Part shown: positions 1 to 64,000 of the stretch, one piece after another
How positions within the stretch are numbered: the first letter of the stretch is position 1
Layout: each line of letters starts with the position of its first letter
Assembly (NCBI RefSeq): GCF_000626675.1
Contig: NZ_CP006842.1
Coordinates: 248,001-312,000 of the forward strand
Origin: Corynebacterium glyciniphilum AJ 3170
Lineage (GTDB): Bacteria; Actinomycetota; Actinomycetes; Mycobacteriales; Mycobacteriaceae
Direction: 5' to 3'
DNA: 64,000 nucleotides
Made by a program: the position numbers and the translations under genes
Notes under the pieces: model-generated
What the model was told of the DNA's origin: nothing
The model's database searches: none
The model's input: only the letters and a program-made list of their open reading frames with translations

Positions 1-2
1 CG

Positions 3-467
3 ACGGACGGGGTCTTCATGCCGGTGACACGCCCCACCATGATCGAAGGTGATGGACCGGACATGGTTCCCTTCGAGTACATCGACATGGTTCAGCGGCT
101 CACCGACGCGGGTATCCACACCTGGGGCGTCCGTGACACGCCGTGGCACATGGCCGGGCCCGGTGTCCAGGGCAATGCCCGGCTCTGCGTCGCTGAAGGC
201 GTTGACGGTGACTGCGGTATCGCGGAAGAGGCCAGCATGGCCCCGGTGAACCCGGCCCTGGAGGCATACCAGGGGCTGGACATGACCCCTCTCGACCTCA
301 CTCCGGCACTGTGCCGCGACGGCCGCTGCCCCGCGGTCGTGGGCAACGTCCTGGTGTACCGGGACGGGCAGCACTTCACCTCGTTGTTCTCTTCTCTGCT
401 GGCCCCGGAGATCAGTCGGCAGATGTACGACGCGTCCCCGGCACTGCCGGAAACGCCGCTGCCGTAG
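3..467 (+). CDS. SGNH acyltransferase, C-terminal fragment (cut by window edge)
   Basis: The reading frame is open from the first bases, so the true start lies outside the window. The 154 visible residues align throughout with the end of the SGNH domain of the three following genes: the opening TDGVFM, a TRPT motif, a HTWGVRDTPW block, and a YRDGQHF segment that carries the D-x-x-H catalytic pair typical of SGNH esterases and acyltransferases. By analogy the missing part should be an integral membrane acyltransferase-3 domain. Unlike its three neighbours this copy stops soon after the SGNH domain (ending ALPETPLP) and has no Trp/Tyr-Val-Asp-Pro-Gly tail. It is the first of four tandem paralogues. 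Family assignment is firm; the acyl donor and acceptor are unknown. Confidence 0.85.
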   Translation, partial: TDGVFMPVTRPTMIEGDGPDMVPFEYIDMVQRLTDAGIHTWGVRDTPWHMAGPGVQGNARLCVAEGVDGDCGIAEEASMAPVNPALEAYQGLDMTPLDLTPALCRDGRCPAVVGNVLVYRDGQHFTSLFSSLLAPEISRQMYDASPALPETPLP

Positions 468-492
468 TTTTCGCACTGCCCGTCGCGGGTGG

Positions 493-498
493 CATGCT
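493..498 (+). promoter_or_regulatory. -10 box, probable leaderless promoter of copy 2
   Basis: CATGCT ends 9 nt before the ATG at 508. The same TGCTGTACCG stretch follows the -10 of copy 4, so the promoter was duplicated with the gene. No Shine-Dalgarno sequence lies in between. Confidence 0.55.
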
Positions 499-507
499 GT
501 ACCGGTT

Positions 508-3051
508 ATGAACGGCAGAGAACCATTTGTCCAGGAACGGACTGCCCCGGCACCCCGTTCCGCACTCCGACGCACCGACATTGATGGCCTGCGTGGTCTG
601 GCGATTGCGTTGGTGGTGGTGTTCCATGTGTTCGTCGGTCGGGTATCGGCGGGTGTGGACGTGTTCCTGTTGCTGGGTGGGATCTTCTTCTTCAGTCCAC
701 AGATCCGTAATGCGCTGAATCCTGCGGGGTTGACGGTGGTGCAGTCGTTCCTGCGCATCTTCCGCCGTCTGTACCCGGCGTTGGTCACGGTGGTGGGGGT
801 GTCCCTCATTGCGGCACTGGTGGTCTACGCGCCGGTGCGCTGGTCAGACGCCGGAATGGATGCTGCGGCATCCCTGCTGTACCTGCAGAACCTGAACCTC
901 AGCGCCCAGGGCAACGACTACGCGTCCATCAGTACCGAGGTCAGCGTCTTTCAGCACATCTGGTCGATGTCGGTGCAGATGCAGATCTACCTGGGGTCGC
1001 TCATCGTGATCGCGCTGGTGGCCGTGGTGTTCCGCCGGCGTTCACGACGTGACGACCGGGGGACGTCCCGCGCGGCGACTGGTATGTTCGCCCTCCTGCT
1101 GGGTGCAGCCACGCTGGCCAGTTTCATCTACGCCACCTGGTTGAGCGGTCATGACCAGGGAGCGAACTACTATTCGCCGTTGTCCCGGTTCTGGGAGATC
1201 GGCCTGGGCGGGCTCTTCGGCATGGTGGTGCTGGGACGCGTCCTCCCGGCGGTGTCGCGGCGACTGCGCCTGATCGCCGGTGTGGTCGGTGTGGCGTTGA
1301 TCATCTGCACCGGGCTGTTCCTCGACGGTGCGGCGCAGTTCCCCGGGCCCTGGACGCTGGTGCCTCTGGTGGGTGCGATGCTCGTCATCCTCTCCGGTAA
1401 CCAGGTGGCGGGGGAGCGGGACCCGCGTCCGACCGGTGTGACCGCGCTGTTGTCCACCGCGCCGTTCCAGTTCCTGGGGCGCACCGCCTACAGCCTGTAC
1501 CTGTGGCACTGGCCGATCCTGACCCTGGCCACCTTCCTCGTCGCCGGTGGCTCAGGCGCCGAGTCATCCACTGAAGCCTCAGGGGGCTCGCCGGCATCCT
1601 CGGCGTCCGGTGCGGACGGCCTGCAGGGCGTGACCGCCACTCTGGGCGGAGGAACGGGTGCAGCGGTCGGCGCCGGTGTCATCGGCGTATCGCTGCTGCT
1701 TGCCTGGTTGACGCTGCGGCTCATCGAGCTGCCGTTGCAGCAGACCCGCCGTCCCCGACGCTCGTGGGTCGTGGGCGACCGCGCTTACCTGCGCGCCGCA
1801 ACGCAGAGCAGAGGAAAGGCCTCCGTCGCTGCCGTCATGGTCGTCACCAGTGCCGCCGTGATGGTTTTCGGGCCGACAGTGTCGACCTACAACGAGACCC
1901 GCGCCGCCACGCTGGCGACCGAACCTCTCGACGTCGACGATTATCCCGGCCCCGCCGCATTCCTCGCAGACGCCGAGGTTCCGGACGGTGTCGATGTCGT
2001 CCCAGACACCACCGAGGTCGGACCCATGATGCCGAAGACCCAGGATGACGGCTGTTTCGCCGGTTTCTCGGAGACCGAACTCATTCTCACCGAGGACTTC
2101 AACGACTCCGACGTGCCCTGCGCCTACGGCGACACGGAGGCCGACCGCACGATGTACCTCGCCGGAGGTTCGCACTCCGAGCATTTCCTGCCGGCGCTGG
2201 ACGAGATCGGGCAGGAGCAGGGCATCAGGATCGTGCCGATCCTGAAGATGGGGTGCGTGGTCGGCATGGCGCTCCCGCGGGTCAGCGGCGACGACTACCC
2301 GGAGTGCGCGGAATGGCAGCAGAAGGCACAGGACTACATCGTCGATAACCCGCCGACCGACGGCGTCTTCATGACTGTTACCCGCCCCACCACCATCCGT
2401 GGTGACGGGCCGGACCTGATCCCGCCCGAGTACGTCGACGTGATCGGCAGGTTCTCCGACGCAGGTATCCACACATGGGGCGTGCGCGACACCCCCTGGT
2501 TGATGACCGGTCCCGGAGCGCAGCTCGATGCCCGGGTCTGTATCGCGGAGGAGCGCGACGGTGACTGTGGGGTCGCGCAGGACGACGCTCTCCTCCCGGC
2601 GAACCCCGCGCTCTCCGCGCTGGACGGTCTGGACGTGACCCACGTCGACCTGACTCCGGCAGTGTGCCACGACGGCCGCTGCCCCGGCGTGGTGGGAAAT
2701 GTGCTGGTCTACCGTGACACCCAGCACCTCACCGACAGGTTCTCCGAGCTGCTGGCACCCGAGATCAGTCGGCAGATGTTCGACCCGGAGGCGCAGGTCG
2801 AACAGTCGGAAGCGGCAGAGGCTGCAGAGAACCCAGCGGATGAGGCAGGGCCACGTCCGGGCCCGGACGTTTTCCGTCTGCCGAAGCCCGGTGAGGACGG
2901 CTACGTTGAACCGGAGGAGCCGGATGACCCGGAGGGATCGGTCGAGCCGGACGCCGGCTGGGTTGATCCCGGCTACGTGGATCCGGGCTGGGTGGACCCC
3001 GGTTATGTAGACCCGGGCTATATCGACCCTGGGTGGGCCCCGGCATACTGA
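508..3051 (+). CDS. Membrane acyltransferase-3 / SGNH fusion protein with repeat tail (copy 2)
   Basis: The protein has 847 residues. Residues about 20-420 form an acyltransferase-3 (OatA/OafA type) multi-spanning membrane domain opening with RTDIDGLRGLAIAL and the conserved VFHVFVGR histidine region. A further membrane span near 440-460 leads to an outward-facing SGNH domain with its nucleophile block GGSHSEH (about 553-559) and the D737/H740 pair in YRDTQH. Such fusions transfer acetyl or other acyl groups to cell-wall sugars, peptidoglycan or glycolipids; in corynebacteria trehalose mycolates are a known target of a family member, but the substrate here is not shown. The last 30 residues are a tandem GWVDPGYVDPG-type repeat ending in PAY. 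The start at 508 follows a -10-like CATGCT by 9 nt, suggesting a leaderless mRNA. Confidence 0.92.
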   Translation: MNGREPFVQERTAPAPRSALRRTDIDGLRGLAIALVVVFHVFVGRVSAGVDVFLLLGGIFFFSPQIRNALNPAGLTVVQSFLRIFRRLYPALVTVVGVSLIAALVVYAPVRWSDAGMDAAASLLYLQNLNLSAQGNDYASISTEVSVFQHIWSMSVQMQIYLGSLIVIALVAVVFRRRSRRDDRGTSRAATGMFALLLGAATLASFIYATWLSGHDQGANYYSPLSRFWEIGLGGLFGMVVLGRVLPAVSRRLRLIAGVVGVALIICTGLFLDGAAQFPGPWTLVPLVGAMLVILSGNQVAGERDPRPTGVTALLSTAPFQFLGRTAYSLYLWHWPILTLATFLVAGGSGAESSTEASGGSPASSASGADGLQGVTATLGGGTGAAVGAGVIGVSLLLAWLTLRLIELPLQQTRRPRRSWVVGDRAYLRAATQSRGKASVAAVMVVTSAAVMVFGPTVSTYNETRAATLATEPLDVDDYPGPAAFLADAEVPDGVDVVPDTTEVGPMMPKTQDDGCFAGFSETELILTEDFNDSDVPCAYGDTEADRTMYLAGGSHSEHFLPALDEIGQEQGIRIVPILKMGCVVGMALPRVSGDDYPECAEWQQKAQDYIVDNPPTDGVFMTVTRPTTIRGDGPDLIPPEYVDVIGRFSDAGIHTWGVRDTPWLMTGPGAQLDARVCIAEERDGDCGVAQDDALLPANPALSALDGLDVTHVDLTPAVCHDGRCPGVVGNVLVYRDTQHLTDRFSELLAPEISRQMFDPEAQVEQSEAAEAAENPADEAGPRPGPDVFRLPKPGEDGYVEPEEPDDPEGSVEPDAGWVDPGYVDPGWVDPGYVDPGYIDPGWAPAY

Positions 3052-3103
3052 TCAGTATGACCTGACCGGAGTGTCGTAGTCGGTTATGGGCTGAGAATCG
3101 ACT

Positions 3104-3109
3104 TAATAT
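3104..3109 (+). promoter_or_regulatory. -10 box, probable leaderless promoter of copy 3
   Basis: TAATAT ends 10 nt before the ATG at 3120. The surrounding 60 nt are more AT-rich than the flanking genes. The spacing matches copies 2 and 4. Confidence 0.6.
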
Positions 3110-3119
3110 CTAGTTCGAC

Positions 3120-5636
3120 ATGAAGTCGACATACCTAGACTCCGGGACCCGGCCGGCACCCGTCCTCGGTGGACGCCGGTCGGACCGTCGTACCCACCGT
3201 CGCGACATCGACGGGCTGCGCGGGCTCGCCATCGCCCTGGTCGTGATCTTCCACGTCTTCGTCGGCAGGGTCTCCGCTGGTGTCGACGTCTTCCTGCTCA
3301 TCGGCGGCATCTTCTTCTTCGCGCCACAGATCCGCAACGCCCTGAACCCGGACGGACTGACACCCGTGCAGTCCGTCCTGCGCATCGTCCGTCGACTCTA
3401 TCCGGCGCTACTCACCGTGGTGTCGCTGGTCATGGTACTGACCCCCGTGATCTACCCGGTCTCCCGGTGGGCGCAGGCCGGCGGCGACGCGGCGTCCTCT
3501 CTGCTCTACGTCCAGAATCTTCACCTTGCCGCGGAAGGCAAGGAGTACTCCGCCGTCAACCGGGACGTCAGCCTTTTCCAGCACATCTGGTCGATGTCGG
3601 TGCAGATGCAGATCTACCTCGGATCCCTGCTGGTCGTCGTGGTGTTGGCTGCCCTGTTCCGACGCAGGGGCCGTGCGGGCTCCCGGATCCTGCACCGCAC
3701 ACTGTCCGCGGCGACCCTGCTGAGCTTCGTCTACGCCGTGTGGCTGGGGATCCACGACCAGGCGGCGAACTACTACTCGCCGTTGTCCCGGTTCTGGGAG
3801 ATCGGCCTGGGCGGCCTGTTCGGTATCTGGATGGTCGGCCGTGGCATCCCGTGGGTGTGGCGGTGGCTGCGTTGGCCGGCCGGGGTCACCGGTCTGGTAC
3901 TGATCATCGCCACGGGCCTCGTCCTTGACGGTGCCTCGCAGTTCCCCGGGCCGTGGACGGTCGTCCCGCTGGCCGGTGCGATGCTCGTCATCGTCGCAGG
4001 CACGCCGGTCACCGAGCCCGACGGTGACCGTATCCGTGCGGCCGCCGAAGGCCGCACCATCGCCTCGGTCGGGGTGACGCGCCTGCTGGAGAGCCGCCTG
4101 TTCCAGTTCCTGGGGAAGACCTCCTACGGGCTGTACCTGTGGCACTGGCCGTTGCTGGTCCTGGCGACCTACCTGTTCTCCGAGTCCACCGGTACGCAGG
4201 GGCAGAGTGAGGGGGAGGGGAGCGGCCTCGCCGGCATCACCGCCACGCTGGGAACCGGCCGGGGCGCCGTCGTCGGCACCGGTGTGATCGCCCTGTCACT
4301 GCTGTTGGCGTGGGGCACGCACCGGTACGTGGAGACCCCGCTGCGGCAGAAAGGGAAGCCGGAACGCTCCTGGATGCTGTGGGACCGTCGGTACTGGGCG
4401 TCCCTGCTGCGGTCCCGGGCGAAGATCGTCACCGTGGCGGTACTGGTCGTCGCCAGCGCGGTGGTGTTGTCCTCGGAGCGACTGGTGCAGATGGGTACCG
4501 TCCGCCCCACCCTCGTCGCCGGCGTCGACGGTCCCGAATCCGAGGACTACCCGGGCCCGCGGGCGTTCCTGGAGGACATGCCCGCCCCCGACGGTGTCGA
4601 CGTGCAGCCCGCCCCGGTCTACGAGCCGGCGACCATGCTGCCGGAGATCTCACTCGACGGCTGCCTGGTCGGGGTCGAGGGGGAGGACCTGATCCTCACC
4701 CACGACAAAGGCGACTCGGAGGTCCCCTGCGCCTACGGCGACACGGGTGCCGACCGCACGATGTACCTCGCGGGCGGGTCGCACTCCGAGCACTTCCTGC
4801 CGGCACTGGACGCCATCGGGCAGGAGCGGGGCATCAGGATCGTGCCGCTGGTGAAGATGGGGTGCGTCCTCGGCATGAAGATCGAGCGGATGGGTGGCGG
4901 AGACTACGAGGAGTGCTACACCTGGCAGCAGAAAGCGCAGGACTACATCCTCGACAATCCGCCGACCGACGGGGTGTTCATGACCTCGACCAGACCCACG
5001 GCGCGCACCGGTGCGGGCCCGGACCAGGTTCCGGACGGCTACGTGGACACGGTCCGGACGTTCACCGAGGCCGGCATCCACACCTGGGGTGTGCGGGACA
5101 ACCCCTGGCGACAGTCCGACGGAACGCTGGGCAACTCGCTGCTGTGCGTCGCGGACGGCGGTGACCCGGACGAGTGCGGGCCGTCTGCCGGCGAGCTCCT
5201 TGAGCGCAACCCCGCCCTCGACGCCTACCGCGGACTGGACATCACCCATATCGACCTCACTGCCGCCTACTGCCGGGACGGTATCTGTCCTGCGGTCGTC
5301 GGCAATGTGCTGGTCTACCGGGACGGGAACCACTTCACACCGACCTGGGTGACAATGATGGGGCCTGAGCTTGAACGCCAGATGTACGAGCCGGACTCCG
5401 CCGAGGAACAGCAACGCGCCGCCGCAGCCGCTGTGCGGACGACGGACGGGACCGGAAACGGTGCGACGGCTCCGGCACTGGCGCCGAAGGACGTGTACCG
5501 GCTACCGAAGCCGGAACCGGCTCCCGAACCGGCTCCCGATCCTGCTCCACCTGTCGTCGTGGAGCCTGGGTGGGTCGAGCCGGAATACCTCGTCGATCCC
5601 GCTTGGATCGAGCCCGCCTACGCTCCGCCGTACTGA
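3120..5636 (+). CDS. Membrane acyltransferase-3 / SGNH fusion protein with repeat tail (copy 3)
   Basis: The protein has 838 residues with the same order as its neighbours: acyltransferase-3 membrane domain (RRDIDGLRGLAIALVV near residue 30; HVFVGR), an extra span near 440, an extracytoplasmic SGNH domain with GGSHSEH (from residue 552) and D735/H738 in YRDGNHF. The tail is a diverged version of the repeat (PGWVEPEYLVDPAW...) after a Pro/Glu/Ala-rich linker, and ends APPY. The likely role is acylation of an envelope polysaccharide or glycolipid at the outer face of the membrane. It sits 68 nt after copy 2. The start follows the TAATAT box at 3104-3109 by 10 nt without an obvious ribosome binding site, so leaderless translation is probable. 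Confidence 0.92.
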   Translation: MKSTYLDSGTRPAPVLGGRRSDRRTHRRDIDGLRGLAIALVVIFHVFVGRVSAGVDVFLLIGGIFFFAPQIRNALNPDGLTPVQSVLRIVRRLYPALLTVVSLVMVLTPVIYPVSRWAQAGGDAASSLLYVQNLHLAAEGKEYSAVNRDVSLFQHIWSMSVQMQIYLGSLLVVVVLAALFRRRGRAGSRILHRTLSAATLLSFVYAVWLGIHDQAANYYSPLSRFWEIGLGGLFGIWMVGRGIPWVWRWLRWPAGVTGLVLIIATGLVLDGASQFPGPWTVVPLAGAMLVIVAGTPVTEPDGDRIRAAAEGRTIASVGVTRLLESRLFQFLGKTSYGLYLWHWPLLVLATYLFSESTGTQGQSEGEGSGLAGITATLGTGRGAVVGTGVIALSLLLAWGTHRYVETPLRQKGKPERSWMLWDRRYWASLLRSRAKIVTVAVLVVASAVVLSSERLVQMGTVRPTLVAGVDGPESEDYPGPRAFLEDMPAPDGVDVQPAPVYEPATMLPEISLDGCLVGVEGEDLILTHDKGDSEVPCAYGDTGADRTMYLAGGSHSEHFLPALDAIGQERGIRIVPLVKMGCVLGMKIERMGGGDYEECYTWQQKAQDYILDNPPTDGVFMTSTRPTARTGAGPDQVPDGYVDTVRTFTEAGIHTWGVRDNPWRQSDGTLGNSLLCVADGGDPDECGPSAGELLERNPALDAYRGLDITHIDLTAAYCRDGICPAVVGNVLVYRDGNHFTPTWVTMMGPELERQMYEPDSAEEQQRAAAAAVRTTDGTGNGATAPALAPKDVYRLPKPEPAPEPAPDPAPPVVVEPGWVEPEYLVDPAWIEPAYAPPY

Positions 5637-5741
5637 GGTTAACCCGGTCAACCCCGTTCACCTGCGCTATCGTGGATAGCCCGACACCCCCGTGTAACGC
5701 TCCGAGGCCTGGATGTGTTCTGAAACCGGAGCGTGGGACGG

Positions 5742-5747
5742 TATGCT
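5742..5747 (+). promoter_or_regulatory. -10 box, probable leaderless promoter of copy 4
   Basis: TATGCT ends 10 nt before the ATG at 5758. Together with the matching box before copy 2 it supports the chosen start. Confidence 0.6.
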
Positions 5748-5757
5748 GTACCGCGCC

Positions 5758-8301
5758 ATGAACTCTTCCACCACGCAGCCAGGGACGAACAGAGCGCCCG
5801 CCGGACGTCCCCGGCCGTCGCACCGCCGGGACATTGACGGGCTCCGCGGTCTGGCGATCGCGTTGGTTGTCATCTTCCACGTCTTCGTCGGGCGTGTCTC
5901 GTCGGGTGTGGACGTCTTCCTGCTCGTCGGCGGAATCTTCTTCTTCGCCCCGCAGATCCGTAACGCGCTGAATCCGTCGGGGCTCACCGTCCTGCAGTCG
6001 TTCCTGCGTATCTTCCGGCGCCTCTATCCGGCGTTGATCGCTGTCGTCGGCGTGACGCTCGTCCTGGCTGTGGTGGTCTACGCCGAGGTCCGGTGGGTGA
6101 ATGCGGGCACGGATGCCACGTCGTCCCTGCTCTATGTACAGAACTTCCACCTGGCCAGTGAGGGCCAGGAGTATACGGCGATCAACCGGGACGTCAGCCT
6201 GTACCAGCACATCTGGTCGATGTCGGTGCAGATGCAGATCTATGTCGGCTCTCTACTGGTCATTGCCCTGCTGGCCGCGCTGTTCCGGAAGCGGGCGAAG
6301 GCCGGGGCCACGCTGCTGCACTGGTTGCTCGTCGTCGGCACGTTGGCCAGTTTCGGTTATGCCACCTGGCTCGGTCAGCACGACCAGGCTCTGAACTACT
6401 ATTCGCCGTTGTCCCGGTTCTGGGAGATCGGCCTGGGTGGCCTGTTCGGCATCTGGCTGCTGGGGATCACCATCCCCCGGTCCCTGCGCTGGGTCCGGTG
6501 GCCGGCGGGCCTGGTGGGTCTCATCCTGATCATCGTGACCGGTCTGTACCTTGATGGCGCGGCGCAGTTCCCCGGACCCTGGACCCTGGTGCCGTTGGCT
6601 GGTGCGATGCTCGTCATCTTCGCGGGGAACCCGGAGTCGACAGACGGCGTCTCGGCTCCCGCACCCTCCACCGGTGTCAGCAGGATGCTGGACGGCCGGA
6701 TCTTCCAGTTCCTGGGCCGCACCTCCTACAGCCTGTACCTGTGGCACTGGCCGTTGCTGACGCTGGCGACCTTCTGGTTCTCCACCTCCACTGCCTCACA
6801 GGCCGGCGGCCTGCGTGGAATCACGGCCACACTCGGGACGCTGGAGGGAGCTGTCGTCGGCACCGGTGTGATCGTGCTGTCATTGCTGCTGGCCTGGCTG
6901 ACGCTGCGCCTGGTGGAGACACCGTTGCGGCAGAAGTCCAAGCCACACCGGTCGTGGGTGTTGTTCGACCGTGGCTACTGGCGGGCGTCGCTGCGCTCCC
7001 GGGGGAAGGTCGTGGCCACCCTGGTGGTCATCCTGGCCTCCGGGGCAGTGTTCGCCTTCGCACCGATCGCCCAGGCCCGTATCGACAACCGTGCCCAGGA
7101 ACTCGGCGTGCAGGATGTCGACCCCGCCGAGTACCCCGGACCGAATGCCTACCTTCAGGACGCGGACGTCCCCGACGGTCTCCCCGTCCTGCCGGACCCG
7201 TCGGACGACGCGCCGATGCTCGCGGAAACCCTGAAGGACGGCTGCCTCGCCCACTTCGACCACACCGACCTGGTGCTGACGAAGTGGTTCAACGAGGAGG
7301 ACGAACCCTGCGAGTACGGCGACGTCGACTCCGACCGTACGATGTACCTGGTCGGTGGCTCCCACTCCGAGCACTACCTGCCCGCACTGGACCTCATCGC
7401 CAAGCAGCGTAACTTCAAGATCGTCCCGATCCTGAAACTGGGCTGTGTCATCGGCATGGACATCCCCAAGTGGGATGGCTCGGACTACCCCGAGTGCCGG
7501 GAATGGCAGCAGAAGGCCGAGGACTACATCTTCGAGAACCCGCCGTCGGAGGGCATCTTCATGACGGTCACCCGGCCCACCACCATCGAGGGGGACGGGC
7601 CGGACCAGGTGCCGCCGGAGTACGTCGAGATGGTGCGTCGTCTCTCTGACGCCGGTATCCACACCTGGGGCATGCGCGACACCCCCTGGGTCCTGGACTC
7701 CCCCGGTGTCCAGGGCAACGCCCGCCTGTGCGTCGCCGAAGACCGTGGTGAGGACTGCGGTGTCGACGAGGCGGAGTCGCTGGCCCCGGTGAACCCCGCC
7801 CTGGGCGCCTACCGCGGTCTTGACCTGACGAACATCGACGTCACCGATGCGGTGTGCCGGGACGGGCGCTGTCCCGGCGTCGTCGGCAACGTCCTAGTCT
7901 ACCGTGACGCCCAGCACTTCACGAACCTCTTCGCTGCGATGCTCGCCCCGGAGATCTCCCGCCAGATGTACGACCCGGAGGCTCTGGAGGAGTCCCGTCG
8001 TGCGGCGGAGGAGTCGGAGAATGTGATGCCTGCGACGCCGGAGGGTGAGGTACAGAAGGACGTCTTCCGTCTGCCGAAGCCAGGCGAGGAAGGCTACCTC
8101 GAGGATCCGGGGGCCGACACAGGGGATGAACCTGCCGCGCCACCTGCCCCGCCCGTCCCCGATCCCGCGCCTGCACCGGACCAGGGGTGGGTTGATCCGG
8201 GCTGGAGCGACCCCGGTTACGTGGATCCGGGATATGTGGACCCAGGATGGGTCGATCCCGGCTACGTCGATCCGGGCTACGGTTACGCACCGCCCTACTG
8301 A
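5758..8301 (+). CDS. Membrane acyltransferase-3 / SGNH fusion protein with repeat tail (copy 4)
   Basis: The protein has 847 residues from the ATG at 5758. An in-frame ATG at 5713 is rejected because the -10 box (5742-5747) would then lie inside the gene, and because MNSSTTQPGTN matches the short cytoplasmic N-termini of its paralogues. Domains: acyltransferase-3 (about 18-400), an extra membrane span, and an SGNH domain with GGSHSEH (from 533) and D717/H720 in YRDAQH. The C-terminal linker is Pro/Ala/Glu-rich and is followed by the longest repeat tail of the array (about eight short units of WVDPG, YVDPG or WSDPG) ending in APPY. This is presumably an envelope O-acyltransferase; the different tails and moderate divergence suggest different partners or acceptors. 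Confidence 0.92.
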   Translation: MNSSTTQPGTNRAPAGRPRPSHRRDIDGLRGLAIALVVIFHVFVGRVSSGVDVFLLVGGIFFFAPQIRNALNPSGLTVLQSFLRIFRRLYPALIAVVGVTLVLAVVVYAEVRWVNAGTDATSSLLYVQNFHLASEGQEYTAINRDVSLYQHIWSMSVQMQIYVGSLLVIALLAALFRKRAKAGATLLHWLLVVGTLASFGYATWLGQHDQALNYYSPLSRFWEIGLGGLFGIWLLGITIPRSLRWVRWPAGLVGLILIIVTGLYLDGAAQFPGPWTLVPLAGAMLVIFAGNPESTDGVSAPAPSTGVSRMLDGRIFQFLGRTSYSLYLWHWPLLTLATFWFSTSTASQAGGLRGITATLGTLEGAVVGTGVIVLSLLLAWLTLRLVETPLRQKSKPHRSWVLFDRGYWRASLRSRGKVVATLVVILASGAVFAFAPIAQARIDNRAQELGVQDVDPAEYPGPNAYLQDADVPDGLPVLPDPSDDAPMLAETLKDGCLAHFDHTDLVLTKWFNEEDEPCEYGDVDSDRTMYLVGGSHSEHYLPALDLIAKQRNFKIVPILKLGCVIGMDIPKWDGSDYPECREWQQKAEDYIFENPPSEGIFMTVTRPTTIEGDGPDQVPPEYVEMVRRLSDAGIHTWGMRDTPWVLDSPGVQGNARLCVAEDRGEDCGVDEAESLAPVNPALGAYRGLDLTNIDVTDAVCRDGRCPGVVGNVLVYRDAQHFTNLFAAMLAPEISRQMYDPEALEESRRAAEESENVMPATPEGEVQKDVFRLPKPGEEGYLEDPGADTGDEPAAPPAPPVPDPAPAPDQGWVDPGWSDPGYVDPGYVDPGWVDPGYVDPGYGYAPPY

Positions 8302-8316
8302 CCGGCGCGGTCCGGA

Positions 8317-9021
8317 TCAGCTTTCGGCGGTCCCGTCGCTGTCGCTGGCGTCCATGAGATCCTGGACAGTGGCGAACTCGTCCAGACCGAAACGTTCCAG
8401 CATGCCCTCGGAACCGTCGGACGGCCATACGTCGGCCCCGGCAACCGGGAGGAAGCCCAGGGAGTCACCGTCAGGCAGACAGAAGATCACGGTGTCCATG
8501 GCGGTCAGGTTCAGCAGCGCGTCGCCCAGCAGGTCCGTGGGGAAGAGGGTCACGAGGATCACGTCGGCCGGCCCCTCGGCACCGTCCATCGCGGCGTCTC
8601 CGGTGCCGTCGCTGTCCGCGTCGCCGTCCCCGGCCACGAGGGCAGGGAGGGACGTCCTGATCTCAGGGGTGGATCGGATGCCCTCCAGATAGGCCTGAGC
8701 CAGGTTCTGCCGGTGGAGTCGTTGGTTGGTGTCGTCGTCCTGCAGGGAGCGCACATACATCGAGGCAGCGGTGCGGGGCATCCCCTCCGGACTCGTCTCC
8801 TGGTCGACGGCCCATTCAGCGTAGCTGCGCATCGCAGGTTTCTCCTCACCGGAGAGGAACTGCAGGTCACGGTTCGCGGCGTACTTGGCCTCGGAGAGCT
8901 TCTGTGCGCTGCCGGTCATCGGGGCGTTGATGCCGTAGTAGGTCCACTGCGGGGCGCTTGTCGGATCATGTCGGAACACGACCTGGGCCACGGAATCGGC
9001 TGCGGGGCCGGACTCACTCAT
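8317..9021 (-). CDS. Acidic hypothetical protein coupled to a methyltransferase
   Basis: The protein has 234 residues and I do not recognise it with confidence. It is soluble and acidic, with a low-complexity Asp/Gly/Ala linker (about residues 130-150) separating an alpha-helical N-terminal half (with GINAPMTGSAQKLSEAKYAA) from a C-terminal half containing a strand-rich DVILVTLFPTDLL...VIFCLPDGDSLGFLPVAG segment, which faintly recalls SseB-like domains. No signal peptide or membrane segment is seen. Its ATG lies 8 nt inside the 3' end of the upstream methyltransferase gene, so the two are almost certainly co-translated. It converges on the acyltransferase array. Function unknown. Confidence 0.7.
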   Translation of the reverse strand: MSESGPAADSVAQVVFRHDPTSAPQWTYYGINAPMTGSAQKLSEAKYAANRDLQFLSGEEKPAMRSYAEWAVDQETSPEGMPRTAASMYVRSLQDDDTNQRLHRQNLAQAYLEGIRSTPEIRTSLPALVAGDGDADSDGTGDAAMDGAEGPADVILVTLFPTDLLGDALLNLTAMDTVIFCLPDGDSLGFLPVAGADVWPSDGSEGMLERFGLDEFATVQDLMDASDSDGTAES

Positions 9022-9697
9022 CGTCGGTGCCTCCGTTCATCCCGGTACGCTGGAGAACGGCGACCATGAAGTCACCCTCCCCGAAGGGCTGCAGCTCCCA
9101 GGACGAGAACCGCTGGACGGTGTGCAGCCCCGCTGCAGCGACATCCTGCTCGAAAGCCTCGACGGAGCGGCCCCGGGACAGGCCGAAACCGACGACAAGG
9201 CGTCCGCCCGGTGCCAGGCGAGATGCCAGGACGCCGAGTGCCTGCCGGTGGGCGGCGTCGGGGATGAAGGCCAGGACGTTGCCGGCGGAAACGATGAGGT
9301 CGAAAGGGCCGGTCGGGACATCATCGGAAGACGCGAGGTCGCCGACGTTCCAGTCAACGCCGGAGCCGACGTAGCGCTCACGGGCATAGTCGACGAGCTG
9401 AGGATCGATGTCGACGGCGGTGACGACATGACCACGGGCAGCGAGGCTCACAGCGACGCGTCCCGTCCCGGAGCCTGCGTCGAGGATGCGGGCGTGACGT
9501 GAGGCCATTGCATCGATCAGGCGTGCCTCGCCGTCGATATCCTTGCCCTCGTGTTCGAATCCTTCCCACCGGGCGATGTAGCGCTGCGAGTGGGCCGGGT
9601 CGGCCCCGGTCACGGATGCCCAGGTGGTGGAGGAGTTTCCTGTCGCCGGTCTGGGCTCAGGCACTGACGGTACTGACATGGGCTGGATCGGACTCAT
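9014..9697 (-). CDS. Class I SAM-dependent methyltransferase
   Basis: The protein has 227 residues from the ATG at 9697. The Rossmann-fold SAM-binding motif I reads ILDAGSGTGRVA (about residues 70-82), followed by VTAVDIDPQLVDYAR (motif post-I, acidic ribose ligand) and FDLIVSAGNVLAFIP. The general type (Methyltransf_25/11) is clear, the substrate is not. A GTG two codons upstream (9703) is possible, but the ATG is favoured because it lies 7 nt after a CATACT -10 box on the minus strand (9705-9710), a leaderless arrangement. It is followed with an 8-nt overlap by the acidic hypothetical gene. Confidence 0.85.
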   Translation of the reverse strand: MSPIQPMSVPSVPEPRPATGNSSTTWASVTGADPAHSQRYIARWEGFEHEGKDIDGEARLIDAMASRHARILDAGSGTGRVAVSLAARGHVVTAVDIDPQLVDYARERYVGSGVDWNVGDLASSDDVPTGPFDLIVSAGNVLAFIPDAAHRQALGVLASRLAPGGRLVVGFGLSRGRSVEAFEQDVAAAGLHTVQRFSSWELQPFGEGDFMVAVLQRTGMNGGTDDE

Positions 9698-9745
9698 GCC
9701 CACCAGTATGCCAGCACACCGGTGGGGTGGGAACGGGCACGGTCG

Positions 9746-11365
9746 TCACCTCACGGTGTCGAGGATCTCCTGTGCCGTCGCCAGACAGGTCTCGCGGTCG
9801 GCGTCGACGAGCCCGATACGGGAGCGACGGTCGATGAGGTCCTCCACGGTCAGCGCACCTTCGTGGGTGACATGCCAGGCGAACTCCGCGCGGACGGTGT
9901 CGATGCCCGGCGCCACCGGTTCCAGCGGACGGTCCACCGGGCAGGTCCGCAGGACAGCCGGGGCCTCATGGCCGAAGCGGGCGATCATCGAGTCCGGCAG
10001 GCCGGCAAGGTCACTGGAACGCACCTCCTCGACTCCCGGAGCACCGGGCGCACCCACCAGCGGAATGGACGTCGTGAGGCACGGGCCAGGCGCGGAGCCG
10101 GTGGCGCGGAGCTTCTCGGCGACGAGGTCCACAGTCTGTTCCGCCATCAGCCGGTACTCGGTGAGCTTTCCGCCGGTGACGGTGATGAGGTTGGCGTCCT
10201 CGCCCTCTCCGGTGAGGATGACATGCTCGCGGGACAGGTCGGCGGTGGAGGAGGGGCCGCCCTCACCACGATCGTTGAACTGCACCAGGGGCCGCAGCCC
10301 TGCGAAGGCACCGAGGACGTCGTCCGTGGTGAGATCCACGGCGAGGGCCTGGTTGACCACATCGAGGATCCACTGCACGTCCGAGTCAGGGACGTCGGGG
10401 ACATCCGGGATGGTCTCGGTGCCGAGATCTTCGTCGGTGATGCCGACATAGCAGCGTCCGAGCTGCTCCGGGAGGATGAAGCAGAATCGGCTGCTGTGAC
10501 CGGGAACCGGCACGGTCAGTGCGCCGGTGGGGTTGCCGACGGCGGCGGCGTCGATGACCAGGTGGGTGCCGCGGGAGGGTCGTACGGTGACCTGGGGATC
10601 GAGGTGACCTGCCCAGACCCCGGTGGCATTGACCACCGCGCCCGCAGTGACGGTGACCGGGGACGAATCAGCGTCCAGGCCGTCCTGCAGGACGACCGTC
10701 CGCCCGTGCGCCTCGACGGCACGGCAGTGGGTGACCACCCGGGCACCGTATCCTGCGGCGGTGCGCACCAGGGCGGTGACCAGGCGGGCGTCGTCGATGA
10801 GCTGCCCGTCGTGGTTGACGTAGCCGAACCGCAGGTCAGAAGTATCGACCGCGGGGCAGAGCTCAGCGACACGGTGCCGGCTGATCGTCCGTGAGGGCGG
10901 AAGGGTGGTTGACGGGGTGCGCGCAGCGATACGGAGCGCGTCGCCGGCGATGAACCCGACTCGCGGGGCAGTTTTCTGTCCCCGGGTGTAACGGTCCTGG
11001 ACCGGCACCACCTGGGTGACGGCGTGGGTGAGGTGCGGGGCTGTGGTGCCCATGAGGATGCCGCGTTCCAGGGCAGAGCGCCGGGCGATGCCGACGTTTC
11101 CGGTGGCGAGGTAGCGCAACCCGCCGTGCGCGAGCTTGGAGGACCACCGGGACGTGCCGAAGGCGATGTCGTGGGCGTCCACGATCAGAACGTCCAATCC
11201 GCGGGTCGCCGCGTCCAAGGCAACGCCGGCGCCGGTGACACCGGCACCGATGACTACCAGGTCGACGTGAGCCTGTCCGCCGCGCAGCGCCGCGAGGTCC
11301 TGCGTTCGCCGTGCGGCGTCGAGGCGTGCGGAGTCGGGCCGGAAAGTGGGCCGGGGTGTGCTCAT
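9746..11365 (-). CDS. glpD: Glycerol-3-phosphate dehydrogenase (FAD-dependent)
   Basis: The protein has 539 residues. It oxidises sn-glycerol-3-phosphate to dihydroxyacetone phosphate at the membrane and passes electrons to quinone. The N-terminal FAD site reads DLVVIGAGVTGAGVALDAA, followed by the family signature RWSSKLAHGGLRYL; the central substrate-domain landmarks (VNATGVWAG, PSRGTHLV) and the C-terminal DAO_C domain are present, and the length is normal. The long upstream in-frame extension to 11656 is rejected: MSTPRP at 11365 begins 7 nt after a TACACT -10 box (11373-11378, minus). It is divergent from a flavoprotein and lipid kinase pair. In Mycobacterium tuberculosis glpD1 also neighbours a flavoprotein and a diacylglycerol kinase, which supports a glycerolipid role. 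Confidence 0.93.
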   Translation of the reverse strand: MSTPRPTFRPDSARLDAARRTQDLAALRGGQAHVDLVVIGAGVTGAGVALDAATRGLDVLIVDAHDIAFGTSRWSSKLAHGGLRYLATGNVGIARRSALERGILMGTTAPHLTHAVTQVVPVQDRYTRGQKTAPRVGFIAGDALRIAARTPSTTLPPSRTISRHRVAELCPAVDTSDLRFGYVNHDGQLIDDARLVTALVRTAAGYGARVVTHCRAVEAHGRTVVLQDGLDADSSPVTVTAGAVVNATGVWAGHLDPQVTVRPSRGTHLVIDAAAVGNPTGALTVPVPGHSSRFCFILPEQLGRCYVGITDEDLGTETIPDVPDVPDSDVQWILDVVNQALAVDLTTDDVLGAFAGLRPLVQFNDRGEGGPSSTADLSREHVILTGEGEDANLITVTGGKLTEYRLMAEQTVDLVAEKLRATGSAPGPCLTTSIPLVGAPGAPGVEEVRSSDLAGLPDSMIARFGHEAPAVLRTCPVDRPLEPVAPGIDTVRAEFAWHVTHEGALTVEDLIDRRSRIGLVDADRETCLATAQEILDTVR

Positions 11366-11372
11366 GCCCAGC

Positions 11373-11378
11373 AGTGTA
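11373..11378 (-). promoter_or_regulatory. -10 box, probable leaderless glpD promoter
   Basis: On the minus strand TACACT ends 7 nt before the ATG at 11365. It decides the glpD start. The facing promoter at 11420-11425 serves the plus-strand flavoprotein. Confidence 0.6.
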
Positions 11379-11419
11379 TCGGTATGGCGGTTTCGTCGCG
11401 GCGAAGTCGTCGGACCGGG

Positions 11420-11425
11420 TATGTT
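11420..11425 (+). promoter_or_regulatory. -10 box, probable leaderless promoter of the flavoprotein-kinase operon
   Basis: TATGTT ends 7 nt before the ATG at 11433 and has no ribosome binding site after it. It forms a divergent promoter pair with glpD. Confidence 0.55.
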
Positions 11426-11432
11426 TTCATCC

Positions 11433-13085
11433 ATGAACACTGTGAGCTCCGTGCCCGTGCCACCTATGAAGTTCAACCTGTGGGGCACCGTCGATGAAGC
11501 CAAGCCGCTGGGTGACTCGACCCGGTCCATGCTCGGCACCCTCATGGGAGTACAGGAGGACGCCTCCGGGACAGCTGCGAAGGATCTGCCGGTGGAGGCG
11601 GTCACATTGAGTCCGGTCCGGCTGTCGGACGCCGACCTGCAGGCCTTCGCCGACATCGTCGGTGAAGCCCATGTGTCCGTTGACGACGATCAGCGTGCCC
11701 CGCGAGCCCGCGGGAAGTCATCGCTGGACCTGCTGGAATGGCGCGCCGGACGCTCGCATGTCATCTCTGCGCCAGATGCGGTTCTCGCGCCGGGGAGTGA
11801 TGAGGAGGTGCTGGCGATCCTGGAGTTCTGCTCTGCGGAGGGCATCGCCGTAGTCCCCTTCGGGGGCGGCACCTCTGTCGTCGGCGGGTTGACCCCGACC
11901 GACACCGACGGGACGCGCACCTTCCGCGCGGTGGTCAGTCTGGACCTGGCCCGGTTCGACGAGCTGACGGACGTGGACGCCGAGTCCGGCTTGGCGACCC
12001 TCGGTGCCGGACTGACCGGACCTGCGGCCGAACTACTGCTGGCCGAGCACGGACTGCAGATCGGCCACTACCCACAGTCGTTCCCCTACGCCACGATCGG
12101 TGGTTACGCAGTGACACGTTCCTCCGGGCAGAACTCCGCCGGATACGGACGTTTCGACGATATGGTGCGTGAACTCACCATGGTGACGCCGGTCGGTGTG
12201 ATGGCTGTCGGTCACGCCTCACCGGCGTCCGCCGCCGGTCCGGACCTGCGGGAGCTGGTGATGGGGTCAGAGGGGACCTTCGGTGTGGTCACCAGGGTCC
12301 GGTTGCGCGTCCACCCGGTCCCCCAGGTCAAGCGCTACGAGGCCTTCACTTTCCCCGACTTCACCACCGGGGTGGCGGCACTGCGCGCGGTGAAACAGAC
12401 CGGCACCGGGCCGACGGTGATCCGCCTATCGGACGAGATCGAGTCCTCGATCAACCTGTCCTCCGGAGACAAGGCGGGTGAATCCAGTGCGCCGCCCGGG
12501 TGCATGTGCATCACCATGTACGAGGGTACCGAGGAGCATGCCGCATCCCGCCACAAGGAGACCCGAGACCTGCTGCTTTCCTTGGGGGCGACGAGTGTGG
12601 GGGAGGAGCCCGCCCGTCACTGGGAACAGGGACGGTTCAATGCCCCGGTACTGCGCGACTCCCTGCTGGACTCCGGTGCGCTGTGCGAAACCCTCGAGAC
12701 CTGCACCGACTGGTCCAATGTTCCGCGGTTGAAGAAGGCCGTCGGCGAGGCCCTGGCGTCCACGTTGAACGGGTCGGGCACCATGGCGTTGATCATGTGC
12801 CATGTCTCGCACGTCTACGCCGAGGGCTGCTCGTTGTACTTCACCATCGTCGCCGCGCAGAAGGGCGATCCGGTCGCGCAGTGGCGCACGGCGAAGACCG
12901 CGGTGACCAGCGCGCTCACCGAGAACGGTGGCACGGTCACGCATCACCACGCTGTCGGCGCCGACCACCGCCCCTTCATGTCGGCGGAGATCGGGGAACT
13001 CGGTGTGGAGATCCTGCGGGCGGTGAAGAACCGTCTCGACCCGGCCGGCATCCTCAACCCCGGAACCCTGATCGGAGCATCCTGA
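11433..13085 (+). CDS. FAD-linked oxidase, alkylglycerone-phosphate-synthase-like
   Basis: The protein has 550 residues from the ATG at 11433; MKFNLWG at 11466 is an alternative start and matches the family's usual beginning. A VAO-type FAD-binding domain is clear: VVPFGGGTSVVGGL (about residues 146-159), then HYPQSFPYATIGGYAVTRSSGQ and GSEGTFGVVTRVRLRV. The C-terminal FAD-oxidase cap contains the HHHAVGADHRP histidine cluster characteristic of alkylglycerone phosphate synthases and related flavoproteins. Eukaryotic members make ether lipids from acyl-dihydroxyacetone phosphate; the role of actinobacterial members is not settled. Its stop codon overlaps the lipid kinase start (TGATG), and it is divergent from glpD, whose product is dihydroxyacetone phosphate. 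Confidence 0.85.
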   Translation: MNTVSSVPVPPMKFNLWGTVDEAKPLGDSTRSMLGTLMGVQEDASGTAAKDLPVEAVTLSPVRLSDADLQAFADIVGEAHVSVDDDQRAPRARGKSSLDLLEWRAGRSHVISAPDAVLAPGSDEEVLAILEFCSAEGIAVVPFGGGTSVVGGLTPTDTDGTRTFRAVVSLDLARFDELTDVDAESGLATLGAGLTGPAAELLLAEHGLQIGHYPQSFPYATIGGYAVTRSSGQNSAGYGRFDDMVRELTMVTPVGVMAVGHASPASAAGPDLRELVMGSEGTFGVVTRVRLRVHPVPQVKRYEAFTFPDFTTGVAALRAVKQTGTGPTVIRLSDEIESSINLSSGDKAGESSAPPGCMCITMYEGTEEHAASRHKETRDLLLSLGATSVGEEPARHWEQGRFNAPVLRDSLLDSGALCETLETCTDWSNVPRLKKAVGEALASTLNGSGTMALIMCHVSHVYAEGCSLYFTIVAAQKGDPVAQWRTAKTAVTSALTENGGTVTHHHAVGADHRPFMSAEIGELGVEILRAVKNRLDPAGILNPGTLIGAS

Positions 13086-14038
13086 TGAGCAGTTACGAGG
13101 TCGGACACGTTGACCTGAAGCGCATCGCGCTGTTGACCAATCCTTACGCGGGGAAAGGTGGTGCGGGCACGGCGGCCGAGGTGGCGAGGGATCGCTTCGC
13201 CGACCACGGCATTGACGTGGTCAGCATCCAGGGCGCCTCGCCCGAGGGAGCCCGCGAGTTGGCTGGACGCATGGTCGCCGAGGACGAGATCGACGCGTTG
13301 GTGGTGTGCGGTGGCGACGGGCTGATCAACCTTGCCCTGCAGGAACAGGCCGGGTCGTCCACTCCGTTGGGCATCATTCCGGCGGGCACCGGCAATGACC
13401 ATGCCCGGGAATACGGCATCCCCACCCATCCTCGACGCGCGGCGGATGTGGTGGCCCGGGGTTTCTGTACGACGACTGACCTGGGGAGGATGCGTAATGA
13501 CACCGGTGACGAACACTGGTTCGGCACCATCGCCTGTGCCGGGTTCGACTCGCTGGTCTCTGACCGGACGAACCGCATCAGATGGCCGAAGGGCCAGATG
13601 CGTTACAACATCTCCATCGTCGCGGAGTTCCTCAACTTCCACTCGATTCCGACCCGGCTCGTCCTGGACCCGGAGACCGCAGACGAGCGGATCATCGAGG
13701 AGAACATGACCCTGGTCGCGATGGGTAACACGAAGAGCTACGGCGGTGGCATGCTCATCTGCCCTGATGCCGACCACCATGACGGCATCCTGGACATCAC
13801 CGTGCTGGAGCGGATGAACCGGGTGAAGGCTGCACTGAAGTTCATCAAGATCTTCGACGGAAGCTTCGTCGAGGAGAAGGGTGTGAACACCTACCGGGCG
13901 AAGAAGGTGCGCATCGAGATGACCGACCGCGGGGGCGAGCACATCAACGGCTACGCCGACGGGGACAGGTTCGCTCCGTTGCCGATGGAGGTTGAGGTCG
14001 TGCCGGGGGCGGGACGTTACCTGGTACCGAGGCCGTAG
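13085..14038 (+). CDS. Diacylglycerol kinase-family lipid kinase
   Basis: The protein has 317 residues. The DAGK catalytic domain is complete: LLTNPYAGKG at the N-terminus, the nucleotide-binding VVCGGDGLINLAL, and PLGIIPAGTGNDHAREYG, with NTKSYGGGMLICPDADHHDGILDITVL in the second half. It phosphorylates diacylglycerol or a related lipid with ATP, feeding phosphatidic acid back to phospholipid and phosphatidylinositol-mannoside synthesis. The longer in-frame extension back to 12500 is only an overlap with the upstream gene; the real start is the ATG at 13085, which shares one base with the preceding TGA and so implies translational coupling. Confidence 0.9.
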   Translation: MSSYEVGHVDLKRIALLTNPYAGKGGAGTAAEVARDRFADHGIDVVSIQGASPEGARELAGRMVAEDEIDALVVCGGDGLINLALQEQAGSSTPLGIIPAGTGNDHAREYGIPTHPRRAADVVARGFCTTTDLGRMRNDTGDEHWFGTIACAGFDSLVSDRTNRIRWPKGQMRYNISIVAEFLNFHSIPTRLVLDPETADERIIEENMTLVAMGNTKSYGGGMLICPDADHHDGILDITVLERMNRVKAALKFIKIFDGSFVEEKGVNTYRAKKVRIEMTDRGGEHINGYADGDRFAPLPMEVEVVPGAGRYLVPRP

Positions 14039-14118
14039 GTGGGCGCGCTTCCTGAGACGAACGCGTGAGGGTGGTCTGATCGTCTGAAAACACCCTGGAA
14101 TGCTCGACTCAGGTGCTG

Positions 14119-14343
14119 TTAGTGGGCGGACGGCACCCCGGCGGCGATCTTCGCGGCGTCGATACCGTTGGTCCGGGTCAGAGTCGCGCGGGTGACCGGA
14201 CGGGATACGACGGGCGCAGGGGAGGAACTCCCGCCCTTCTTCCCGCTGGACCCGGTGAGCTTCCGGATGACCTTCGCCGCCACGACAGGATGGTCGATCT
14301 GGGCACGGGTGACGCGGGCGTTGAGCATGTTCGGGAGCTTCAT
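14119..14343 (-). CDS. Small conserved-looking basic protein (74 aa)
   Basis: A short gene between the lipid kinase and the SDR. From the ATG at 14343 it reads MKLPNMLNARVTRAQIDHPV..., Lys/Arg-rich, with a GSSGKKGGSSSPAPVV linker and a C-terminal half (RPVTRATLTRTNGIDAAKIAAG) that partly echoes the first half. No membrane segment or signal peptide is visible. An upstream in-frame ATG at 14385 is possible, but the -10-like TAGAAT (14352-14357, minus) lies 8 nt before 14343 and favours the shorter protein. It is divergent from the SDR gene with only 42 nt between starts. Function unknown. Confidence 0.6.
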   Translation of the reverse strand: MKLPNMLNARVTRAQIDHPVVAAKVIRKLTGSSGKKGGSSSPAPVVSRPVTRATLTRTNGIDAAKIAAGVPSAH

Positions 14344-14351
14344 AACCGATG

Positions 14352-14378
14352 ATTCTATGCCACCGGAACCGCTATTCT
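14352..14378. promoter_or_regulatory. Divergent leaderless promoters of the 74-aa gene and the SDR
   Basis: The minus-strand box TAGAAT (14352-14357) ends 8 nt before the ATG at 14343. The plus-strand box TATTCT (14373-14378) ends 7 nt before the ATG at 14386. The two promoters occupy a 42-nt intergenic space. Confidence 0.6.
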
Positions 14379-14385
14379 CGGGCAT

Positions 14386-15144
14386 ATGACCAATAAGACA
14401 GACAGTTCAGCACGCCGCCTCGCCATCGTGACCGGGGCATCCGCCGGTATCGGTGAAGCTACCGCCGTCGCCTTGGCTGCCGACGGATGGGACGTCGTCC
14501 TCGCGGCACGGCGCCCCGAGAAGCTCCGGGAGGTGGCCGACCGGATTGCCCGGGATGCTCCGGAGGCGACCAGCCATGTGGTGGAGGTCGACGTCACGGA
14601 CCGGCAGAGTGTTGATGCACTGGCCTCGGCCGTGCATGATCTCGGTGGTGCCGATCTCCTGGTCAATAACGCCGGTGGTGCCCGAGGGCTCGATGCAGTG
14701 CTGGACGGTGATGTCGAGGACTGGCGGTGGATGTACGAGGCCAACGTCATCGGCACACTTCAAGTCACGCAATCCCTGTTCCCGGAGCTGACCAGGACCG
14801 CAGCACCGCAGGTCATCAATGTGGTCTCCATCGCCGGCCGGTGGGGGTACCGCGGAGGTGCGGGGTACAACGCCGCGAAGTTCGGGGAGACCGCATTGAC
14901 CGATGTGATGCGCATGGAATTCGCGGAGAAAGGCGTGCGTGTCTGCCAGATCGACCCGGGCCGGGTGGCGACGGATTTCAGCCTCAACCGGTTCAAGGGC
15001 GACGAGGAGCGGGCACAGCAGGTATACGAGGACGTGCTCAACCTCACGGCGAAGGACATTGCGGAGACGATCCGCTGGGTGGCGGACCGTCCGGCACATA
15101 TGGATGTGGACACCATCATGATTCGGCCGACGGACCAGGCGTAG
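14386..15144 (+). CDS. Short-chain dehydrogenase/reductase
   Basis: The protein has 252 residues, the normal length for a classical SDR. The NAD(P)-binding motif reads VTGASAGIGEATAVAL; AARRPEKL follows strand beta-2 with an Arg pair, suggesting NADP preference; LVNNAGGARG is the structural NNAG motif, and the catalytic Ser-Tyr-Lys set is visible as NVVSIAGR and YNAAK. The C-terminus (KDIAETIRWVADRPAHMDVDTIMIRPTDQA) resembles the YdfG / serine and 3-hydroxy acid dehydrogenase group, so oxidation of a small hydroxy acid such as L-allo-threonine is possible. It is transcribed alone from a leaderless promoter. Confidence 0.88.
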   Translation: MTNKTDSSARRLAIVTGASAGIGEATAVALAADGWDVVLAARRPEKLREVADRIARDAPEATSHVVEVDVTDRQSVDALASAVHDLGGADLLVNNAGGARGLDAVLDGDVEDWRWMYEANVIGTLQVTQSLFPELTRTAAPQVINVVSIAGRWGYRGGAGYNAAKFGETALTDVMRMEFAEKGVRVCQIDPGRVATDFSLNRFKGDEERAQQVYEDVLNLTAKDIAETIRWVADRPAHMDVDTIMIRPTDQA

Positions 15145-15165
15145 CTGGTCTCGGTCCGAGCCTGG

Positions 15166-16239
15166 TCAGCTGGCGGAGGTCACTCGTGCGGCCTCGCGCC
15201 CGGCGTCCGACGGAGCAATGCCGTCCTTCATGCCAGCGAGTTTGGCGTTGATATTGTCAGCGACAGTGATCGGGGGATATCCGGCTGCGCAGTCACCCGC
15301 TGCGGCACCTTCACATCCGGGGAGGGTTTCGATGACGGCGTCGTGGTTGCCGTCGAAGAAGAATGCCGCTGACCTTCGTCGGATAATCCGGCCGTTCACG
15401 ACCGGCGGGTCGACGCGGTGCACGGTGGACATCCATCGGTCGTTTGTCCAGCGGGCCATGGCGTCGCCGAGATTGACGATCAGTGCCCCCTCCGCCGGTT
15501 CGATGGCGTGCCACGCCCCCTCCCGGTCGAGGACCTGCAGGCCGGGGACACGGTCGGCCCAGAGCACGGTGAGTATGCCGAAGTCGGTGTGAGCACCCAT
15601 GCCGGTCAGCTCGCCGGTGAGGTCAATATCGCCCTCCGGCAGCGTGTAGTGGTTCATCTTCAGCGCGTCGATGGAATGGTCCACCATCTCATCGAAGTAG
15701 CCGGACGACAGGTTCAACGCATCGGTGAATGCGGTGAGCAGGGCGCGGGAGACCCGACTGGCCTCGCGGAACCAGGCCTCTACGGCAGGACGGAAAGACG
15801 GGGTGATCTCGGTCGGCCAGGAGTTGTCGGGGTAGCTGGTTTCGGGGAGCTCGAGCCCGGGGAACCAGGACCGTTCGGAGCCGACGGTGATCGCCTCGTA
15901 GAAGTCGTTCATCTGGTTGGCGGAGGCCACCCCGAGGCTCATGCTCAGTGACTCGCTCTTCGGTGGGCTGTAGCCGCGGTTCTCGCCGGGGCGGGTGTAG
16001 GACTTCTTGGCGTCCAGCGGCTGGCCGAAGAAGTCGTCGAGAGCGCCGGCGAGACCCGCCTCGACATCGGATGGGATGCCGTGACCGATGATCTGGAGGA
16101 AGCCTACGTCGGTGCAGGCCTCGTCGAGCTGGCGGGCGACTGCGGCGCGGGCCTCCTGAACTGCGGGGTCGGTGTGATCGAGCCCGCCGGAGACGTGGAG
16201 GTAGGGGGAGATGTCGATGACGGGAACGGTGATGCTCAT
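15166..16239 (-). CDS. 2-oxoglutarate/Fe(II) oxygenase, isopenicillin-N-synthase-like (copy 1)
   Basis: The protein has 357 residues. A DIOX_N domain (VPVIDISPY..., GFLQIIGHGIP) is followed by a double-stranded beta-helix core with the iron ligands HTD (GAHTDFGILTVLWADR) and the distal His (STVHRV), and a 2OG-binding RRRSAAFFFDGN. All ligands are present, so it should be an active dioxygenase. IPNS-like enzymes from catabolic clusters hydroxylate small heterocycles or amino acids; the substrate is unknown here. Its ATG overlaps the stop of the binding lipoprotein gene by 4 nt, so transport and oxidation are coupled. It is a paralogue of the oxygenase at 58843-59898. Confidence 0.88.
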   Translation of the reverse strand: MSITVPVIDISPYLHVSGGLDHTDPAVQEARAAVARQLDEACTDVGFLQIIGHGIPSDVEAGLAGALDDFFGQPLDAKKSYTRPGENRGYSPPKSESLSMSLGVASANQMNDFYEAITVGSERSWFPGLELPETSYPDNSWPTEITPSFRPAVEAWFREASRVSRALLTAFTDALNLSSGYFDEMVDHSIDALKMNHYTLPEGDIDLTGELTGMGAHTDFGILTVLWADRVPGLQVLDREGAWHAIEPAEGALIVNLGDAMARWTNDRWMSTVHRVDPPVVNGRIIRRRSAAFFFDGNHDAVIETLPGCEGAAAGDCAAGYPPITVADNINAKLAGMKDGIAPSDAGREAARVTSAS

Positions 16240-17399
16240 GAGATGTCCTCACTGATGAACCGGGGGTCGAAGAGGTTGTCGGCGGGAATGTCCTCGGGGA
16301 GGTCGGATCCGGAGTCGTTCAGCACCGGGATCAGCATGTCGATGGCGGACTGGGCCTTGTCCATGTCGTAGCTTCCCCAGATGCCGTCGTCACCAGGGGC
16401 GATGATGTCCTCGTCGCGCAAGGTCTCTGCGGAGGCGGCAGCCTCCTCGGCGGTGTACGGGTTGAAGGCGTTGTCGCTGCCGACCCAGTCGATGATCAGG
16501 GCATTCGTCGTCTGCGGGTCCTCCACGTAGTTCTTCCCGGTCTGCTGGACCATGGGTACCAGCTTCTCCAGGCAGTCGGACATCTCCTCGATCCGTTCGG
16601 GCCGCACGGTGAGGTTCGCCCCGTACGTGTCGTAGCCGACGTCACGGACGAGCTGGTAGTCCACGGGTTTCATCCAGGACTCGACCTCGTTTTCGTAACG
16701 GTAGGGTTCGGAGTTCGCGAAGCCCTGCTGGGCGATGGTCGGGTCGGCGACGAACCGGGCGGGCGCTCCGTCGTAGCTGGTGTCGAGCTGGTCCTGATCG
16801 AGCAGGCCCTCTGCGACGAGCCAGCGGGGGAAGACCTGGTCCTGCGAGACGACCACTGGAGTGTCGGTACCGCCGATGTCCTCGATGCCCTCCCAGTCGG
16901 GGTGGGTCTCCGGATCCCACATGACGATGGAGGGGTTGGTCTTCAACAGTGGGGTCAGTCCCACCACGCGCTGACTGTCGGCGGCGACGACCATCTGGTC
17001 CTGATGGACGAGCCCGAGATCGATGGATTCGTCGGTGTACATCTGGTCGGGCACGGACTGAAATCCGATGGACGCCCCGCCGGCGCGCAGGGTGAGATCG
17101 ACACCGGTGTCCCCACCGTCGAACACCAGGGAACCGGAGGCCGACTTGGACTCGTTGTCGACGGCGTAGTCTGCCCCCATCAACCCGATCACCCCGGCCT
17201 GGTCCGACTGGGGTTGCCACTGCAGCTGGATGTCGATGTTCTCCGGGCAGACGTCGTCGAGGCGGTACTCTTCGGCGGTGGGCTCGATGTCGACGTTCGC
17301 CCCGGAACCGGAGTCGTCCGAGCAGGCGACGAGTCCGGTGGTCAATGCAGCCGTGCCGAGCGCGGCGGCGAGTGTTCGTGTGGTGCGGTGTGCAGTCAT
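16236..17399 (-). CDS. NMT1/NitT-TauT-type substrate-binding lipoprotein (copy 1, no transporter genes adjacent)
   Basis: The protein has 387 residues. The lipoprotein signal ends in TTGLVAC with Cys as the acylation site, followed by a Ser/Asp-rich linker. The mature part is a periplasmic-binding fold of the NMT1/THI5 or nitrate/taurine class (IQLQWQPQSDQAG..., GADYAV). It shares long motifs with the protein at 51837-53027, such as WMKPVDYQL and EPYRYENEVESW, showing common ancestry and probably related ligands. No permease or ATPase is adjacent, so it may use the ABC machinery encoded at 53.1-54.8 kb. The start at 17399 is set by a GAGGAGAG ribosome binding site and the signal peptide. It is divergent from a GntR regulator, the likely controller. 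Confidence 0.88.
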   Translation of the reverse strand: MTAHRTTRTLAAALGTAALTTGLVACSDDSGSGANVDIEPTAEEYRLDDVCPENIDIQLQWQPQSDQAGVIGLMGADYAVDNESKSASGSLVFDGGDTGVDLTLRAGGASIGFQSVPDQMYTDESIDLGLVHQDQMVVAADSQRVVGLTPLLKTNPSIVMWDPETHPDWEGIEDIGGTDTPVVVSQDQVFPRWLVAEGLLDQDQLDTSYDGAPARFVADPTIAQQGFANSEPYRYENEVESWMKPVDYQLVRDVGYDTYGANLTVRPERIEEMSDCLEKLVPMVQQTGKNYVEDPQTTNALIIDWVGSDNAFNPYTAEEAAASAETLRDEDIIAPGDDGIWGSYDMDKAQSAIDMLIPVLNDSGSDLPEDIPADNLFDPRFISEDIS

Positions 17400-17417
17400 G
17401 TTCTCTCCTCGTGGACG

Positions 17418-17430
17418 ATTGCATGTAAAT
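17418..17430 (+). promoter_or_regulatory. Candidate GntR operator, site 1
   Basis: ATTGCATGTAAAT lies about 20 nt upstream of the binding-lipoprotein start. On the opposite strand, site 2 (17607-17620) contains ATTACATGTATTA, sharing ATT-R-CATGTA. The paired related motifs flank the divergent promoter region next to a GntR gene. Assignment is inferred. Confidence 0.4.
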
Positions 17431-17606
17431 CTAGGTTGAGACATGATTGCCCGCTAGTCCTTGACCGCAGAGAGATTTGTGAAGATGCCGTCGTTCTTGG
17501 ACGATGTTTTCCGCAAAATAGCTGGTCGAAAACGTGTACTGCGACAGGCGACAGGCGGAGCGTGCGAAGATATGGAGATCAGGATTTAACCTGGGAAACC
17601 ATGCTG

Positions 17607-17620
17607 TAATACATGTAATA
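17607..17620 (-). promoter_or_regulatory. Candidate GntR operator, site 2
   Basis: TAATACATGTAATA is a near-palindrome about 35 nt upstream of the GntR start, suited to autoregulation, and it matches site 1. Confidence 0.4.
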
Positions 17621-17652
17621 GCTAGTGTCGACCCCAACGAGAGGATGCCGTC

Positions 17653-18303
17653 ATGTCTGACGAGGTCCGCAACGGTGCGTTGCTCGCCGAGTCCGTGCTG
17701 TACCGTCTGCGCGAGGAAATCATCTCCGGTACGTTGTCGCCCGGGACGCCGTTAAGCGTGCCGGGAATCGCGGCCCGGTTCGACGTGTCGCGTAGTCCGG
17801 TACGGGAGGCTGTCCAGCAGCTCACGGTGGAGGGGGTCGCCGAGTACCGTCCACATGCCGGTGCCCGGGTCGCGGCGCTGGACCGGGGGACGTTGGAACA
17901 GGTCTTCGAGCTCCGTGAAGTATTGGACGGGCTCGCTGCTGGACAGGCGACCGGAGAGGCGACGACAGAGGACATCGCTGAACTGCGTAGTCTTCTCGAC
18001 TGCCAGGAAGTCAACCTGGAGAGCCCACCGGACCCGCTGCGCGATTCACGTCTCGACCTGGACTTTCACACCCGGATCCGGGAGATCTCGGGCAATCGTC
18101 CATTGTGTGACGCGCTGATGAAACTCGACATCCAGGGGTATCTTTACCGGTCGGACGCCTGGCACGGTGCGTTGAACAGGACGCTCTCCTTTCGTGAACA
18201 CGGTGCGATCGTCGATGCGATTGAAGCGGGGGATGCGCGGGCGGCGGCCACCGCCGCATCGTCGCACGCCGGTGCGGTACTTGTCCGGATTCTGCGTGGA
18301 TGA
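17653..18303 (+). CDS. GntR-family regulator, FCD type
   Basis: The protein has 216 residues. The N-terminal winged helix-turn-helix reads LREEIISGTLSPGTPL and ARFDVSRSPVREAVQQLTVEGVAEY, typical of the FadR subgroup. The C-terminal FCD ligand domain (about 85-205) has the usual acidic and histidine metal/ligand residues (DLDFHTRI, FREHGAIVDAIEAGD, SSHAGAV). FCD regulators respond to small organic acids or amino acids from the pathway they control. The gene is divergent from the lipoprotein/oxygenase operon with a 253-nt control region between them, so it most likely represses that operon and itself. ATGTCTGACGAGG follows a GAGAGGATG ribosome binding site. Confidence 0.9.
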   Translation: MSDEVRNGALLAESVLYRLREEIISGTLSPGTPLSVPGIAARFDVSRSPVREAVQQLTVEGVAEYRPHAGARVAALDRGTLEQVFELREVLDGLAAGQATGEATTEDIAELRSLLDCQEVNLESPPDPLRDSRLDLDFHTRIREISGNRPLCDALMKLDIQGYLYRSDAWHGALNRTLSFREHGAIVDAIEAGDARAAATAASSHAGAVLVRILRG

Positions 18304-18381
18304 GACACTCGTCACCGGGGGTAGTTATGCTACTATGTGCAATATTTATGGACGATGTTTTATGGTGCAGGTCAACGGCAA

Positions 18382-18387
18382 TAGGAT
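18382..18387 (+). promoter_or_regulatory. -10 box, probable leaderless promoter of LysR gene
   Basis: TAGGAT ends 9 nt before the ATG at 18397 in an AT-rich intergenic stretch. No convincing Shine-Dalgarno sequence is present. Confidence 0.5.
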
Positions 18388-18396
18388 AAAAACATC

Positions 18397-19311
18397 ATGA
18401 ATGCCAGACTCACACTCGAATCCCTGCGCTACGCCGACGCGGTGGCGGACACGGGATCGTTCAGCTCAGCCGCGCGTCGCTTCGGGGTTACTCAGCCGGC
18501 ATTGTCCATCAGTATCGCCAAACTCGAGGAACATCTCGGCGGACGCATCTTCCTCCGTAACCCTCGGGGTACGTCGCCGACGGCGTTCGGTGCGGCGGTG
18601 CTGCCCCGCATCAAGCAGATCATCACCGATGTGACCCGGATGGAGGTTGAGGCGGAGTCCTTCACGTCCAGTCGGTCGGGCACTGTCCGGGTGGGGATCT
18701 CGCCGAAGATCGACAAGGCCATCGTCGGGCAACTGAAGGACGCGATCCACGGCCCGAACGCGCTTGCTACCGGGCACGACGTGATGCTGTTGGAGGCGGA
18801 ACTGGAGCCACTCGAGGAGTTCCTGCAGGCGGGGAGCCTCGACATGATCATCGTCCCGGCCCTGGGGTCTCTGCCGGGCTACAGTCACCGCTTGATCGAT
18901 TCGGACTACCTTGTTCTGGTTGACCCGACCGACGAGGGCGGTGGAGAGACAATTACGGTTGATCAGCTCGCTGAGCGGGAACTGATCCTGTGCCGGCACG
19001 GGTGTGGAATCACCCGGATGGTGTCGGACGTGTTCGCCGAGGCCGGACATCAGATGAAACGCGCCGAGATGGAGGTCACGCACTGCAGTGCCCTGCCCGG
19101 CTGGGCTGACAAGGGGATGGGATCCGTGGTCCTGCCCGAGAGGCACGTCAAGGAGGGTATGGCCTCACGCCGCATCGTCCGGGATGACGGGACACAGGTG
19201 GAGATGTTCTACGAACTGGTGTGGGATCCGGGTTCGGCGAGTGCGGTCTACCTGGACTCTCTCGCGAAGCACCTCACCACGGTGTCGCCCTGGTCACATA
19301 AGAACAGATGA
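18397..19311 (+). CDS. LysR-family transcriptional regulator
   Basis: The protein has 304 residues, normal for LysR. The helix-turn-helix is at residues 5-60 (LESLRYADAVADTGSFSSAARRFGVTQPALSISIAKLEEHLGG, then FLRNPRG). The effector-binding domain begins near residue 90 (GTVRVGISPKI). It lacks an obvious divergent target: the upstream gene is the FCD-type GntR regulator 93 nt away in the same direction, and the downstream gene is ctaD. It could co-regulate the lipoprotein/oxygenase pair, or be unrelated. Confidence 0.88.
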   Translation: MNARLTLESLRYADAVADTGSFSSAARRFGVTQPALSISIAKLEEHLGGRIFLRNPRGTSPTAFGAAVLPRIKQIITDVTRMEVEAESFTSSRSGTVRVGISPKIDKAIVGQLKDAIHGPNALATGHDVMLLEAELEPLEEFLQAGSLDMIIVPALGSLPGYSHRLIDSDYLVLVDPTDEGGGETITVDQLAERELILCRHGCGITRMVSDVFAEAGHQMKRAEMEVTHCSALPGWADKGMGSVVLPERHVKEGMASRRIVRDDGTQVEMFYELVWDPGSASAVYLDSLAKHLTTVSPWSHKNR

Positions 19312-19357
19312 TAACCCCATAACTTCAACGGCCTCACCAGCTAAAACGCGCCGAACC

Positions 19358-19363
19358 TATAGT
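19358..19363 (+). promoter_or_regulatory. -10 box of ctaD promoter
   Basis: TATAGT lies about 80 nt upstream of the TTG start, giving a leadered transcript of about 70 nt, in contrast to the many leaderless genes nearby. Confidence 0.5.
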
Positions 19364-19428
19364 CGGTTTACCGACACCGTGTGACGGCTCCGGCTGACGA
19401 CCGGGCAAGAGTCCGCCACCGACGCTTC

Positions 19429-19434
19429 AGGAGG
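19429..19434 (+). promoter_or_regulatory. Ribosome binding site deciding the ctaD TTG start
   Basis: AGGAGG is 9 nt upstream of TTG at 19444. The upstream in-frame GTG at 19381 has no such site, and the corynebacterial protein begins MTAVAP. Confidence 0.8.
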
Positions 19435-19443
19435 TTTGGACCG

Positions 19444-21147
19444 TTGACTGCCGTAGCTCCACCCGAGAAGAACACCCCTCACGTCCGGCCCGAGAGCCGA
19501 CCCCATGGTGGCGAATCCCGCAAGGGTGGTCATGCATGGGCCCTGCTGACCACGACTGACCATAAGCAGCTCGGCATCATGTACATCGTGATGGCCTTCA
19601 TCTTCTTCGGCATCGGTGGTCTCATGGCGCTGCTGATCCGCGTGGAGCTCTTCCACCCGGGTCTGCAGTTCCTGTCCAATGAGCAGTTCAACCAGCTGTT
19701 CACCATGCACGGCACCATCATGCTGCTGCTGTTCGGCAGTCCACTGGTGTTCGGATTCGCGAACTACGTGATGCCGCTCCAGATCGGCGCGCCAGACGTC
19801 GCCTTCCCCCGGCTCAACGCCTTCGGCTTCTGGCTGACCACCTGGGGCGGCATCATCATGTTGTCCGGTTTCCTGACCCCCGGTGGTGCGGCGGACTTCG
19901 GCTGGACGATGTATATGCCCCTGGCCGACGCCATCCACTCCCCGGGCGTGGGCTCGCACCTGTGGATCATCGGCGTCGGTGTCGGCGGCGTGGGGACTAT
20001 CGCCTCTGCAGTCAACATGATCACCACGATCCTGTGCCTGCGTGCACCGGGGATGACGATGTTCCGCATGCCGATCTTCACCTGGAACATCCTGGTCATG
20101 TCCCTGCTGGTGCTGCTGATTTTCCCGCTGCTGACCGCTGCGGCGCTCGGTGTGCTCTACGACCGCCTGCTGGGTGGCCACATCTATGATCCGGCCAACG
20201 GTGGCGCGATCCTGTGGCAGCACCTGTTCTGGTTCTTCGGCCACCCCGAGGTCTACGTGCTGGCCCTGCCGTTTTTCGGCATCGTCTCGGAGATCTTCCC
20301 GGTGTTCTCCCGTAAACCGATGTTCGGCTATGTCGGCCTGGTGTTCGCCACCCTGTCGATTGCGGCGTTGTCGTTGGCGGTGTGGGCGCACCACATGTTC
20401 GTCACCGGTGCGGTGCTGCTGCCGTTCTTCAGTTTCATGACCTTCCTGATTGCCGTGCCGACCGGCATGAAGTTCTTCAACTGGCTGGGCACGATGTGGA
20501 AGGGCCGGATCACCTTTGAGACGCCGATGATCTTCGCGGTCGGTTTCTTCGCCACGTTCCTGTTCGGTGGTCTCACCGGTGTGATGCTGGCGTCGCCGGC
20601 GCTGGACTTCCAGCTGTCCGACTCCTACTTCGTGGTCGCGCACTTCCACTACACCTTGTTCGGCACCCTGGTGTTCGCGTCGTATGCCGGGGTGTATTTC
20701 TGGTTCCCGAAGATGACCGGCCGCATGCTGGATGAGAAGTTGGGCAAGATCCACTTCTGGTTGACCTTCATCGGCTTCCACACCACCTTCCTGGTGCAGC
20801 ACTGGCTGGGCAACATGGGGATGCCCCGTCGTTACGCTGACTACCTGGATTCCGACGGGTTCACCCTGTTGAACCAGGTTTCCACGGTCGGTGCGTTGAT
20901 TCTGGGTATCTCCGTGCTTCCTTTCGTCTGGAATGTGTTCAAGTCCTGGCGTTACGGTGAGGTTGTCACCGTGGATGATCCGTGGGGCTACGGTAATTCG
21001 CTGGAGTGGGCGACGTCGTGTCCGCCGCCGCGGCACAATTTCACGTCGATGCCGAAGATCCGTTCGGAGCGTCCTGCCTTCGAGCTGCATCACCCGCACA
21101 TGGTGAAGACCGCCCGCGAGGAAGCACACGTCGGACGCCACTTCTAG
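19444..21147 (+). CDS. ctaD: Cytochrome c oxidase (aa3-type) subunit I
   Basis: The protein has 567 residues from a TTG start. It is the catalytic membrane subunit of the aa3 oxidase, which in actinobacteria works in a supercomplex with cytochrome bcc. About twelve membrane spans are present. The low-spin heme and CuB/heme a3 ligands are visible: FTMHGTIM (His), [14 protein letters not shown] (the His/Tyr cross-link motif), WAHHMFVTG (two CuB histidines) and [10 protein letters not shown] (two heme histidines). The C-terminus ([20 protein letters not shown]) is the conserved corynebacterial/mycobacterial end, though slightly shorter than in C. glutamicum as I recall it. The other oxidase subunits are not in the window. 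A strong terminator follows. Confidence 0.97.
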
Positions 21148-21180
21148 CGGTATCCGGGGAGTCGGCGGATTGTCACGGCA

Positions 21181-21214
21181 ACGGTGCCGGTGGTCAGGTG
21201 ACCACCGGCACCGT
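21181..21214. terminator. Bidirectional terminator between ctaD and the small secreted gene
   Basis: A perfect 15-bp inverted repeat (21181-21195 and 21200-21214) with an AGGT loop is followed by CGTCTTTT on the plus strand. It sits between two convergent genes. Confidence 0.85.
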
Positions 21215-21227
21215 CGTCTTTTCGGGG

Positions 21228-21668
21228 TCAGCGGATGAGTGCCAGGACCTGGGTGATCCAGCCCTGTTCAATGAGGAAGAGGACAGTCTTCAGGGCAGCC
21301 GGATTATCGGCGAGGAAAGAGAATACGGCGATGATATCGCTGATGCTCACACCGGCACCCTGCAGTGCCATGAAGATCGTGATGATGTCGCCGACGCTGA
21401 CCCCGGCGTTGAGCAGTGCGGTGACGACAGTGACAGCCGCGCCGATCTCGCCACTGCCGATACCGCCCAGGCTTCCGAGTGCATCGAAAGGCCCGGCCTT
21501 GGTGCCGTTCAGGCTGCTGACCAGGTCGGCGGGCAGGGAGGAGCCGGACAGGCTCCCCACGTCCTGGGAAGAGTCTGCGACCGCAGTGGGGGCGAAGATG
21601 AGGGCGGGGGTGACGACGACGGCGGCGATACCGGCCTTGAGGCGGCGGGAGACGGGTGAGAGGGTCAT
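21228..21668 (-). CDS. Small secreted protein (candidate mycomembrane-associated)
   Basis: The protein has 146 residues. A signal peptide (MTLSPVSRRLKAGIAAVVVTPALIFAPTAVA, cleavage after AVA) is followed by a roughly 115-residue mature part with no cysteines. The mature part has repeated amphipathic hydrophobic segments (SVGDIITIFMALQGAG, SISDIIAVFSFLADN, LKTVLFLIEQGWITQVLALI), so the mature protein may associate with membrane or self-assemble. It resembles the secreted protein at 23911-24372 in signal peptide and in its Ile/Val-Gly-Asp-Ile segments. I do not recognise a named family. The start at 21668 is chosen because the signal sequence begins there. Confidence 0.75.
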   Translation of the reverse strand: MTLSPVSRRLKAGIAAVVVTPALIFAPTAVADSSQDVGSLSGSSLPADLVSSLNGTKAGPFDALGSLGGIGSGEIGAAVTVVTALLNAGVSVGDIITIFMALQGAGVSISDIIAVFSFLADNPAALKTVLFLIEQGWITQVLALIR

Positions 21669-21799
21669 AGCCCATACTTTCTTCCGGTGAAGTGGTTGGC
21701 TTAGAACCATAGCAGTAGAGCATGTGGGTCGTCCATGGAACGAGGAACGGGCGCCGGACGTCCCCAGTTCTTCGTGTTATCGATAAAGTGTCGGGCCCA

Positions 21800-23008
21800 C
21801 TATTTCTTCCGGGATGAGAGCCCCGTGGCGACAAGGACTGCACATACGAGGCAACACGCGGCCACGACGACCAGGGCCTGCGCGTAGTCCGAGCCGCCGG
21901 TGAGTGCCGCCAATACGGTCGGCAGGAGGAAACCCAGGTAGGCGACCGAATAGTAGATGCCCGTCATTGCGGCAAGCTCCCGAGGGGTGGCCAGGGCCTG
22001 CGACAACAGGAGGCCGGCGACCAGGCAGATACCGAAGGATCCGCCGAGGACGAGTGCGGCGACAAACGCCAGGACCGGGCTTCCCACGGCCGCGGTCACA
22101 GCGGCGAGGACCAGTCCGACGAAAAGGCACACAAGCCCGACCGGGAGTGCCCGGCCCCGCGTCACCCGGTTGAGCCAGCTGACTCCAGGTTGTGTGGCGG
22201 ATCCTGTCCCTAACGTGAGGACAGTGAGGAAGGTGGCGAAGATAGTGGTGTGATCGCCGAGACTCTCCTCGAAAACCGTCGGAAGCACCGCGTAAGCGAC
22301 GCCCGCCGCAGCGAAGACCCATGGTGCTGCGGGCGCGACAATGCGGAGGAACGGGCGCCGTGACGACCGTGAGATGGTCAGATCGTGCCACCAGGGGTGG
22401 GTGTCGGGGGACATCTGTGGGGTCACCGTTTCGGGGCATCGCACGGTCGGGAGCAGTGCCAGGAGGCACAGCAGGACGTGCAGAAGGTAAGGCGTCTGAG
22501 CGGGCCATGGCCCCCACTGGGCCAGTGCTCCGGTCACACCCGCCCCGATCGCGAAACCGAGAGTGAGGGTCAGGGACGAACGTTGGGCTCCGGAGGTGAT
22601 CTTCGCGGCTGGGTCATAGCCCCGTCCGGACAGCTCCTTGATCCAACTTGACCCGACGGACATGCCCACCCCCACCCCGACGCCAGCGAAGAGTCGGCCG
22701 ATGCACAGGACGGTGAAGGAGCTCATGCCACAGGCCAGGATGATGCTGCCCACGGCGGCGGCAACCAGGCCGGAGAGGGTCACTGTCCTACGTCCGTACC
22801 GGTCAGACAGGGCTGCGGCGACAAGGAGTCCGGGGATGAGCCCGAATACGTACATGCCCAGCAGGAGATTGGACTGCCATGGGGCGTACCCGCCCACGGT
22901 TTCGTAGAGGTGAAGCAGGGGAGTGAAGTGGTTGCCGCCCCACGCGAGGAGGAATACTGCCGGTACCGGGAGCATCCACAGGTGATTCGGGCTCACGTTC
23001 GTGCTCAC
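21800..23008 (-). CDS. MFS transporter controlled by adjacent GntR regulator
   Basis: The protein has 402 residues and twelve predicted membrane spans. The MFS signature between helices 2 and 3 reads ALSDRYGRRTV, and GRLFAGVGVGVGMSVGSSWIKEL marks helix 4. It is probably a drug or metabolite exporter; no substrate motif is diagnostic. Translation most likely starts at the GTG at 23008, which overlaps the GntR stop codon in a GTGA arrangement; the track start at 23035 would lie deep inside the regulator gene. The two genes thus form an operon under the palindromic operator at 23674-23689. Confidence 0.85.
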   Translation of the reverse strand: MSTNVSPNHLWMLPVPAVFLLAWGGNHFTPLLHLYETVGGYAPWQSNLLLGMYVFGLIPGLLVAAALSDRYGRRTVTLSGLVAAAVGSIILACGMSSFTVLCIGRLFAGVGVGVGMSVGSSWIKELSGRGYDPAAKITSGAQRSSLTLTLGFAIGAGVTGALAQWGPWPAQTPYLLHVLLCLLALLPTVRCPETVTPQMSPDTHPWWHDLTISRSSRRPFLRIVAPAAPWVFAAAGVAYAVLPTVFEESLGDHTTIFATFLTVLTLGTGSATQPGVSWLNRVTRGRALPVGLVCLFVGLVLAAVTAAVGSPVLAFVAALVLGGSFGICLVAGLLLSQALATPRELAAMTGIYYSVAYLGFLLPTVLAALTGGSDYAQALVVVAACCLVCAVLVATGLSSRKK

Positions 23009-23682
23009 TGGGCGACTTCGTAGCGGCCGTGCCACCCGGCGAGGTGTGCCTGGATGAGTTGCTCGAAGCGGTGGACGTCCCCCTGCCGGACGGCATCGGA
23101 CAGTGCCGAGTGTTCGTCAATGACGGGTCGGAGGTTGCCTGTCATGGCGCGGATGGCCAGGAAGGTCAGCCGGGCGAGCCGTGGTGCGAGGATGTCTGAG
23201 ATCTCGGTGACGATGCGGTTGTCGTCGAAGTGGATGATGTGGGAGTGGAAAGTGAAGTCCAGTGCGGCAAAACTGTCGGGGGACGCGGCGCTCGCCCGTT
23301 GCTGGTCAACGGTGTCGTCTAGTCGTGCGGCAAGTACGGTGCGTTCATCGGGTCTCTCGGCGATGCGTCGGACGATGTCGGTCTCGAGCATCGAACGCAC
23401 GGTGAGAAGCTCGCGGCGCTCACGTTCGGTCGGAACGGTGACGGTGGCGCCCTTTTTCGGGGCGATCCTGACCAGTCCCCAGGCCTCGAGTCGGAGCATC
23501 GCTTCGCGGACGGGGGTGCGGCTCACCCCGCGCTGAGTAGCCACCTCCACCTCGGTGAGGGTGTCGCCGGCTTCGATTGTTCCCTCGATGATCTCGCCGG
23601 CGAGTTGCTCGGCGATGCGTCCGGCAATCGATCGTTCCGAGGCGCCCGGTGCCCACACCGGTGGGTCTTCCTGTTGATGCAT
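23005..23682 (-). CDS. GntR-family regulator, FCD type
   Basis: The protein has 225 residues. The winged helix-turn-helix occupies residues 18-80 (RIAEQLAGEIIEGTIEAGDTL, TQRGVSRTPVREAMLRLEAWGLV), and the FCD effector domain residues 95-215 (FHSHIIHFDDN, VIDEHSALSDAVRQGD). It is the first gene of a two-gene operon with an MFS transporter. A perfect palindrome covers its start codon and abuts the -10 box, so autorepression by blocking initiation is likely. Confidence 0.9.
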   Translation of the reverse strand: MHQQEDPPVWAPGASERSIAGRIAEQLAGEIIEGTIEAGDTLTEVEVATQRGVSRTPVREAMLRLEAWGLVRIAPKKGATVTVPTERERRELLTVRSMLETDIVRRIAERPDERTVLAARLDDTVDQQRASAASPDSFAALDFTFHSHIIHFDDNRIVTEISDILAPRLARLTFLAIRAMTGNLRPVIDEHSALSDAVRQGDVHRFEQLIQAHLAGWHGRYEVAQ

Positions 23683-23689
23683 GCATCAA
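23674..23689. promoter_or_regulatory. GntR operator palindrome over the start codon
   Basis: TTGATGCATGCATCAA is a perfect 16-bp palindrome with TTGAT/ATCAA arms, the kind bound by FCD-type GntR dimers. It includes the ATG at 23682 and touches the TATTCT -10 box (23690-23695, minus). Confidence 0.75.
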
Positions 23690-23695
23690 AGAATA
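23690..23695 (-). promoter_or_regulatory. -10 box, leaderless promoter of GntR-MFS operon
   Basis: On the minus strand TATTCT ends 7 nt before the ATG at 23682. The operator occupies the space between box and start. Confidence 0.6.
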
Positions 23696-23860
23696 CATCA
23701 GGTGCTAAAAGGTATGTGGTAGGGGCAGGGTAGGGGCAGCCGCGTCAACAGAGGCGCCGGTCTGCCGGCAGATCCGTGGGTCGGTTTCGGCGTGTAAACC
23801 GACGGTTACCTCTGCCGCGCTGCCGAATGCTCTGCCATGTCCGCCGGTCGAGCTGGAAAA

Positions 23861-23889
23861 GGAGGTCACCGCGTTGTGCGGTGACCTCC
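23861..23889. terminator. Terminator of the 153-aa secreted protein gene
   Basis: A perfect 12-bp inverted repeat (23861-23872 and 23878-23889) with a 5-nt loop is followed on the minus strand by TTTTCC. It lies about 20 nt past the stop of the minus-strand gene. Confidence 0.85.
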
Positions 23890-23910
23890 CAGCAGGTGGC
23901 GAGGGGGTTG

Positions 23911-24372
23911 TTACTCTGCGGCGTCGCCAGCGTCGCCAGCATCAGAATCGCTGTCGCCGCTGTTGCCACTGGTGTCACCGAGCGAGCCGGTGACGGAGCC
24001 GATCACATCGCCGACCGTGGCGTCACCGTCGTTGACCAGGGAAATGATGTCCAGGATGGTCTGCAGTGACACGTCGCCGCCGAGCACGTCGCCCAGGATC
24101 GAGGCGACGGCCTTCCAGTCGGCATCCGCCAGCGATGAGGCGGCATCCGATGAACTCACACCCTCCGGCAAGGAGCCTTCGATTGTCCCCTCACCGGAAC
24201 CCTCTTCGTCGCCACTGTCGTCCGAGAGGGACGGGGCGGAGGAGTCAGCGGTGGGGGTCTCGGTCTCGTCGGCAACGGCGGTCGGTGCTGCGAGCACCAG
24301 TGCCGGGGCCAGTGCCACGGCAGCGACACCGGCGCGGGAGAGGCGGGAGAAACGGAGAGTGGAGAAACTCAT
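23911..24372 (-). CDS. Small acidic secreted protein
   Basis: The protein has 153 residues. The signal peptide ends APTAVA before DETETP. The mature part is very acidic and Ser/Gly/Asp-rich, with low-complexity ends (TADSSAPSLSDDSGDEEGSG and GNSGDSDSDAGDAGDAAE) around a hydrophobic centre (WKAVASILGDVLGG, LQTILDIISLVNDGDATVGDVIGSV). The signal peptide and the ILDIIS/VGDVI segments resemble the 146-aa secreted protein 2 kb away. AAAGGAT before the ATG is a fair ribosome binding site and a strong terminator follows. No named family is recognised. Confidence 0.75.
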   Translation of the reverse strand: MSFSTLRFSRLSRAGVAAVALAPALVLAAPTAVADETETPTADSSAPSLSDDSGDEEGSGEGTIEGSLPEGVSSSDAASSLADADWKAVASILGDVLGGDVSLQTILDIISLVNDGDATVGDVIGSVTGSLGDTSGNSGDSDSDAGDAGDAAE

Positions 24373-24463
24373 GGTGGATCCTTTCGAGTGAGGGGTGGCT
24401 TACGTCTGCGAAGTGTAGGGGACGTTCTAGAGACTGTCTAGAGTTAGTTGCGGCCAGTTTCGG

Positions 24464-25117
24464 TCAGCTGCGTCCGTCATCCTCCGCTACGAACGCCGCC
24501 TCGGCGGTGGCGGGCAGGACGTCCTGCGTGGGGTACCACGGCCGGTCTTTCCCTGCGAGAATCACCGCGCCGTCGATATCGCCGTAGGCGGCGATGACAC
24601 GGCGTGCAGGATCGCCGAAGCCGTGGGGGAGGCCCTCGCCGTAGCGTGTGGCGAGGTTGTCGCCGGCAGCTGCCACGTCGGACACACCATGTCCGATCTC
24701 TGCGACGCCGAGCAGCTCCGGTGGGCCGTCCGACGGCGAGGTTGCGGCTGATGCTGGCCGGTCGGTGTGCTCGATGAGTTCAAGGACGGAGTTCTCCGGG
24801 CCGGCGAAATAGACTGATCGGCTCGCCCAGTTGCCGCCACGGTCGATGACGGTGGCGCCGTCGTCGCTGAGCAGCGGTTGATCCGTCTCTTCCTCGATGC
24901 GTCGGGCAGCATCGTTGATACTGCCCGTCGGAATAGCGAACGCAAGGTGGTGGCCGCGGCCGGGGGGATCATCGGACGAGTCGGTGGTGAAGTGCAGTAT
25001 GGTCCATCCGATGCGCACCCCGTGTCCACCCGTCGGCGGCGTCCCGAGGTGGCCCGACAGCCAGGAGACCCACCGAGACGGATCATGGACCGGGAGAGTG
25101 ATCTCGAGGAACTTCAT
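24464..25117 (-). CDS. VOC/glyoxalase-like protein with two domains
   Basis: The protein has 217 residues from the ATG at 25117. Two vicinal-oxygen-chelate-like repeats are visible: the first runs about residues 1-115 (MKFLEITLPVHD, GHHLAFAIP, VYFAGPENSVLELIEH) and the second about 125-200 (GVAEIGHGVSDVAAAGDNLATRYG). The first repeat keeps the usual His and Glu (GHHLAF, LELIEH) that could bind metal. The reaction cannot be told; relatives include glyoxalases, dioxygenases and resistance proteins. The start is supported by a TAGACT -10 box 7 nt upstream (25125-25130, minus). The longer frame to 25423 overlaps the divergent mycolyltransferase and is rejected. Confidence 0.8.
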   Translation of the reverse strand: MKFLEITLPVHDPSRWVSWLSGHLGTPPTGGHGVRIGWTILHFTTDSSDDPPGRGHHLAFAIPTGSINDAARRIEEETDQPLLSDDGATVIDRGGNWASRSVYFAGPENSVLELIEHTDRPASAATSPSDGPPELLGVAEIGHGVSDVAAAGDNLATRYGEGLPHGFGDPARRVIAAYGDIDGAVILAGKDRPWYPTQDVLPATAEAAFVAEDDGRS

Positions 25118-25124
25118 GGACCCG

Positions 25125-25130
25125 AGTCTA
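25125..25130 (-). promoter_or_regulatory. -10 box, leaderless promoter of the VOC gene
   Basis: On the minus strand TAGACT ends 7 nt before the ATG at 25117. Confidence 0.55.
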
Positions 25131-25281
25131 GGGGCGACGACGACTACTTGCTGCGACAGTTGATAAGCGGTGTGAACTGCAGTGACGCGTGATGTTGGCG
25201 TTCGCTGGCAATTCCCCTGGGGGCATCGCTTTTTCGGGGGTGTGGCTTGTACGGTCGCCGTCGGACAGGAGGATTCCCCGA

Positions 25282-26247
25282 ATGACACACTCCCGAAAGA
25301 AACAGACGCCGAAGATGCTGGCTGCGCTGGCGGCAGCCGTCGGCGTGACCGCATCCGTGGCTGTTGCGCCGACCGCGGCAGCCGACCCCGAAGGATGCAC
25401 ACAGTACCGCGACACGTCCGCACTGGAGTGCTCGGTGCACTCGCCGTCGATGGACCGTGACTTCAACGTGGTGGTGCGGCCCGCTCACACCGAAGGCAAT
25501 CCGAAGGTCGCCCAGTTCATTGACGGAGCAGACTCCACCGACACCAACGCCTGGGTCACCGCCGGTGGCGCACTGGACGCGTTGGAGGGAGAGGACGCCA
25601 CCCTCGTCTTCCCCGCCATGGACCCGTGGAGCTGGGTGCAGGACTGGGACGGCGTGGAAGGGGCGCAGTTCGAGACCTTCATGAGCCAGGAACTCCCGGA
25701 CTACCTGGAGTCCGCGTTCGGTGTGCCTGACGGAGGCCGAGGGAATACCGGTGTGACCGGCCTGAGCTCCGGAGCGTACGGCGCGATGAACCTCGCGTCC
25801 AAACACCCGGACATCTACAGCTCGGTGTACGCGCTGAGCGGGCTCTATGATCCCAGTATGCCGGTGCAGCGTGCCGTAATAGACGGGACATCGACGCTGA
25901 ACAGTGGAAATGATGAAGCGCCGTGGGCTGATGAGCGATCACGCGCAGAGAACAACCCCAGCCTGAACATCGACAACCTCACCATGCCGGTGATCATCAG
26001 TGCCTCGACCGGCATCACGAACTTTGCTGGTGACCTGGGCCCTGATCCGGTGGCGACGGTGGTGCGAGGCGGACCATTCGAGGCCGGGTCGATGGTGATG
26101 ACCTCGGAGTTCCAGGCGCGTGCGGCGCTGGCGGGACGTGACAACATCGAGTTCAAGTACGACATCATCGGTTCCCACGCCTGGGACACCTGGCGTCGTG
26201 CTGCGTTCGACCAGGGCAATATGTACACGTTCATGGATCGGATCTGA
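25282..26247 (+). CDS. Secreted mycolyltransferase (antigen 85 / Cmt family)
   Basis: The protein has 321 residues. It should transfer mycolic acids between trehalose monomycolate and arabinogalactan or a second trehalose in the outer envelope. The Sec signal peptide ends APTAAA before DPEG. The alpha/beta-hydrolase core has the nucleophile elbow GLSSGAYGAMNLA, the tryptophan-rich PAMDPWSWVQDW loop, and the terminal catalytic His in GSHAWDTWRRA, the hallmark of the Ag85 family. The ATG at 25282 is preceded by ACAGGAGGATT, which fixes the start; an earlier in-frame start at 25189 would bury the signal peptide. It is convergent with the decayed hipA across an inverted-repeat element. Confidence 0.9.
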   Translation: MTHSRKKQTPKMLAALAAAVGVTASVAVAPTAAADPEGCTQYRDTSALECSVHSPSMDRDFNVVVRPAHTEGNPKVAQFIDGADSTDTNAWVTAGGALDALEGEDATLVFPAMDPWSWVQDWDGVEGAQFETFMSQELPDYLESAFGVPDGGRGNTGVTGLSSGAYGAMNLASKHPDIYSSVYALSGLYDPSMPVQRAVIDGTSTLNSGNDEAPWADERSRAENNPSLNIDNLTMPVIISASTGITNFAGDLGPDPVATVVRGGPFEAGSMVMTSEFQARAALAGRDNIEFKYDIIGSHAWDTWRRAAFDQGNMYTFMDRI

Positions 26248-26279
26248 CCGGCAATGTGTTGAACATCCACGCGGCGCGC

Positions 26280-26340
26280 ATTTGAGTCACCGCCCAGATC
26301 ATCTTCCACCCCCGGAAATGATCTGGGCGGTGACTCAGAT
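26280..26340. repeat. GAGTCACCGC inverted-repeat element, copy A
   Basis: Two 23-nt arms (26280-26302 and 26318-26340), with one G-T type mismatch, share the core GAGTCACCGC / GCGGTGACTC and enclose a 15-nt loop. The element lies between the convergent mycolyltransferase and hipA remnant. Confidence 0.9.
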
Positions 26341-26342
26341 CG

Positions 26343-27477
26343 TTAGAGAATGCGTGCGCACTGGTCGGTGATTGCGTTCGCACGGGAGGACATGAGCTTC
26401 TCGGATGACGGGGGCGTCTGCCGAGGGCCAGGTGCCAATGTCTGAGTTCTATTTCCCCGGGGACATTGCGTCCTCCGATCTTCATCGCAACTGTGGAATC
26501 AGGTTTGTACGGCAGGATCGCCGCGATGTCATAGGCGGGTGCCAACCTGACTGGCCGGTCTATCGGATAGATGAGGGGGGTAGTTCTTGGCGTGGGCATC
26601 CGGGTTTCCCAACAGGACGTTCAGGATCAGCAATTTGGTGAAGTCTTCATGGAGGCGTTGGTCAGGAGCGGATTTCTTCAAGAATTGTGCGATCTCGTGT
26701 GCCTGGGATCCACCATCGGATGTGTACTTATTGTCGGGATGAATGTGCATCGCCTGGCATAGGTCTTCCTGGTGGATCCGGAGGACGTCGCCGTCGATGA
26801 ACTCCCGGTCCCACCTCGTGCTGACCACTGCCGGGATACCATCGAACACCTGGAGTTCTGTCCAGGCGGGCCGCCGAGGTAATGGAGAGTCTGAAGGCAG
26901 AGGACCTCGTTGAGGGCATGTAAAGGCAGTGGTCCGGCAGGTTTGATGATATGCGTCGTGGCTACTGACCCGTCTGCTTCACACCACTGTGACGTTGCAG
27001 GCTCTCGGCCGAGTGCGATCTTCGACTGCATCCTGGCCAGCGACCAGCGTTCGTTGACTGGCATCCAGCTGTCCTCTGCAGCTCCGGCTATCTGGCGCAA
27101 TCGTTGGGCGACGTCGTCGTCAGAGAGCGGCACGGTCCGGGGGTAATCGTTCGGGTTCTCGGTCGGGGAAGAAACTGAACGGCACCGGCGCATTCGCGAC
27201 CAATTGCGCTCAAAAGTGAGAAGGGGTTGCGGGCGCTGACATCATGGTCGCGTGCCATCTTTTCCTTGGCCCGCTCGTTGCCCCGGCACCAAGCCTGCGA
27301 TGAAGGATTCTACGCGTTCAGGGCCCCACCTGCGGGTGGTCGTTGGAAGCGACAGTGACACAGTTCCTGGCCGGTGTAGTCCTCGTCGTAGGTCAGCCAA
27401 TGACGTCCACCCTTTTCTTGGCTTAGCGTGCCGACTCCCTCTCCGAGAAGGTACACCGTCAAGTGTTTCGCCGTCAT
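26343..27477 (-). pseudogene. Decayed hipA-like toxin kinase gene
   Basis: HipA-like segments occur in order but in several frames: MTAKHLTVYLLGEGVG at the start (27477), then TVSLSLPTTTRRWGPERVESFIAGLVPG, NERAKEKMARDHDVSARNPF, WSLARMQSKIALG with THIIKPAGPLPLHALNE, RIHQEDLCQAM with LLGNPDAHAKN (kinase catalytic loop), LAPAYDIAAILPY with VAMKIGG, and a short end KLMSSRANAITDQCARIL. At least five frameshifts separate them, and the first frame hits a stop at 27310. HipA is a Ser/Thr kinase that targets glutamyl-tRNA synthetase. The start overlaps the hipB stop by 4 nt, the normal operon arrangement. Sequencing error could explain one shift but hardly five. Confidence 0.85.
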
Positions 27478-27905
27478 CGGTTTCCCTCGGGCATCTTGGC
27501 GTTATGCTCTGCAAAGAGGTTGTTGGGGAACTCTCGGGTCTCTGCGGGGAGCGCTCTTTCTTCGATCTTCTTCCCGAGTTCAGCGATCCTCTCCTGAGCC
27601 GGGTGGAACGCGTTGAGCGAGGAAGCAAAACTGTCCCAGGTAGGCATATCTGGGTTCGGCTGTGCAGCGTCAGTTGCGGCTGTCGTCCCGCTATCAGGTG
27701 CCGCCGCTGAGATCGTCAGTGTGAGACCTAGCGTGCTGAGTATTGCTAGGATACGGTCCTGCCCGCGCTCAAACTGGCTGATCCACGGTCGGGAGACTCT
27801 GAGGCGCTCGGCGAGCTCTTCCTGCGTAATCCCACGTTCGGCACGTGCCGGTTTCACGGAGGCCACCAGCTGATCGATTCGGGTGACCGGGACGGATATG
27901 GTCAT
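27474..27905 (-). CDS. HipB-like antitoxin (Xre-type HTH)
   Basis: The protein has 143 residues. An Xre helix-turn-helix lies at about 18-70 (ARAERGITQEELAERLRVSRPWISQFERGQDRILAILSTLGLTL), as in HipB, which represses the operon and neutralises HipA. The C-terminal extension (about 75-143) has a WDSFASSLNAFHPAQERIAELGKKIEERALP segment of unknown role, longer than in the classical 88-residue E. coli HipB. The gene overlaps the start of the frameshifted hipA. With the toxin broken it could survive only as a regulator. Inverted repeats upstream may be its operator. Confidence 0.82.
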   Translation of the reverse strand: MTISVPVTRIDQLVASVKPARAERGITQEELAERLRVSRPWISQFERGQDRILAILSTLGLTLTISAAAPDSGTTAATDAAQPNPDMPTWDSFASSLNAFHPAQERIAELGKKIEERALPAETREFPNNLFAEHNAKMPEGNR

Positions 27906-27966
27906 CGGGACACACCCTCGATAGTGAACAGGAATGCGACGTTAGATAGAGACTACGCTCTCGCAC

Positions 27967-28008
27967 GTCGTCTGTGTCTAACATTTTGGGATGTTAGATG
28001 CAGACGAC
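27967..28008. promoter_or_regulatory. Inverted repeat upstream of hipB, candidate operator
   Basis: Two 18-nt arms (27967-27984 and 27991-28008), two mismatches, separated by TTTGGG; the inner 8 bp (TCTAACAT/ATGTTAGA) are perfect. A third half-site, GACGTTAGATAGAGAC, lies at 27938-27953 closer to hipB. The element could instead be the terminator of the LysR gene that ends at 28041, but the extra half-site favours an operator. Confidence 0.5.
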
Positions 28009-28040
28009 ATTGGCACGAACGGCGACGCTGCGACGCAACT

Positions 28041-28970
28041 TCAATCGGCATTGGCATACCGAATCGGGTCTCCGAGGATCTTTCGGGCCGCATCCACGAA
28101 CGCCTTTGTCCGCTCGGTGACCCGCGAGGCGGTCGGTACGAGCGAGACGACGTCCAGCGGGCCGTGATCACATGCGAGCTCGGCGGCAACATAAGCGATG
28201 CCTTCATAGCTGACCGGGTGACGTGTTCTCTGGGTGAGGAGTGAGTACCCGAGGCCGCGCGAAACAAGTCCCCGGATGACTTCGAAGTCACCGGTACGGT
28301 ACCGGACCTGTGGTTCCGCGCCTTCAGTACGGAACAGGGAGAGGAAGTACTGGTCCGCAGGCTCAAGATCGAAGAGGATGAGCGGGTCCGACGCGAGGTC
28401 GGCCAGTGCCACAGGACCAGTTCCTGCCAGCTCATGGGTCTCGGGAAGGAGGACGTAGGGAGGGAAGGCGCCGAGAGGGAGCAGCGTCCCCCGGTCCGGA
28501 AGGTCGTCCTTGAACGGATAGTCGTAGACGACAAGCAGGTCGAACCGTCCCTGGGCGAATCCTTCGAGCAACTCGCTGCGTGACCCTTCGGTGAACTGGA
28601 TGGTCAGTTCCGGGTACTGGTCCGCGAACTCCGCGATGATTCTCGGTAAGAGGAGCGGGGCGATGGTCGAGTAGCAACCGACTGTCAGTGTGCCCGACAC
28701 ATCGGTGCCGAGCGATGTTGCATTCACCTCGAGGTCTTCCGCTTCCCGCAACAGTGCCCGCGCCCTGCCGAGGACAGTACGTCCTTCTCCGGTAGGGGAG
28801 AGGCCGCGGGCATGGCGGGTGAAAAGCCGGACGCCGAGCGTGTTTTCCAACTCGGTAACCGTGGTCGACACCGCTGACGCAGAAAGATAGAGACGTTGGG
28901 CAGCGGCGGTGATGCTGCCCGCGTCAGCGACGGTGACGAAGTAGTCCAGCTGGCGGAGAGTGATGTTCAC
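28041..28970 (-). CDS. LysR-family transcriptional regulator
   Basis: The protein has 309 residues starting at a GTG. The HTH occupies residues 4-60 (LRQLDYFVTVADAGSITAAAQRLYLSASAVSTTVTELENTLGVRLFTRHARGL) and the substrate-binding-like domain begins near 92 (GTLTVGCYSTIAPLLLP). It follows the MHS transporter gene by 9 nt and could share its transcript, or use a TAGCGT box that overlaps the transporter stop codon. It is a close paralogue of the LysR at 30535-31443, with which it shares the GxLxxGCxxTxAPxxLP motif and FxxxxxDQYFLSLFR-type segment, so both may sense related ligands. Confidence 0.88.
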   Translation of the reverse strand: MNITLRQLDYFVTVADAGSITAAAQRLYLSASAVSTTVTELENTLGVRLFTRHARGLSPTGEGRTVLGRARALLREAEDLEVNATSLGTDVSGTLTVGCYSTIAPLLLPRIIAEFADQYPELTIQFTEGSRSELLEGFAQGRFDLLVVYDYPFKDDLPDRGTLLPLGAFPPYVLLPETHELAGTGPVALADLASDPLILFDLEPADQYFLSLFRTEGAEPQVRYRTGDFEVIRGLVSRGLGYSLLTQRTRHPVSYEGIAYVAAELACDHGPLDVVSLVPTASRVTERTKAFVDAARKILGDPIRYANAD

Positions 28971-28979
28971 TGTTCCACG

Positions 28980-30386
28980 CTACCGCGCCGGAGCGCTCTG
29001 GCCTTCTGCGTCCCGGTCACCGTCGTCAGCTGAACTGGTGCCCGTGCCAGTACGAGTAACAGGGGCCTCGTTCTTGTCAGCGATGAACCCGATCCCCTTC
29101 GTCTCAGGGATCGTGGAGACGGTCACGAGTCCGACCAGGGCGACGACCATCAGCGTGAAGGCCGGAATCATGATGTTGTCCGTCCAGTCGATCAACCAGG
29201 TGTTGAGGTACGGCAGTGTACCTGCGAAAAACGCGCCGGCGACGCTATACGCCATCGATAGTCCGGACTGTCGGGTCCGGGTCGGGAACAACTCGGCAAC
29301 GGTAGAAGCGTGTGTACCGAGGATGAGGGCGAGGATGGCGGAGAGGACGAACGTCGCACCGAACCCGGAGACGGACGTGCCCTGATTCATCCACAGGAAC
29401 ACCGGCCAGGAAAGCACCAGCAGCAGTACACCGGCGGCAAGTAGGACGGGTTTGCGGCCCCAGCGGTCGGAGGCCTTGCCTGAGAGCGGAATGATCAATG
29501 CCGCGGTCAGCGATGCGATCACCGATAGGCGCGCGGCGGTCCCCGCGTCGAATCCCACCGTGTCCTCCTGGTAGGTGAGCAGGTAGGTGAGCACGACGTA
29601 GAAGGTGCAGTTCATGAAGATCTCAATGCCGACCGTCTGGAGGAACTGCTTCTTGTTGTACTTGAAGACTTCCTTGATGGGAGCAGTCGGCACTTCCTCG
29701 GCTTCTTCGAGTGCGCGATAGTCCGGGGTGTCTTCGATCTTCGTGCGGATGTAGTAGCCGACGATGGCCATCGGCACGGTGATGAGGAAGGGGATACGCC
29801 ATGCCCAGTCGGTGACTGTCTGGTCATCGAATACGGCGAAGAGCACCGCAACGACACCGGAGGCGAGGAGGAAGCCCATGACCGAGCCGAACTCGATCCA
29901 CGAGCAGTTGAAGCCTCGCTTGGACGGCTTGGAGTACTCGGCAAGGAACGAAGCGGCTGAGCCGAACTCGCCGCCGGCTGCGATCCCCTGGATGATGCGT
30001 CCGATGATCAGCAGTACCGGAGCCCATACTCCGATTGACTCGTAAGACGGCGTGAGCCCGAGCATCAGAGTGCCCACAGCCATCAGGATGATAACGAGCG
30101 AGAGCGTCTTCTTACGCCCCAGTGTGTCCCCGAGGTGGCCGAAAATGACGGAGCCGACCGGACGGAAGAAGAAGGCGATGGCGAAGACGCCGAAGACGGC
30201 GAGCAGGCCGGTGGCCCCGCCTGACTCCGGGAAGAACACGTCGGAGATGGTGGTGGCCAGGTAGGCATACACGGCCCAGTCGAACCAGTGAACAAGCACG
30301 CCGACCGACCCCGCGACGACGCTTCGGCGCAGGGTTCTTTCGTCTATGTCGTGGGGGTCTGGGGCAGTCGTCGTGGTACCGGGCAT
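28980..30386 (-). CDS. MHS-family (MFS) metabolite/proton symporter
   Basis: The protein has 468 residues and twelve membrane spans. The N-terminal motif VGVLVHWFDWAVYAYLATTIS, the HLGDTLGRKKTL loop and the IIGRIIQGIAAGGEFGSAASFLAEY helix are hallmarks of the metabolite:H+ symporter group that includes alpha-ketoglutarate, citrate, proline/betaine and shikimate carriers. Import of an organic acid or betaine for the oxygenase operon across the LysR gene is a reasonable guess. AGGAGG precedes the ATG at 30386, and a TAGCAT box (30444-30449, minus) could be its promoter. Confidence 0.88.
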   Translation of the reverse strand: MPGTTTTAPDPHDIDERTLRRSVVAGSVGVLVHWFDWAVYAYLATTISDVFFPESGGATGLLAVFGVFAIAFFFRPVGSVIFGHLGDTLGRKKTLSLVIILMAVGTLMLGLTPSYESIGVWAPVLLIIGRIIQGIAAGGEFGSAASFLAEYSKPSKRGFNCSWIEFGSVMGFLLASGVVAVLFAVFDDQTVTDWAWRIPFLITVPMAIVGYYIRTKIEDTPDYRALEEAEEVPTAPIKEVFKYNKKQFLQTVGIEIFMNCTFYVVLTYLLTYQEDTVGFDAGTAARLSVIASLTAALIIPLSGKASDRWGRKPVLLAAGVLLLVLSWPVFLWMNQGTSVSGFGATFVLSAILALILGTHASTVAELFPTRTRQSGLSMAYSVAGAFFAGTLPYLNTWLIDWTDNIMIPAFTLMVVALVGLVTVSTIPETKGIGFIADKNEAPVTRTGTGTSSADDGDRDAEGQSAPAR

Positions 30387-30534
30387 GAGGTCCTCCTCGA
30401 AAGTGGTCCGGACAATTCCTGTTCGTCCGACTTCTTGGAGGACAATGCTAAAACTCCGGGAGTGTGTTGGCCATCACAATAAACAGAAACAGGGTTCGGA
30501 TAATATGAATACACATTCCGGAAACAGTGAAGAT

Positions 30535-31443
30535 CTATTCTTGCAACAGGGCATTCCGGCAGGCTTCGAGGAATGCCTGGCTCTTCAGGGACAGAGGTTC
30601 TCCGGACCGGTAGACGACGCCGGTCTGTAGGCGAGAGCGCACGCCAGCGATGGGCAGGCGGACCAGCTGGAATCCGTCATTGGTGAAGTCGTGTGCGGGG
30701 CGCTGGTTCAGGATCGTGTAGCCGTGACCGCGGGCCACCATGGAACGCACCACTTCCATGGACTCGAACTTCTGGTGGACTACCGGTCTCAAGTGCGCGT
30801 CGCGGAACAGAGACAAGAAGTAGTTCGTGGATTTGTCCATGTCCAGCAAGATCAGGGGAAGCTGAGCAAGCTCGCGAAGGCTAACGGACGAACGTTGTGC
30901 CAGCGGGTCGTCCTCTGCGACTGCGGCGTAGATGGGCGCCTCGGTGATCCGTTCGAAGTCGATGTCCCGCCCATAGTCGAAATCGTAGGTCAGTGCTACC
31001 TCGATCTCTCGTCGCTGCAGCAGTGAAATTACTTGGTCAGCGGTGACCTCGTGAACTGTGCAGGTCAGTCCGGGTGAAGAGGCCTGCAATCGTTCGAGTA
31101 CTTCGGGGAGCCAGTACGGTGCCAGGGTAGTGAAACAACCGGCGGCGAGGGTGCCGGTGAGCTGTCCAGGAGAGAGCGCGCTGACCGCGTCATCGACTGA
31201 TTCCAGGACATGGATCACGGCCGCGTGGAAGGCCCGCCCCTGTTCTGTGAGAACCACGCCCTTGGATCTCCGGCGGATGAACAGTGTGGTGCCGAGGGAC
31301 TTCTCGAGCTGATGTATCGCCGTACTTACGCCTGATTGGGCGACGAAGAGCTCGTCGGCGGCGGCGGTCATGGATCCGAGTTCGGCAACCCGGGTGAAGT
31401 AGCGCAGCTGAGTGAGAGTGAGTGAGTCACGAGACTTTGACAC
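30535..31443 (-). CDS. LysR-family transcriptional regulator, divergent from FMO operon
   Basis: The protein has 302 residues from the GTG at 31443 (VSKSRDSLTLTQLRYF), chosen because GAAGGGC lies just upstream and LysR proteins rarely have the 15 extra residues of the ATG at 31488. HTH: LTQLRYFTRVAELGSMTAAADELFVAQSGVSTAIHQLEKSLGTTLF. Its divergent position 123 nt from the FMO-RidA-DUF1028-M20 operon makes it the probable activator of that operon and perhaps of the MHS transporter behind it. Confidence 0.85.
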   Translation of the reverse strand: MSKSRDSLTLTQLRYFTRVAELGSMTAAADELFVAQSGVSTAIHQLEKSLGTTLFIRRRSKGVVLTEQGRAFHAAVIHVLESVDDAVSALSPGQLTGTLAAGCFTTLAPYWLPEVLERLQASSPGLTCTVHEVTADQVISLLQRREIEVALTYDFDYGRDIDFERITEAPIYAAVAEDDPLAQRSSVSLRELAQLPLILLDMDKSTNYFLSLFRDAHLRPVVHQKFESMEVVRSMVARGHGYTILNQRPAHDFTNDGFQLVRLPIAGVRSRLQTGVVYRSGEPLSLKSQAFLEACRNALLQE

Positions 31444-31566
31444 GGGCGGCCCTTCGTATGGATGCGGATAGCCGATATATAACAACATTGTAAATCAGCT
31501 AAGGTGATGCAGAATATCATTAAATCATGGTTGCTATATCTGTGGTGACTGCAGAAACTGAATTTC

Positions 31567-32880
31567 ATGACAGCCACCGAAACCACCGAAGTTGTCGTCA
31601 TCGGCGCCGGCCAGTCAGGCATTGCGACGAGTGAGCACCTGACAGCTGCCGGTATTCCGCACATTGTCCTGGAACGCGACCGGATCGCTGAGAAATGGCG
31701 CACCGGACGCTGGGACTCGCTCTGCGCTAACGGCCCCGCCTGGCACGACCGGTTCCCGAACCTCACCTTTGCCGATCCCACCCCGTCCGGGGCTGAGCCG
31801 ATCGACGGGGAAGCCTTCGCCCACCACGATCGCGTCGCACAGTACTTCGAGGACTACGCCGCCGGCTTCGCCGCCCCGGTACGCACCGGGGTGGAGGTCG
31901 TCTCGGTATCGAAACGTGCCCGGCAGAACGGTTACCTCATCGTCTGCGCTGATGGTGCGACCATCGTTGCTGATCACGTTGTCTCTGCCACCGGCCCCTT
32001 TCAAGTACCAGTGATTCCGCCGGTCATCTCCCAGGATGTCGCGGACAGCTGCGGAATCACCCAGATCCACTCCGCGGACTACGACAACCCGCAGAGCCTG
32101 CCGGACGGTGGTGTGCTCGTGGTCGGAGCCGGGTCGTCCGGCCTGCAGATCGCCGCGGAACTGAACAAGGCAGGAAAGGACGTCACTCTCGCCGTTGGTG
32201 CGCACGACCGTCCGCCACGCCGATACCGTGGCCGCGACAACGTCTGGTGGCTCGGTGTCCTCGGCAAATGGGACATGGCTGCCCCGCCGGTGGGCGCCGA
32301 ACACGTTACGATCGCCGTCACTGGTGCGGAAGGCGGGTACACCGTCGACTTCCGCGACCTGGCTGCCGACGGTATCCACCTTGTCGGACGTGCGGAGAAC
32401 TGTGACGCTGACGGCATCTTGTACTTTCGTGACGACCTCGCTGACAACATCCACGCTGGCGACAGAAATCTCCTCGGCCTCTACGCCGAAGCCGACGCGT
32501 ACATCGAGGTCAACGGCCTGGACCTTCCGGAGGAACCCGAGGCGTGGGTGCTCGGCCCCGACCCGGTGGACGTCACCGACCCGGTGCTCAGTCTCGACCT
32601 GGCCCGGTCCGGAATCCGTACCGTTGTGTGGGCGACCGGCTACGGCGTCGACTACTCCTGGTTGAACGTCGACGGCGTCACCGACGACCGGGGACGTCCG
32701 GTCCATCAGCGCGGGGTGAGCCCTGCCAACGGCGTGTACTTCGTCGGCCTGCCCTGGCTGTCGCGACGGGGCTCCAGCTTCATCTGGGGCTGTTGGCACG
32801 ACGCGAAGTACGTCGTCGACGAGATCATGATCCAACGCGGTTACGCCGCCTACACCCCTGAGAAGGAGACCGCCCGATGA
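31567..32880 (+). CDS. Flavin-containing monooxygenase
   Basis: The protein has 437 residues. The FAD-binding GxGxxG is VVVIGAGQSGIATSEHL near the N-terminus, the FMO-like linker reads IHSADYDNPQSLPDG, and the NADPH site is VLVVGAGSSGLQIAAEL (about 179-195). The pattern resembles the YUCCA/Trk-type group of flavoprotein monooxygenases that oxidise a nitrogen, carbonyl or indole-type substrate using NADPH and O2. It is the first gene of a tightly packed operon (4-nt overlap with RidA), followed by an enamine deaminase and a peptidase-like hydrolase. That order suggests oxidation producing an unstable imine or ester intermediate. The substrate is unknown. Confidence 0.85.
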   Translation: MTATETTEVVVIGAGQSGIATSEHLTAAGIPHIVLERDRIAEKWRTGRWDSLCANGPAWHDRFPNLTFADPTPSGAEPIDGEAFAHHDRVAQYFEDYAAGFAAPVRTGVEVVSVSKRARQNGYLIVCADGATIVADHVVSATGPFQVPVIPPVISQDVADSCGITQIHSADYDNPQSLPDGGVLVVGAGSSGLQIAAELNKAGKDVTLAVGAHDRPPRRYRGRDNVWWLGVLGKWDMAAPPVGAEHVTIAVTGAEGGYTVDFRDLAADGIHLVGRAENCDADGILYFRDDLADNIHAGDRNLLGLYAEADAYIEVNGLDLPEEPEAWVLGPDPVDVTDPVLSLDLARSGIRTVVWATGYGVDYSWLNVDGVTDDRGRPVHQRGVSPANGVYFVGLPWLSRRGSSFIWGCWHDAKYVVDEIMIQRGYAAYTPEKETAR

Positions 32881-33281
32881 AACACACCCGCATCCGCCCC
32901 TTCAATACAAAGGACACCTACCCGGAGCAGAACCTCGACAACGACCTATGCCAGGCCGTCGTCGCCGGGGGAGTGGTCTACCTGCGCGGACAGATCGGCC
33001 AAGACCTCGACACTCGCGAGAGCGTCGGTGTCGGTGACGTCGAAGCCCAGGCAGAGAAGGCGATGGCCAACATCGCGCTGCTCATGGAGGAAGCTGGCGG
33101 CAGTCTTGAGGACCTCGTCAAAGTTACCGTCTACCTCACTGACATCCGTTTTCGGGAGACGGTATACCGGGTAATGGGACGCTGGCTGAAGGGCGTCCAC
33201 CCGGTCTCCACGGGCCTGGTGGTCGATGCCCTGGCGCGCCCTGAGTGGCTTGTCGAGATCGACGCGACGGCGGTGCTGTAG
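32877..33281 (+). CDS. RidA-family enamine/imine deaminase
   Basis: The protein has 134 residues, typical of the YjgF/YER057c/UK114 trimer family. The family end motif appears as ARPEWLVEIDATAVL with the active-site Arg, and RGQIGQDLDTRESVGVGDVEAQAEKAMANIALLMEEAG, VKVTVYLTDI are conserved positions. Such proteins hydrolyse reactive enamines or imines, or act as pathway-specific members like RutC. Coupling to the FMO gene (ATGA overlap) suggests it deals with the oxidation product. Confidence 0.9.
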   Translation: MKHTRIRPFNTKDTYPEQNLDNDLCQAVVAGGVVYLRGQIGQDLDTRESVGVGDVEAQAEKAMANIALLMEEAGGSLEDLVKVTVYLTDIRFRETVYRVMGRWLKGVHPVSTGLVVDALARPEWLVEIDATAVL

Positions 33282-33283
33282 AC

Positions 33284-33952
33284 ATGACTTTCTCCATCAT
33301 CGCCCGGGATGCCGATGGCGCCCTCGGCATGGCCGTCTCCTCGTCCTCCCCGGCCGTTGCGGCACGGTGCCTGCACTTGCGCGGTGGTGTCGGTGTGGTC
33401 GCGTCGCAGAACATCACTGATCCGCGGTTCGGGCCTTATCTACTCGACCTCCTCGCAGACGGACTGAGCCCGGCGGAGGCAGTCACCCGACTGCAAGCCG
33501 ACGACGACACACTCGACTACCGCCAGATCAGCGTCCTTGCTCCTTCTGGCGCCGGCACCGCCCACTCCGGGCGACACACACTGGGCACGTACGCTTCCTC
33601 CGTCGGCGCTGACGCCGTTGTCGCCGGCAACATGCTCGCCGCCACCTCTGTCCCCGATGCCATGCTCGCCGAATTCGGCGACACCGGCGGCGAGCTGGAA
33701 ACCCGCCTGCTCGCCGCCATGCAGGCGGGCTTGGGGGCCGGGGGAGAGGCCGGGCCGGTGCATTCCGCTGGCCTCGCCGTCATTCGCGGCGCCGGATGGG
33801 CAGAGACCGATCTGCGCGTGGACTGGTCGGAGGATCCGCTCGGCGATCTGGAAATGCTACTGGAGACCTGGCTGCCACAGCGTGACGACTACGTCACCCG
33901 TGGCAAAGACCCAGCATCATCTCCCTCCTACGGGGTGCCCGGCGATGAGTGA
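33284..33952 (+). CDS. DUF1028 family Ntn-hydrolase-like protein
   Basis: The protein has 222 residues. The N-terminus MTFSIIARDADGALGMAVSSSSPAV is the DUF1028 signature (usually described with an Ntn-hydrolase fold), followed by GVGVVASQNITDPRFGPYLLDLLADGL and YASSVGADAVVAGNML. Its function is not established; family members are often found beside RidA proteins and amino-acid or peptide hydrolases, as here. It starts 2 nt after the RidA stop codon and overlaps the next gene by 8 nt, so all four genes should be one transcript. Confidence 0.85.
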   Translation: MTFSIIARDADGALGMAVSSSSPAVAARCLHLRGGVGVVASQNITDPRFGPYLLDLLADGLSPAEAVTRLQADDDTLDYRQISVLAPSGAGTAHSGRHTLGTYASSVGADAVVAGNMLAATSVPDAMLAEFGDTGGELETRLLAAMQAGLGAGGEAGPVHSAGLAVIRGAGWAETDLRVDWSEDPLGDLEMLLETWLPQRDDYVTRGKDPASSPSYGVPGDE

Positions 33953-35111
33953 CGTGGAGGCACACAAGGAGATTCTGAAGGATGCGGTCAGTGCGGCACA
34001 GCTCGATCTCGTAGCACTGTCCGAGTGGTTGCACGCCCATCCGGAAACCGCCTGGCAGGAGCACGAGTCCGCGGCACGGTGCGCCGCTTTTCTGCGGGAC
34101 CGTGGCTTCAGCGTCAGGGAGAACTTCGTCGACCTGCCGACTGCCTTCCATGCCACCTACGGCAGCGGCCCGTTCCGCCTCGCGCTGATGGCCGAATACG
34201 ATGCCCTGCCGAACATCGGTCACGCCTGCGGCCACAACCTCATCGCTTCCATGTCCCTCGGAGCCGCCGTCGCACTATCGTCTGTGGCGGATGACCTCGG
34301 CCTCACCGTGGAAGTCTTCGGCACTCCCGCCGAGGAAGGTGGTGGAGGCAAGATCGAGATGCTCGACCGAGGGGCCTTCGACGGCCTTGATTTCGCGATG
34401 ATGGTGCACCCCGCGCCAGTGGACGTCGTCCGCGCCCGCCCCTTTGCCGTCGAACACTGGGAAGTCACTTACACCGGGCAGGCGGCGCACGCGGCGTCCT
34501 ACCCGACGGAAGGAGTCAATGCTGCCGACGCCTTTACCGTCGCTGAAGTCGGCATCGCCCTGCTGCGACAACAGCTGCCGTCCAGCGTGCGGGTGCACGG
34601 GATAGTGACCCACGGCGGAGATGCCCCCAACGCGATCCCTGGCCGGACCCGGGGACGGTGGTACGTGCGTGCCAACGATATGCAGCAGCTCAAAGAGACT
34701 GGCGACAAGGTCAAGCGCTGCTTCGAGGCTGGTGCCCTGGCTACCGGATGCGAGGTGGAGATCCGAGACGAATCCAAGCCCTACTCCGACTTCCGCACTG
34801 CCGATCGTGCCCTGCGGTTCTACGAGGACAACGCCCGGGCTCTCGGCCGGGATTTGCACCGCGAGGGCGACGGCCCCGAGGCGGACATGTGCCGGGCATC
34901 GACCGACATGGCGAACGTGTCCTGGGCAGTGCCTGCCATCCACCCGTACATCGGTGTGGGCTCCTATCCGGTGCTGAATCACCAGGCACCCTTCGCCGAG
35001 GCATGCGTGGGGCAGGTGGCAGAACAGACCCTGTTCGATGGGGCCGTGGCCCTGGCCTGGACGGCGGTGGACATCGTGTGTGCTCCGACTGAAGGTGTCG
35101 GGTCGGCCTGA
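33945..35111 (+). CDS. M20-family amidohydrolase/peptidase
   Basis: The protein has 388 residues. Metal-site motifs of the M20D (aminoacylase / p-aminobenzoyl-glutamate hydrolase-like) group are present: HAHPETAWQEHESA, LMAEYDALPNIGHACGHN, the general-base pair in GTPAEEGGGGK, and MMVHPAPVD. A dimerisation domain occupies the middle (VTYTGQAAHAASYPTEGVNAAD). It probably cleaves an N-acyl or amide bond at the end of the pathway started by the FMO. The start at 33945 lies in the DUF1028 gene end; a longer frame reaching 33537 is an artefact of overlap. Confidence 0.88.
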   Translation: MSDVEAHKEILKDAVSAAQLDLVALSEWLHAHPETAWQEHESAARCAAFLRDRGFSVRENFVDLPTAFHATYGSGPFRLALMAEYDALPNIGHACGHNLIASMSLGAAVALSSVADDLGLTVEVFGTPAEEGGGGKIEMLDRGAFDGLDFAMMVHPAPVDVVRARPFAVEHWEVTYTGQAAHAASYPTEGVNAADAFTVAEVGIALLRQQLPSSVRVHGIVTHGGDAPNAIPGRTRGRWYVRANDMQQLKETGDKVKRCFEAGALATGCEVEIRDESKPYSDFRTADRALRFYEDNARALGRDLHREGDGPEADMCRASTDMANVSWAVPAIHPYIGVGSYPVLNHQAPFAEACVGQVAEQTLFDGAVALAWTAVDIVCAPTEGVGSA

Positions 35112-35157
35112 CACCCGCTGTTCACTCCTTAGATCACTGAGATCCACCCAGGTCACC

Positions 35158-35163
35158 TAGCCT
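35158..35163 (+). promoter_or_regulatory. -10 box, leaderless promoter of the lamin-tail gene
   Basis: TAGCCT ends 8 nt before the GTG at 35172. Confidence 0.45.
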
Positions 35164-35171
35164 GCGAGGAT

Positions 35172-36626
35172 GTGAACGAACTCCATAGAATCGCGCCCCT
35201 CCCGCTGGCCCTGACTCTCCTTTTTCTTATAGTGTCCGGTATCGCCGTCGCCGCTCCAGAAGCAAGCTCGGCCACGGCGTCCGACTCCTCCGTCGTCATC
35301 AACGAGGTCGAGTCCAACGGCGACCCGGCGGGGGACTGGGTGGAGCTCGCCAACACCGACCCGAGTGACTCCGTCGACGTCTCTGGATGGAGCATCATCG
35401 ATGACGACGATTCCCATGCCCCCGTCATCCTTCCGGCCGACACCGATATCGAATCCGGCGGCTACCTCGCCGTCTACACGGAACCGTCCTTCGGCCTCGG
35501 CAGCAACGACTCCGTGACCCTCTCCGACGCTGACGGCACCGTCGTCGACGAGACCATCTGGTCCGGACATGCCGCTACTACCTGGGGACGCGTCCCCGAC
35601 ATGACCGGTGACTTCGCTGTCACCGGCGAACCCACCCGCGGCCTGCGCAACGTCGCTGAAGGAGCGAACCCAGGCAGCCCCGGCGATCCCGCCGATGCCT
35701 GGCCCTACGACCCGCAGGACATCAGCCCCGTCGCTCTCACCGACGACCACGGCGGTGACCTCGTCAGCGACTTCATCGCCGAAGACATGTCCGGTGTTGA
35801 CTTCGGCTCCGACGGCACCGCCTACGTCGTTAACAACGACGAGGGGACGCTCTACGCCCTCACTCCGCAGGACGCTAACAGTTACCACATCGACAGCCGT
35901 CACCAGCTGCGCTACGAGGACGGCAGCGGCCTGCCCGACGCCGAAGGCGTGACCGTCGGCCCCGACGGCGCGCTGTACGTCGCCACTGAGCGGGACAACA
36001 GCAGCAAGGACGCCTCCCGCCCTTCGGTCCTGCGCTTCGAACTCAGCGGCGGTGGGGAGGCAGGCCCGGCCGCCGGTGAACTGCACGCCACCGACGAATG
36101 GAACCTCGCCGAGTTCACCGGTGAGATCGGCGCCAACGGCGGCCTCGAGACAATCGCCTGGATCTCCGACGCAGATGACTCTGCACTCTTCGCCGTCGGC
36201 GTCGAAGAGACCGGCGATGTCCTGTTCGTCGCCCTCGCCGAGGATGAGGCGACTCTCGTGCAGCGCTACGAGGCCCCCTTCGAGGGCGTTATGGCCAGCG
36301 ACTACGACGCAGCTACCGGCGAACTGGCTATTCTGTGCGACGAGGCCTGCGACGGTGCGTCCCAGGTTCTCGTCACTGGCGAGGGCGGGTTCGGCCCCGC
36401 CGACGAGACGATCTATGCACGTCCTGAGGGGATGGACAACCTCGCCAACGAGGGCTACGCCCGCCGTGTCGATGCTGGCGGGACTGAACGGTTCCTCTGG
36501 ACCGACGATGGGGCCACCGACGGTGTCGGCCTGCGCGGCGCGGTGCGCTCTGCCGGTGAGGTGCCCGGTGATCTGCCGTCCGATCCGACCGGCAGCCTCG
36601 GGTCGACCAGTTCGTCCGCCGCCTGA
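35172..36626 (+). CDS. Secreted protein with lamin-tail domain and beta-propeller-like region
   Basis: The protein has 484 residues from a GTG. Signal peptide: LPLALTLLFLIVSGIAVAAPEASSA. A lamin-tail domain follows at about 38-150 (VVINEVESNGDPAGDWVELANT, DVSGWSIIDDD, GSNDSVTLSDADGTVVDETIW). The rest resembles an esterase/phytase-like beta-propeller with repeated SDGTAYVVNNDEGTLYALTPQ and GPDGALYVATERDN blades. The mature protein is very acidic. Bacterial lamin-tail proteins are often extracellular enzymes or binding modules; no catalytic residue can be named. It ends 32 nt before a TetR gene with its own promoter. Confidence 0.85.
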   Translation: MNELHRIAPLPLALTLLFLIVSGIAVAAPEASSATASDSSVVINEVESNGDPAGDWVELANTDPSDSVDVSGWSIIDDDDSHAPVILPADTDIESGGYLAVYTEPSFGLGSNDSVTLSDADGTVVDETIWSGHAATTWGRVPDMTGDFAVTGEPTRGLRNVAEGANPGSPGDPADAWPYDPQDISPVALTDDHGGDLVSDFIAEDMSGVDFGSDGTAYVVNNDEGTLYALTPQDANSYHIDSRHQLRYEDGSGLPDAEGVTVGPDGALYVATERDNSSKDASRPSVLRFELSGGGEAGPAAGELHATDEWNLAEFTGEIGANGGLETIAWISDADDSALFAVGVEETGDVLFVALAEDEATLVQRYEAPFEGVMASDYDAATGELAILCDEACDGASQVLVTGEGGFGPADETIYARPEGMDNLANEGYARRVDAGGTERFLWTDDGATDGVGLRGAVRSAGEVPGDLPSDPTGSLGSTSSSAA

Positions 36627-36644
36627 TCCCGCCGGAGCCTTTAC

Positions 36645-36650
36645 TACACT
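36645..36650 (+). promoter_or_regulatory. -10 box, leaderless TetR promoter
   Basis: TACACT ends 8 nt before the ATG at 36659. Confidence 0.55.
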
Positions 36651-36658
36651 CGGCGGGC

Positions 36659-37261
36659 ATGCCCCGCCGCGTAGACCACGACCAGCGACGCCACGAGATC
36701 ATCGGATCGGTGTGGCTACTCATTGCCGACGAAGGCCTCGATGCAGTCACTACCCGCCGCATCGCCGACGCTACCGGCTTCTCCAACGGTCTGCTGCGCT
36801 ACTACTTCCCGGGCAAGGACGCCGTAGTGACCGCTGCCTTCGAGTACGTTTACGCCGCGACGAACGAGCGGGCGGGCACCGACGGACGTGAACGCGGCCG
36901 CGCCGGGCTGGAGCGTCTCGCCGAGGAGATCCTGCCTCTCGACGCCGTCCGACGTGCCGAGGCCCGCGTCGTCACCGCGTTCTGGCAGCGCGCGGTCACC
37001 CGGCAGGACGAGGCGGAGATCTTCGCCGAGCGTATGTCCCAGTGGCACGATTACTTCCTCGATCGTCTCGACGAAGCGGCGCAGGACGGTGACCTGTGGG
37101 ACGGTACCGTCAGCGATGAGGCGAAGAGCGCCGTTGTCGATGAATTGCTCACGATGCTCACCGGTGCTCAGGTCTGGGCCGCGCTGAATCAGGACCAAGC
37201 CGCCCCGGACCGGCTCAGAGCGCAGCTGACCTCGTTCGGTAACCGGGTCTTTACGTCCTGA
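36659..37261 (+). CDS. TetR-family regulator
   Basis: The protein has 200 residues. HTH at about residues 8-55 (RRHEIIGSVWLLIADEGLDAVTTRRIADATGFSNGLLRYYFPGKDAV) resembles the BetI-like group, whose members control choline/betaine or amine catabolism. The C-terminal ligand domain is all helical. It lies 79 nt upstream of, and in the same direction as, the cyclodeaminase-like / oxidase / permease genes, and probably controls them. Confidence 0.88.
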   Translation: MPRRVDHDQRRHEIIGSVWLLIADEGLDAVTTRRIADATGFSNGLLRYYFPGKDAVVTAAFEYVYAATNERAGTDGRERGRAGLERLAEEILPLDAVRRAEARVVTAFWQRAVTRQDEAEIFAERMSQWHDYFLDRLDEAAQDGDLWDGTVSDEAKSAVVDELLTMLTGAQVWAALNQDQAAPDRLRAQLTSFGNRVFTS

Positions 37262-37340
37262 CCCCTGTTTTTCTCCACGCGTACAAAACAGTCACGGCAC
37301 GGCAACGGTCGTGAAACACCCGGCCGGTTGCATAGGGACC

Positions 37341-38513
37341 ATGACAACCACCGTCCCAGCACCTGCCGTCACCGCTCCGTCCAGCCCGCACCTTGACACC
37401 CTCTACCTCAGTGAACCGGACATGGTCGCCGCCGGGGTGAAGGACATGCCCGCCTGCGTCGACACCATGGAGGAGATGTTCTCTCTCCTCGGCGTCGGCG
37501 ACTACCGGATGGGCGGAGCCAACAACAACTCCCACGGCTCCATGGTCCTGTTCCCTGACGAGTCCCCGCACAACCGAATGCCGAAGAATGGTCCCGATCG
37601 CCGTTTCATGGCCATGCCCGCCTACCTCGGCGGGGAGTTCCACACCGCCGGAGTGAAGTGGTACGGCTCCAACATCGAGAATCGTGCGTCCGGCCTGCCA
37701 CGCTCGATCCACACCTTCATCCTCAATGACGCCGATTCCGGCGCACCGCTGGCCATCATGAACGGCAATCTGCTGTCGTCCTACCGCACCGGTGCGGTCT
37801 CCGGCGTGGGTGCCCGCCACCTCGCCAAACCCGGTGCGACGACGGCAGCCGTCGTGGGACCGGGGGTGATGGGTAAGACCGCGCTCGAGGCCTTTGCTGC
37901 CGGCGTGCCCACCCTGAACACGGTGAAGGTCAAGGGCCGCAGCCCGGCGGGAATCGACAGTTTCCTCGCGTGGATCGACGAGACGCTGCCGCAGTTCACC
38001 ACAGTCGAGGTCGTCGACACCGCCGAGGAGGCCGTGCGTGACACCGAGGTCATCGCCTACACCACCACGGCACCGATCGGCTCGGGCAACTACCCGGTCC
38101 TCGACCCGTCCTGGTTGTCGCCCGGTGCGTTCGTCTCCATCCCGTCCTGCGTCAACATCTCCGACTGGTGGCTCGCGTCTGGCGCGGGACGCCTTGTCCT
38201 CGACAACCGCAGCCTCTACGAGTGCTGGCATGAGGAGTTCGGCGACGACGCCTTCGAGACCGTCGGCATCATCGGCAACAAGTTCCTCGCGTTGGAGAAG
38301 AACGGCGAGATCTCAGAGGGCACGGTCGTCGACATCGCCGACGTGATCAACGGTGCGACTGTCGGACGACGTTCGGACGATGACATCGTGGTCTATTCCG
38401 TCGGTGGCATGCCGGTCGAGGACGTCGCGTGGGCGACCACGCTGTACCGGCGTGCTCTGGAGAACGGCATCGGCACGTCCCTGCCGGTCTGGGACTCCCC
38501 GGAGCTCGCATGA
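37341..38513 (+). CDS. Ornithine cyclodeaminase / mu-crystallin family protein
   Basis: The protein has 390 residues from the ATG at 37341. The family substrate region (KWYGSNIENRASGLPRS, HTFILNDADSGAPLAIMNGNLLSSYRTGAVSGVGARHL) and NAD site (AAVVGPGVMGKTALEAF) are clear. Members convert ornithine to proline plus ammonia, or act as imino-acid reductases or alanine/opine dehydrogenases. Its N-terminus is extended by about 20 residues compared with the classical enzyme. The next gene, an amine-oxidase-type flavoprotein, overlaps by 4 nt, suggesting the two act on the same amine or imino acid. Confidence 0.88.
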   Translation: MTTTVPAPAVTAPSSPHLDTLYLSEPDMVAAGVKDMPACVDTMEEMFSLLGVGDYRMGGANNNSHGSMVLFPDESPHNRMPKNGPDRRFMAMPAYLGGEFHTAGVKWYGSNIENRASGLPRSIHTFILNDADSGAPLAIMNGNLLSSYRTGAVSGVGARHLAKPGATTAAVVGPGVMGKTALEAFAAGVPTLNTVKVKGRSPAGIDSFLAWIDETLPQFTTVEVVDTAEEAVRDTEVIAYTTTAPIGSGNYPVLDPSWLSPGAFVSIPSCVNISDWWLASGAGRLVLDNRSLYECWHEEFGDDAFETVGIIGNKFLALEKNGEISEGTVVDIADVINGATVGRRSDDDIVVYSVGGMPVEDVAWATTLYRRALENGIGTSLPVWDSPELA

Positions 38514-39781
38514 GTGACCACTGCGATCACTACGATCACTACGATTACGTCGTCGTCGGCTGCGGCTCCATCGGTTCGATGGCGTTGTGGCAGCTCACCG
38601 AGCGTGCTCCCGGTGCCCGCATCCTCGGCATCGAGCGCTTCGGACGTATCCACACGAAGGGCTCATACTCCGGCGAGTCGCGCCTGTTCCGCGTCGCGCT
38701 GAAGGAGGGCGGCATCTACATCCCGATGGTGCAGGAGGCACGCCGGATGTGGCTGGAACTCAACGAACGCACCGGACGCGACGTGTTCCTGCCGATCGGT
38801 GCGGTCAGCGTCGCCCCTGCGGATTTCCCCACCATGGTGCAGACCATGGAGGTCATCCGGGAGCACGGCCTCGACCATGAGGTGCTCGACGCCGCTGAAC
38901 TGGCTGAACGTTTCCCGGCGTTCACCGCATCCTCCACGACCAACCCGGACGCTGCGCCGGACATCGCCATCGTCGACCCCGCCGGCGGCGGGATCCGTCC
39001 TGAGCTCGCCGTCGCCCTGTCCCAGCAGCTCGCCCTCGACACCGGTGCTGAACTGCGCGACAACACCCGCGTGTTGTCGATCGAACCGGGGGAGGGGCCC
39101 GAGGGCAGCACCATGATCCGGTGCGTGGGACCGGACGGGGCAACGACGGTCACAGCAGACAAGGTGATCGTCGCCAACGGGTCCTGGGCATCCGACCTGT
39201 ACCCCGAGCTCTCCGACCACATCAACGTGCAGGCGATTCCACTGACCTGGTATCTGCCCCTGCAGATCACCGACTTCCTGCCCGAGAGCCTCCCGATCTT
39301 CATGCGCGACATCGTCACCTCCACCGGCGAGGTCTGGCACTGCTACGGTGCGCCGAGTCTCGACGGCTACAGCGTGAAGATCTCCCACGGTGACTTTGCC
39401 GGTGGCGCGGCCACACCTGATGGCATCGAGGCACTGCGCACCGGCGTCCTGCCAGAGCTTCTCACGAGCATTTTCGCCGAACGCAGCTCGGCGTTCTTCG
39501 AGGGCATGCTGGACGACCCGGCCCGCCTGACCCTTCACCACGACGGTTTCACCACCGACCACGCTCCGATCCTCGGCCCCGCCCCGGGAAGCGACGGCGC
39601 AGTGACCGTCGCCACCGGCATGAGCGGCAACGGCATGAAGTTCGCCCCGGTATACGGGCGGATCGCCGCTGACCTGGCCGTCGACGGTTTCTCGCCGTTG
39701 CGTCCCCGCACCTTCGACTACCCCACCACACCGCGAGCGGCGAAAGACCCCAGCCACGGGGTCACCGCGCTCACCTCCTGA
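38510..39781 (+). CDS. Sarcosine-oxidase-like FAD amine oxidase lacking the covalent-FAD cysteine
   Basis: The protein has 423 residues. DYVVVGCGSIGSMALWQL is the FAD dinucleotide site with Cys in the usual Ala place; HTKGSYSGESRLFRVA and GMSGNGMKFAPVYGR are family landmarks of monomeric sarcosine oxidase and N-methyltryptophan oxidase. In those enzymes a Cys in a CMYT-type motif binds FAD covalently; the aligned position here is His (LHHDGFTTDHAP). So FAD may be non-covalent or attached differently. It should oxidise a secondary or N-methyl amino acid to the imine, releasing H2O2. An N-terminal HCDHYDHYD run adds many His/Asp residues before the domain. Starts in ATGA overlap with the cyclodeaminase gene. 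Confidence 0.85.
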   Translation: MSDHCDHYDHYDYVVVGCGSIGSMALWQLTERAPGARILGIERFGRIHTKGSYSGESRLFRVALKEGGIYIPMVQEARRMWLELNERTGRDVFLPIGAVSVAPADFPTMVQTMEVIREHGLDHEVLDAAELAERFPAFTASSTTNPDAAPDIAIVDPAGGGIRPELAVALSQQLALDTGAELRDNTRVLSIEPGEGPEGSTMIRCVGPDGATTVTADKVIVANGSWASDLYPELSDHINVQAIPLTWYLPLQITDFLPESLPIFMRDIVTSTGEVWHCYGAPSLDGYSVKISHGDFAGGAATPDGIEALRTGVLPELLTSIFAERSSAFFEGMLDDPARLTLHHDGFTTDHAPILGPAPGSDGAVTVATGMSGNGMKFAPVYGRIAADLAVDGFSPLRPRTFDYPTTPRAAKDPSHGVTALTS

Positions 39782-39809
39782 CCAGCCCACGTCCTGAAAG
39801 GTCACCACC

Positions 39810-41303
39810 ATGTCCCACCCGACCAGCACCCTGGCACCCGACGGCACCGACGCGCCGGGCATCGGGACGAAACTCTCGGGCGGCTCCCTGACCACGACGT
39901 CCATCGTCTTCATGGTCATCGCCGCTGCAGCCCCGTTGACCGTCATCGGCGGTGCCCTGCCGATCGGCATGGCAGCCGGCAACGGCCCCGGATTCCCGAC
40001 GATGTACGCCGTCGGCGCGGTGATCCTCGTCCTGTTCTCCGTCGGGCTGACCACGATGTCGAGGTACATCGACGAGCCCGGTGCCTTCTATTCCTACGTG
40101 GAGACCGCGTTCGGACGGCGTCTCGGCATGGGTACCGCCTACCTCGCGTTGCTGACCTACACTGCCATCCAGTTCGCGGTGTACGGATTCCTTGGCCAGC
40201 AGCTCACCCTGCTCCTCGCGCCGATCGTCGATATCCCGTGGTGGGTGTTCAGCATCGCCGTCGCCGCGGTCGTCGGCTACCTGGGTTACCGCAGCATCGA
40301 ACTGAGTTCCAGGGCACTCGGCATCCTGCTCATCGCCGAAATCGCCATCGTCGTGCTTATCGACGTGGTCGTCGTGGGTCGCGGCGGTGCCGAAGGCCAG
40401 GGTCTTAATGTGGATCCGTTCCTGCCGGAGAACATCTTCTCCGGGGCGATGGGAGTCGGGCTGATGATGGCTATGGCCGGGTTCATCGGCTTCGAGTCCA
40501 CCACCGTATTCCGCTCCGAAGCCCGCAACCCGGACCGCACCATCCCGCGGGCGACCTACATCTCCGTCGCGGTGATCGGTATCTTCTACACCGTCTCCGG
40601 CTGGGCCGTCGTCCAGGCATGGGGTACGGACAACGTGCTGGCCGAAGCTACGGCGAACCCGGACGAGATGATCGCCACCACTGCTGTGAACTACCTCGGA
40701 AGCTGGGCCGGACCGGTCGTGCATGTCCTGCTGCTGACCAGCCTGTTCGCCTGTGTCCTGTCTTTTCACAACGTGCTCACCCGCTATCAGCACGCCATCT
40801 CCCACAAGCGTGGCCTGCCGCGGCGGCTGCGTGCGGTGCACCTGACCTATCGCTCACCACACATGTCGTCGATCGTGCAGACCGGTACGGTCTTCGTGCT
40901 CACCGTCGTCTGCGCTCTGGTGGGCCTCGACCCCGTCACCGAGATCTTCACCTGGTTCTCCGGGCTGGCGACGTTCACCATCATCATCCTGATGCTGCTG
41001 GTCTCCGTCGCGGTGCTGTCTTACTTCCGTTCGACGCCGGCGCTGCCGGTGGGGGTGTGGAAGCGGACTGTTGCGCCGGTGCTGGCGTTCCTCGGCTTGG
41101 CGACGGCGCTGTATTTCATCGCCACGAACCTGACGATGCTCGTCGGTGGCAATGAAGTGGTGGCCCTGCTGCTGGCCTTGTCTGCCCCGGTGGCGTTCGT
41201 GACCGGGGTGGTGTGTTCGACCTTCGTCCCGGAGTTCGACGATGACGTCATCATCCGGGCAATGGAGGATCGAGAGAAGAGGATGGGGCGGACGACTCGC
41301 TGA
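39810..41303 (+). CDS. APC-family amino acid permease
   Basis: The protein has 497 residues and about twelve membrane spans. The N-terminal GGSLTTTSIVFMVIAAAAPLTVIGGALPIGM and the FIGFESTTVFRSEARNPDRTIPRATY segment after helix 6 are typical of the APC superfamily (amino acid/polyamine/organocation). The ATG at 39810 follows GAAAGG. It lies 28 nt after the amine-oxidase gene, so it is likely the importer of the amino acid or amine that the two preceding enzymes use. Confidence 0.9.
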   Translation: MSHPTSTLAPDGTDAPGIGTKLSGGSLTTTSIVFMVIAAAAPLTVIGGALPIGMAAGNGPGFPTMYAVGAVILVLFSVGLTTMSRYIDEPGAFYSYVETAFGRRLGMGTAYLALLTYTAIQFAVYGFLGQQLTLLLAPIVDIPWWVFSIAVAAVVGYLGYRSIELSSRALGILLIAEIAIVVLIDVVVVGRGGAEGQGLNVDPFLPENIFSGAMGVGLMMAMAGFIGFESTTVFRSEARNPDRTIPRATYISVAVIGIFYTVSGWAVVQAWGTDNVLAEATANPDEMIATTAVNYLGSWAGPVVHVLLLTSLFACVLSFHNVLTRYQHAISHKRGLPRRLRAVHLTYRSPHMSSIVQTGTVFVLTVVCALVGLDPVTEIFTWFSGLATFTIIILMLLVSVAVLSYFRSTPALPVGVWKRTVAPVLAFLGLATALYFIATNLTMLVGGNEVVALLLALSAPVAFVTGVVCSTFVPEFDDDVIIRAMEDREKRMGRTTR

Positions 41304-41598
41304 CCCGGTCTGAGGGACCCGCCACGATACCGTCTCCTCCGACGCCATCTGAGCCACGAGGGCGATCATGTCCCTCCGGACTGACCCCCGTCGGCCGGAC
41401 TTTTACCGCACCGTCACTGAAGCGAAACACGGGCCCACCAGACTGGCTCCCATGACCTCCTCCACGACCCAGACGCTCCCGGGGCTCCCTGCATCGCAGG
41501 GGCACCTCGCCGGGTGGACGCGTGGACAGATCGCGCATGGTGACCGCCGGGGCTGACCACCCCCGAGCACCCCACGCACGAGAAGAGGAACACCAGTC
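41304..41598. other. Intergenic region before the Rieske oxygenase gene
   Basis: This 295-nt space has no strong gene. It holds a fragment CATCTGAGCCACGAG (from 41343) that matches one arm of the inverted-repeat elements but has no partner arm. A 34-codon open frame at 41452-41556 (MTSSTTQTLPG...) begins 7 nt after CAGACT and could be a leader peptide, but nothing proves it. A GAAGAGGAA ribosome binding site precedes the Rieske gene. Confidence 0.4.
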
Positions 41599-42795
41599 AT
41601 GACCACCACCGCACCGACCGCACCGACCTTCCAGCCCGATGTCTCCCGCGTCATTGACGCACCCGCCCGCCCGTCCCACGATCACCGCACGCCCCGGAAC
41701 CCGAACGCCGGGCGTCCCGCCCCGACCTCCGCCGACCTCCCGCTGCCGCGCAAGCTCACCTTCGATCCGGACGACTGGCAGATCATCGCCCGTTTCTGGC
41801 ATCCGGTCGCCTACAGCTCCGAGGTCACCGAAGGCCCTCTCGGCGTCACCCTGCTGGACAAACCCCTGGTCGTCTACCGGGTGGACGGTGAGGTCACTGT
41901 CGCCGACAACCTCTGCACCCACCGCGGCATGATGCTCAGCCTCGGCGAGGACCAGCACGACGGAAAGGGCATCAAGTGCCCCTACCACGGCCTGCGCTTC
42001 GGCAAGGGTGGCCGCTGCACCGAGATCCCCGCCCACCCCTCCAGCTGCATCCCGAACCGGATGCACCTGCCGTCCTATGGTGCGGTCGAACGCTACGGCC
42101 TGGTGTGGGCGAACCTTGCGGCGAACCCCGGTGACGTCCCCGGCGTCGACACCGACTCCGACATTCCACCCGTCCCGCACTGGGACGAGGACGGCTACCA
42201 GCAGATCAACTGCCCCGGCATCGACGTCGCAGCCTTCGCAGGACGCCAGGTCGAAGGTTTCCTCGACGTCGCCCACTTCGCCTTCGTCCACGACCGGTCC
42301 TTCGCCCTCGCCGACCAGCCGGAGGTGCCGGACTACACCCCGCAGGGCACCGCCGACGGTTTCGAGACCGAGTACTGGTCGACCATGCCGAACATCCCAC
42401 ACGACGCCTCCGACGAGGTGAAGGCCGCGGTACCGGACGGATTCCAGTGGTTGCGGCACTTCCGGCTGCACGTCCCGTTCACCGCCACCCTTGACGTCCA
42501 CTTCCCGGGTGGGAAGCACCTGGCGATGATGAACACCGCCTGCCCGGTCTCCGCCACGCAGACCCGCCTGTTCGACGCCCGCGTACGCAACTTCGACACC
42601 GACCAGCCCGTGCAGGACGTCTACGACTTCAACCTGCAGGTCTTCGAGGAGGACCGCGCGATGGTGGAGGCACAGAAGCCGGAGAATCTTCCGCTCGACC
42701 CGTCGTTGGAGGTCCACATCCCGGCCGACCGCTCGTCCATCGCCTACCGTCGAGCGCTGCGCGGGCTGGGCTTGTCGCAGTTCTTCACGGCGTAA
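41599..42795 (+). CDS. Rieske non-heme iron oxygenase, terminal component
   Basis: The protein has 398 residues. The Rieske 2Fe-2S motif is complete: CTHRGM and CPYHGLRF (about 110-137). The catalytic iron site has the usual D-x2-H-x4-H pattern in FLDVAHFAFVHDRSF. It belongs to the phthalate/vanillate type (single-subunit alpha3 oxygenases) that hydroxylate aromatics or remove N- or O-methyl groups. Electrons should come from the reductase 12 nt downstream. Given the amine oxidase and cyclodeaminase-like genes upstream, N-demethylation of a betaine-like compound is one hypothesis, with no direct proof. Confidence 0.92.
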   Translation: MTTTAPTAPTFQPDVSRVIDAPARPSHDHRTPRNPNAGRPAPTSADLPLPRKLTFDPDDWQIIARFWHPVAYSSEVTEGPLGVTLLDKPLVVYRVDGEVTVADNLCTHRGMMLSLGEDQHDGKGIKCPYHGLRFGKGGRCTEIPAHPSSCIPNRMHLPSYGAVERYGLVWANLAANPGDVPGVDTDSDIPPVPHWDEDGYQQINCPGIDVAAFAGRQVEGFLDVAHFAFVHDRSFALADQPEVPDYTPQGTADGFETEYWSTMPNIPHDASDEVKAAVPDGFQWLRHFRLHVPFTATLDVHFPGGKHLAMMNTACPVSATQTRLFDARVRNFDTDQPVQDVYDFNLQVFEEDRAMVEAQKPENLPLDPSLEVHIPADRSSIAYRRALRGLGLSQFFTA

Positions 42796-42807
42796 GGGGA
42801 CGGACAG

Positions 42808-43764
42808 ATGACCCTTGCGACCGTCCACTCCATGACACGGGCAGGACGCGACGTCGTCCTCATCGAGCTGCACCCCACGCACGACGGTGCCTTCCCACCG
42901 GCGACGGCCGGAGCACACATTGACCTGCACCTCGGACCCGTGATCCGCCAGTATTCGTTGCTCGGTGACCCCCGTGACACAGCTCGCTGGCTCATCGCCG
43001 TCAAACGTGAGGAGGACGGACGCGGTGGCTCGGAGGTGATCCACACCCAGCTCCGCGTCGGGCACACCGTCGAGGTCACCGGCCCCCGCAACCACTTCGA
43101 ACTGCAGCACCCCACTGGCGGAGCAGGGCGCACCATCCTGCTCGCAGGAGGGATCGGCGCCACCCCGCTGACCGCGATGGCGGAGCAGTGCACCGCCACC
43201 GGTCGGGAATTCACCCTGCACTGCTACGCCTCCGACGCCGACGGGCTGCCGTTACGCGACCATCTGGTCTCCCGTCCGTGGTCGCCGAACATCGTCGAGC
43301 ACCTCAGCAACGATGGAGAATCGTTGCGGAGCACTGACACCCTGCCGCAGTCCTACGCCGACGGTGATGACCTCTACATCTGCGGGCCTGCCGGATTCAT
43401 CAGCCGCGCCCTCGAGCTCGCCGAGAGCGGGCGGTGGCCTGCCGATGCCGTCCACGTCGAACGCTTCGCACCCACCGAACAACCTGACCTCACCGGTGAC
43501 GCCTTCACCGTGACCGTCGCCTCGACCGGGGCGTCCTACCCGGTCGCCGAGCACGACACGATCGCTGAGGTGCTCGCCGCCCACGGCGTGGCTGTGGAGC
43601 TGTCGTGTGAACAGGGGATCTGCGGTGCCTGCCTCACCGGTGTCGTCGACGGGGTGCCCGATCACCGCGATGAGGTGCAGTCGCCGGACGAGCATGCGGC
43701 CAACACGCAGGTCACGTTGTGCTGCTCGAGGTCGAGGACCGCCAACCTCACACTCGCCCTCTGA
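42808..43764 (+). CDS. Phthalate-dioxygenase-reductase / VanB-type oxidoreductase
   Basis: The protein has 318 residues. Domain order is flavin-binding (RQYSLLGDPRD), NAD-binding (ILLAGGIGATPLTAMAEQ; LYICGPAGFI), then a C-terminal plant-type 2Fe-2S ferredoxin domain (SCEQGICGACLTGVVDG, with the last Cys in VTLCCSR). This is the order of the VanB and phthalate dioxygenase reductase family. It should pass electrons from NAD(P)H to the Rieske oxygenase encoded immediately upstream. Paralogue: 56628-57581. Confidence 0.93.
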   Translation: MTLATVHSMTRAGRDVVLIELHPTHDGAFPPATAGAHIDLHLGPVIRQYSLLGDPRDTARWLIAVKREEDGRGGSEVIHTQLRVGHTVEVTGPRNHFELQHPTGGAGRTILLAGGIGATPLTAMAEQCTATGREFTLHCYASDADGLPLRDHLVSRPWSPNIVEHLSNDGESLRSTDTLPQSYADGDDLYICGPAGFISRALELAESGRWPADAVHVERFAPTEQPDLTGDAFTVTVASTGASYPVAEHDTIAEVLAAHGVAVELSCEQGICGACLTGVVDGVPDHRDEVQSPDEHAANTQVTLCCSRSRTANLTLAL

Positions 43765-43857
43765 TACTCCCCGTGTCGGGCGACGGTGGCCACGGTTGGG
43801 CTACGGTTGTAGGTCCCCGTCGGCTCTCTCCGCCGCACCGACAGACAGGCCGGACCC

Positions 43858-45237
43858 GTGAACACACCGTCGCCGACCCCCGCCGCGCCCACCGTCCCGC
43901 CGGACGGCTTCCGCATCTTCCTCAACGTCCTGGTCAACACCGCCGTCGCGAACATCACGACCAGTTTCCTGTGGTTCGTCCTGACCTTCTGGATCTACGC
44001 CGAGACACGCAACGTCATCGCCACCGGTGTCATCGGAGCGTCCTACATGCTGTTCGTCTCCGTGTTCAGCATGCTCTTCGGTACCCTCGTCGACCGCTTC
44101 CGCAAGAAGAACGTGATGGTGTGGGCCACCCTGACCGCGCTGACGGTGATCCTCCTGGACGTCGTGTTCTTCTTCATCGTCGGGGAGAGCCGGATCGCCG
44201 ATCTGGGCACGCCGTGGTTCTGGATGTTCGCCGTGGTCCTGCTCGCCGGGGCCGTCGTCGAACAGCTCCGCAACATCGCCCTGTCCACGACCGTCACCCT
44301 GCTGGTCGCCGAAGAACGACGGGCCAACGCCAACGGTCTCGTCGGCACCGTCCAGGGCATGGCGATGCTGGTCACCAGTGTTTTCAGCGGTCTCTCCGTC
44401 GGTTTCCTCGGCATGGGCTGGACGTTGGTCATCGGTGTGGCAGTCATGGCGATGACCCTGCTGCACCTGGTCACGGTGCGTATCCCCGAGAAGGAGATCG
44501 TGCAGTCGGACGACGCGACGGGGTGGGTTGACATCCGTGGCGGCTGGCTCGCCGTCATTGCCGTTCCCGGACTCCTCGCGCTGGTCCTGTTCACCACGCT
44601 CAACAACCTCTTCGGCGGAGTGGAGATGGCGCTGATGGACCCCTACGGTATCGACCTGTTCGGTGTCCAGGGGTGGGGGATCTGGTTCGCCGTGGCGTCC
44701 ACCGGGTTGTTCGTGGGCGGCGGTGTCATCGCGAAGTGGGGTTTGGGACGCAACCCGATCCGTACCATGCTGCTCTTCGCCGCCGGGATCGGTGTGGTCG
44801 GTGCCGTGATGACGCTGCGTGAGTGGGGCTGGCTGTTCGTCGTCGGCATCTGGCTGATGATGGCGTTCATCCCCGCCGTCGAGGCGGCGGAACAGACGGT
44901 CATCCAGAAGGTCGTGCCGTACGCGACCCAGGGGCGGGTCTTCGGGTTCGCCATGACCTTCGAGGCGGCCACGGCCCCGGTGACCGCGCTGCTGGTCGCG
45001 CCGTTGGCGGAGTGGTGGGTGATCCCGCACTTGAACACAGAGCAGGGGGCCCGCCAGTGGGAGTGGTTGCTCGGGACGGGGGAGTCGCGTGGCATCGCGC
45101 TGATCCTCGTGGTCGCCGGGATCCTCTGCGTGCTGCTGGCGGTCGCCGCGATGTGCACTCCGCAGTACCGGAGGCTGTCGCGGAGTTACGTTGGTTCCAC
45201 GGATACTGCTGGCTCCACCAGCGGGAACGTGGCTTAG
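43858..45237 (+). CDS. MFS transporter
   Basis: The protein has 459 residues and about twelve membrane spans, starting at a GTG (VNTPSPTPAAP). The loop FGTLVDRFRKKNVMVWA is an MFS motif-A variant, and VVLLAGAVVEQLRNIALSTTVTLLVAEERRANANGLVGTVQG resembles the macrolide-efflux/MFS_3 group. It may export a drug or a pathway product; the position after the Rieske/reductase pair does not prove a link. A GAGTCACCGC element lies at its end. Confidence 0.85.
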   Translation: MNTPSPTPAAPTVPPDGFRIFLNVLVNTAVANITTSFLWFVLTFWIYAETRNVIATGVIGASYMLFVSVFSMLFGTLVDRFRKKNVMVWATLTALTVILLDVVFFFIVGESRIADLGTPWFWMFAVVLLAGAVVEQLRNIALSTTVTLLVAEERRANANGLVGTVQGMAMLVTSVFSGLSVGFLGMGWTLVIGVAVMAMTLLHLVTVRIPEKEIVQSDDATGWVDIRGGWLAVIAVPGLLALVLFTTLNNLFGGVEMALMDPYGIDLFGVQGWGIWFAVASTGLFVGGGVIAKWGLGRNPIRTMLLFAAGIGVVGAVMTLREWGWLFVVGIWLMMAFIPAVEAAEQTVIQKVVPYATQGRVFGFAMTFEAATAPVTALLVAPLAEWWVIPHLNTEQGARQWEWLLGTGESRGIALILVVAGILCVLLAVAAMCTPQYRRLSRSYVGSTDTAGSTSGNVA

Positions 45238-45239
45238 GA

Positions 45240-45301
45240 CATCTGAGTCACCGCACAGAACGAATCTGATATCACGATCGTTCTGTGCGGTGACTCAGAT
45301 G
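45240..45301. repeat. GAGTCACCGC inverted-repeat element, copy B
   Basis: Perfect 24-nt arms (45240-45263 and 45278-45301). The core is GAGTCACCGC / GCGGTGACTC with inner arm ACAGAACGA / TCGTTCTGT. It separates the convergent MFS gene and the DUF559-like gene, whose stop codon lies inside the second arm. Confidence 0.92.
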
Positions 45302-46479
45302 TCGGGGTTCGGCAGAAGAGGAGGATCCGCGCGATCAATGGCGCGCCCCACCGCCTCGTCGACATCCTCCATCATCTGAGGTACGTCCGAAAGAAGCCGC
45401 GCGTCAATCCGCACGAACTCCCATCGCAACGCCTGCAGCCGGTGAACTTGCTCGAAGTCGATGCCTCGCCTCTCCTCAGCACGGTGGTACGCGCCGTCGT
45501 AAAACAGAGCGATCTTCAACTCCTCACAGGCCAGATCGGCCACCAGGTGTTTCCATGGTCGACCCTTCGGATCGAGCTGTACGGTGACCTGCGACGTCCA
45601 GGAGAAGCCTTCAGGGAGGACGTCACGGGTGTACAGCCGCAGGAGTGTCTCCCGTGGAGACTGTGCCCCGATGTCCGACAACGCCAACAGTTTGTCGATG
45701 GTCCTCCGATCGACGTAGTTGCGCGATCCGCGCCGGATGTTCTCAGCGGTGAGCCACGTGCACTGGTAGAAGGCGTCGATGAACTGGATGGAACGAACTT
45801 CCCTGTCCGTTAGGCCGGGGACAGGCGGGACGTCCCAGCCGTGCGATCCCTTCAGAATCGAGTGGAGGCACTGGGCTGCGGCGACATCGGCGCTGACGAC
45901 CCGGAGGTCCGGGAACTCCGGGTCCGGGCGCACCACCGGAGTCCCTGTACGGTAGCGCCGGAACACCGGCACCCGCGGCGTGGTGGCGGCAACCCAGGAG
46001 CGGGCGTCGCCCCGTGGCGAGCCGTCGCGCAGCAGTACCACTGGTGCATCGTCGCACCAGAACGGCAGACCGTGGAATGCGACCGCTGCCCAGAACCCGA
46101 TGACGCTGCCGACACTGAGCATCCAGTGAGCACGGGCGCGGGTGACGATGTCCATGCCGAAGCCGCCGCAATCGTCCGGTAGAACGCGGAACTCCTCCGG
46201 CATGTCTTCGGTGGCCAGATCAACCACCACTCCACGAGTGAGGTCACGGAACCGTTGCCGGACCGTGGTCTGCGTGGCGCGTCCCGACGCCAGTACCTCG
46301 GCCCGACGCTCCGGGACCGGGCGTGGCAGCACTCTGATGGAATGCTCCAGGCCTCTGCCGTCCGGAATCCGCCCCGCACGGCGTGCTGTCGCCAGCCATA
46401 GACGCCGGCGCCGTTTCTCCTCACGGAACTCGCGGCGCCGCTGCTCGGTTGTTTTTCCTGTCCCGGTCCCCGTCCCCAT
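45295..46479 (-). CDS. Hypothetical protein with DUF559-like C-terminal domain
   Basis: The protein has 394 residues from the ATG at 46479. The N-terminal third is Arg-rich (TTEQRRREFREEKRRRRLWLATARRAG). The last about 110 residues (LACEELKIALFYDGAYHRAEERRGIDFEQVHRLQALRWEFVRIDARLL) match the pattern of the DUF559 / Vsr-like nuclease fold, with the usual acidic and Asp-Gly-x-x-His residues. The middle resembles the abortive-phage-infection-like AbiEi/DUF559 proteins of actinobacteria (HGLPFWCDDAPVVLLRD), but this is tentative. Such genes are frequent in corynebacteria and their function is unknown. Confidence 0.7.
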   Translation of the reverse strand: MGTGTGTGKTTEQRRREFREEKRRRRLWLATARRAGRIPDGRGLEHSIRVLPRPVPERRAEVLASGRATQTTVRQRFRDLTRGVVVDLATEDMPEEFRVLPDDCGGFGMDIVTRARAHWMLSVGSVIGFWAAVAFHGLPFWCDDAPVVLLRDGSPRGDARSWVAATTPRVPVFRRYRTGTPVVRPDPEFPDLRVVSADVAAAQCLHSILKGSHGWDVPPVPGLTDREVRSIQFIDAFYQCTWLTAENIRRGSRNYVDRRTIDKLLALSDIGAQSPRETLLRLYTRDVLPEGFSWTSQVTVQLDPKGRPWKHLVADLACEELKIALFYDGAYHRAEERRGIDFEQVHRLQALRWEFVRIDARLLSDVPQMMEDVDEAVGRAIDRADPPLLPNPDI

Positions 46480-46538
46480 GACACCAGTGAAGCCGAGAGG
46501 GCACACCAGCGAAAGGGTGTGGAAGAACCTGTGGAGAA

Positions 46539-47552
46539 CTACAGCTCGCCGACGAGTTCCACGACACGCTCGGCGGTGCCCCAGGACAGTGTAACTCCCG
46601 CGCCGCCGTGGCCGTACGCGGCGATGACCGGCAGGTCGTACCCGTCGACATGCTCGATCCGCACCGTCTCGCGTGCCGGACGTAGCCCCGCGCCGTGGCC
46701 GATGATCGGCAACTCCGTGAGCTCGGGGACCAGAGCCTCCGCACGGGCCAGGATGGCCTCGGCTGTGGCCTGATCCGGGGCCTCGTCCCACGAGCCTGGT
46801 TCAGACGTCCCGCCGACGACGATCTCATCTTCTCGGGGGAAGACGTACGTCATGTGCGCCGGGTCATCGGAGTCCACGACCCAGTCGGTCAGCAGCGGGC
46901 CGTCCTCCCCGCCGTCACCGTTGGCGAAGAGCATCAGCTGTCCACGCACCGGGGCGACCGCATCATCCCCACCGAGCAGGTCGCCGCCGCGTAAACCGCC
47001 GGCGATGACGGCCGCATCCGTCGTCCCCGTGAGCTCCTCCAGCGAGGCAACCGTGCGCCACTGGAAAGCCACGCCGTTCATCCGGCACGAGTCCATCAGC
47101 CAGGCGAGATAACGCGAGGTCATGATCATCGGCAGGGTGGCACGCACACCGCCGTCGACCGGCTGGACCGCGTCGTCGCCGAGCACCTCCACCACCGGCG
47201 CGACCCAGGAGCGGTCCGGCGGATCGAGGCGCTCATGCAGGACACCGGTCCGCATCTGTACTGGTGGTACGTCGTCGGTGAAGTCATCGGTGGCGGTGTC
47301 AGCGCTGGTGTCTCCGAGGGCGGCCAACTCCACGAACCGTCGCAGCGACCGTTCGACCACCTGTTCCGTGCCTGCTGCGTGGTACGGGAACCACAGTGCT
47401 CCTGCCAGCGCGGACACTGTGTCGCCGGGGCCATGGTCAGCGATGACGGTGACCTCGTGACCGGCTTCGGCGAGTTCATAAGCGCAGGACAGGCCGATCA
47501 CGCCGGCGCCGATGACGGTGATTCGCAAGTGCTTCGATGGCATGGCGACCAT
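46539..47552 (-). CDS. D-amino-acid oxidase (DAAO-like flavoprotein)
   Basis: The protein has 337 residues. ITVIGAGVIGLSCAYELAEAGHEVTV is the FAD site; AGALWFPYHA is the DAAO-type loop after it; the C-terminus has GLRPARETVRIEH and AYGHGGAGVTLSWGTAERVVELV, the DAAO signature with the substrate-binding Arg. It oxidises D-amino acids, or possibly glycine or sarcosine, to imino acids. The ATG at 47552 follows GGAGG by 11 nt. It has its own promoter region next to repeat copy C, and stands apart from the upstream operon in the same orientation. Confidence 0.9.
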   Translation of the reverse strand: MVAMPSKHLRITVIGAGVIGLSCAYELAEAGHEVTVIADHGPGDTVSALAGALWFPYHAAGTEQVVERSLRRFVELAALGDTSADTATDDFTDDVPPVQMRTGVLHERLDPPDRSWVAPVVEVLGDDAVQPVDGGVRATLPMIMTSRYLAWLMDSCRMNGVAFQWRTVASLEELTGTTDAAVIAGGLRGGDLLGGDDAVAPVRGQLMLFANGDGGEDGPLLTDWVVDSDDPAHMTYVFPREDEIVVGGTSEPGSWDEAPDQATAEAILARAEALVPELTELPIIGHGAGLRPARETVRIEHVDGYDLPVIAAYGHGGAGVTLSWGTAERVVELVGEL

Positions 47553-47579
47553 TGTTTCATGTGCCTCCCACTGCGTTGA

Positions 47580-47643
47580 GCATCTGAGTCACCGCCCAGA
47601 ACGATCCGGAGCCGTGAACCGTTTTGGGCGGTGACTCAGATGC
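47580..47643. repeat. GAGTCACCGC inverted-repeat element, copy C
   Basis: 24-nt arms (47580-47603 and 47620-47643) with one mismatch and a 16-nt loop. It sits 12 nt past the stop codon of the last gene of the minus-strand catabolic operon and upstream of the D-amino-acid oxidase gene. Confidence 0.92.
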
Positions 47644-47655
47644 TGCCGTTCACCC

Positions 47656-49047
47656 TTACAGCGCCGGGGTGAACCCGCCGGCCGCGGCGGAGCGGACCAT
47701 ACCCTCGTCCGCCAGGCGGTTGACCTCCGCGGCGTCGGCACCCGAGGGCGAGGAGGCGGAGGAGTCATACACCACCTCACCGCCGACGTACACCCTCCGC
47801 AGGTGCCGTAGCCCGCAGGCCAGCACGTAGGTCGCCACCGGGTCCCACACCGGTCCGGTCGCCGGGTCGCGGGGATCCACGACGAGCAGGTCGGCGAACT
47901 TGCCGACCTCCAACGAGCCCACCTTGTCACCCACGCCCATGGACCGGGCGGAGCCGAGGGTGTGCAGGTGCAGGACGTCGTCCACGGCCATGATGGAGGC
48001 GTCGGAGTGGACGGCACGCTGGGTGAACAGTCCGGTGCGCATGTTCTCGAAGGGGTCGGAGGTGTCGGTGCAGGACTGGTCGTCGACCCCCATGCCCACG
48101 GTCACGTCGCGCCCCAGCAGGGTCACGATGTCGGCGATGCCGGAGCCCAGACGTCCGTTGGACATCGCCTGCCACACCACCGAGCTGCCGGACTCGACCA
48201 CGCGCTCGACCATGCGCTCGGTGGGGTGGACGAAGTGGCCGAAGGCGAAGTCGCGGCCGAGCACGCCGGCGTTGTCGTACCAGTCGAACTTGGACTGCTG
48301 GATGTCGATCTGCTCGGCGGTCTCCACGAAGTGCGCCTGGTTGGTGATGCCCCACTTCTCCATGAGTGCCTTCTCCCGCTCGGCGGTCACGGCGGCGGAG
48401 GCCCACTGCACCGCGCCGTACACGGAGCCGCCCAGGTTCAACGCCGGGTCGATCTCGTCCAGGTGTGTCATCGCCACTCCGAAGGCGTCGAAGGCGTCGG
48501 TCTCGGGCAGTTGTTCGTCGTCGACGCGCACGGAGGTGACGAAGCGGATGCCGGCATCGGCGACGCCGTCGATCTGGCGGGTCACGAAGTCCGGCTCGTG
48601 CACCTTCACGGCCTTCAGGGTGGAGGTCTCGTAGTCGAAGCGGCAGATCACCCGCGACTGGGTGAAGTTGTACACCGAGGTGATGCCGGAGGCGAGGTGG
48701 TCCAGGCCACCGGCGCGGGAGAGCCAGTACATGGTCTCCGGGTCGGCGTTGGCGAGCATCGCACTGTTCTGGGTGACCCACTTGTACAGCGGGGACGAGT
48801 GTTCCACCCCGCGCATGCCGCCGGTGTAGATGTGGCTGTGCGCGGAGATGAACCCGGGGGCGAGGAAGGCTCCGTCGAGGTCGACGACACGGGAGGACGC
48901 AGCTACTGTCGCCTCGGGCGCGGTCCCCTCGCCGATGCCGTCGATGCGTCCGTCAGCGTCGACGGACAGCCAGCCGCGGAACCAGCGTGGTTGTGCGCCG
49001 CTGACCGGGATGATGACGGCGTTGGTGAACAGGGTGGATGAGCTCAT
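47656..49047 (-). CDS. Amidohydrolase-superfamily deaminase/chlorohydrolase (TrzN/AtzB-like)
   Basis: The protein has 463 residues. All metal ligands of the subtype-III amidohydrolases are visible: HxH in ISAHSHIYTGG, H-x-x-E in AHFVETAE, His in AFGHFVHP, and Asp in GMGVDDQSCTD. Relatives hydrolyse aminated or halogenated N-heterocycles, guanine or S-adenosylhomocysteine. It is the last gene of the eight-gene minus-strand operon. The start overlaps the stop of the preceding PNPOx-like gene by 4 nt. Confidence 0.9.
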   Translation of the reverse strand: MSSSTLFTNAVIIPVSGAQPRWFRGWLSVDADGRIDGIGEGTAPEATVAASSRVVDLDGAFLAPGFISAHSHIYTGGMRGVEHSSPLYKWVTQNSAMLANADPETMYWLSRAGGLDHLASGITSVYNFTQSRVICRFDYETSTLKAVKVHEPDFVTRQIDGVADAGIRFVTSVRVDDEQLPETDAFDAFGVAMTHLDEIDPALNLGGSVYGAVQWASAAVTAEREKALMEKWGITNQAHFVETAEQIDIQQSKFDWYDNAGVLGRDFAFGHFVHPTERMVERVVESGSSVVWQAMSNGRLGSGIADIVTLLGRDVTVGMGVDDQSCTDTSDPFENMRTGLFTQRAVHSDASIMAVDDVLHLHTLGSARSMGVGDKVGSLEVGKFADLLVVDPRDPATGPVWDPVATYVLACGLRHLRRVYVGGEVVYDSSASSPSGADAAEVNRLADEGMVRSAAAGGFTPAL

Positions 49048-49628
49048 CCGGGGAGAACCTCCTGGGTCCAGTCGGGGTTGTCAGGCGAGGTGCCGGTGGT
49101 ACGGGTGTACCGCACGCGGCGGGACGGTCCGGCGTCGTCGGCGGTCCAGAACAGGTACTCGCGCGGGACGACGGCGTACCCGGCCCACGTCTCGGGCGGG
49201 CCGGAGTGGGTGAGGTCCGGGTGCTCGTCGGCGAAGGACGCCCAGAGGCGGCGACGCTCCTCCGTCGTCTGCGCGGCGAGGTCGGCGTCGTTGAGCCAGG
49301 CGAGCAGCTGCAGGTAGTGGGAGCGTCGGGCGAAGGCGGTGCGTTCGCCGGACCGGGTGTCGGGGACGACGTCGCCGATCACGGTGACCTGCCGCGTCCG
49401 GTCCGGCGTCAGCACCGTCAGCGACGCCTTCGGGCACGCGGCGATGTCCCGGACCTTTTGTGACCGGGCGTCGGTGTGGAAGTACACGCGGCCGTCCTCG
49501 CCGACACCGGACACCATCACGGTGCGGGTGCGCGGGTACCCGTCGGCGCCGACGGTGGCCAGCGTCATCAGGGTCGGGGCGGTCGGCGACTCCTCGAGGT
49601 GGTCGAGGAACAGGCACGACGGTGTCAT
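49044..49628 (-). CDS. Pyridoxamine-5'-phosphate-oxidase-fold flavoprotein (copy 1)
   Basis: The protein has 194 residues. The FMN-binding split-barrel pattern is TLMTLATVGADGYPRTRTVMVSGVGEDGRVYFHTDARSQKVRDI, the same arrangement as PdxH-like and general stress FMN proteins. The C-terminal YAVVPREYLFWTADDAGPSRRVRY corresponds to the PNPOx C-terminal dimerisation segment. It may be a reductase or oxidase acting on a pathway intermediate. Paralogue at 60022-60582. Genes before and after overlap by 4 nt. Confidence 0.88.
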   Translation of the reverse strand: MTPSCLFLDHLEESPTAPTLMTLATVGADGYPRTRTVMVSGVGEDGRVYFHTDARSQKVRDIAACPKASLTVLTPDRTRQVTVIGDVVPDTRSGERTAFARRSHYLQLLAWLNDADLAAQTTEERRRLWASFADEHPDLTHSGPPETWAGYAVVPREYLFWTADDAGPSRRVRYTRTTGTSPDNPDWTQEVLPG

Positions 49629-50419
49629 CGCCTGCCTCCCGGGGTGAAGGACGCGATCTCGGGCAGTGCGGCGACGATCTCGTCGACGCGTGCGCGGAAC
49701 AGCTCCTCACCGACCTCGGCGGACGCCCCGGTGGGGTCGCCGACGACACCGGACTCCGACAGGTCGGTGGACAGCCAGCCGAAGGTCACCGGCCGACCCG
49801 GGGCACCGAAGCCGATGTGGGAGCAGTCGGCGACGGTGTCGGCGACCTGCGGCCCCAATGCCGACGCGGCGGACACATCCACGAGTTCCGGGGCGATGTG
49901 CAGCATCATCGAGGTCTCCGCCCAGCCGGCGTGCACTCCGATGCCGCGTTCGGTCTCCCCGGGGAGTGCCGGTCCGGACATCAGGAAGGTGTGCAGGTCG
50001 AAGCGTCGGCGCAATTCGCGCAGGGCGACGCCCAGCAGGGCGGAGTTCCCGCCGTGGCAGTTGACGAAGAGCAGGCGCCTGGCCGGGGTCGCGGCGATGG
50101 AACGGCCCAGATCCACCACCGTCTGGAAGAAGGTTTCAGGACGCAGCCACATCGTGCCGGGCAGCAGGGCGTGCTCGTCGGACTTGGTGTACGCCAGTGA
50201 CGGCAGTAACCAGACGTCCGTGCCGGACGCGGCGGCCCGCGTCACCGCCTCAGCGGAGACCGCTTCGGCGACGGTCAGGTCGGTGGACACCGGCAGGTGC
50301 GGGCCGTGGGGTTCGATCGCCCCGGTCGGCAGCACCAGCACGCTGTCCTTCGAGAGAACAGTGGGAACCTCGGCGGTCGTCAGGTCCGCGAAGCGTCGGG
50401 ACGCGCTGATCACATCCAC
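49625..50419 (-). CDS. Creatininase-family amidohydrolase
   Basis: The protein has 264 residues. The family metal site is intact: VLPTGAIEPHGPHLPVSTD (Glu, His, Asp), NCHGGN and HAGWAETSMM. Members open cyclic amides (creatinine) or remove formyl groups in riboflavin/F420 synthesis. In this operon, opening of a lactam or cyclic ureide formed by upstream oxidation is the plausible role. It overlaps the FAD-oxidase gene by 10 nt and the PNPOx gene by 4 nt. Confidence 0.9.
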   Translation of the reverse strand: MDVISASRRFADLTTAEVPTVLSKDSVLVLPTGAIEPHGPHLPVSTDLTVAEAVSAEAVTRAAASGTDVWLLPSLAYTKSDEHALLPGTMWLRPETFFQTVVDLGRSIAATPARRLLFVNCHGGNSALLGVALRELRRRFDLHTFLMSGPALPGETERGIGVHAGWAETSMMLHIAPELVDVSAASALGPQVADTVADCSHIGFGAPGRPVTFGWLSTDLSESGVVGDPTGASAEVGEELFRARVDEIVAALPEIASFTPGGRR

Positions 50420-51840
50420 CTCCCGGGGTTGAGGATGCCGTGGGGGTCGGAGGTGTCAGCCAGGGCCCGCACACGCTCGGGTTCCAGGTCGATGTACCAC
50501 TGGTGCGGGGAGTGCACACCAACCCCCAGGGCGGTGAGTTCCGGAACACCGGCGAGGATACGGTCCTTGAGCTCGGCCACGCTCTCGTTTTCGTCGATCC
50601 GTCCGTTGAGCATGCCGAACATCATGTTGTTGCCGACCTCCAGATGGAACAGGCCGCCACCGTCCGGGGTCGTAAACACCGCCTCGACCTCCTCGAGCCG
50701 GTCGACGACCGCATTGCCCTGGCACTCCATGTGGAACCAGCGACCGGGCTGCTTCTTCTGCAGCCACCAGGTCGGATGATTGTAGGAGATCGTGGACAGT
50801 CGCACCGACTGGGTGATGCCCTCGCGGACATCCTCGACCTGCCCGCCGTAGGACGCGACGATCGCCGCGACGTCCTCTACTTCGTCAGCATCGATGATGC
50901 CGCGCAGGCTCGCCCGTCCACGCACGAGCGCAGGATCCGACGGCAGAGCATCGACGATCTCTGCGCCGTCGGCGGACATCAACCGTGGCTGCAGCCGGGC
51001 GTCCAGCACCGCCCACGCGGCGTCGAAGGCGCCTCGAGCCGATCCGAAGGACGCGTACACGCACCGCCAGTCCTGCAACGGCTCGACGCGTACGGTGGCC
51101 CGCACAATGATGCCCGCGACGCCGTAGGTGTGGACGAATGGTTGGGCGTCCTCGCCCTCCAGGTGGATGATCCGGGCGTCCTCGGTGGCGGGGACGATGT
51201 CCACGGCGGTGACGAATCCCTGGTGGTTGCGCCCGTGCACGATGGTGCCGGTGCCGGCGGAGCCGCCGCCGAGGAACCCGCCCAGGGTGGACTGCACGGT
51301 GGACGGGTACATCCACAGCTGGTGGTCGCGGTCCCAGGCGTACTGCTCGAGGGTGAGCATCGTCGTGCCGGCATCGGCGGTGATCGTGCCGGAGTCCGCA
51401 TCCAGTCCGTGGATGCCGGTCAACGAGGTCATGTCGAGAACCAGACCGCCGAAGCGGGGCAGCACCTGGCCGTAGTTGCCGGTGCCCTTGCCTCGGGTGG
51501 TGACCGGTACGCCGCGGCGCACGGCGGCACGCATGATCGCGGGGACCTCCTCGACGCGCCGGGGGTAGCAGACCACGTCCGGGGTGCCGAGCTCACCCTC
51601 GGCGAGTTGGGCGGAGAGTACCGGGCTCATGCCTGAGCCGTCGCGGGACGCCCGGCCGAGTGCACGGGGCAGCTGGCTGACGCCGCGTGGGCCGAGCACG
51701 GCGATGAGGTCATCGACCAGGGCGTCGACGTCGTCGGCGGTGAAGTCGGGGCATCCGTCGTGAGTGGCGGTGGCGAAGACGTGGTCAACATCGGTCTCGA
51801 CACGGACCCCGAGCTCGGGCGGTGAACCTACGGCGCTCAC
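50410..51840 (-). CDS. FAD-binding oxidoreductase of the GlcD/VAO type
   Basis: The protein has 476 residues. The PCMH-type FAD domain contains PVTTRGKGTGNYGQVLPRFGG, ITADAGTTMLTLEQYAW, and STLGGFLGGGSAGTGTIVHGRN; the C-terminus ends DPHGILNPGRWM as in glycolate oxidase GlcD and D-lactate dehydrogenase-like enzymes. It should oxidise a hydroxy acid or an alcohol. The position between the importer-binding protein and the creatininase suggests action on an early intermediate. Confidence 0.88.
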   Translation of the reverse strand: MSAVGSPPELGVRVETDVDHVFATATHDGCPDFTADDVDALVDDLIAVLGPRGVSQLPRALGRASRDGSGMSPVLSAQLAEGELGTPDVVCYPRRVEEVPAIMRAAVRRGVPVTTRGKGTGNYGQVLPRFGGLVLDMTSLTGIHGLDADSGTITADAGTTMLTLEQYAWDRDHQLWMYPSTVQSTLGGFLGGGSAGTGTIVHGRNHQGFVTAVDIVPATEDARIIHLEGEDAQPFVHTYGVAGIIVRATVRVEPLQDWRCVYASFGSARGAFDAAWAVLDARLQPRLMSADGAEIVDALPSDPALVRGRASLRGIIDADEVEDVAAIVASYGGQVEDVREGITQSVRLSTISYNHPTWWLQKKQPGRWFHMECQGNAVVDRLEEVEAVFTTPDGGGLFHLEVGNNMMFGMLNGRIDENESVAELKDRILAGVPELTALGVGVHSPHQWYIDLEPERVRALADTSDPHGILNPGRWM

Positions 51841-53027
51841 TGCAGCGACACCCCCTCGTCGAGGAACTCGTTGGTGGCCAGTTCTTCGGTGGCCACACCG
51901 TCCTTCACGGGGGTGTTCTGTTCCGCGAAGATCGGGGTGACGATGTCGAGCACCTCGTTGACACGGGCCTCATCAAACGAGCCGAGTACGCCGTCGGAGC
52001 CGTCGGCGACGAGTTCCTCCTCCGCCATCTGCCGGTGACCGTAGTCGGCGTTGCCGTCGCCGTAGACCCAGCCGGCGTTGAAGTCCTCGACCGCCTCGAC
52101 GATCAGTTCGTTCGTGGCCGCGGGGTCCTCCATGTAGGACTTCACGCCGCGCTGCAGCACGGGGATCAGCTCGGAGAGGCAGTCGGTGGTCCCGGCGTCC
52201 TCGAGGTCCGCTGTCTTGGTGGCCAGTGCGGACTTATAGGTGGGGAACCCGGCGTCGTGGATGAGCTGGTACTCCACCGGCTTCATCCAGCCCTGGACCT
52301 CGTTCTCGTAGTTGTAGGGCTCGGAAGACGAGTAGCCCTGCTGGGCATTGGCACCGTCCGCGGCGACGAACGTGGCAGGCGAGCCGTCGTAGCTTTCGTC
52401 GATCTGGGATTCGTCGAGGATGCCGGCGCCGGTGAGGTACCTGATGTAGGACATGTTCGAGAAGGTCAGGACGGTTGCGTTCTCATCCTTGAGGTCAGCG
52501 ATCTCGCGGACGTCCGGGTAGGTTTCCGGATCCCACATGATCATCTGTGGGCTCTTGGCCAGGGTGGCCATCACACCGGTGGTGGGCATGCCGTCGGAGT
52601 TCTGGATGGACTGGTCGGTGTCGACGTAGCCGAGCAGGATGTCCGGGTCCTGGTACATCTGAGAGGTCACGTTCTGGTTGCCGATCGCCGGGCCGCCGGA
52701 CCGGATCTCGATGTCGACCCCGGTATAGCCGTTCTCACCGTCGAAGAGTGGGCCGCTGACGGTCTTGCCGTCGGCGTCGATGCTCACGGCATCGCGTCCG
52801 TCGCCGCCGTAGTTGAGTTGTTCATAGAGGTGACCATGCTCGGCCTCGGGGAACCAGTCGGTCTGGACGACCACAGTGGACGGGCAGACCGACGAGAGGT
52901 CAGTGGTGCCGACCTCACCGTCGTAACCGGAGGCTGTGGACGAGTCGCTGTCGTCACCGCAGGCGGTGAGGGCGAAGGTAGTGACCACGGCGACGGTGCC
53001 GGCGGTCACGGTGCGGGCGTTTTTCAT
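51837..53027 (-). CDS. NMT1/NitT-TauT-type substrate-binding lipoprotein (copy 2)
   Basis: The protein has 396 residues. The lipobox is ALTAC in the signal peptide (VAVVTTFALTAC), followed by Asp/Ser-rich GDDSDSST. The mature part is a type-II binding fold (VVVQTDWFPEAEHGHLYEQLNYGG). It is encoded in an operon with permease and ATPase, so the ligand is imported by this ABC system. Paralogue of 16236-17399 with shared blocks around WMKPVEYQLIHDAGFPTYKSAL. NMT1-like proteins bind pyrimidine, nitrate, sulfonate or related small solutes; the ligand here is unknown. Confidence 0.92.
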   Translation of the reverse strand: MKNARTVTAGTVAVVTTFALTACGDDSDSSTASGYDGEVGTTDLSSVCPSTVVVQTDWFPEAEHGHLYEQLNYGGDGRDAVSIDADGKTVSGPLFDGENGYTGVDIEIRSGGPAIGNQNVTSQMYQDPDILLGYVDTDQSIQNSDGMPTTGVMATLAKSPQMIMWDPETYPDVREIADLKDENATVLTFSNMSYIRYLTGAGILDESQIDESYDGSPATFVAADGANAQQGYSSSEPYNYENEVQGWMKPVEYQLIHDAGFPTYKSALATKTADLEDAGTTDCLSELIPVLQRGVKSYMEDPAATNELIVEAVEDFNAGWVYGDGNADYGHRQMAEEELVADGSDGVLGSFDEARVNEVLDIVTPIFAEQNTPVKDGVATEELATNEFLDEGVSLQ

Positions 53028-53052
53028 GGGAGCTTCTCCGGTTCTCGGATGT

Positions 53053-53079
53053 TCAGGAAAGTCAGGAAGGTCGGGAAGG
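53053..53079 (+). repeat. Three tandem 9-nt units between permease and lipoprotein genes
   Basis: TCAGGAAAG, TCAGGAAGG and TCGGGAAGG follow one another directly between the lipoprotein gene start and the permease stop codon. Slippage is the likely origin. Confidence 0.6.
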
Positions 53080-53991
53080 TTATTTGCTGTACCAGCGACC
53101 GACGACGCGGTTTCCGATCCAGCCGAAGATCAGGAACACCACCACACCCAGCAGGGAGGCGAGGATGATGGCGGCGAAGAGCTCGGGGGACTGCAGGCGG
53201 GAGCGGTAGTTGTCGAGCAGCACGCCGATACCGGGGGTACCCTGCTTGAAGAAGAAATCGCCGACGATCGCACCGACGACCGACAGTCCGGCGGAGGTCC
53301 GCAGGCCGACGAAGACCGACGGCATGGCGGCCGGAAGTTCCAGCTTGCGCAGGACGGTCAGGCGGGACGGGTGGTGCAGGGCGAAGAGGTCCCGCATGCC
53401 CGGCTCCACGGACTTCAGGCCGAAAAGGGTGTTGGACACGAGCGGGAACAGGGCGATCAGTACGCAGACGAACACACGGGCGGAGAAGCCGAAGCCGAAC
53501 CAGAACCCCACCAGCGGCACCAGGGCCAGCACCGGGATGCACTGGAGGAATACGGCGTAGGGGAACAGGGCGGCCTCGGCGCGTTTGGACTGCGACATCA
53601 CGATTGCCCAGGTGATGCCGATGGCGGCGGCGATGACCAGACCGGTCAGGGCGACGGTGGTGGTCTGGCCGAGCCCCTGCCACATTTCGGTGGCGGCGGG
53701 CCCGAAGAGGCCTTCGGTGATCACCTCGTGGGGCGGTGGCATGAGGAAGCGTCGGGACTCGTCGAGGAGCAGGTAGCTCACTGCGTACCAGGCGGCGATG
53801 ACGACGCCGAAGACGGCGACGGGCAGGACGATGCCGGTGAAGGGGGCGGAGCGCAGCCTCCTGCGGGCAGACGGTGTCGTGGTGGGAGTCGAGTCAGCCC
53901 CGGCGGACGGGGCAGCCTGTGTCGTTTCCGGGCCGGACTGTGATTCTGCCCGGGTGTTCCGGATCTTCTTTTCGGTAGCTGGTGCGGTCAT
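53080..53991 (-). CDS. ABC transporter permease (NitT/TauT type)
   Basis: The protein has 303 residues. After an Ala/Thr/Pro-rich cytoplasmic N-terminus of about 50 residues there are about six membrane spans; GLGQTTTVALTGLVIAAAIGITWAIVM and the EAA-like loop FFGLKSVEPGMRDLFALHHPSRLTVLRKLELPAAMPSVFVGLR identify a binding-protein-dependent permease of the SsuC/TauC/nitrate type. ATGA overlap with the upstream ATPase gene. Confidence 0.92.
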   Translation of the reverse strand: MTAPATEKKIRNTRAESQSGPETTQAAPSAGADSTPTTTPSARRRLRSAPFTGIVLPVAVFGVVIAAWYAVSYLLLDESRRFLMPPPHEVITEGLFGPAATEMWQGLGQTTTVALTGLVIAAAIGITWAIVMSQSKRAEAALFPYAVFLQCIPVLALVPLVGFWFGFGFSARVFVCVLIALFPLVSNTLFGLKSVEPGMRDLFALHHPSRLTVLRKLELPAAMPSVFVGLRTSAGLSVVGAIVGDFFFKQGTPGIGVLLDNYRSRLQSPELFAAIILASLLGVVVFLIFGWIGNRVVGRWYSK

Positions 53992-54764
53992 GAGTGGGCC
54001 TCCATCAGTGAGTTCGAGACACGTTCGGTGAGCGTGGTGAATTCCGGGGAGAACCGGAGTTTCGGATCACGGGGGAAGGGGAACGGGACATCGACGGTGT
54101 CGACGATCGTGCCGGGGCGCCCGGACATCACGGCCACCTTCGTGGATATGAACACCGCCTCGTTGACGGAGTGGGTGATGAACAGCCCTCCGAACCGCTT
54201 CTCGGCGAACAGTTGGGTGAGCTCCACGCCGAGCCGTTCACGGGTGATCTCGTCGAGAGCGGCGAAGGGCTCGTCGAAGAGGAAGAGCTCGGGTTCAATG
54301 GTCAGTGCACGTGCCAGGGAGACACGCATGCGCATACCGCCGGAGAGCTGGTGGGGGAGATGGTCCTCGAAGCCGTCGAGACCGACGGTGGTCAGGGACT
54401 CGGCACAGCGCCGCTCACGGTCGGACTTCGACAGTCCGTCGAGCTCGCCGAGCAGCATCACGTTCTCCCTGACGGTGCGCCAGGGCAGCAGCGTAGCGTC
54501 CTGGAAGACGTACGCGATGCGGTCGGTGAACGTGGTCATCACCCCCTCGGTGGACGTCTCGAGCCCGGAGGCGAGACGCAGCAGAGTGGACTTGCCGCAG
54601 CCGGACGGTCCGACGACGCTGATGAACTCACCGGGGACGACGTTGAATGACACGCTGTGCAGCGCGGTCGTCGTGTCAGTGCCGGAGGTGAAGGTCATGC
54701 CGGTGTCGTTGAAACTGACCAGCGGTGGTGCTGTGGGGGTGGTCGGGGTGGTCGAAGCGGTCAC
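53988..54764 (-). CDS. ABC transporter ATP-binding protein (NitT/TauT type)
   Basis: The protein has 258 residues. Walker A GPSGCGKST (about 52-60), FQDATLLPWRTVRENV (Q-loop, typical of SsuB/TauB), signature LSGGMRMRVSLARAL, Walker B LFLFDEPFAALDE and the switch His in FITHSVNEAV are all intact. It energises the permease encoded next to it. Confidence 0.95.
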   Translation of the reverse strand: MTASTTPTTPTAPPLVSFNDTGMTFTSGTDTTTALHSVSFNVVPGEFISVVGPSGCGKSTLLRLASGLETSTEGVMTTFTDRIAYVFQDATLLPWRTVRENVMLLGELDGLSKSDRERRCAESLTTVGLDGFEDHLPHQLSGGMRMRVSLARALTIEPELFLFDEPFAALDEITRERLGVELTQLFAEKRFGGLFITHSVNEAVFISTKVAVMSGRPGTIVDTVDVPFPFPRDPKLRFSPEFTTLTERVSNSLMEAHS

Positions 54765-54806
54765 GGTGATTCTCCTTTGTCGCGGTGTGCGGGGCTGTCA
54801 GCCTGG

Positions 54807-56141
54807 TCAGGTCGACGGCCGGAGGTGGGGGTAGGTGGTCACGGATGTGGTACGGGCGACGAGTCGTCCGGATGAGATGACGACGCGGTCGGACGGTGCG
54901 GCGGCGATGAGTGAGGCGGTCGAGGGTGCTGGGCCGGCTGTGCCAGCTGACCGTGGGCCCGGGCTGCGGACGCACAGCAGATCGGCCCTGGCACCGGGGG
55001 TCGGGCCCGCCGGCGGCAGGTTCATCGCGGCGCGGGCACCGGTGGTGACCAGGCAGAGTGCCTGGTCCGGGGTCTGGTGAGCGGCGGTGATGAGCAGGGA
55101 GGCGGTCTCCAGGGCATCGGCCCGTCCGGTGGGGTTGAACGGGTCGGCCACGTTGTCGCCACCCGCTGCCACCCGGACGCCTCTCTCGCGTAGTGCGGTC
55201 ACGGGGGCGATGCCCCGGGAGTCGGACGCCTGGAGGTAGAGGTTGGTCGCGGGCAGGGCGATGACGGGGATGTGTGCGGCGCGGAGTTCGACGGCGGTGG
55301 TGTCGAGCTCGGCGGCGGTCATGCCGGACAGGCGGCAGCAGTGCCCGGCCGCCCGGTCCCGGCCCTCCGGCCACCCGGTGACGCGTTCGGCGTAGCGGTG
55401 GATGGTCTGGGTGCGGGACGTACGTGCGTTGGGCGAGCCTGCCGCGCCGACCTCCGTGTACTCGTCGATGTGCAGGTCACAGCCCACGGCGTGGGCTTCG
55501 GCGGCATCGATGAGCGCGTCGGTCTGGGAGAGCGGGTCGTGGGCGAGGTGCGGGGCGCCACCCACGAGGTCGGCGCCGGTGTCCAATGCCCCGGCAACTA
55601 ACTGGGCGACCCTGGAGACCGGGGTGGAGGCGGGGATGAGCGCCACGATCTGCAGTGTCATCATTTCCTCCAGTTCCCGGCGCAGCTGGTCGACGGCACG
55701 GATGCCCCGGAAGGGGTCTGTACCGGTTATGGCGTCCGGATAGACGTCGACGTGGCTGCGTACCGCGGTGGTGCCGGCGGCGAGCATGCTCAGTGCCGTG
55801 CCGCGCGCCCGCGTCAGGATGTCCTCCTGCGAGAAGCGTGCCGCAGCGGCAGACCAGGCGTCCACCGCACCGGGGAGGTCCCCGACGGGCGGGTTGACCA
55901 GGTCCCAGGAACGGGATTTGTCCAGGTGTGCGTGGGGGTCGGCTGTGGCGGGAAGCACGCTGTAACCGCGGAGGTCCAGCATGTTTTCCGAGGTGCCGGG
56001 GTCGTGGGGCCGGATGGTGTTGACCACGGAGCCGTCGAAGGTGATGTCGACGGTCCTCCCGGCGAGCTGGACCCCCGAGATGCCGGTCAGGCCGGTCAAA
56101 CCGGTCATGTCGACGAGATCAGTCGTGTCGGGTGCCGTCAT
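54807..56141 (-). CDS. Cytosine-deaminase-like amidohydrolase
   Basis: The protein has 444 residues. Ligands: HxH in ATADPHAHLDKSRSW, H-x-D-E in LHIDEYTE, His in AAGHCCRLSG, and Asp in AGGDNVADPFNP; the set matches the codA/AtzC group closely (GHDDVFDPW-type ending). It probably deaminates a pyrimidine, purine or melamine-type ring. Nine-nt tandem duplications give the N-terminal GLTGLTGISG. It is the first gene of the minus-strand operon; AGAGGAGGCC precedes the ATG at 56141. Confidence 0.88.
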   Translation of the reverse strand: MTAPDTTDLVDMTGLTGLTGISGVQLAGRTVDITFDGSVVNTIRPHDPGTSENMLDLRGYSVLPATADPHAHLDKSRSWDLVNPPVGDLPGAVDAWSAAAARFSQEDILTRARGTALSMLAAGTTAVRSHVDVYPDAITGTDPFRGIRAVDQLRRELEEMMTLQIVALIPASTPVSRVAQLVAGALDTGADLVGGAPHLAHDPLSQTDALIDAAEAHAVGCDLHIDEYTEVGAAGSPNARTSRTQTIHRYAERVTGWPEGRDRAAGHCCRLSGMTAAELDTTAVELRAAHIPVIALPATNLYLQASDSRGIAPVTALRERGVRVAAGGDNVADPFNPTGRADALETASLLITAAHQTPDQALCLVTTGARAAMNLPPAGPTPGARADLLCVRSPGPRSAGTAGPAPSTASLIAAAPSDRVVISSGRLVARTTSVTTYPHLRPST

Positions 56142-56627
56142 CCGGAGGCCTCCTCTCTGGCTCGGGTCAGGGTCGTGACTGCCGCAGAGGAGAGGTCATC
56201 GCCGGCTGCAGCAGTCGAAAACGTCGGTGTGTCTGGTTTCGACATGCAGGACAGAAGCTGACAGTGTCTGTCAGCCGGCGGTGTGCAGGAGTGCTCTGTC
56301 GTGTCCTGGTCCTGTACCGCGCCGGGCTGGGGCCGGGTAGTGGGGCAGGGACATCGGTGGTGCACCGCGTGTGGATTCGTCGTGCAGTTACGTAGACTAT
56401 GGGGCGGGTGTTTCACCTCTGTTTCCCTCCAGGATCACTTCGGTGACGCTCAGTGCCGCGGAGAGCCCGGACGTCGGCGCGATGTTTCGGGGTGGTGAAA
56501 CCTTGGGTTAATTCCCCGGTTTCGGGTGCGGAGACCTGCACGGAACCCCGTGTGACGGGCTAACGTGGCCCACGTACGCGCCGGGCTGGGGTACTTCAGA
56601 CTTCATCAGACTTCATGGAGGTACCCC
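56142..56627. promoter_or_regulatory. Divergent control region of the catabolic cluster
   Basis: This 486-nt gene-free region drives both halves of the cluster. CTGACAGTGTCTGTCAG (56258-56274) is a short perfect hairpin or operator. A TAGACT box at 56393-56398 could begin the plus-strand transcript, leaving a leader of about 220 nt rich in GC hairpins (for example CACGG-AACC-CCGTG near 56540). A 10-nt tandem duplication CAGACTTCAT occurs at 56597-56616, followed by the ATGGAGGTA ribosome binding site for the GTG at 56628. No known riboswitch is identified and no gene is seen. Confidence 0.5.
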
Positions 56628-57581
56628 GTGACCACCGATGTGATCACCGCTACCGTGGCTGCCCGACGCACCCTCACCCCGCGCGTCGAGGAGTTCACCC
56701 TGTTACTCCCCGACGACGCCCCGCTGCAGGCGTGGTCAGCCGGCTCCCACCTCGACGTCCACCTGCCGGGCTCACCCGTCACCCGCCAGTACTCCCTGTG
56801 CTCGCCGAGTTCCCGCAACAGCTACGTCATCGCCGTCGACCGCCGTGTCGAGCAGGACGGAGGGCGCGGGGGATCGGAGGCGCTGCACCGGGCCGCTGTC
56901 CTCGGAGCATCGGTGGAGGTCGGGGAGCCGAGGAACCACTTTCCACTGACCCGCGCGCTGAACTACATCTTCGTCGCTGGTGGCGTCGGGGTCACACCGA
57001 TGCTCTCCCTTGCCGCTGAGGTCGAGAGGTCCGGGCGTCCATGGCAGATGCTGTGTCTGGCGCGGACGGCGGAGGACATGCCCTACCTCGCAGAACTGCA
57101 GGGGAAGTACGGCGGGAAGATCACCTTCCACGGCTCGTCCGCAGGACGCCTTGACCTCGGTGCTGCCCTGGCTGACCTTCCCGGTGGTACGGCTGTATAT
57201 GTCTGTGGTCCCGGCACACTCGCCGACGACATCGCCGGCGCTGTCGAGGACCAGCCGGCCGTGGACGTCTTCGTCGAGCAGTTCACCGCCCCCGACCTGC
57301 AGGACGGGACGGCCATGTCCTTCGATGTCACCCTCGCGACCAGTGGTGAGACGTTCACCGTTGCGCCGGACATCTCCTTGCTCGACACTCTCGAAGGCAA
57401 GGGGAAGGTGCTCGCCTCATCCTGCCGCGAGGGGGTCTGCGGCACGTGCGAGGTGGGCGTGGTCTCCGGGGAGGTCGACCACCGGGATAACGTCCTGACC
57501 CCGGAAGAGCGCAGCGAAAACGAGTCCATGATGGTCTGTGTCTCCCGCTGCCGGTCTGGACGGCTGGTACTGGACCTGTGA
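56628..57581 (+). CDS. Phthalate-dioxygenase-reductase-like oxidoreductase (copy 2)
   Basis: The protein has 317 residues from a GTG after ATGGAGGTA. Domain order as in VanB: flavin (RQYSLCSPSSR), NAD (IFVAGGVGVTPMLSLAAEV; VYVCGPGTLAD), and plant-type ferredoxin (SSCREGVCGTCEVGVVSGE, last Cys in MMVCVSR). All four Fe-S cysteines are present. It lacks an adjacent Rieske oxygenase, so it may support another oxygenase, possibly one encoded elsewhere; IPNS-like enzymes usually need no reductase. Operon with the following two genes. Confidence 0.92.
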   Translation: MTTDVITATVAARRTLTPRVEEFTLLLPDDAPLQAWSAGSHLDVHLPGSPVTRQYSLCSPSSRNSYVIAVDRRVEQDGGRGGSEALHRAAVLGASVEVGEPRNHFPLTRALNYIFVAGGVGVTPMLSLAAEVERSGRPWQMLCLARTAEDMPYLAELQGKYGGKITFHGSSAGRLDLGAALADLPGGTAVYVCGPGTLADDIAGAVEDQPAVDVFVEQFTAPDLQDGTAMSFDVTLATSGETFTVAPDISLLDTLEGKGKVLASSCREGVCGTCEVGVVSGEVDHRDNVLTPEERSENESMMVCVSRCRSGRLVLDL

Positions 57582-58846
57582 ATACCGTGCTCTTGAAGGA
57601 TCCACTGGTGGGACCGGATATCGTGGTGCGCGGCGGACTGATCGGCGAATCTGCCGTCCCGGATGCCGAGATCGTTGACGTCTCCGGCTGTTTCATCACG
57701 CCGGGCCTGGTCAATGCCCACCACCACCTGCTCCAGTCGGCTTTTCGCACGGTGCCCGGCACCCGGGGCGTCCTGATGGCGGAATGGCTGAGGGTCATGG
57801 CCGCTGCCTACCGTGAGCATGCCGTGGACCCGGAACTCGGCCGCGCTGCTGCTGCGGTCGGACTGGCCGAGTCATTGCTCTGCGGCGTCACGACCGTCGC
57901 CGACCACCACCTGACCTGGCCCTCGGAGGTTGTCCCGGTGGAGATGGCGATGGCCACCGCGGGCGCAGCACGGCGGCTCGGGGGCCGGTTGTGTTTCGTG
58001 CGTGGGACGGCCGGCAACGATCCTGACGACGCCGCAGACTCCGTCCGCGCCATACACCAGGCATTCAGCAGCGCGTTCGAGGACGCACCGGGGATGCTGC
58101 AGCTCGCCGTCGGCCCGTCCGGCGTACACGCCGACGGACCCGAGACTTTCGCCGCTCTGGCAGAGGTCGCCCGGGACCTCGGCCTGCCGCGACGCACTCA
58201 GGCCAATGAGCAGGTCGACGTCGTCGTCGCCGCCGAGCGCTATGGAAAACGACCGCTGGAACTGCTCAGTGACTGGGGATGGCTGGAACCAGGTGTGACC
58301 GTCGCACATCTCTGCGAGATCACCCCGGACGAGCTCGCTGCCGTCGTCGAATCCGGCGTCGCCGTCACCCATGCCCCCGGGTGCGACGTTCCCATGGGGT
58401 GGGGCGTCGCCCCGGTCGCCGAACTGCTGCGCCGTGGTGTGACCGTAGGGCTCGGCACCTCCGGCGGGGGCAGCAATGACGGCGGGCACCTGCTCGCCGA
58501 CGCCCGGCTTGCCATGCAGGTCTCCGGACTGACAGGTGCGCCGGTCAGTGCGTCCGACGCCCTGGCCATCGCGACCTCCGGCTCGGCCGTCGGACTGGGA
58601 CGCCCCGAGCTCGGCACCCTCGACCCCGGAACACCCGCCGACCTGTGTGTCTGGGACATGGGCGACGTCTCCGACGCCGGTGTTCACGACCACGCCGCCG
58701 GACTGCTGTGGGCCAGTCCCGGGCGCCGGCCCCGCGACGTCATGGTCGCCGGACGCTGGGTCGTCCGCGACGGCGTCCTGCTCACCGCCGACTCCCGTGA
58801 CCTCGCGTCAGAACTGACCACCATGCTCAAGGAGAGGACAGCATGA
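57578..58846 (+). CDS. 8-oxoguanine-deaminase-like amidohydrolase with altered metal site
   Basis: The protein has 422 residues from a GTG that overlaps the previous stop codon (GTGA). The start of the barrel is normal: HxH in ITPGLVNAHHHLLQSAFR, and the strand-6 His in VTVAHLCEITPDE. But the strand-5 His of the H-x-x-E motif is Gln (RRTQANEQ) and the strand-8 Asp of the GLGTDG-type motif is Ser (VGLGTSGGGSNDGGHLL). The rest resembles 8-oxoguanine / guanine deaminases. The enzyme may be inactive, use one metal differently, or have a changed reaction. Coupled by overlap to both neighbours. Confidence 0.85.
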   Translation: MNTVLLKDPLVGPDIVVRGGLIGESAVPDAEIVDVSGCFITPGLVNAHHHLLQSAFRTVPGTRGVLMAEWLRVMAAAYREHAVDPELGRAAAAVGLAESLLCGVTTVADHHLTWPSEVVPVEMAMATAGAARRLGGRLCFVRGTAGNDPDDAADSVRAIHQAFSSAFEDAPGMLQLAVGPSGVHADGPETFAALAEVARDLGLPRRTQANEQVDVVVAAERYGKRPLELLSDWGWLEPGVTVAHLCEITPDELAAVVESGVAVTHAPGCDVPMGWGVAPVAELLRRGVTVGLGTSGGGSNDGGHLLADARLAMQVSGLTGAPVSASDALAIATSGSAVGLGRPELGTLDPGTPADLCVWDMGDVSDAGVHDHAAGLLWASPGRRPRDVMVAGRWVVRDGVLLTADSRDLASELTTMLKERTA

Positions 58847-59898
58847 TCCACGTCCCCGTCATCGACATCTCGCCGTATATCGCCGGAGGAACGGAGGAGG
58901 AACGCGACGCGGTTGCCCGTCAGGTCGACACCGCAGCCCGGGAGGTCGGCTTCATCCAGCTCGCCGGACACGGCATCGATCCCGACACCTGGGACGGGCT
59001 GGCCGATGCCCTCGACGCCTTCTTCCTGCGCGACCTCGACCTGAAGAAACGCACCGTCGCCCCGCCCGAGGTCAACCGCGGTTACTCGCCGCCGAAGTCC
59101 GAACGGCTGTCCCTGTCGCTCGGAGTGGAGTCCGCCACCGGGATGAACGACTTCTTCGAGGCCTTTAACATCGGTGCCCAGGCCAGCAGTTTCCCGGAGC
59201 TGGCATTGCCGGCGGCCGACTACCCGGAGAACGTGTGGCCGACCGAGACCGACGGCGCCATGGCGGACTTCCGGGACAACCTGGAACGGTGGTTCGACGC
59301 AGCACAGCACGTCGCGGAGACCCTGACCGTCATCTTCGAGGATGCGCTCGACGTGCCCCGTGGCACGATCACCTCGTTGGCGGACCACTCCATCGACGTG
59401 CTGCGCACCATCAACTACGCCCTGGACCCCGGACAGGCTGTGGAACTCGACGGGGAACTGACCGGCATGGGGGAGCACACCGACTACGGCATCGTCACCG
59501 TCCTGTGGGCTGACCGGGTCGCCGGCCTGCAGGTTCTCGGCGAGGACGGCAGCTGGAACGACGTGCTCCCCGAATCCGGTGCGCTGCTGGTCAACGTCGG
59601 CGACGTCACCGCCCGACTGACCAACGACCAGTGGAAGTCGACGCTGCACCGGGTACGTCCACCGGTGGTCGACGGGACCATCAGGCGCCGCCGGTCCGCG
59701 GCCTTCTTCCACGACGGCAATGTCGACGCCGTCGTCGGACCGCTGCCCGGCATGGTCGATAATGAGCACCCCGCGCGGTATGAACCGATGACGGTGGGCG
59801 AACACGTCGCCCGCAAACTCGCCGGGTCGCGGTCGTTGGAGTCCAACGCGTCCGACACCTCCCGCGAATCGGAGCGGGTGCTGTCCTCGAAACGGTGA
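58843..59898 (+). CDS. 2-oxoglutarate/Fe(II) oxygenase, isopenicillin-N-synthase-like (copy 2)
   Basis: The protein has 351 residues. VPVIDISPYIAGG and QLAGHGID mark the DIOX_N domain; iron ligands HTD (GEHTDYGIVTVLWADR) and the distal His (STLHRV), plus RRRRSAAFFHDGN for 2OG, are complete. It shares NRGYSPPKSE and many other stretches with copy 1 (15166-16239). The start overlaps the deaminase stop by 4 nt. It is likely the oxygenation step of the cluster's pathway. Confidence 0.9.
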   Translation: MIHVPVIDISPYIAGGTEEERDAVARQVDTAAREVGFIQLAGHGIDPDTWDGLADALDAFFLRDLDLKKRTVAPPEVNRGYSPPKSERLSLSLGVESATGMNDFFEAFNIGAQASSFPELALPAADYPENVWPTETDGAMADFRDNLERWFDAAQHVAETLTVIFEDALDVPRGTITSLADHSIDVLRTINYALDPGQAVELDGELTGMGEHTDYGIVTVLWADRVAGLQVLGEDGSWNDVLPESGALLVNVGDVTARLTNDQWKSTLHRVRPPVVDGTIRRRRSAAFFHDGNVDAVVGPLPGMVDNEHPARYEPMTVGEHVARKLAGSRSLESNASDTSRESERVLSSKR

Positions 59899-59923
59899 CC
59901 GGTGCCGGCCTGTGCACTCCTGA

Positions 59924-59991
59924 TGTCATCTGAGCCACCGCAGAGGTCAGCACACAGCTGATTCATGACCCCTGCGGTGACTCAGATGACA
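59924..59991. repeat. GAGTCACCGC inverted-repeat element, copy D
   Basis: 26-nt arms (59924-59949 and 59966-59991) with two mismatches; the left core reads GAGCCACCGC and the right GCGGTGACTC. It separates the convergent oxygenase gene and PNPOx gene copy 2. Confidence 0.9.
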
Positions 59992-60021
59992 GGGCGGCCC
60001 GCGGTCTCAGTCGGCGCAGGC

Positions 60022-60582
60022 TCAGCCGGGAAGGTTCTCCGTCTCCCATCCGTCGCTGGTACGGATGTACCGCACCCGATGGGACGGCCCCTCGTCGTCA
60101 CCCTCCCAGAACAGGTACTCACGGGGGACTACCGCGAAGACGGCCCAGGTCGTCGGCGGATCCTGCTCTGCCAGGTCCGGGTTCGTACGGTCGAACTCAG
60201 CCCACCGTCGTCGCCGTTCCGACCGGTCCTCCTGTGCCAGACCAGGGTCATTCAGCCAGGCGAGGAGCTGCAGGTAGCGGGGCTGGCCGGCGTAGATCCC
60301 GCGTTCCGTCTCTTCGTCAACGCGGACAGCGTCGCCGATCGCCGTGACCTGGCGTGAGGCGTCCGCAGTGAGCACAGTCAGGGAGGCTTTGCCGTCGCCG
60401 TCGATGTCGTGCACTTTCTCTGACCGGGTGTCCGTGTGGAAGAGGACCCCGCCGTCCTCCCGGACTCCGTTGACGTTGACGGTGCGGGTACGCGGGTAGC
60501 CGTCCTCGCCGACGGTGGCGAGAGTCATCAGGGTGGGGGAGTCATCGAGGTGGTCGATGAACAGCCGTACGGGATCAGTCAT
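60022..60582 (-). CDS. Pyridoxamine-5'-phosphate-oxidase-fold flavoprotein (copy 2)
   Basis: The protein has 186 residues. LMTLATVGEDGYPRTRTVNVNGVREDGGVLFHTDTRSEKV is the FMN-binding pattern, and FAVVPREYLFWEGDDEGPSHRVRY the C-terminal one; close paralogue of 49044-49628. Its start lies inside the end of the DHFR-like gene (8-nt overlap), so the two reductase-type proteins are co-expressed. Confidence 0.88.
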   Translation of the reverse strand: MTDPVRLFIDHLDDSPTLMTLATVGEDGYPRTRTVNVNGVREDGGVLFHTDTRSEKVHDIDGDGKASLTVLTADASRQVTAIGDAVRVDEETERGIYAGQPRYLQLLAWLNDPGLAQEDRSERRRRWAEFDRTNPDLAEQDPPTTWAVFAVVPREYLFWEGDDEGPSHRVRYIRTSDGWETENLPG

Positions 60583-61144
60583 GGGTCCTTTCGTGGGTCA
60601 CGTCGTACTTGAGCTGTACCATTCCATTGCCGAAGCTCCTGGATGAGCGCAGTGTCAGCGTCAACGCCAGCTCGGGAAGCATACGCAGTCCACCTCCGAC
60701 GGCGACCGGACACACGAGCATGTGGATCTCGTCCACGAGCCCGAGTCGTAGTGCCTCGGCGGCAAGGGTCGGACCGTCCACGGTCAGGTCACCGTCGGTG
60801 TCCTTGAGCTGCTGAATGTCGGCGGCACGGAACCCGCGCTCCAGGCGGGTGTGCCGCGTCCAGACCTCCGGCAGTGTTGTGGAGTAGACGATCTTCTCTG
60901 CCGCGCACCAGATCTTCGCCCATTCGGCGGATTCGTCCGATTGCGCGGCGGCGTCCGGATCGGTCTCCCAGACGTGCATCATCTCGTACATGCGCCGCCC
61001 GTACAGGTAGGTGCCCACATCGGCGGTGTCGGCGTTGATGGCGGCGAGCACCTCCTCGTCCGGCACCGCCCAGTCGAAGTTCCCGTCCTCGTCTGCGACA
61101 TAGCCGTCGGCGGAGACGAGCATTGAGTAGATCAGTCGGCCCAT
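60575..61144 (-). CDS. RibD C-terminal / dihydrofolate-reductase-fold protein
   Basis: The protein has 189 residues from the ATG at 61144. MGRLIYSMLVSADGYVADEDGNFDWAVPDEEVLAAIN is typical of DHFR-like RibD_C proteins, with DGPTLAAEALRLGLVDEIHMLVCPVAVGGGLRML the C-terminal signature. It likely reduces an unknown pteridine-, flavin- or ketone-type substrate with NADPH. GAGAGG precedes the ATG; a TAGGCT box (61171-61176, minus) could be its promoter. The upstream frame extension to 61186 lies before this. Confidence 0.85.
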   Translation of the reverse strand: MGRLIYSMLVSADGYVADEDGNFDWAVPDEEVLAAINADTADVGTYLYGRRMYEMMHVWETDPDAAAQSDESAEWAKIWCAAEKIVYSTTLPEVWTRHTRLERGFRAADIQQLKDTDGDLTVDGPTLAAEALRLGLVDEIHMLVCPVAVGGGLRMLPELALTLTLRSSRSFGNGMVQLKYDVTHERTHD

Positions 61145-61227
61145 GGTGTGCCTCTCTGGTGTGGTGTGCCCATAGCCTACGTCCAATCCGGGATCGTGCA
61201 GGAGCGGCGTCGGGCGGGGGCCCGCCG

Positions 61228-61233
61228 TAGGAT
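61228..61233 (+). promoter_or_regulatory. -10 box, leaderless promoter of the PopR/ClgR-like gene
   Basis: TAGGAT ends 6 nt before the ATG at 61240. Confidence 0.55.
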
Positions 61234-61239
61234 GGCGCC

Positions 61240-61545
61240 ATGGACGCCGAGCACAACACCGACAGCACAGTCATCCCGTTCCGCCCCCGCAGAGAGCCCG
61301 CGACACTCTGGCGTGAGGTGCTCGGGGAGGAGATCCGGCGCCAGCGCACCGCGCGCAGCGACCGGCTCAGGGACACGGCCGAGCGAGCCGGGATTTCGCC
61401 CCAGTACCTCTCGGAACTGGAACGGGGGATGAAGGACCCGTCCTCCGAAGTGCTGGAGGCCGTTGCCGGTGCGCTGGGGAACTCGTCCTTCGACCTGGTG
61501 CGTTCGGCGGCAGCTCCTAGTGGGCCGGTGCTTCTCGCCGCGTGA
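61240..61545 (+). CDS. Xre-type regulator resembling PopR/ClgR, ends in LAA
   Basis: The protein has 101 residues. The HTH at about 35-80 (LRDTAERAGISPQYLSELERGMKDPSSEVLEAVAGALGNSSFDL) closely resembles the PopR/ClgR regulators that activate clpP operons in Streptomyces and corynebacteria. It ends VLLAA; PopR and ClgR carry a C-terminal Ala-Ala degradation signal that makes them substrates of the Clp protease. The gene converges on the clpP operon with a 29-nt 3' overlap, so regulator and protease genes form a unit. Autoregulation through degradation is a natural inference. Confidence 0.82.
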   Translation: MDAEHNTDSTVIPFRPRREPATLWREVLGEEIRRQRTARSDRLRDTAERAGISPQYLSELERGMKDPSSEVLEAVAGALGNSSFDLVRSAAAPSGPVLLAA

Positions 61546-62122
61546 GGATCCGGTCCGCCACGCCGTAGTCGACGGCAGCCTCCGGGGTGAGGACGAGCTG
61601 GCGTTCGGTGTCTTCCCTGACCTGTGCCGGGGTGCGGCCGCAGTGCTGTGCGAGTACCGACTCCTGCAACCGTCGGATCCGCTCCATTTCCTCGGCCTCG
61701 ATGATCAGGTCGGGAATGGTGCCGCGTCCACCTTCGGCTGCGGGGGCGGTGAGGACGACTCTGCCGTGGTGCAGGATCGACCGGTGGCCCGGTGTGCCGC
61801 CGGCGAGTAGCAGTGCCGCTGAGGCGACAGCCTGACCGACGCAGGTGGTCTCTACCCGCGGACGGATGAACTGCATGCAGTCGTAGATCGCCATCGTCGC
61901 CGACTGCGATCCGCCGGGGGAGTTGATGTACAGGGAGACGGGTGTGTCAGGATTGTCGCTTTCCAGGTGGAGCAGCTGGGCGATGACAGTGTTGGAGACA
62001 CCGTCGTCCACCGGCGTGCCGAGGTAGATGATGCGTTCGTCGAGCAGCCGGCTGTAGATGTCGACGGTCTTCTCGCCGTTCGGGGTCGCGGTGGTGACAT
62101 AGGGGATCGGGTACGACGACAC
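61517..62122 (-). CDS. ClpP-like protein lacking the Ser-His-Asp catalytic triad
   Basis: The protein has 201 residues. The ClpP fold is clear (DERIIYLGTPVDDGVSNTVIAQLL, LYINSPGGSQSATMAIYD). The three catalytic positions are changed: the nucleophile site reads GQAVAS, with Ala100 where GQAAS has Ser; the catalytic His of IHQP is Thr125 in VVLTAP; the Asp of TERD is Gln175 in TERQ. A Ser at 101 is one place off. So this subunit should be proteolytically inactive. It is the second gene of the operon, 1 nt after the intact clpP, and presumably forms mixed rings with it. Confidence 0.9.
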   Translation of the reverse strand: MSSYPIPYVTTATPNGEKTVDIYSRLLDERIIYLGTPVDDGVSNTVIAQLLHLESDNPDTPVSLYINSPGGSQSATMAIYDCMQFIRPRVETTCVGQAVASAALLLAGGTPGHRSILHHGRVVLTAPAAEGGRGTIPDLIIEAEEMERIRRLQESVLAQHCGRTPAQVREDTERQLVLTPEAAVDYGVADRILTRREAPAH

Positions 62123-62123
62123 G

Positions 62124-62756
62124 TCAGCTCACCCCCAGGCCGAGCGTCGCACGACGCGTCGTCAGCCCGTCAGGGCCGGTGATCAGGTCGAGGTCGTCGA
62201 TGACCCGGTCGACGAAACCGTAGTCCTTCGCCTGCTCGGCGGTGAACCACCGGTCGCGTAGCGAGTCGCGGGTGACTTTGTCGAGTGGTTGGCCGGTGTC
62301 ATCGGAAATGCAGGTCAGGACGGTGTCCCGGGTGTGGCGCATGTCGGCGGCCTGAATCTCGATGTCCTGTGCAGAGCCTCCGATGCCGCCGGAACCCTGG
62401 TGCAGCAGCACCTTGGCATGCGGCAGGGCGAGGCGTTTGCCCGGGGTGCCGGCGGAGAGCAGGAACTGACCGGCGCTGTAGGCCATGCCGATGTTGACGG
62501 TGGCGACATCATTGGGGATGCCGCGCATGGTGTCGCGGATGGCGAGCATGCCGGGCACGGAGCCGCCGGGTGAGTTGATGAGCAGGACGATGTCGGCGGT
62601 GGCGTCGCGGGCGGCGAGGAGCAGCAGGGAGGTGCACAGGCGGTTGGAGGTGTCCTGCTCCAGGGCGTCGCCGAGGACGATGATGCGACGTTCGTAGAGG
62701 TCGCGGTAGATCTCCTGGTCCAGGATGCGGGTGGGGTCGGGGTTGTTCTCTGACAT
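62124..62756 (-). CDS. clpP: ClpP protease subunit with intact catalytic triad
   Basis: The protein has 210 residues from the ATG at 62756 (MSENNPDPTR), chosen because the longer frame to 62921 overlaps the TetR gene and AGGGTGG lies upstream. ATP-dependent Clp protease proteolytic subunit: Ser94 in GMAYSAGQ, His119 in VLLHQG, and Asp168 in SLRDRWFT; LLINSPGGSVPGMLAIRDTM is the usual oxyanion-side motif. A 15-residue extension after VDRVIDDLD is longer than in the standard subunit. First gene of the operon; two palindromes upstream are candidate regulator sites. Confidence 0.93.
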   Translation of the reverse strand: MSENNPDPTRILDQEIYRDLYERRIIVLGDALEQDTSNRLCTSLLLLAARDATADIVLLINSPGGSVPGMLAIRDTMRGIPNDVATVNIGMAYSAGQFLLSAGTPGKRLALPHAKVLLHQGSGGIGGSAQDIEIQAADMRHTRDTVLTCISDDTGQPLDKVTRDSLRDRWFTAEQAKDYGFVDRVIDDLDLITGPDGLTTRRATLGLGVS

Positions 62757-62783
62757 GGTGACCACCCTGCGCACGGCGCCGGT

Positions 62784-62800
62784 GCAGGGCAATGCCCTGC
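62784..62800. promoter_or_regulatory. Palindrome upstream of clpP
   Basis: GCAGGGCAATGCCCTGC has perfect 7-nt arms around AAT. It lies 28-44 nt before the clpP ATG, in promoter territory. A second regulator site or a leader hairpin is possible. Confidence 0.5.
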
Positions 62801-62811
62801 TGCCGACAGCG

Positions 62812-62830
62812 GATCCGCTGTGAGCGGATC
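62812..62830. promoter_or_regulatory. Palindrome with CGC-N5-GCG core, candidate PopR/ClgR site
   Basis: GATCCGCTGTGAGCGGATC has perfect 8-nt arms. CGC-N5-GCG is the core I recall for ClgR/PopR binding; the minus strand reads CGCTCACAGCG. It lies 56-74 nt upstream of clpP and just past the TetR stop codon. It could also be a terminator, but no T-run follows. Confidence 0.55.
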
Positions 62831-62832
62831 GG

Positions 62833-63435
62833 TCAGCGACCGGCGAGGTAGCTCTCCCAGCCGGGCTCGAGCAGATCGAAGACCGCGTTGACGACAGCCG
62901 GGAGTTCAGCGGTCGTGGCATCGATGAGTTGTGCCTGCAGGGCGCACCGTGCGAAGGCGCGGACGGTCACGTCCGGTGTCTGCTGGCCGAGGTCGGCGGC
63001 GATGGCGTCGGCCAGGGAGTTCTCGTGCCGTAGCCACATCTTCTGCGCGTAGTCGGAGAGCGAGGGGGAGTCGTCGATGAGCTTGGTGAAGCGCTGGTGG
63101 GAACCTTCGGGGGCGTCGTCGTGCCACGCGTCCTCGCGGTAGAACTTCCGGAGGGCGTCAGGGATGCTGACACCGTCCGGGCGGTCGGAGACAGCGGAGG
63201 TGAGACGTTCGCGCATCTCATCGTCCTCGTCGACGGCGATTGCTTCTTTGCAGGGGAAGTGGGCGAAGACCGTGGTGGGGGAGACATCGGCGGCATCGGC
63301 TATTTCGCGGACGCTGACGTTGTCGAAGCCGCGCTTCAGGAAGAGTTCCAGGGCAGCGTCGGCGATCGCACGTCGGGTCGCCGCTTTCTTCCGTTCGCGT
63401 CGGGTGGGGTTACTGGTCGTGGTGTCGGCTGCCAT
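62833..63435 (-). CDS. TetR-family regulator of the divergent MFS gene
   Basis: The protein has 200 residues from the ATG at 63435. HTH: RRAIADAALELFLKRGFDNVSVREIADAADVSPTTVFAHFPCKEAI. The C-terminal domain has no clear ligand clue. A TAGTGT box (63443-63448, minus) 7 nt before the ATG and TTGTAT 18 nt further up make a good leaderless promoter; the upstream frame to 63555 would cross the operator and is rejected. It should repress the MFS gene through the 29-nt palindrome. Confidence 0.88.
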   Translation of the reverse strand: MAADTTTSNPTRRERKKAATRRAIADAALELFLKRGFDNVSVREIADAADVSPTTVFAHFPCKEAIAVDEDDEMRERLTSAVSDRPDGVSIPDALRKFYREDAWHDDAPEGSHQRFTKLIDDSPSLSDYAQKMWLRHENSLADAIAADLGQQTPDVTVRAFARCALQAQLIDATTAELPAVVNAVFDLLEPGWESYLAGR

Positions 63436-63442
63436 GTCCACC

Positions 63443-63472
63443 ACACTAGCGGCGAAGGTGTAATTGATACAA
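63443..63472 (-). promoter_or_regulatory. TetR gene promoter (-35 TTGTAT, -10 TAGTGT)
   Basis: On the minus strand TTGTAT (63467-63472) is 18 nt from TAGTGT (63443-63448), which ends 7 nt before the ATG at 63435. Confidence 0.6.
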
Positions 63473-63484
63473 CACCAGATTGAC

Positions 63485-63513
63485 TTCGAAACTGTACCGA
63501 GTACAGTTTCGAA
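63485..63513. promoter_or_regulatory. TetR operator palindrome
   Basis: TTCGAAACTGTAC and its exact inverse GTACAGTTTCGAA are separated by CGA. It covers the likely -10 (TACAGT, 63502-63507) of the MFS gene, whose ATG is at 63516. Occupation by the TetR protein would block transcription. Confidence 0.85.
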
Positions 63514-63515
63514 CC

Positions 63516-64000
63516 ATGACAAGCAATCTATCTGTGGGGACGTCGCGCTGGGCATGGCCCATGCTCGTCGCCGTCACCCTCCTCAACGTGGTCGGCATGA
63601 CCATCGTCCTGCCGATCCTCCCCTTCGTCGTCCGCGACGTGATGCCCTCCTTCGGCACCCTCGCCCTCTGGGTCGGGCTGCTCGAGGCTGTCAACGCACT
63701 CTGTGCCTTCATTGCCGCCCCGATCCTCGGCGGTATATCGGACCGGTGGGGTCGCCGTCCCGTCATTGTGATCGGCGCTTTCGGCGCCGCCGTGGGTTTC
63801 CTCGTCTTCGCCCTCGGTGGCTTCCTCGCCGGCACCTTCAGTGGCGCGATCTGGCTGCTTCTGCTCGGCAGGATCATTCAGGGTGTCACCGCCGGGGATA
63901 TGCCCGCGCTGTTCGCCTACGTCGCGGACATCACCCCGGCGAACCAGCGTGCGAAGCGCTACGGGATGCTCGGCGCCCTCACCGGTATCGGTTTCATGAT
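63516..64000 (+). CDS. MFS efflux transporter, N-terminal part (cut by window edge)
   Basis: The 161 visible residues start MTSNLSVGTSRWAWPMLVAVTLLNVVGMTIVLPILPFVV and include the MFS motif A GGISDRWGRRPVIVIG and the helix-4 motif LLLGRIIQGVTAGDMPALFAYVAD, close to the TetA/Bmr-like drug exporters of the DHA1 group. The 3' end is outside the window. A TACACT-like TACAGT box lies 8 nt upstream of the ATG, and the divergent TetR gene makes this an inducible efflux pair. Confidence 0.88.
   Translation, partial: MTSNLSVGTSRWAWPMLVAVTLLNVVGMTIVLPILPFVVRDVMPSFGTLALWVGLLEAVNALCAFIAAPILGGISDRWGRRPVIVIGAFGAAVGFLVFALGGFLAGTFSGAIWLLLLGRIIQGVTAGDMPALFAYVADITPANQRAKRYGMLGALTGIGFM

Follow-up and report, generated by a model that had tools for sequence, protein, structure and literature searches.

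Mycobacterium and Streptomyces carry two adjacent clpP genes, which encode a ClpP1-like catalytic subunit and a ClpP2-like docking partner. In M. tuberculosis the ATPases are reported to use ClpP2 only (PMC4416901). In Streptomyces, ATPases are likewise described as docking on ClpP2, and a Ser-to-Ala exchange is reported to keep full activity when placed in ClpP2 and to abolish it when placed in ClpP1 (PMC9765437). Because the ATPases dock on ClpP2 and the ClpP2 serine is dispensable in Streptomyces, a naturally dead ClpP2-like ring would be a workable design. A second pair, the clpP3-clpP4 operon of Streptomyces, has reportedly been in print since 2000. S. lividans, in which clpP5 is also present, is described as needing either clpP1P2 or clpP3P4 for viability (PMC9765437). 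In Streptomyces, the regulator PopR is reported to be degraded by the housekeeping ClpP1P2, and clpP3P4 to be expressed when ClpP1P2 is absent (PMC9765437, PMC12607617).

Two further systems bear comparison. ClpR of cyanobacteria, plastids and apicoplasts, as described in PMC7966870, is a ClpP homologue without catalytic function that forms part of a hetero-oligomeric core. ClpP-ADEP of Streptomyces hawaiiensis is an accessory ClpP that forms hetero-cores; unlike the dead subunit described below, it is reported to be closest to ClpP1 and to be proteolytic together with ClpP2 (PMC12607617).

The locus studied here lies in a 64,000-nucleotide stretch of the Corynebacterium glyciniphilum genome (the window). 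Judging by its genes and their order, it is the clpP3-clpP4-popR arrangement known from Streptomyces. Its features are as follows.

62124..62756, minus strand: clpP3, the upstream, ClpP1-like subunit with intact catalytic residues (Ser94 codon 62475-62477, His119 62400-62402, Asp168 62253-62255)
61517..62122, minus strand: clpP4, the downstream, ClpP2-like subunit without a catalytic triad (Ala100 codon 61823-61825, Thr125 61748-61750, Gln175 61598-61600)
61240..61545, plus strand: popR-like helix-turn-helix regulator, convergent with clpP4, 101 aa, HTH_3 match, C-terminal LAA
62799..62828, strand-neutral: putative PopR-type operator in tandem form, made of two 15-bp inverted repeats that abut, 42 bp ahead of the clpP3 start
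62812..62830, strand-neutral: perfect 19-bp palindrome, an extended form of the tandem's upstream half

For clpP3, the ATG at 62756 is the most probable start codon, since aligned relatives begin at this position. clpP4 starts with GTG, 1 bp after the clpP3 stop. Both proteins match the ClpP family profile (Pfam PF00574) over its length, with 195.3 and 198.3 bits against a cut-off of 20.2, and the order of helices and strands in the AlphaFold model of ClpP4 is ClpP-like. The original prediction of one intact and one catalytically dead subunit holds at the level of residues: ClpP3 carries Ser94, His119 and Asp168, and alignment confirms Ala100, Thr125 and Gln175 at these places in ClpP4. We take the activity of the Ser-His-Asp triad to be that of peptidase family S14. 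With Ala, Thr and Gln at the triad, ClpP4 is therefore classed, by sequence, as a ClpP homologue and not as a peptidase. A separate, ordinary clpP1P2 pair, whose presence the original prediction had left to be checked, is found in the same genome (G000:C1:2524055-2525260).

The regulator gene and clpP4, on opposite strands, share 29 bp at their 3' ends (61517-61545), so that the codons of the LAA degron are antisense to the end of clpP4. Such an overlap is also present in 19 of 159 other loci.

Within the genus, 151 Corynebacterium genomes were searched; 148 gave a ClpP match, and those with three or more matches (22 genomes) were examined again with Pfam. Nine of the 151 hold the second pair, the named carriers including C. 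glyciniphilum, C. kalidii, C. sputi and two candidate species. All nine keep the order clpP3, clpP4, convergent regulator, and the regulator ends in LAA in eight and in CAA in one. The ClpP3 triad is invariant in the alignment of these nine orthologues, and triad residues are lost in every ClpP4; the original prediction had proposed to look for this loss and gene order in other Corynebacterium genomes. Eight of the nine have Ala in the Ser column, Thr, Ala or Ser in the His column and Gln in the Asp column; the ninth (G023) reads Ser-His-Lys and has thus lost the Asp alone.

Technical explanations for this loss were considered and rejected. The loss is common to eight of nine genus copies, and 119 of the 120 closest listed database proteins (7,996 found) lack the full Ser-His-Asp triad, which rules out a sequencing error or a lone mutation. 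The motif windows around the triad sites are free of gaps in the alignment rows listed, which rules out an alignment artefact.

Two other Corynebacterium genomes carry related single genes. One (G038, L072:4741-5874) has a solitary clpP3-like gene with an intact triad and a convergent regulator ending in LLAA, with no clpP4-like gene within the 11 kb examined. The other (G053, L074:4452-4901) has a decayed clpP4-like remnant with in-frame stops, with no clpP3 within the 9 kb examined.

The same division extends across the class Actinomycetes. We first consider a sample of named loci keyed on ClpP4, the best 80 of 182 relatives; it was picked by similarity to the dead ClpP4 and is biased towards the dead state. 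Here, ClpP3 is intact throughout, at least one triad residue is lost in 56 of the 80 ClpP4 and 24 of 80 keep Ser-His-Asp. To avoid keying on the dead subunit, 393 class genomes were also searched with the ClpP3 alignment. Among the matches listed, 100 loci were taken (30 given, and 70 chosen by higher score with ClpP1-like rows skipped), of which 90 were counted. Left out were L208, L226, L234 and L236 as ClpP1P2-like, L245 and L249 for a doubtful regulator (both with intact ClpP4), L253, L254 and L181, in which no ClpP4 was found, and L163, the window itself. ClpP4 is intact in 20 of these 90 loci, or in 22 of 92 if L245 and L249 are counted, and dead ClpP4 occurs in 10 of 14 family codes and 21 of 33 genus codes.

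In the pooled unique sequences, Ser-His-Asp is found in 170/170 ClpP3 and in 41/169 ClpP4, a set that includes the window's own ClpP4; with eight excluded loci still in, the counts are 178/178 and 47/175. Here lies the difference from ClpP1P2, in which both partners keep the triad: all 101 actinomycete controls, taken from 30 pair-carrying genomes and Corynebacterium and sorted to type by best profile, have it (ClpP1 51/51, ClpP2 50/50). Death of ClpP4 is not required, since 41 of 169 keep the full triad. The closest listed relatives of a Streptomyces ClpP4 (119 proteins; 7,889 found) all lack the His, with Gly in 118 and Ala in one. The query was assigned to Streptomyces through a 99% identical named protein; many of the 119, though not all, are named as Streptomyces proteins, and P0121, a longer protein, was omitted. 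As S. lividans lives on either clpP1P2 or clpP3P4, the latter pair can evidently serve, although these relatives are without His. Catalytic loss in ClpP4, as read from the aligned residues, is thus recurrent across Actinomycetes, including Streptomyces. In the main texts of the open-access literature, we found no statement that ClpP4 lacks the catalytic His or triad, or that relatives have lost the triad repeatedly.

The triad residues are replaced in many ways: Ser by Ala, Gly, Trp, Glu or Phe; His by Gly, Thr, Asp, Gln, Ala, Ser or Glu; Asp by Asn, Glu, Gln, His, Thr, Ser or Lys. In the window, Ser101 lies next to Ala100, and 24 of the 63 ClpP4 with Ala in the Ser column have a Ser one column on, as if the nucleophile had merely been displaced and ClpP4 could still cut. 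The idea is scarcely credible. That next column holds Ser, Thr, Ala, Val, Gly, Pro, Asn or Asp across ClpP4 and varies also where the catalytic Ser is kept, and the window ClpP4 has lost the His and Asp columns as well; we therefore rejected it.

A quick tree of the 169 ClpP4 and 30 actinobacterial ClpP2, built with the triad columns removed and containing several weak nodes, places all ClpP4 in one clade beside ClpP2 (support 94). On this tree the distribution of intact and lost states cannot be explained with fewer than 10 changes; with losses only, 20 are needed. Serinicoccus ClpP4 with the full triad (L094, L097, L100) are nested among Ala-type ClpP4 and may have retained or regained it; these and the Ser-His-Lys protein of G023 are two nested cases that could be reversions.

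The tree also bears on the likeness to plant ClpR that the original prediction had drawn when it gave the dead subunit a structural or adaptor-gating role. ClpP4 shares with ClpR the missing catalytic triad, and this part of the comparison stands. Unlike ClpR, the ClpP4 clade sits beside actinobacterial ClpP2 and some of its members are intact, and for these reasons the loss in ClpP4 most likely arose separately; the tree covers ClpP4 and ClpP2 sequences. ClpP4 reaches 153 of the 263 bits set as threshold for NCBIfam NF009204, which we take to be the cyanobacterial ClpR model. The tree, together with the docking columns and the N-terminal loop described next, refines the proposed role to that of a ClpP2-like docking partner.

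In E. coli ClpP, the docking-patch residues are given as Y74, Y76 and F96 in precursor numbers (PMC4416901); we name the docking columns by the mature residues Tyr62 and Phe82. ClpP4 has Tyr at the Tyr62 column in 169/169 sequences and Phe or Tyr at the Phe82 column in 157/169, with His in the other 12. In ClpP3, the Tyr62 column is Tyr in only 65/170 (Trp in 53, Leu in 40) and the Phe82 column is aromatic in 8/170, Leu being frequent there. ClpP3 proteins with Tyr or Trp at Tyr62 and Leu at Phe82 might still dock weakly. At positions 60, 62 and 82, the window ClpP3 reads Val/Leu/Gly and the window ClpP4 Ser/Tyr/Phe, position 60 being weakly conserved in all four subunit types. The ClpP4 set is close to that of the docking ClpP2 of Streptomyces, reported as S94, Y96 and Y116 (PMC9765437).

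The N-terminal loops are divided in a similar manner. The median number of residues before the DIYS column is 20 in ClpP4, as in ClpP2 (20), and 12 in ClpP3 and 14 in ClpP1. In the AlphaFold model of the window ClpP4 (mean pLDDT 89.6), strands at residues 8-13 and 16-21 form a predicted hairpin (8-21). Column counts and loop lengths together point to a split of the ClpP1P2 type, with the docking patch and the N-loop mainly on one partner.

The many different replacements at the triad sites are what would be expected of sites no longer selected, and the broken remnant in G053 shows that a clpP4-like gene can decay within the genus. This raises the question whether clpP4 is on its way to becoming a pseudogene, or whether the triad was lost by neutral drift in a protein without a remaining role. 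All nine genus copies of clpP4 are open frames and the gene pair is kept. Pairwise dN/dS within Corynebacterium is 0.06-0.26 for ClpP4, compared with 0.06-0.32 for ClpP3, although no dS value was obtainable for some pairs involving G023, including window against G023. The window ClpP4 gives 0.11-0.20 against seven of the eight other Corynebacterium, and in a few close pairs the ClpP4 value exceeds that of ClpP3 (0.140 versus 0.092; 0.128 versus 0.075). The Tyr62 column is invariant in ClpP4, as is the Leu114 column (169/169). The dead ClpP4 is under purifying selection. The triad sites have likely drifted, but it is not likely that the protein as a whole has lost its function, and we regard ordinary decay as very improbable.

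We propose that the ClpP3-ClpP4 core is built like actinobacterial ClpP1P2, with a catalytic ClpP3 ring stacked on a ClpP4 ring. By analogy, each subunit is assumed to form one homoheptameric ring. ClpP4, having given up catalysis, would provide the docking face for a ClpX or ClpC unfoldase, and would at the same time serve as the axial gate and, as one half of the barrel, keep ClpP3 in its active conformation. ClpP3 in turn would have little left of its own docking patch, and its N-loop is short. A hetero-oligomer of the two is strongly suggested, and the dead subunit probably survives as a docking ring. For the reading as a whole, i.e. a two-ring barrel in which ClpP3 cuts, ClpP4 docks the unfoldase and a PopR-like activator switches the operon on when ClpP1P2 fails, we estimate a probability of about three in four.

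The arrangement of the subunits could also be different. Plastid cores are reported to combine active and inactive subunits in one ring (PMC7966870), and the two genes lie 1 bp apart; ClpP3 and ClpP4 might thus alternate within a ring, as the P and R subunits of the plastid R-ring do, so that ClpP4 would reduce the number of active sites and form no ring of its own. We consider this unlikely, as the docking features are divided between ClpP3 and ClpP4, and for M. tuberculosis ClpP1P2 the description is of one ring made of ClpP1 on another made of ClpP2 (PMC4416901). Alternatively, ClpP4, being ClpP2-like, might join the housekeeping ClpP1 and disable or divert it, much as ClpP-ADEP disrupts the ADEP-activated ClpP1; ClpP-ADEP is reported to interfere with ClpP1 oligomers and to pair with ClpP2 (PMC12607617). 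A negative regulator of this kind appears even less probable. In 171/171 loci that have both (loci sought through ClpP3 or ClpP4), ClpP4 adjoins an intact ClpP3 encoded in the same direction, and the reported need of S. lividans for one of the two pairs (PMC9765437) argues that ClpP3P4 acts as a protease and not as an inhibitor alone.

If the stacked barrel of a cutting and a docking ring holds, the tree suggests how it came about. On the ClpP4 tree, one change is enough to account for the loss of the Phe82-column aromatic in the partner ClpP3, and the likely order is therefore that ClpP3 lost this docking residue once and ClpP4 lost catalysis many times later. Co-evolution of the two losses was considered and set aside. 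The locus counts are strong, the ClpP3 aromatic being absent in 126/127 loci with dead ClpP4 versus 37/44 with intact ClpP4, but in an independent-pairs test the ClpP3 patch state was unchanged in 5.5 of 6 pairs on average, which gives no phylogenetic support; we keep the order of events only.

The facing regulator is PopR-like, as originally predicted: it is convergent with clpP4, matches HTH_3, ends in PVLLAA and occupies the same place in the module as in relatives. Across the class, a regulator could be identified in 159 of 171 loci (the other 12 include incomplete ones) and is convergent in 159/159, with LAA at the C-terminus in 145/159. An Ala-Ala end is likewise shared with the Streptomyces-like loci. 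The likeness to ClgR, a Clp regulator, is looser. The helix-turn-helix region is alike and the solved ClgR structure PDB 3f51 is matched, whereas the regulator scores 54.8 bits against the curated ClgR equivalog model, under its cut-off of 170, and another gene of the same genome scores better (90.6 bits), likewise under the cut-off. This closest ClgR relative (L256:1402-1791, G000:C1 about 1665855) ends in VASH, without Ala-Ala, unlike the PopR-like regulator.

The palindrome before the operon, GATCCGCT-GTG-AGCGGATC at 62812-62830, is perfect, as had been noted, and conserved in near relatives. Its CGC-N5-GCG core is part of a tandem box of the PopR type, and a match to the published ClgR box, GTTCGC-N5-GCG, lies instead before clpP1P2 of the same genome (L073; a single case, judged by eye). 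Read towards clpP3, the tandem boxes are TCCGCT-N3-AGCGGA and TCCGCT-N3-GGCAGC (30 bp, 62799-62828), a candidate tandem PopR operator. The S. lividans PopR site is given as TCTGCC-3N-GGCGAATCTGCC-3N-GGCAGA (PMC9775585). The tandem motif TCYGCY-N3-RGCRGA, present twice with at least 22 of 24 positions matched, occurs in 120 of 172 loci against an expectation of 0.00 from shuffles of two-base blocks, the degenerate motif having been derived partly from the same loci. The core CCGCT-N3-AGCGG is not enriched genome-wide (229 matches with at most one mismatch versus 889 for a reversed-pattern control); the palindrome was assessed by its position, tandem form and conservation.

Compared with Streptomyces, the locus thus shares gene order, convergent regulator, tandem operator layout and a dead ClpP4 (His to Gly in Streptomyces). 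It differs in that all three residues are lost in eight of nine Corynebacterium ClpP4 and in its operator arms, TCCGCT/AGCGGA. PopR regulation is known from Streptomyces and is proposed for Corynebacterium. Here, the PopR-like activator with its LAA degron would act through the tandem operator, and ClpP1P2 would keep the activator low, so that the operon comes on when ClpP1P2 fails. The self-limiting circuit of the original prediction is doubtful, as in Streptomyces it is the housekeeping ClpP1P2 that is reported to remove PopR. Since ClpP3 there appears in the absence of ClpP1P2, the Streptomyces findings suggest by analogy that a failure-triggered backup is the better reading for Corynebacterium too.

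Should the two rings divide their work in this way, actinomycete Clp cores illustrate how docking and cutting rings separate, the Phe82 aromatic having been lost once in ClpP3 and catalysis many times in ClpP4. Plant ClpR would gain additional counterparts from bacteria, amenable to production in E. coli. It also bears on survival of ClpP-targeting antibiotics through ClpP3P4: ADEP-resistant S. lividans clpP1 mutants are described as expressing an ADEP-insensitive ClpP3P4 (PMC12607617), and beta-lactones are reported to be lethal to S. coelicolor without clpP3 and clpP4 (PMC9775585). A tentative extension, towards which we lean rather less than away, is that the dead ring has been selected for and not just tolerated. 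A barrel with seven active sites in place of fourteen, whose docking ring has no reactive serine, might serve as a backup Clp that resists active-site poisons and ADEP-type activators, switched on by PopR exactly when the housekeeping core is poisoned. If true, the half-dead barrel evolved many times in actinomycetes.

Directly upstream of the operon lies a TetR-family gene with an MftR-like C-terminal domain (62833-63435). Beside it, a divergent open reading frame, present from 63517 onward and cut off by the window end, resembles an MFS transporter by eye.
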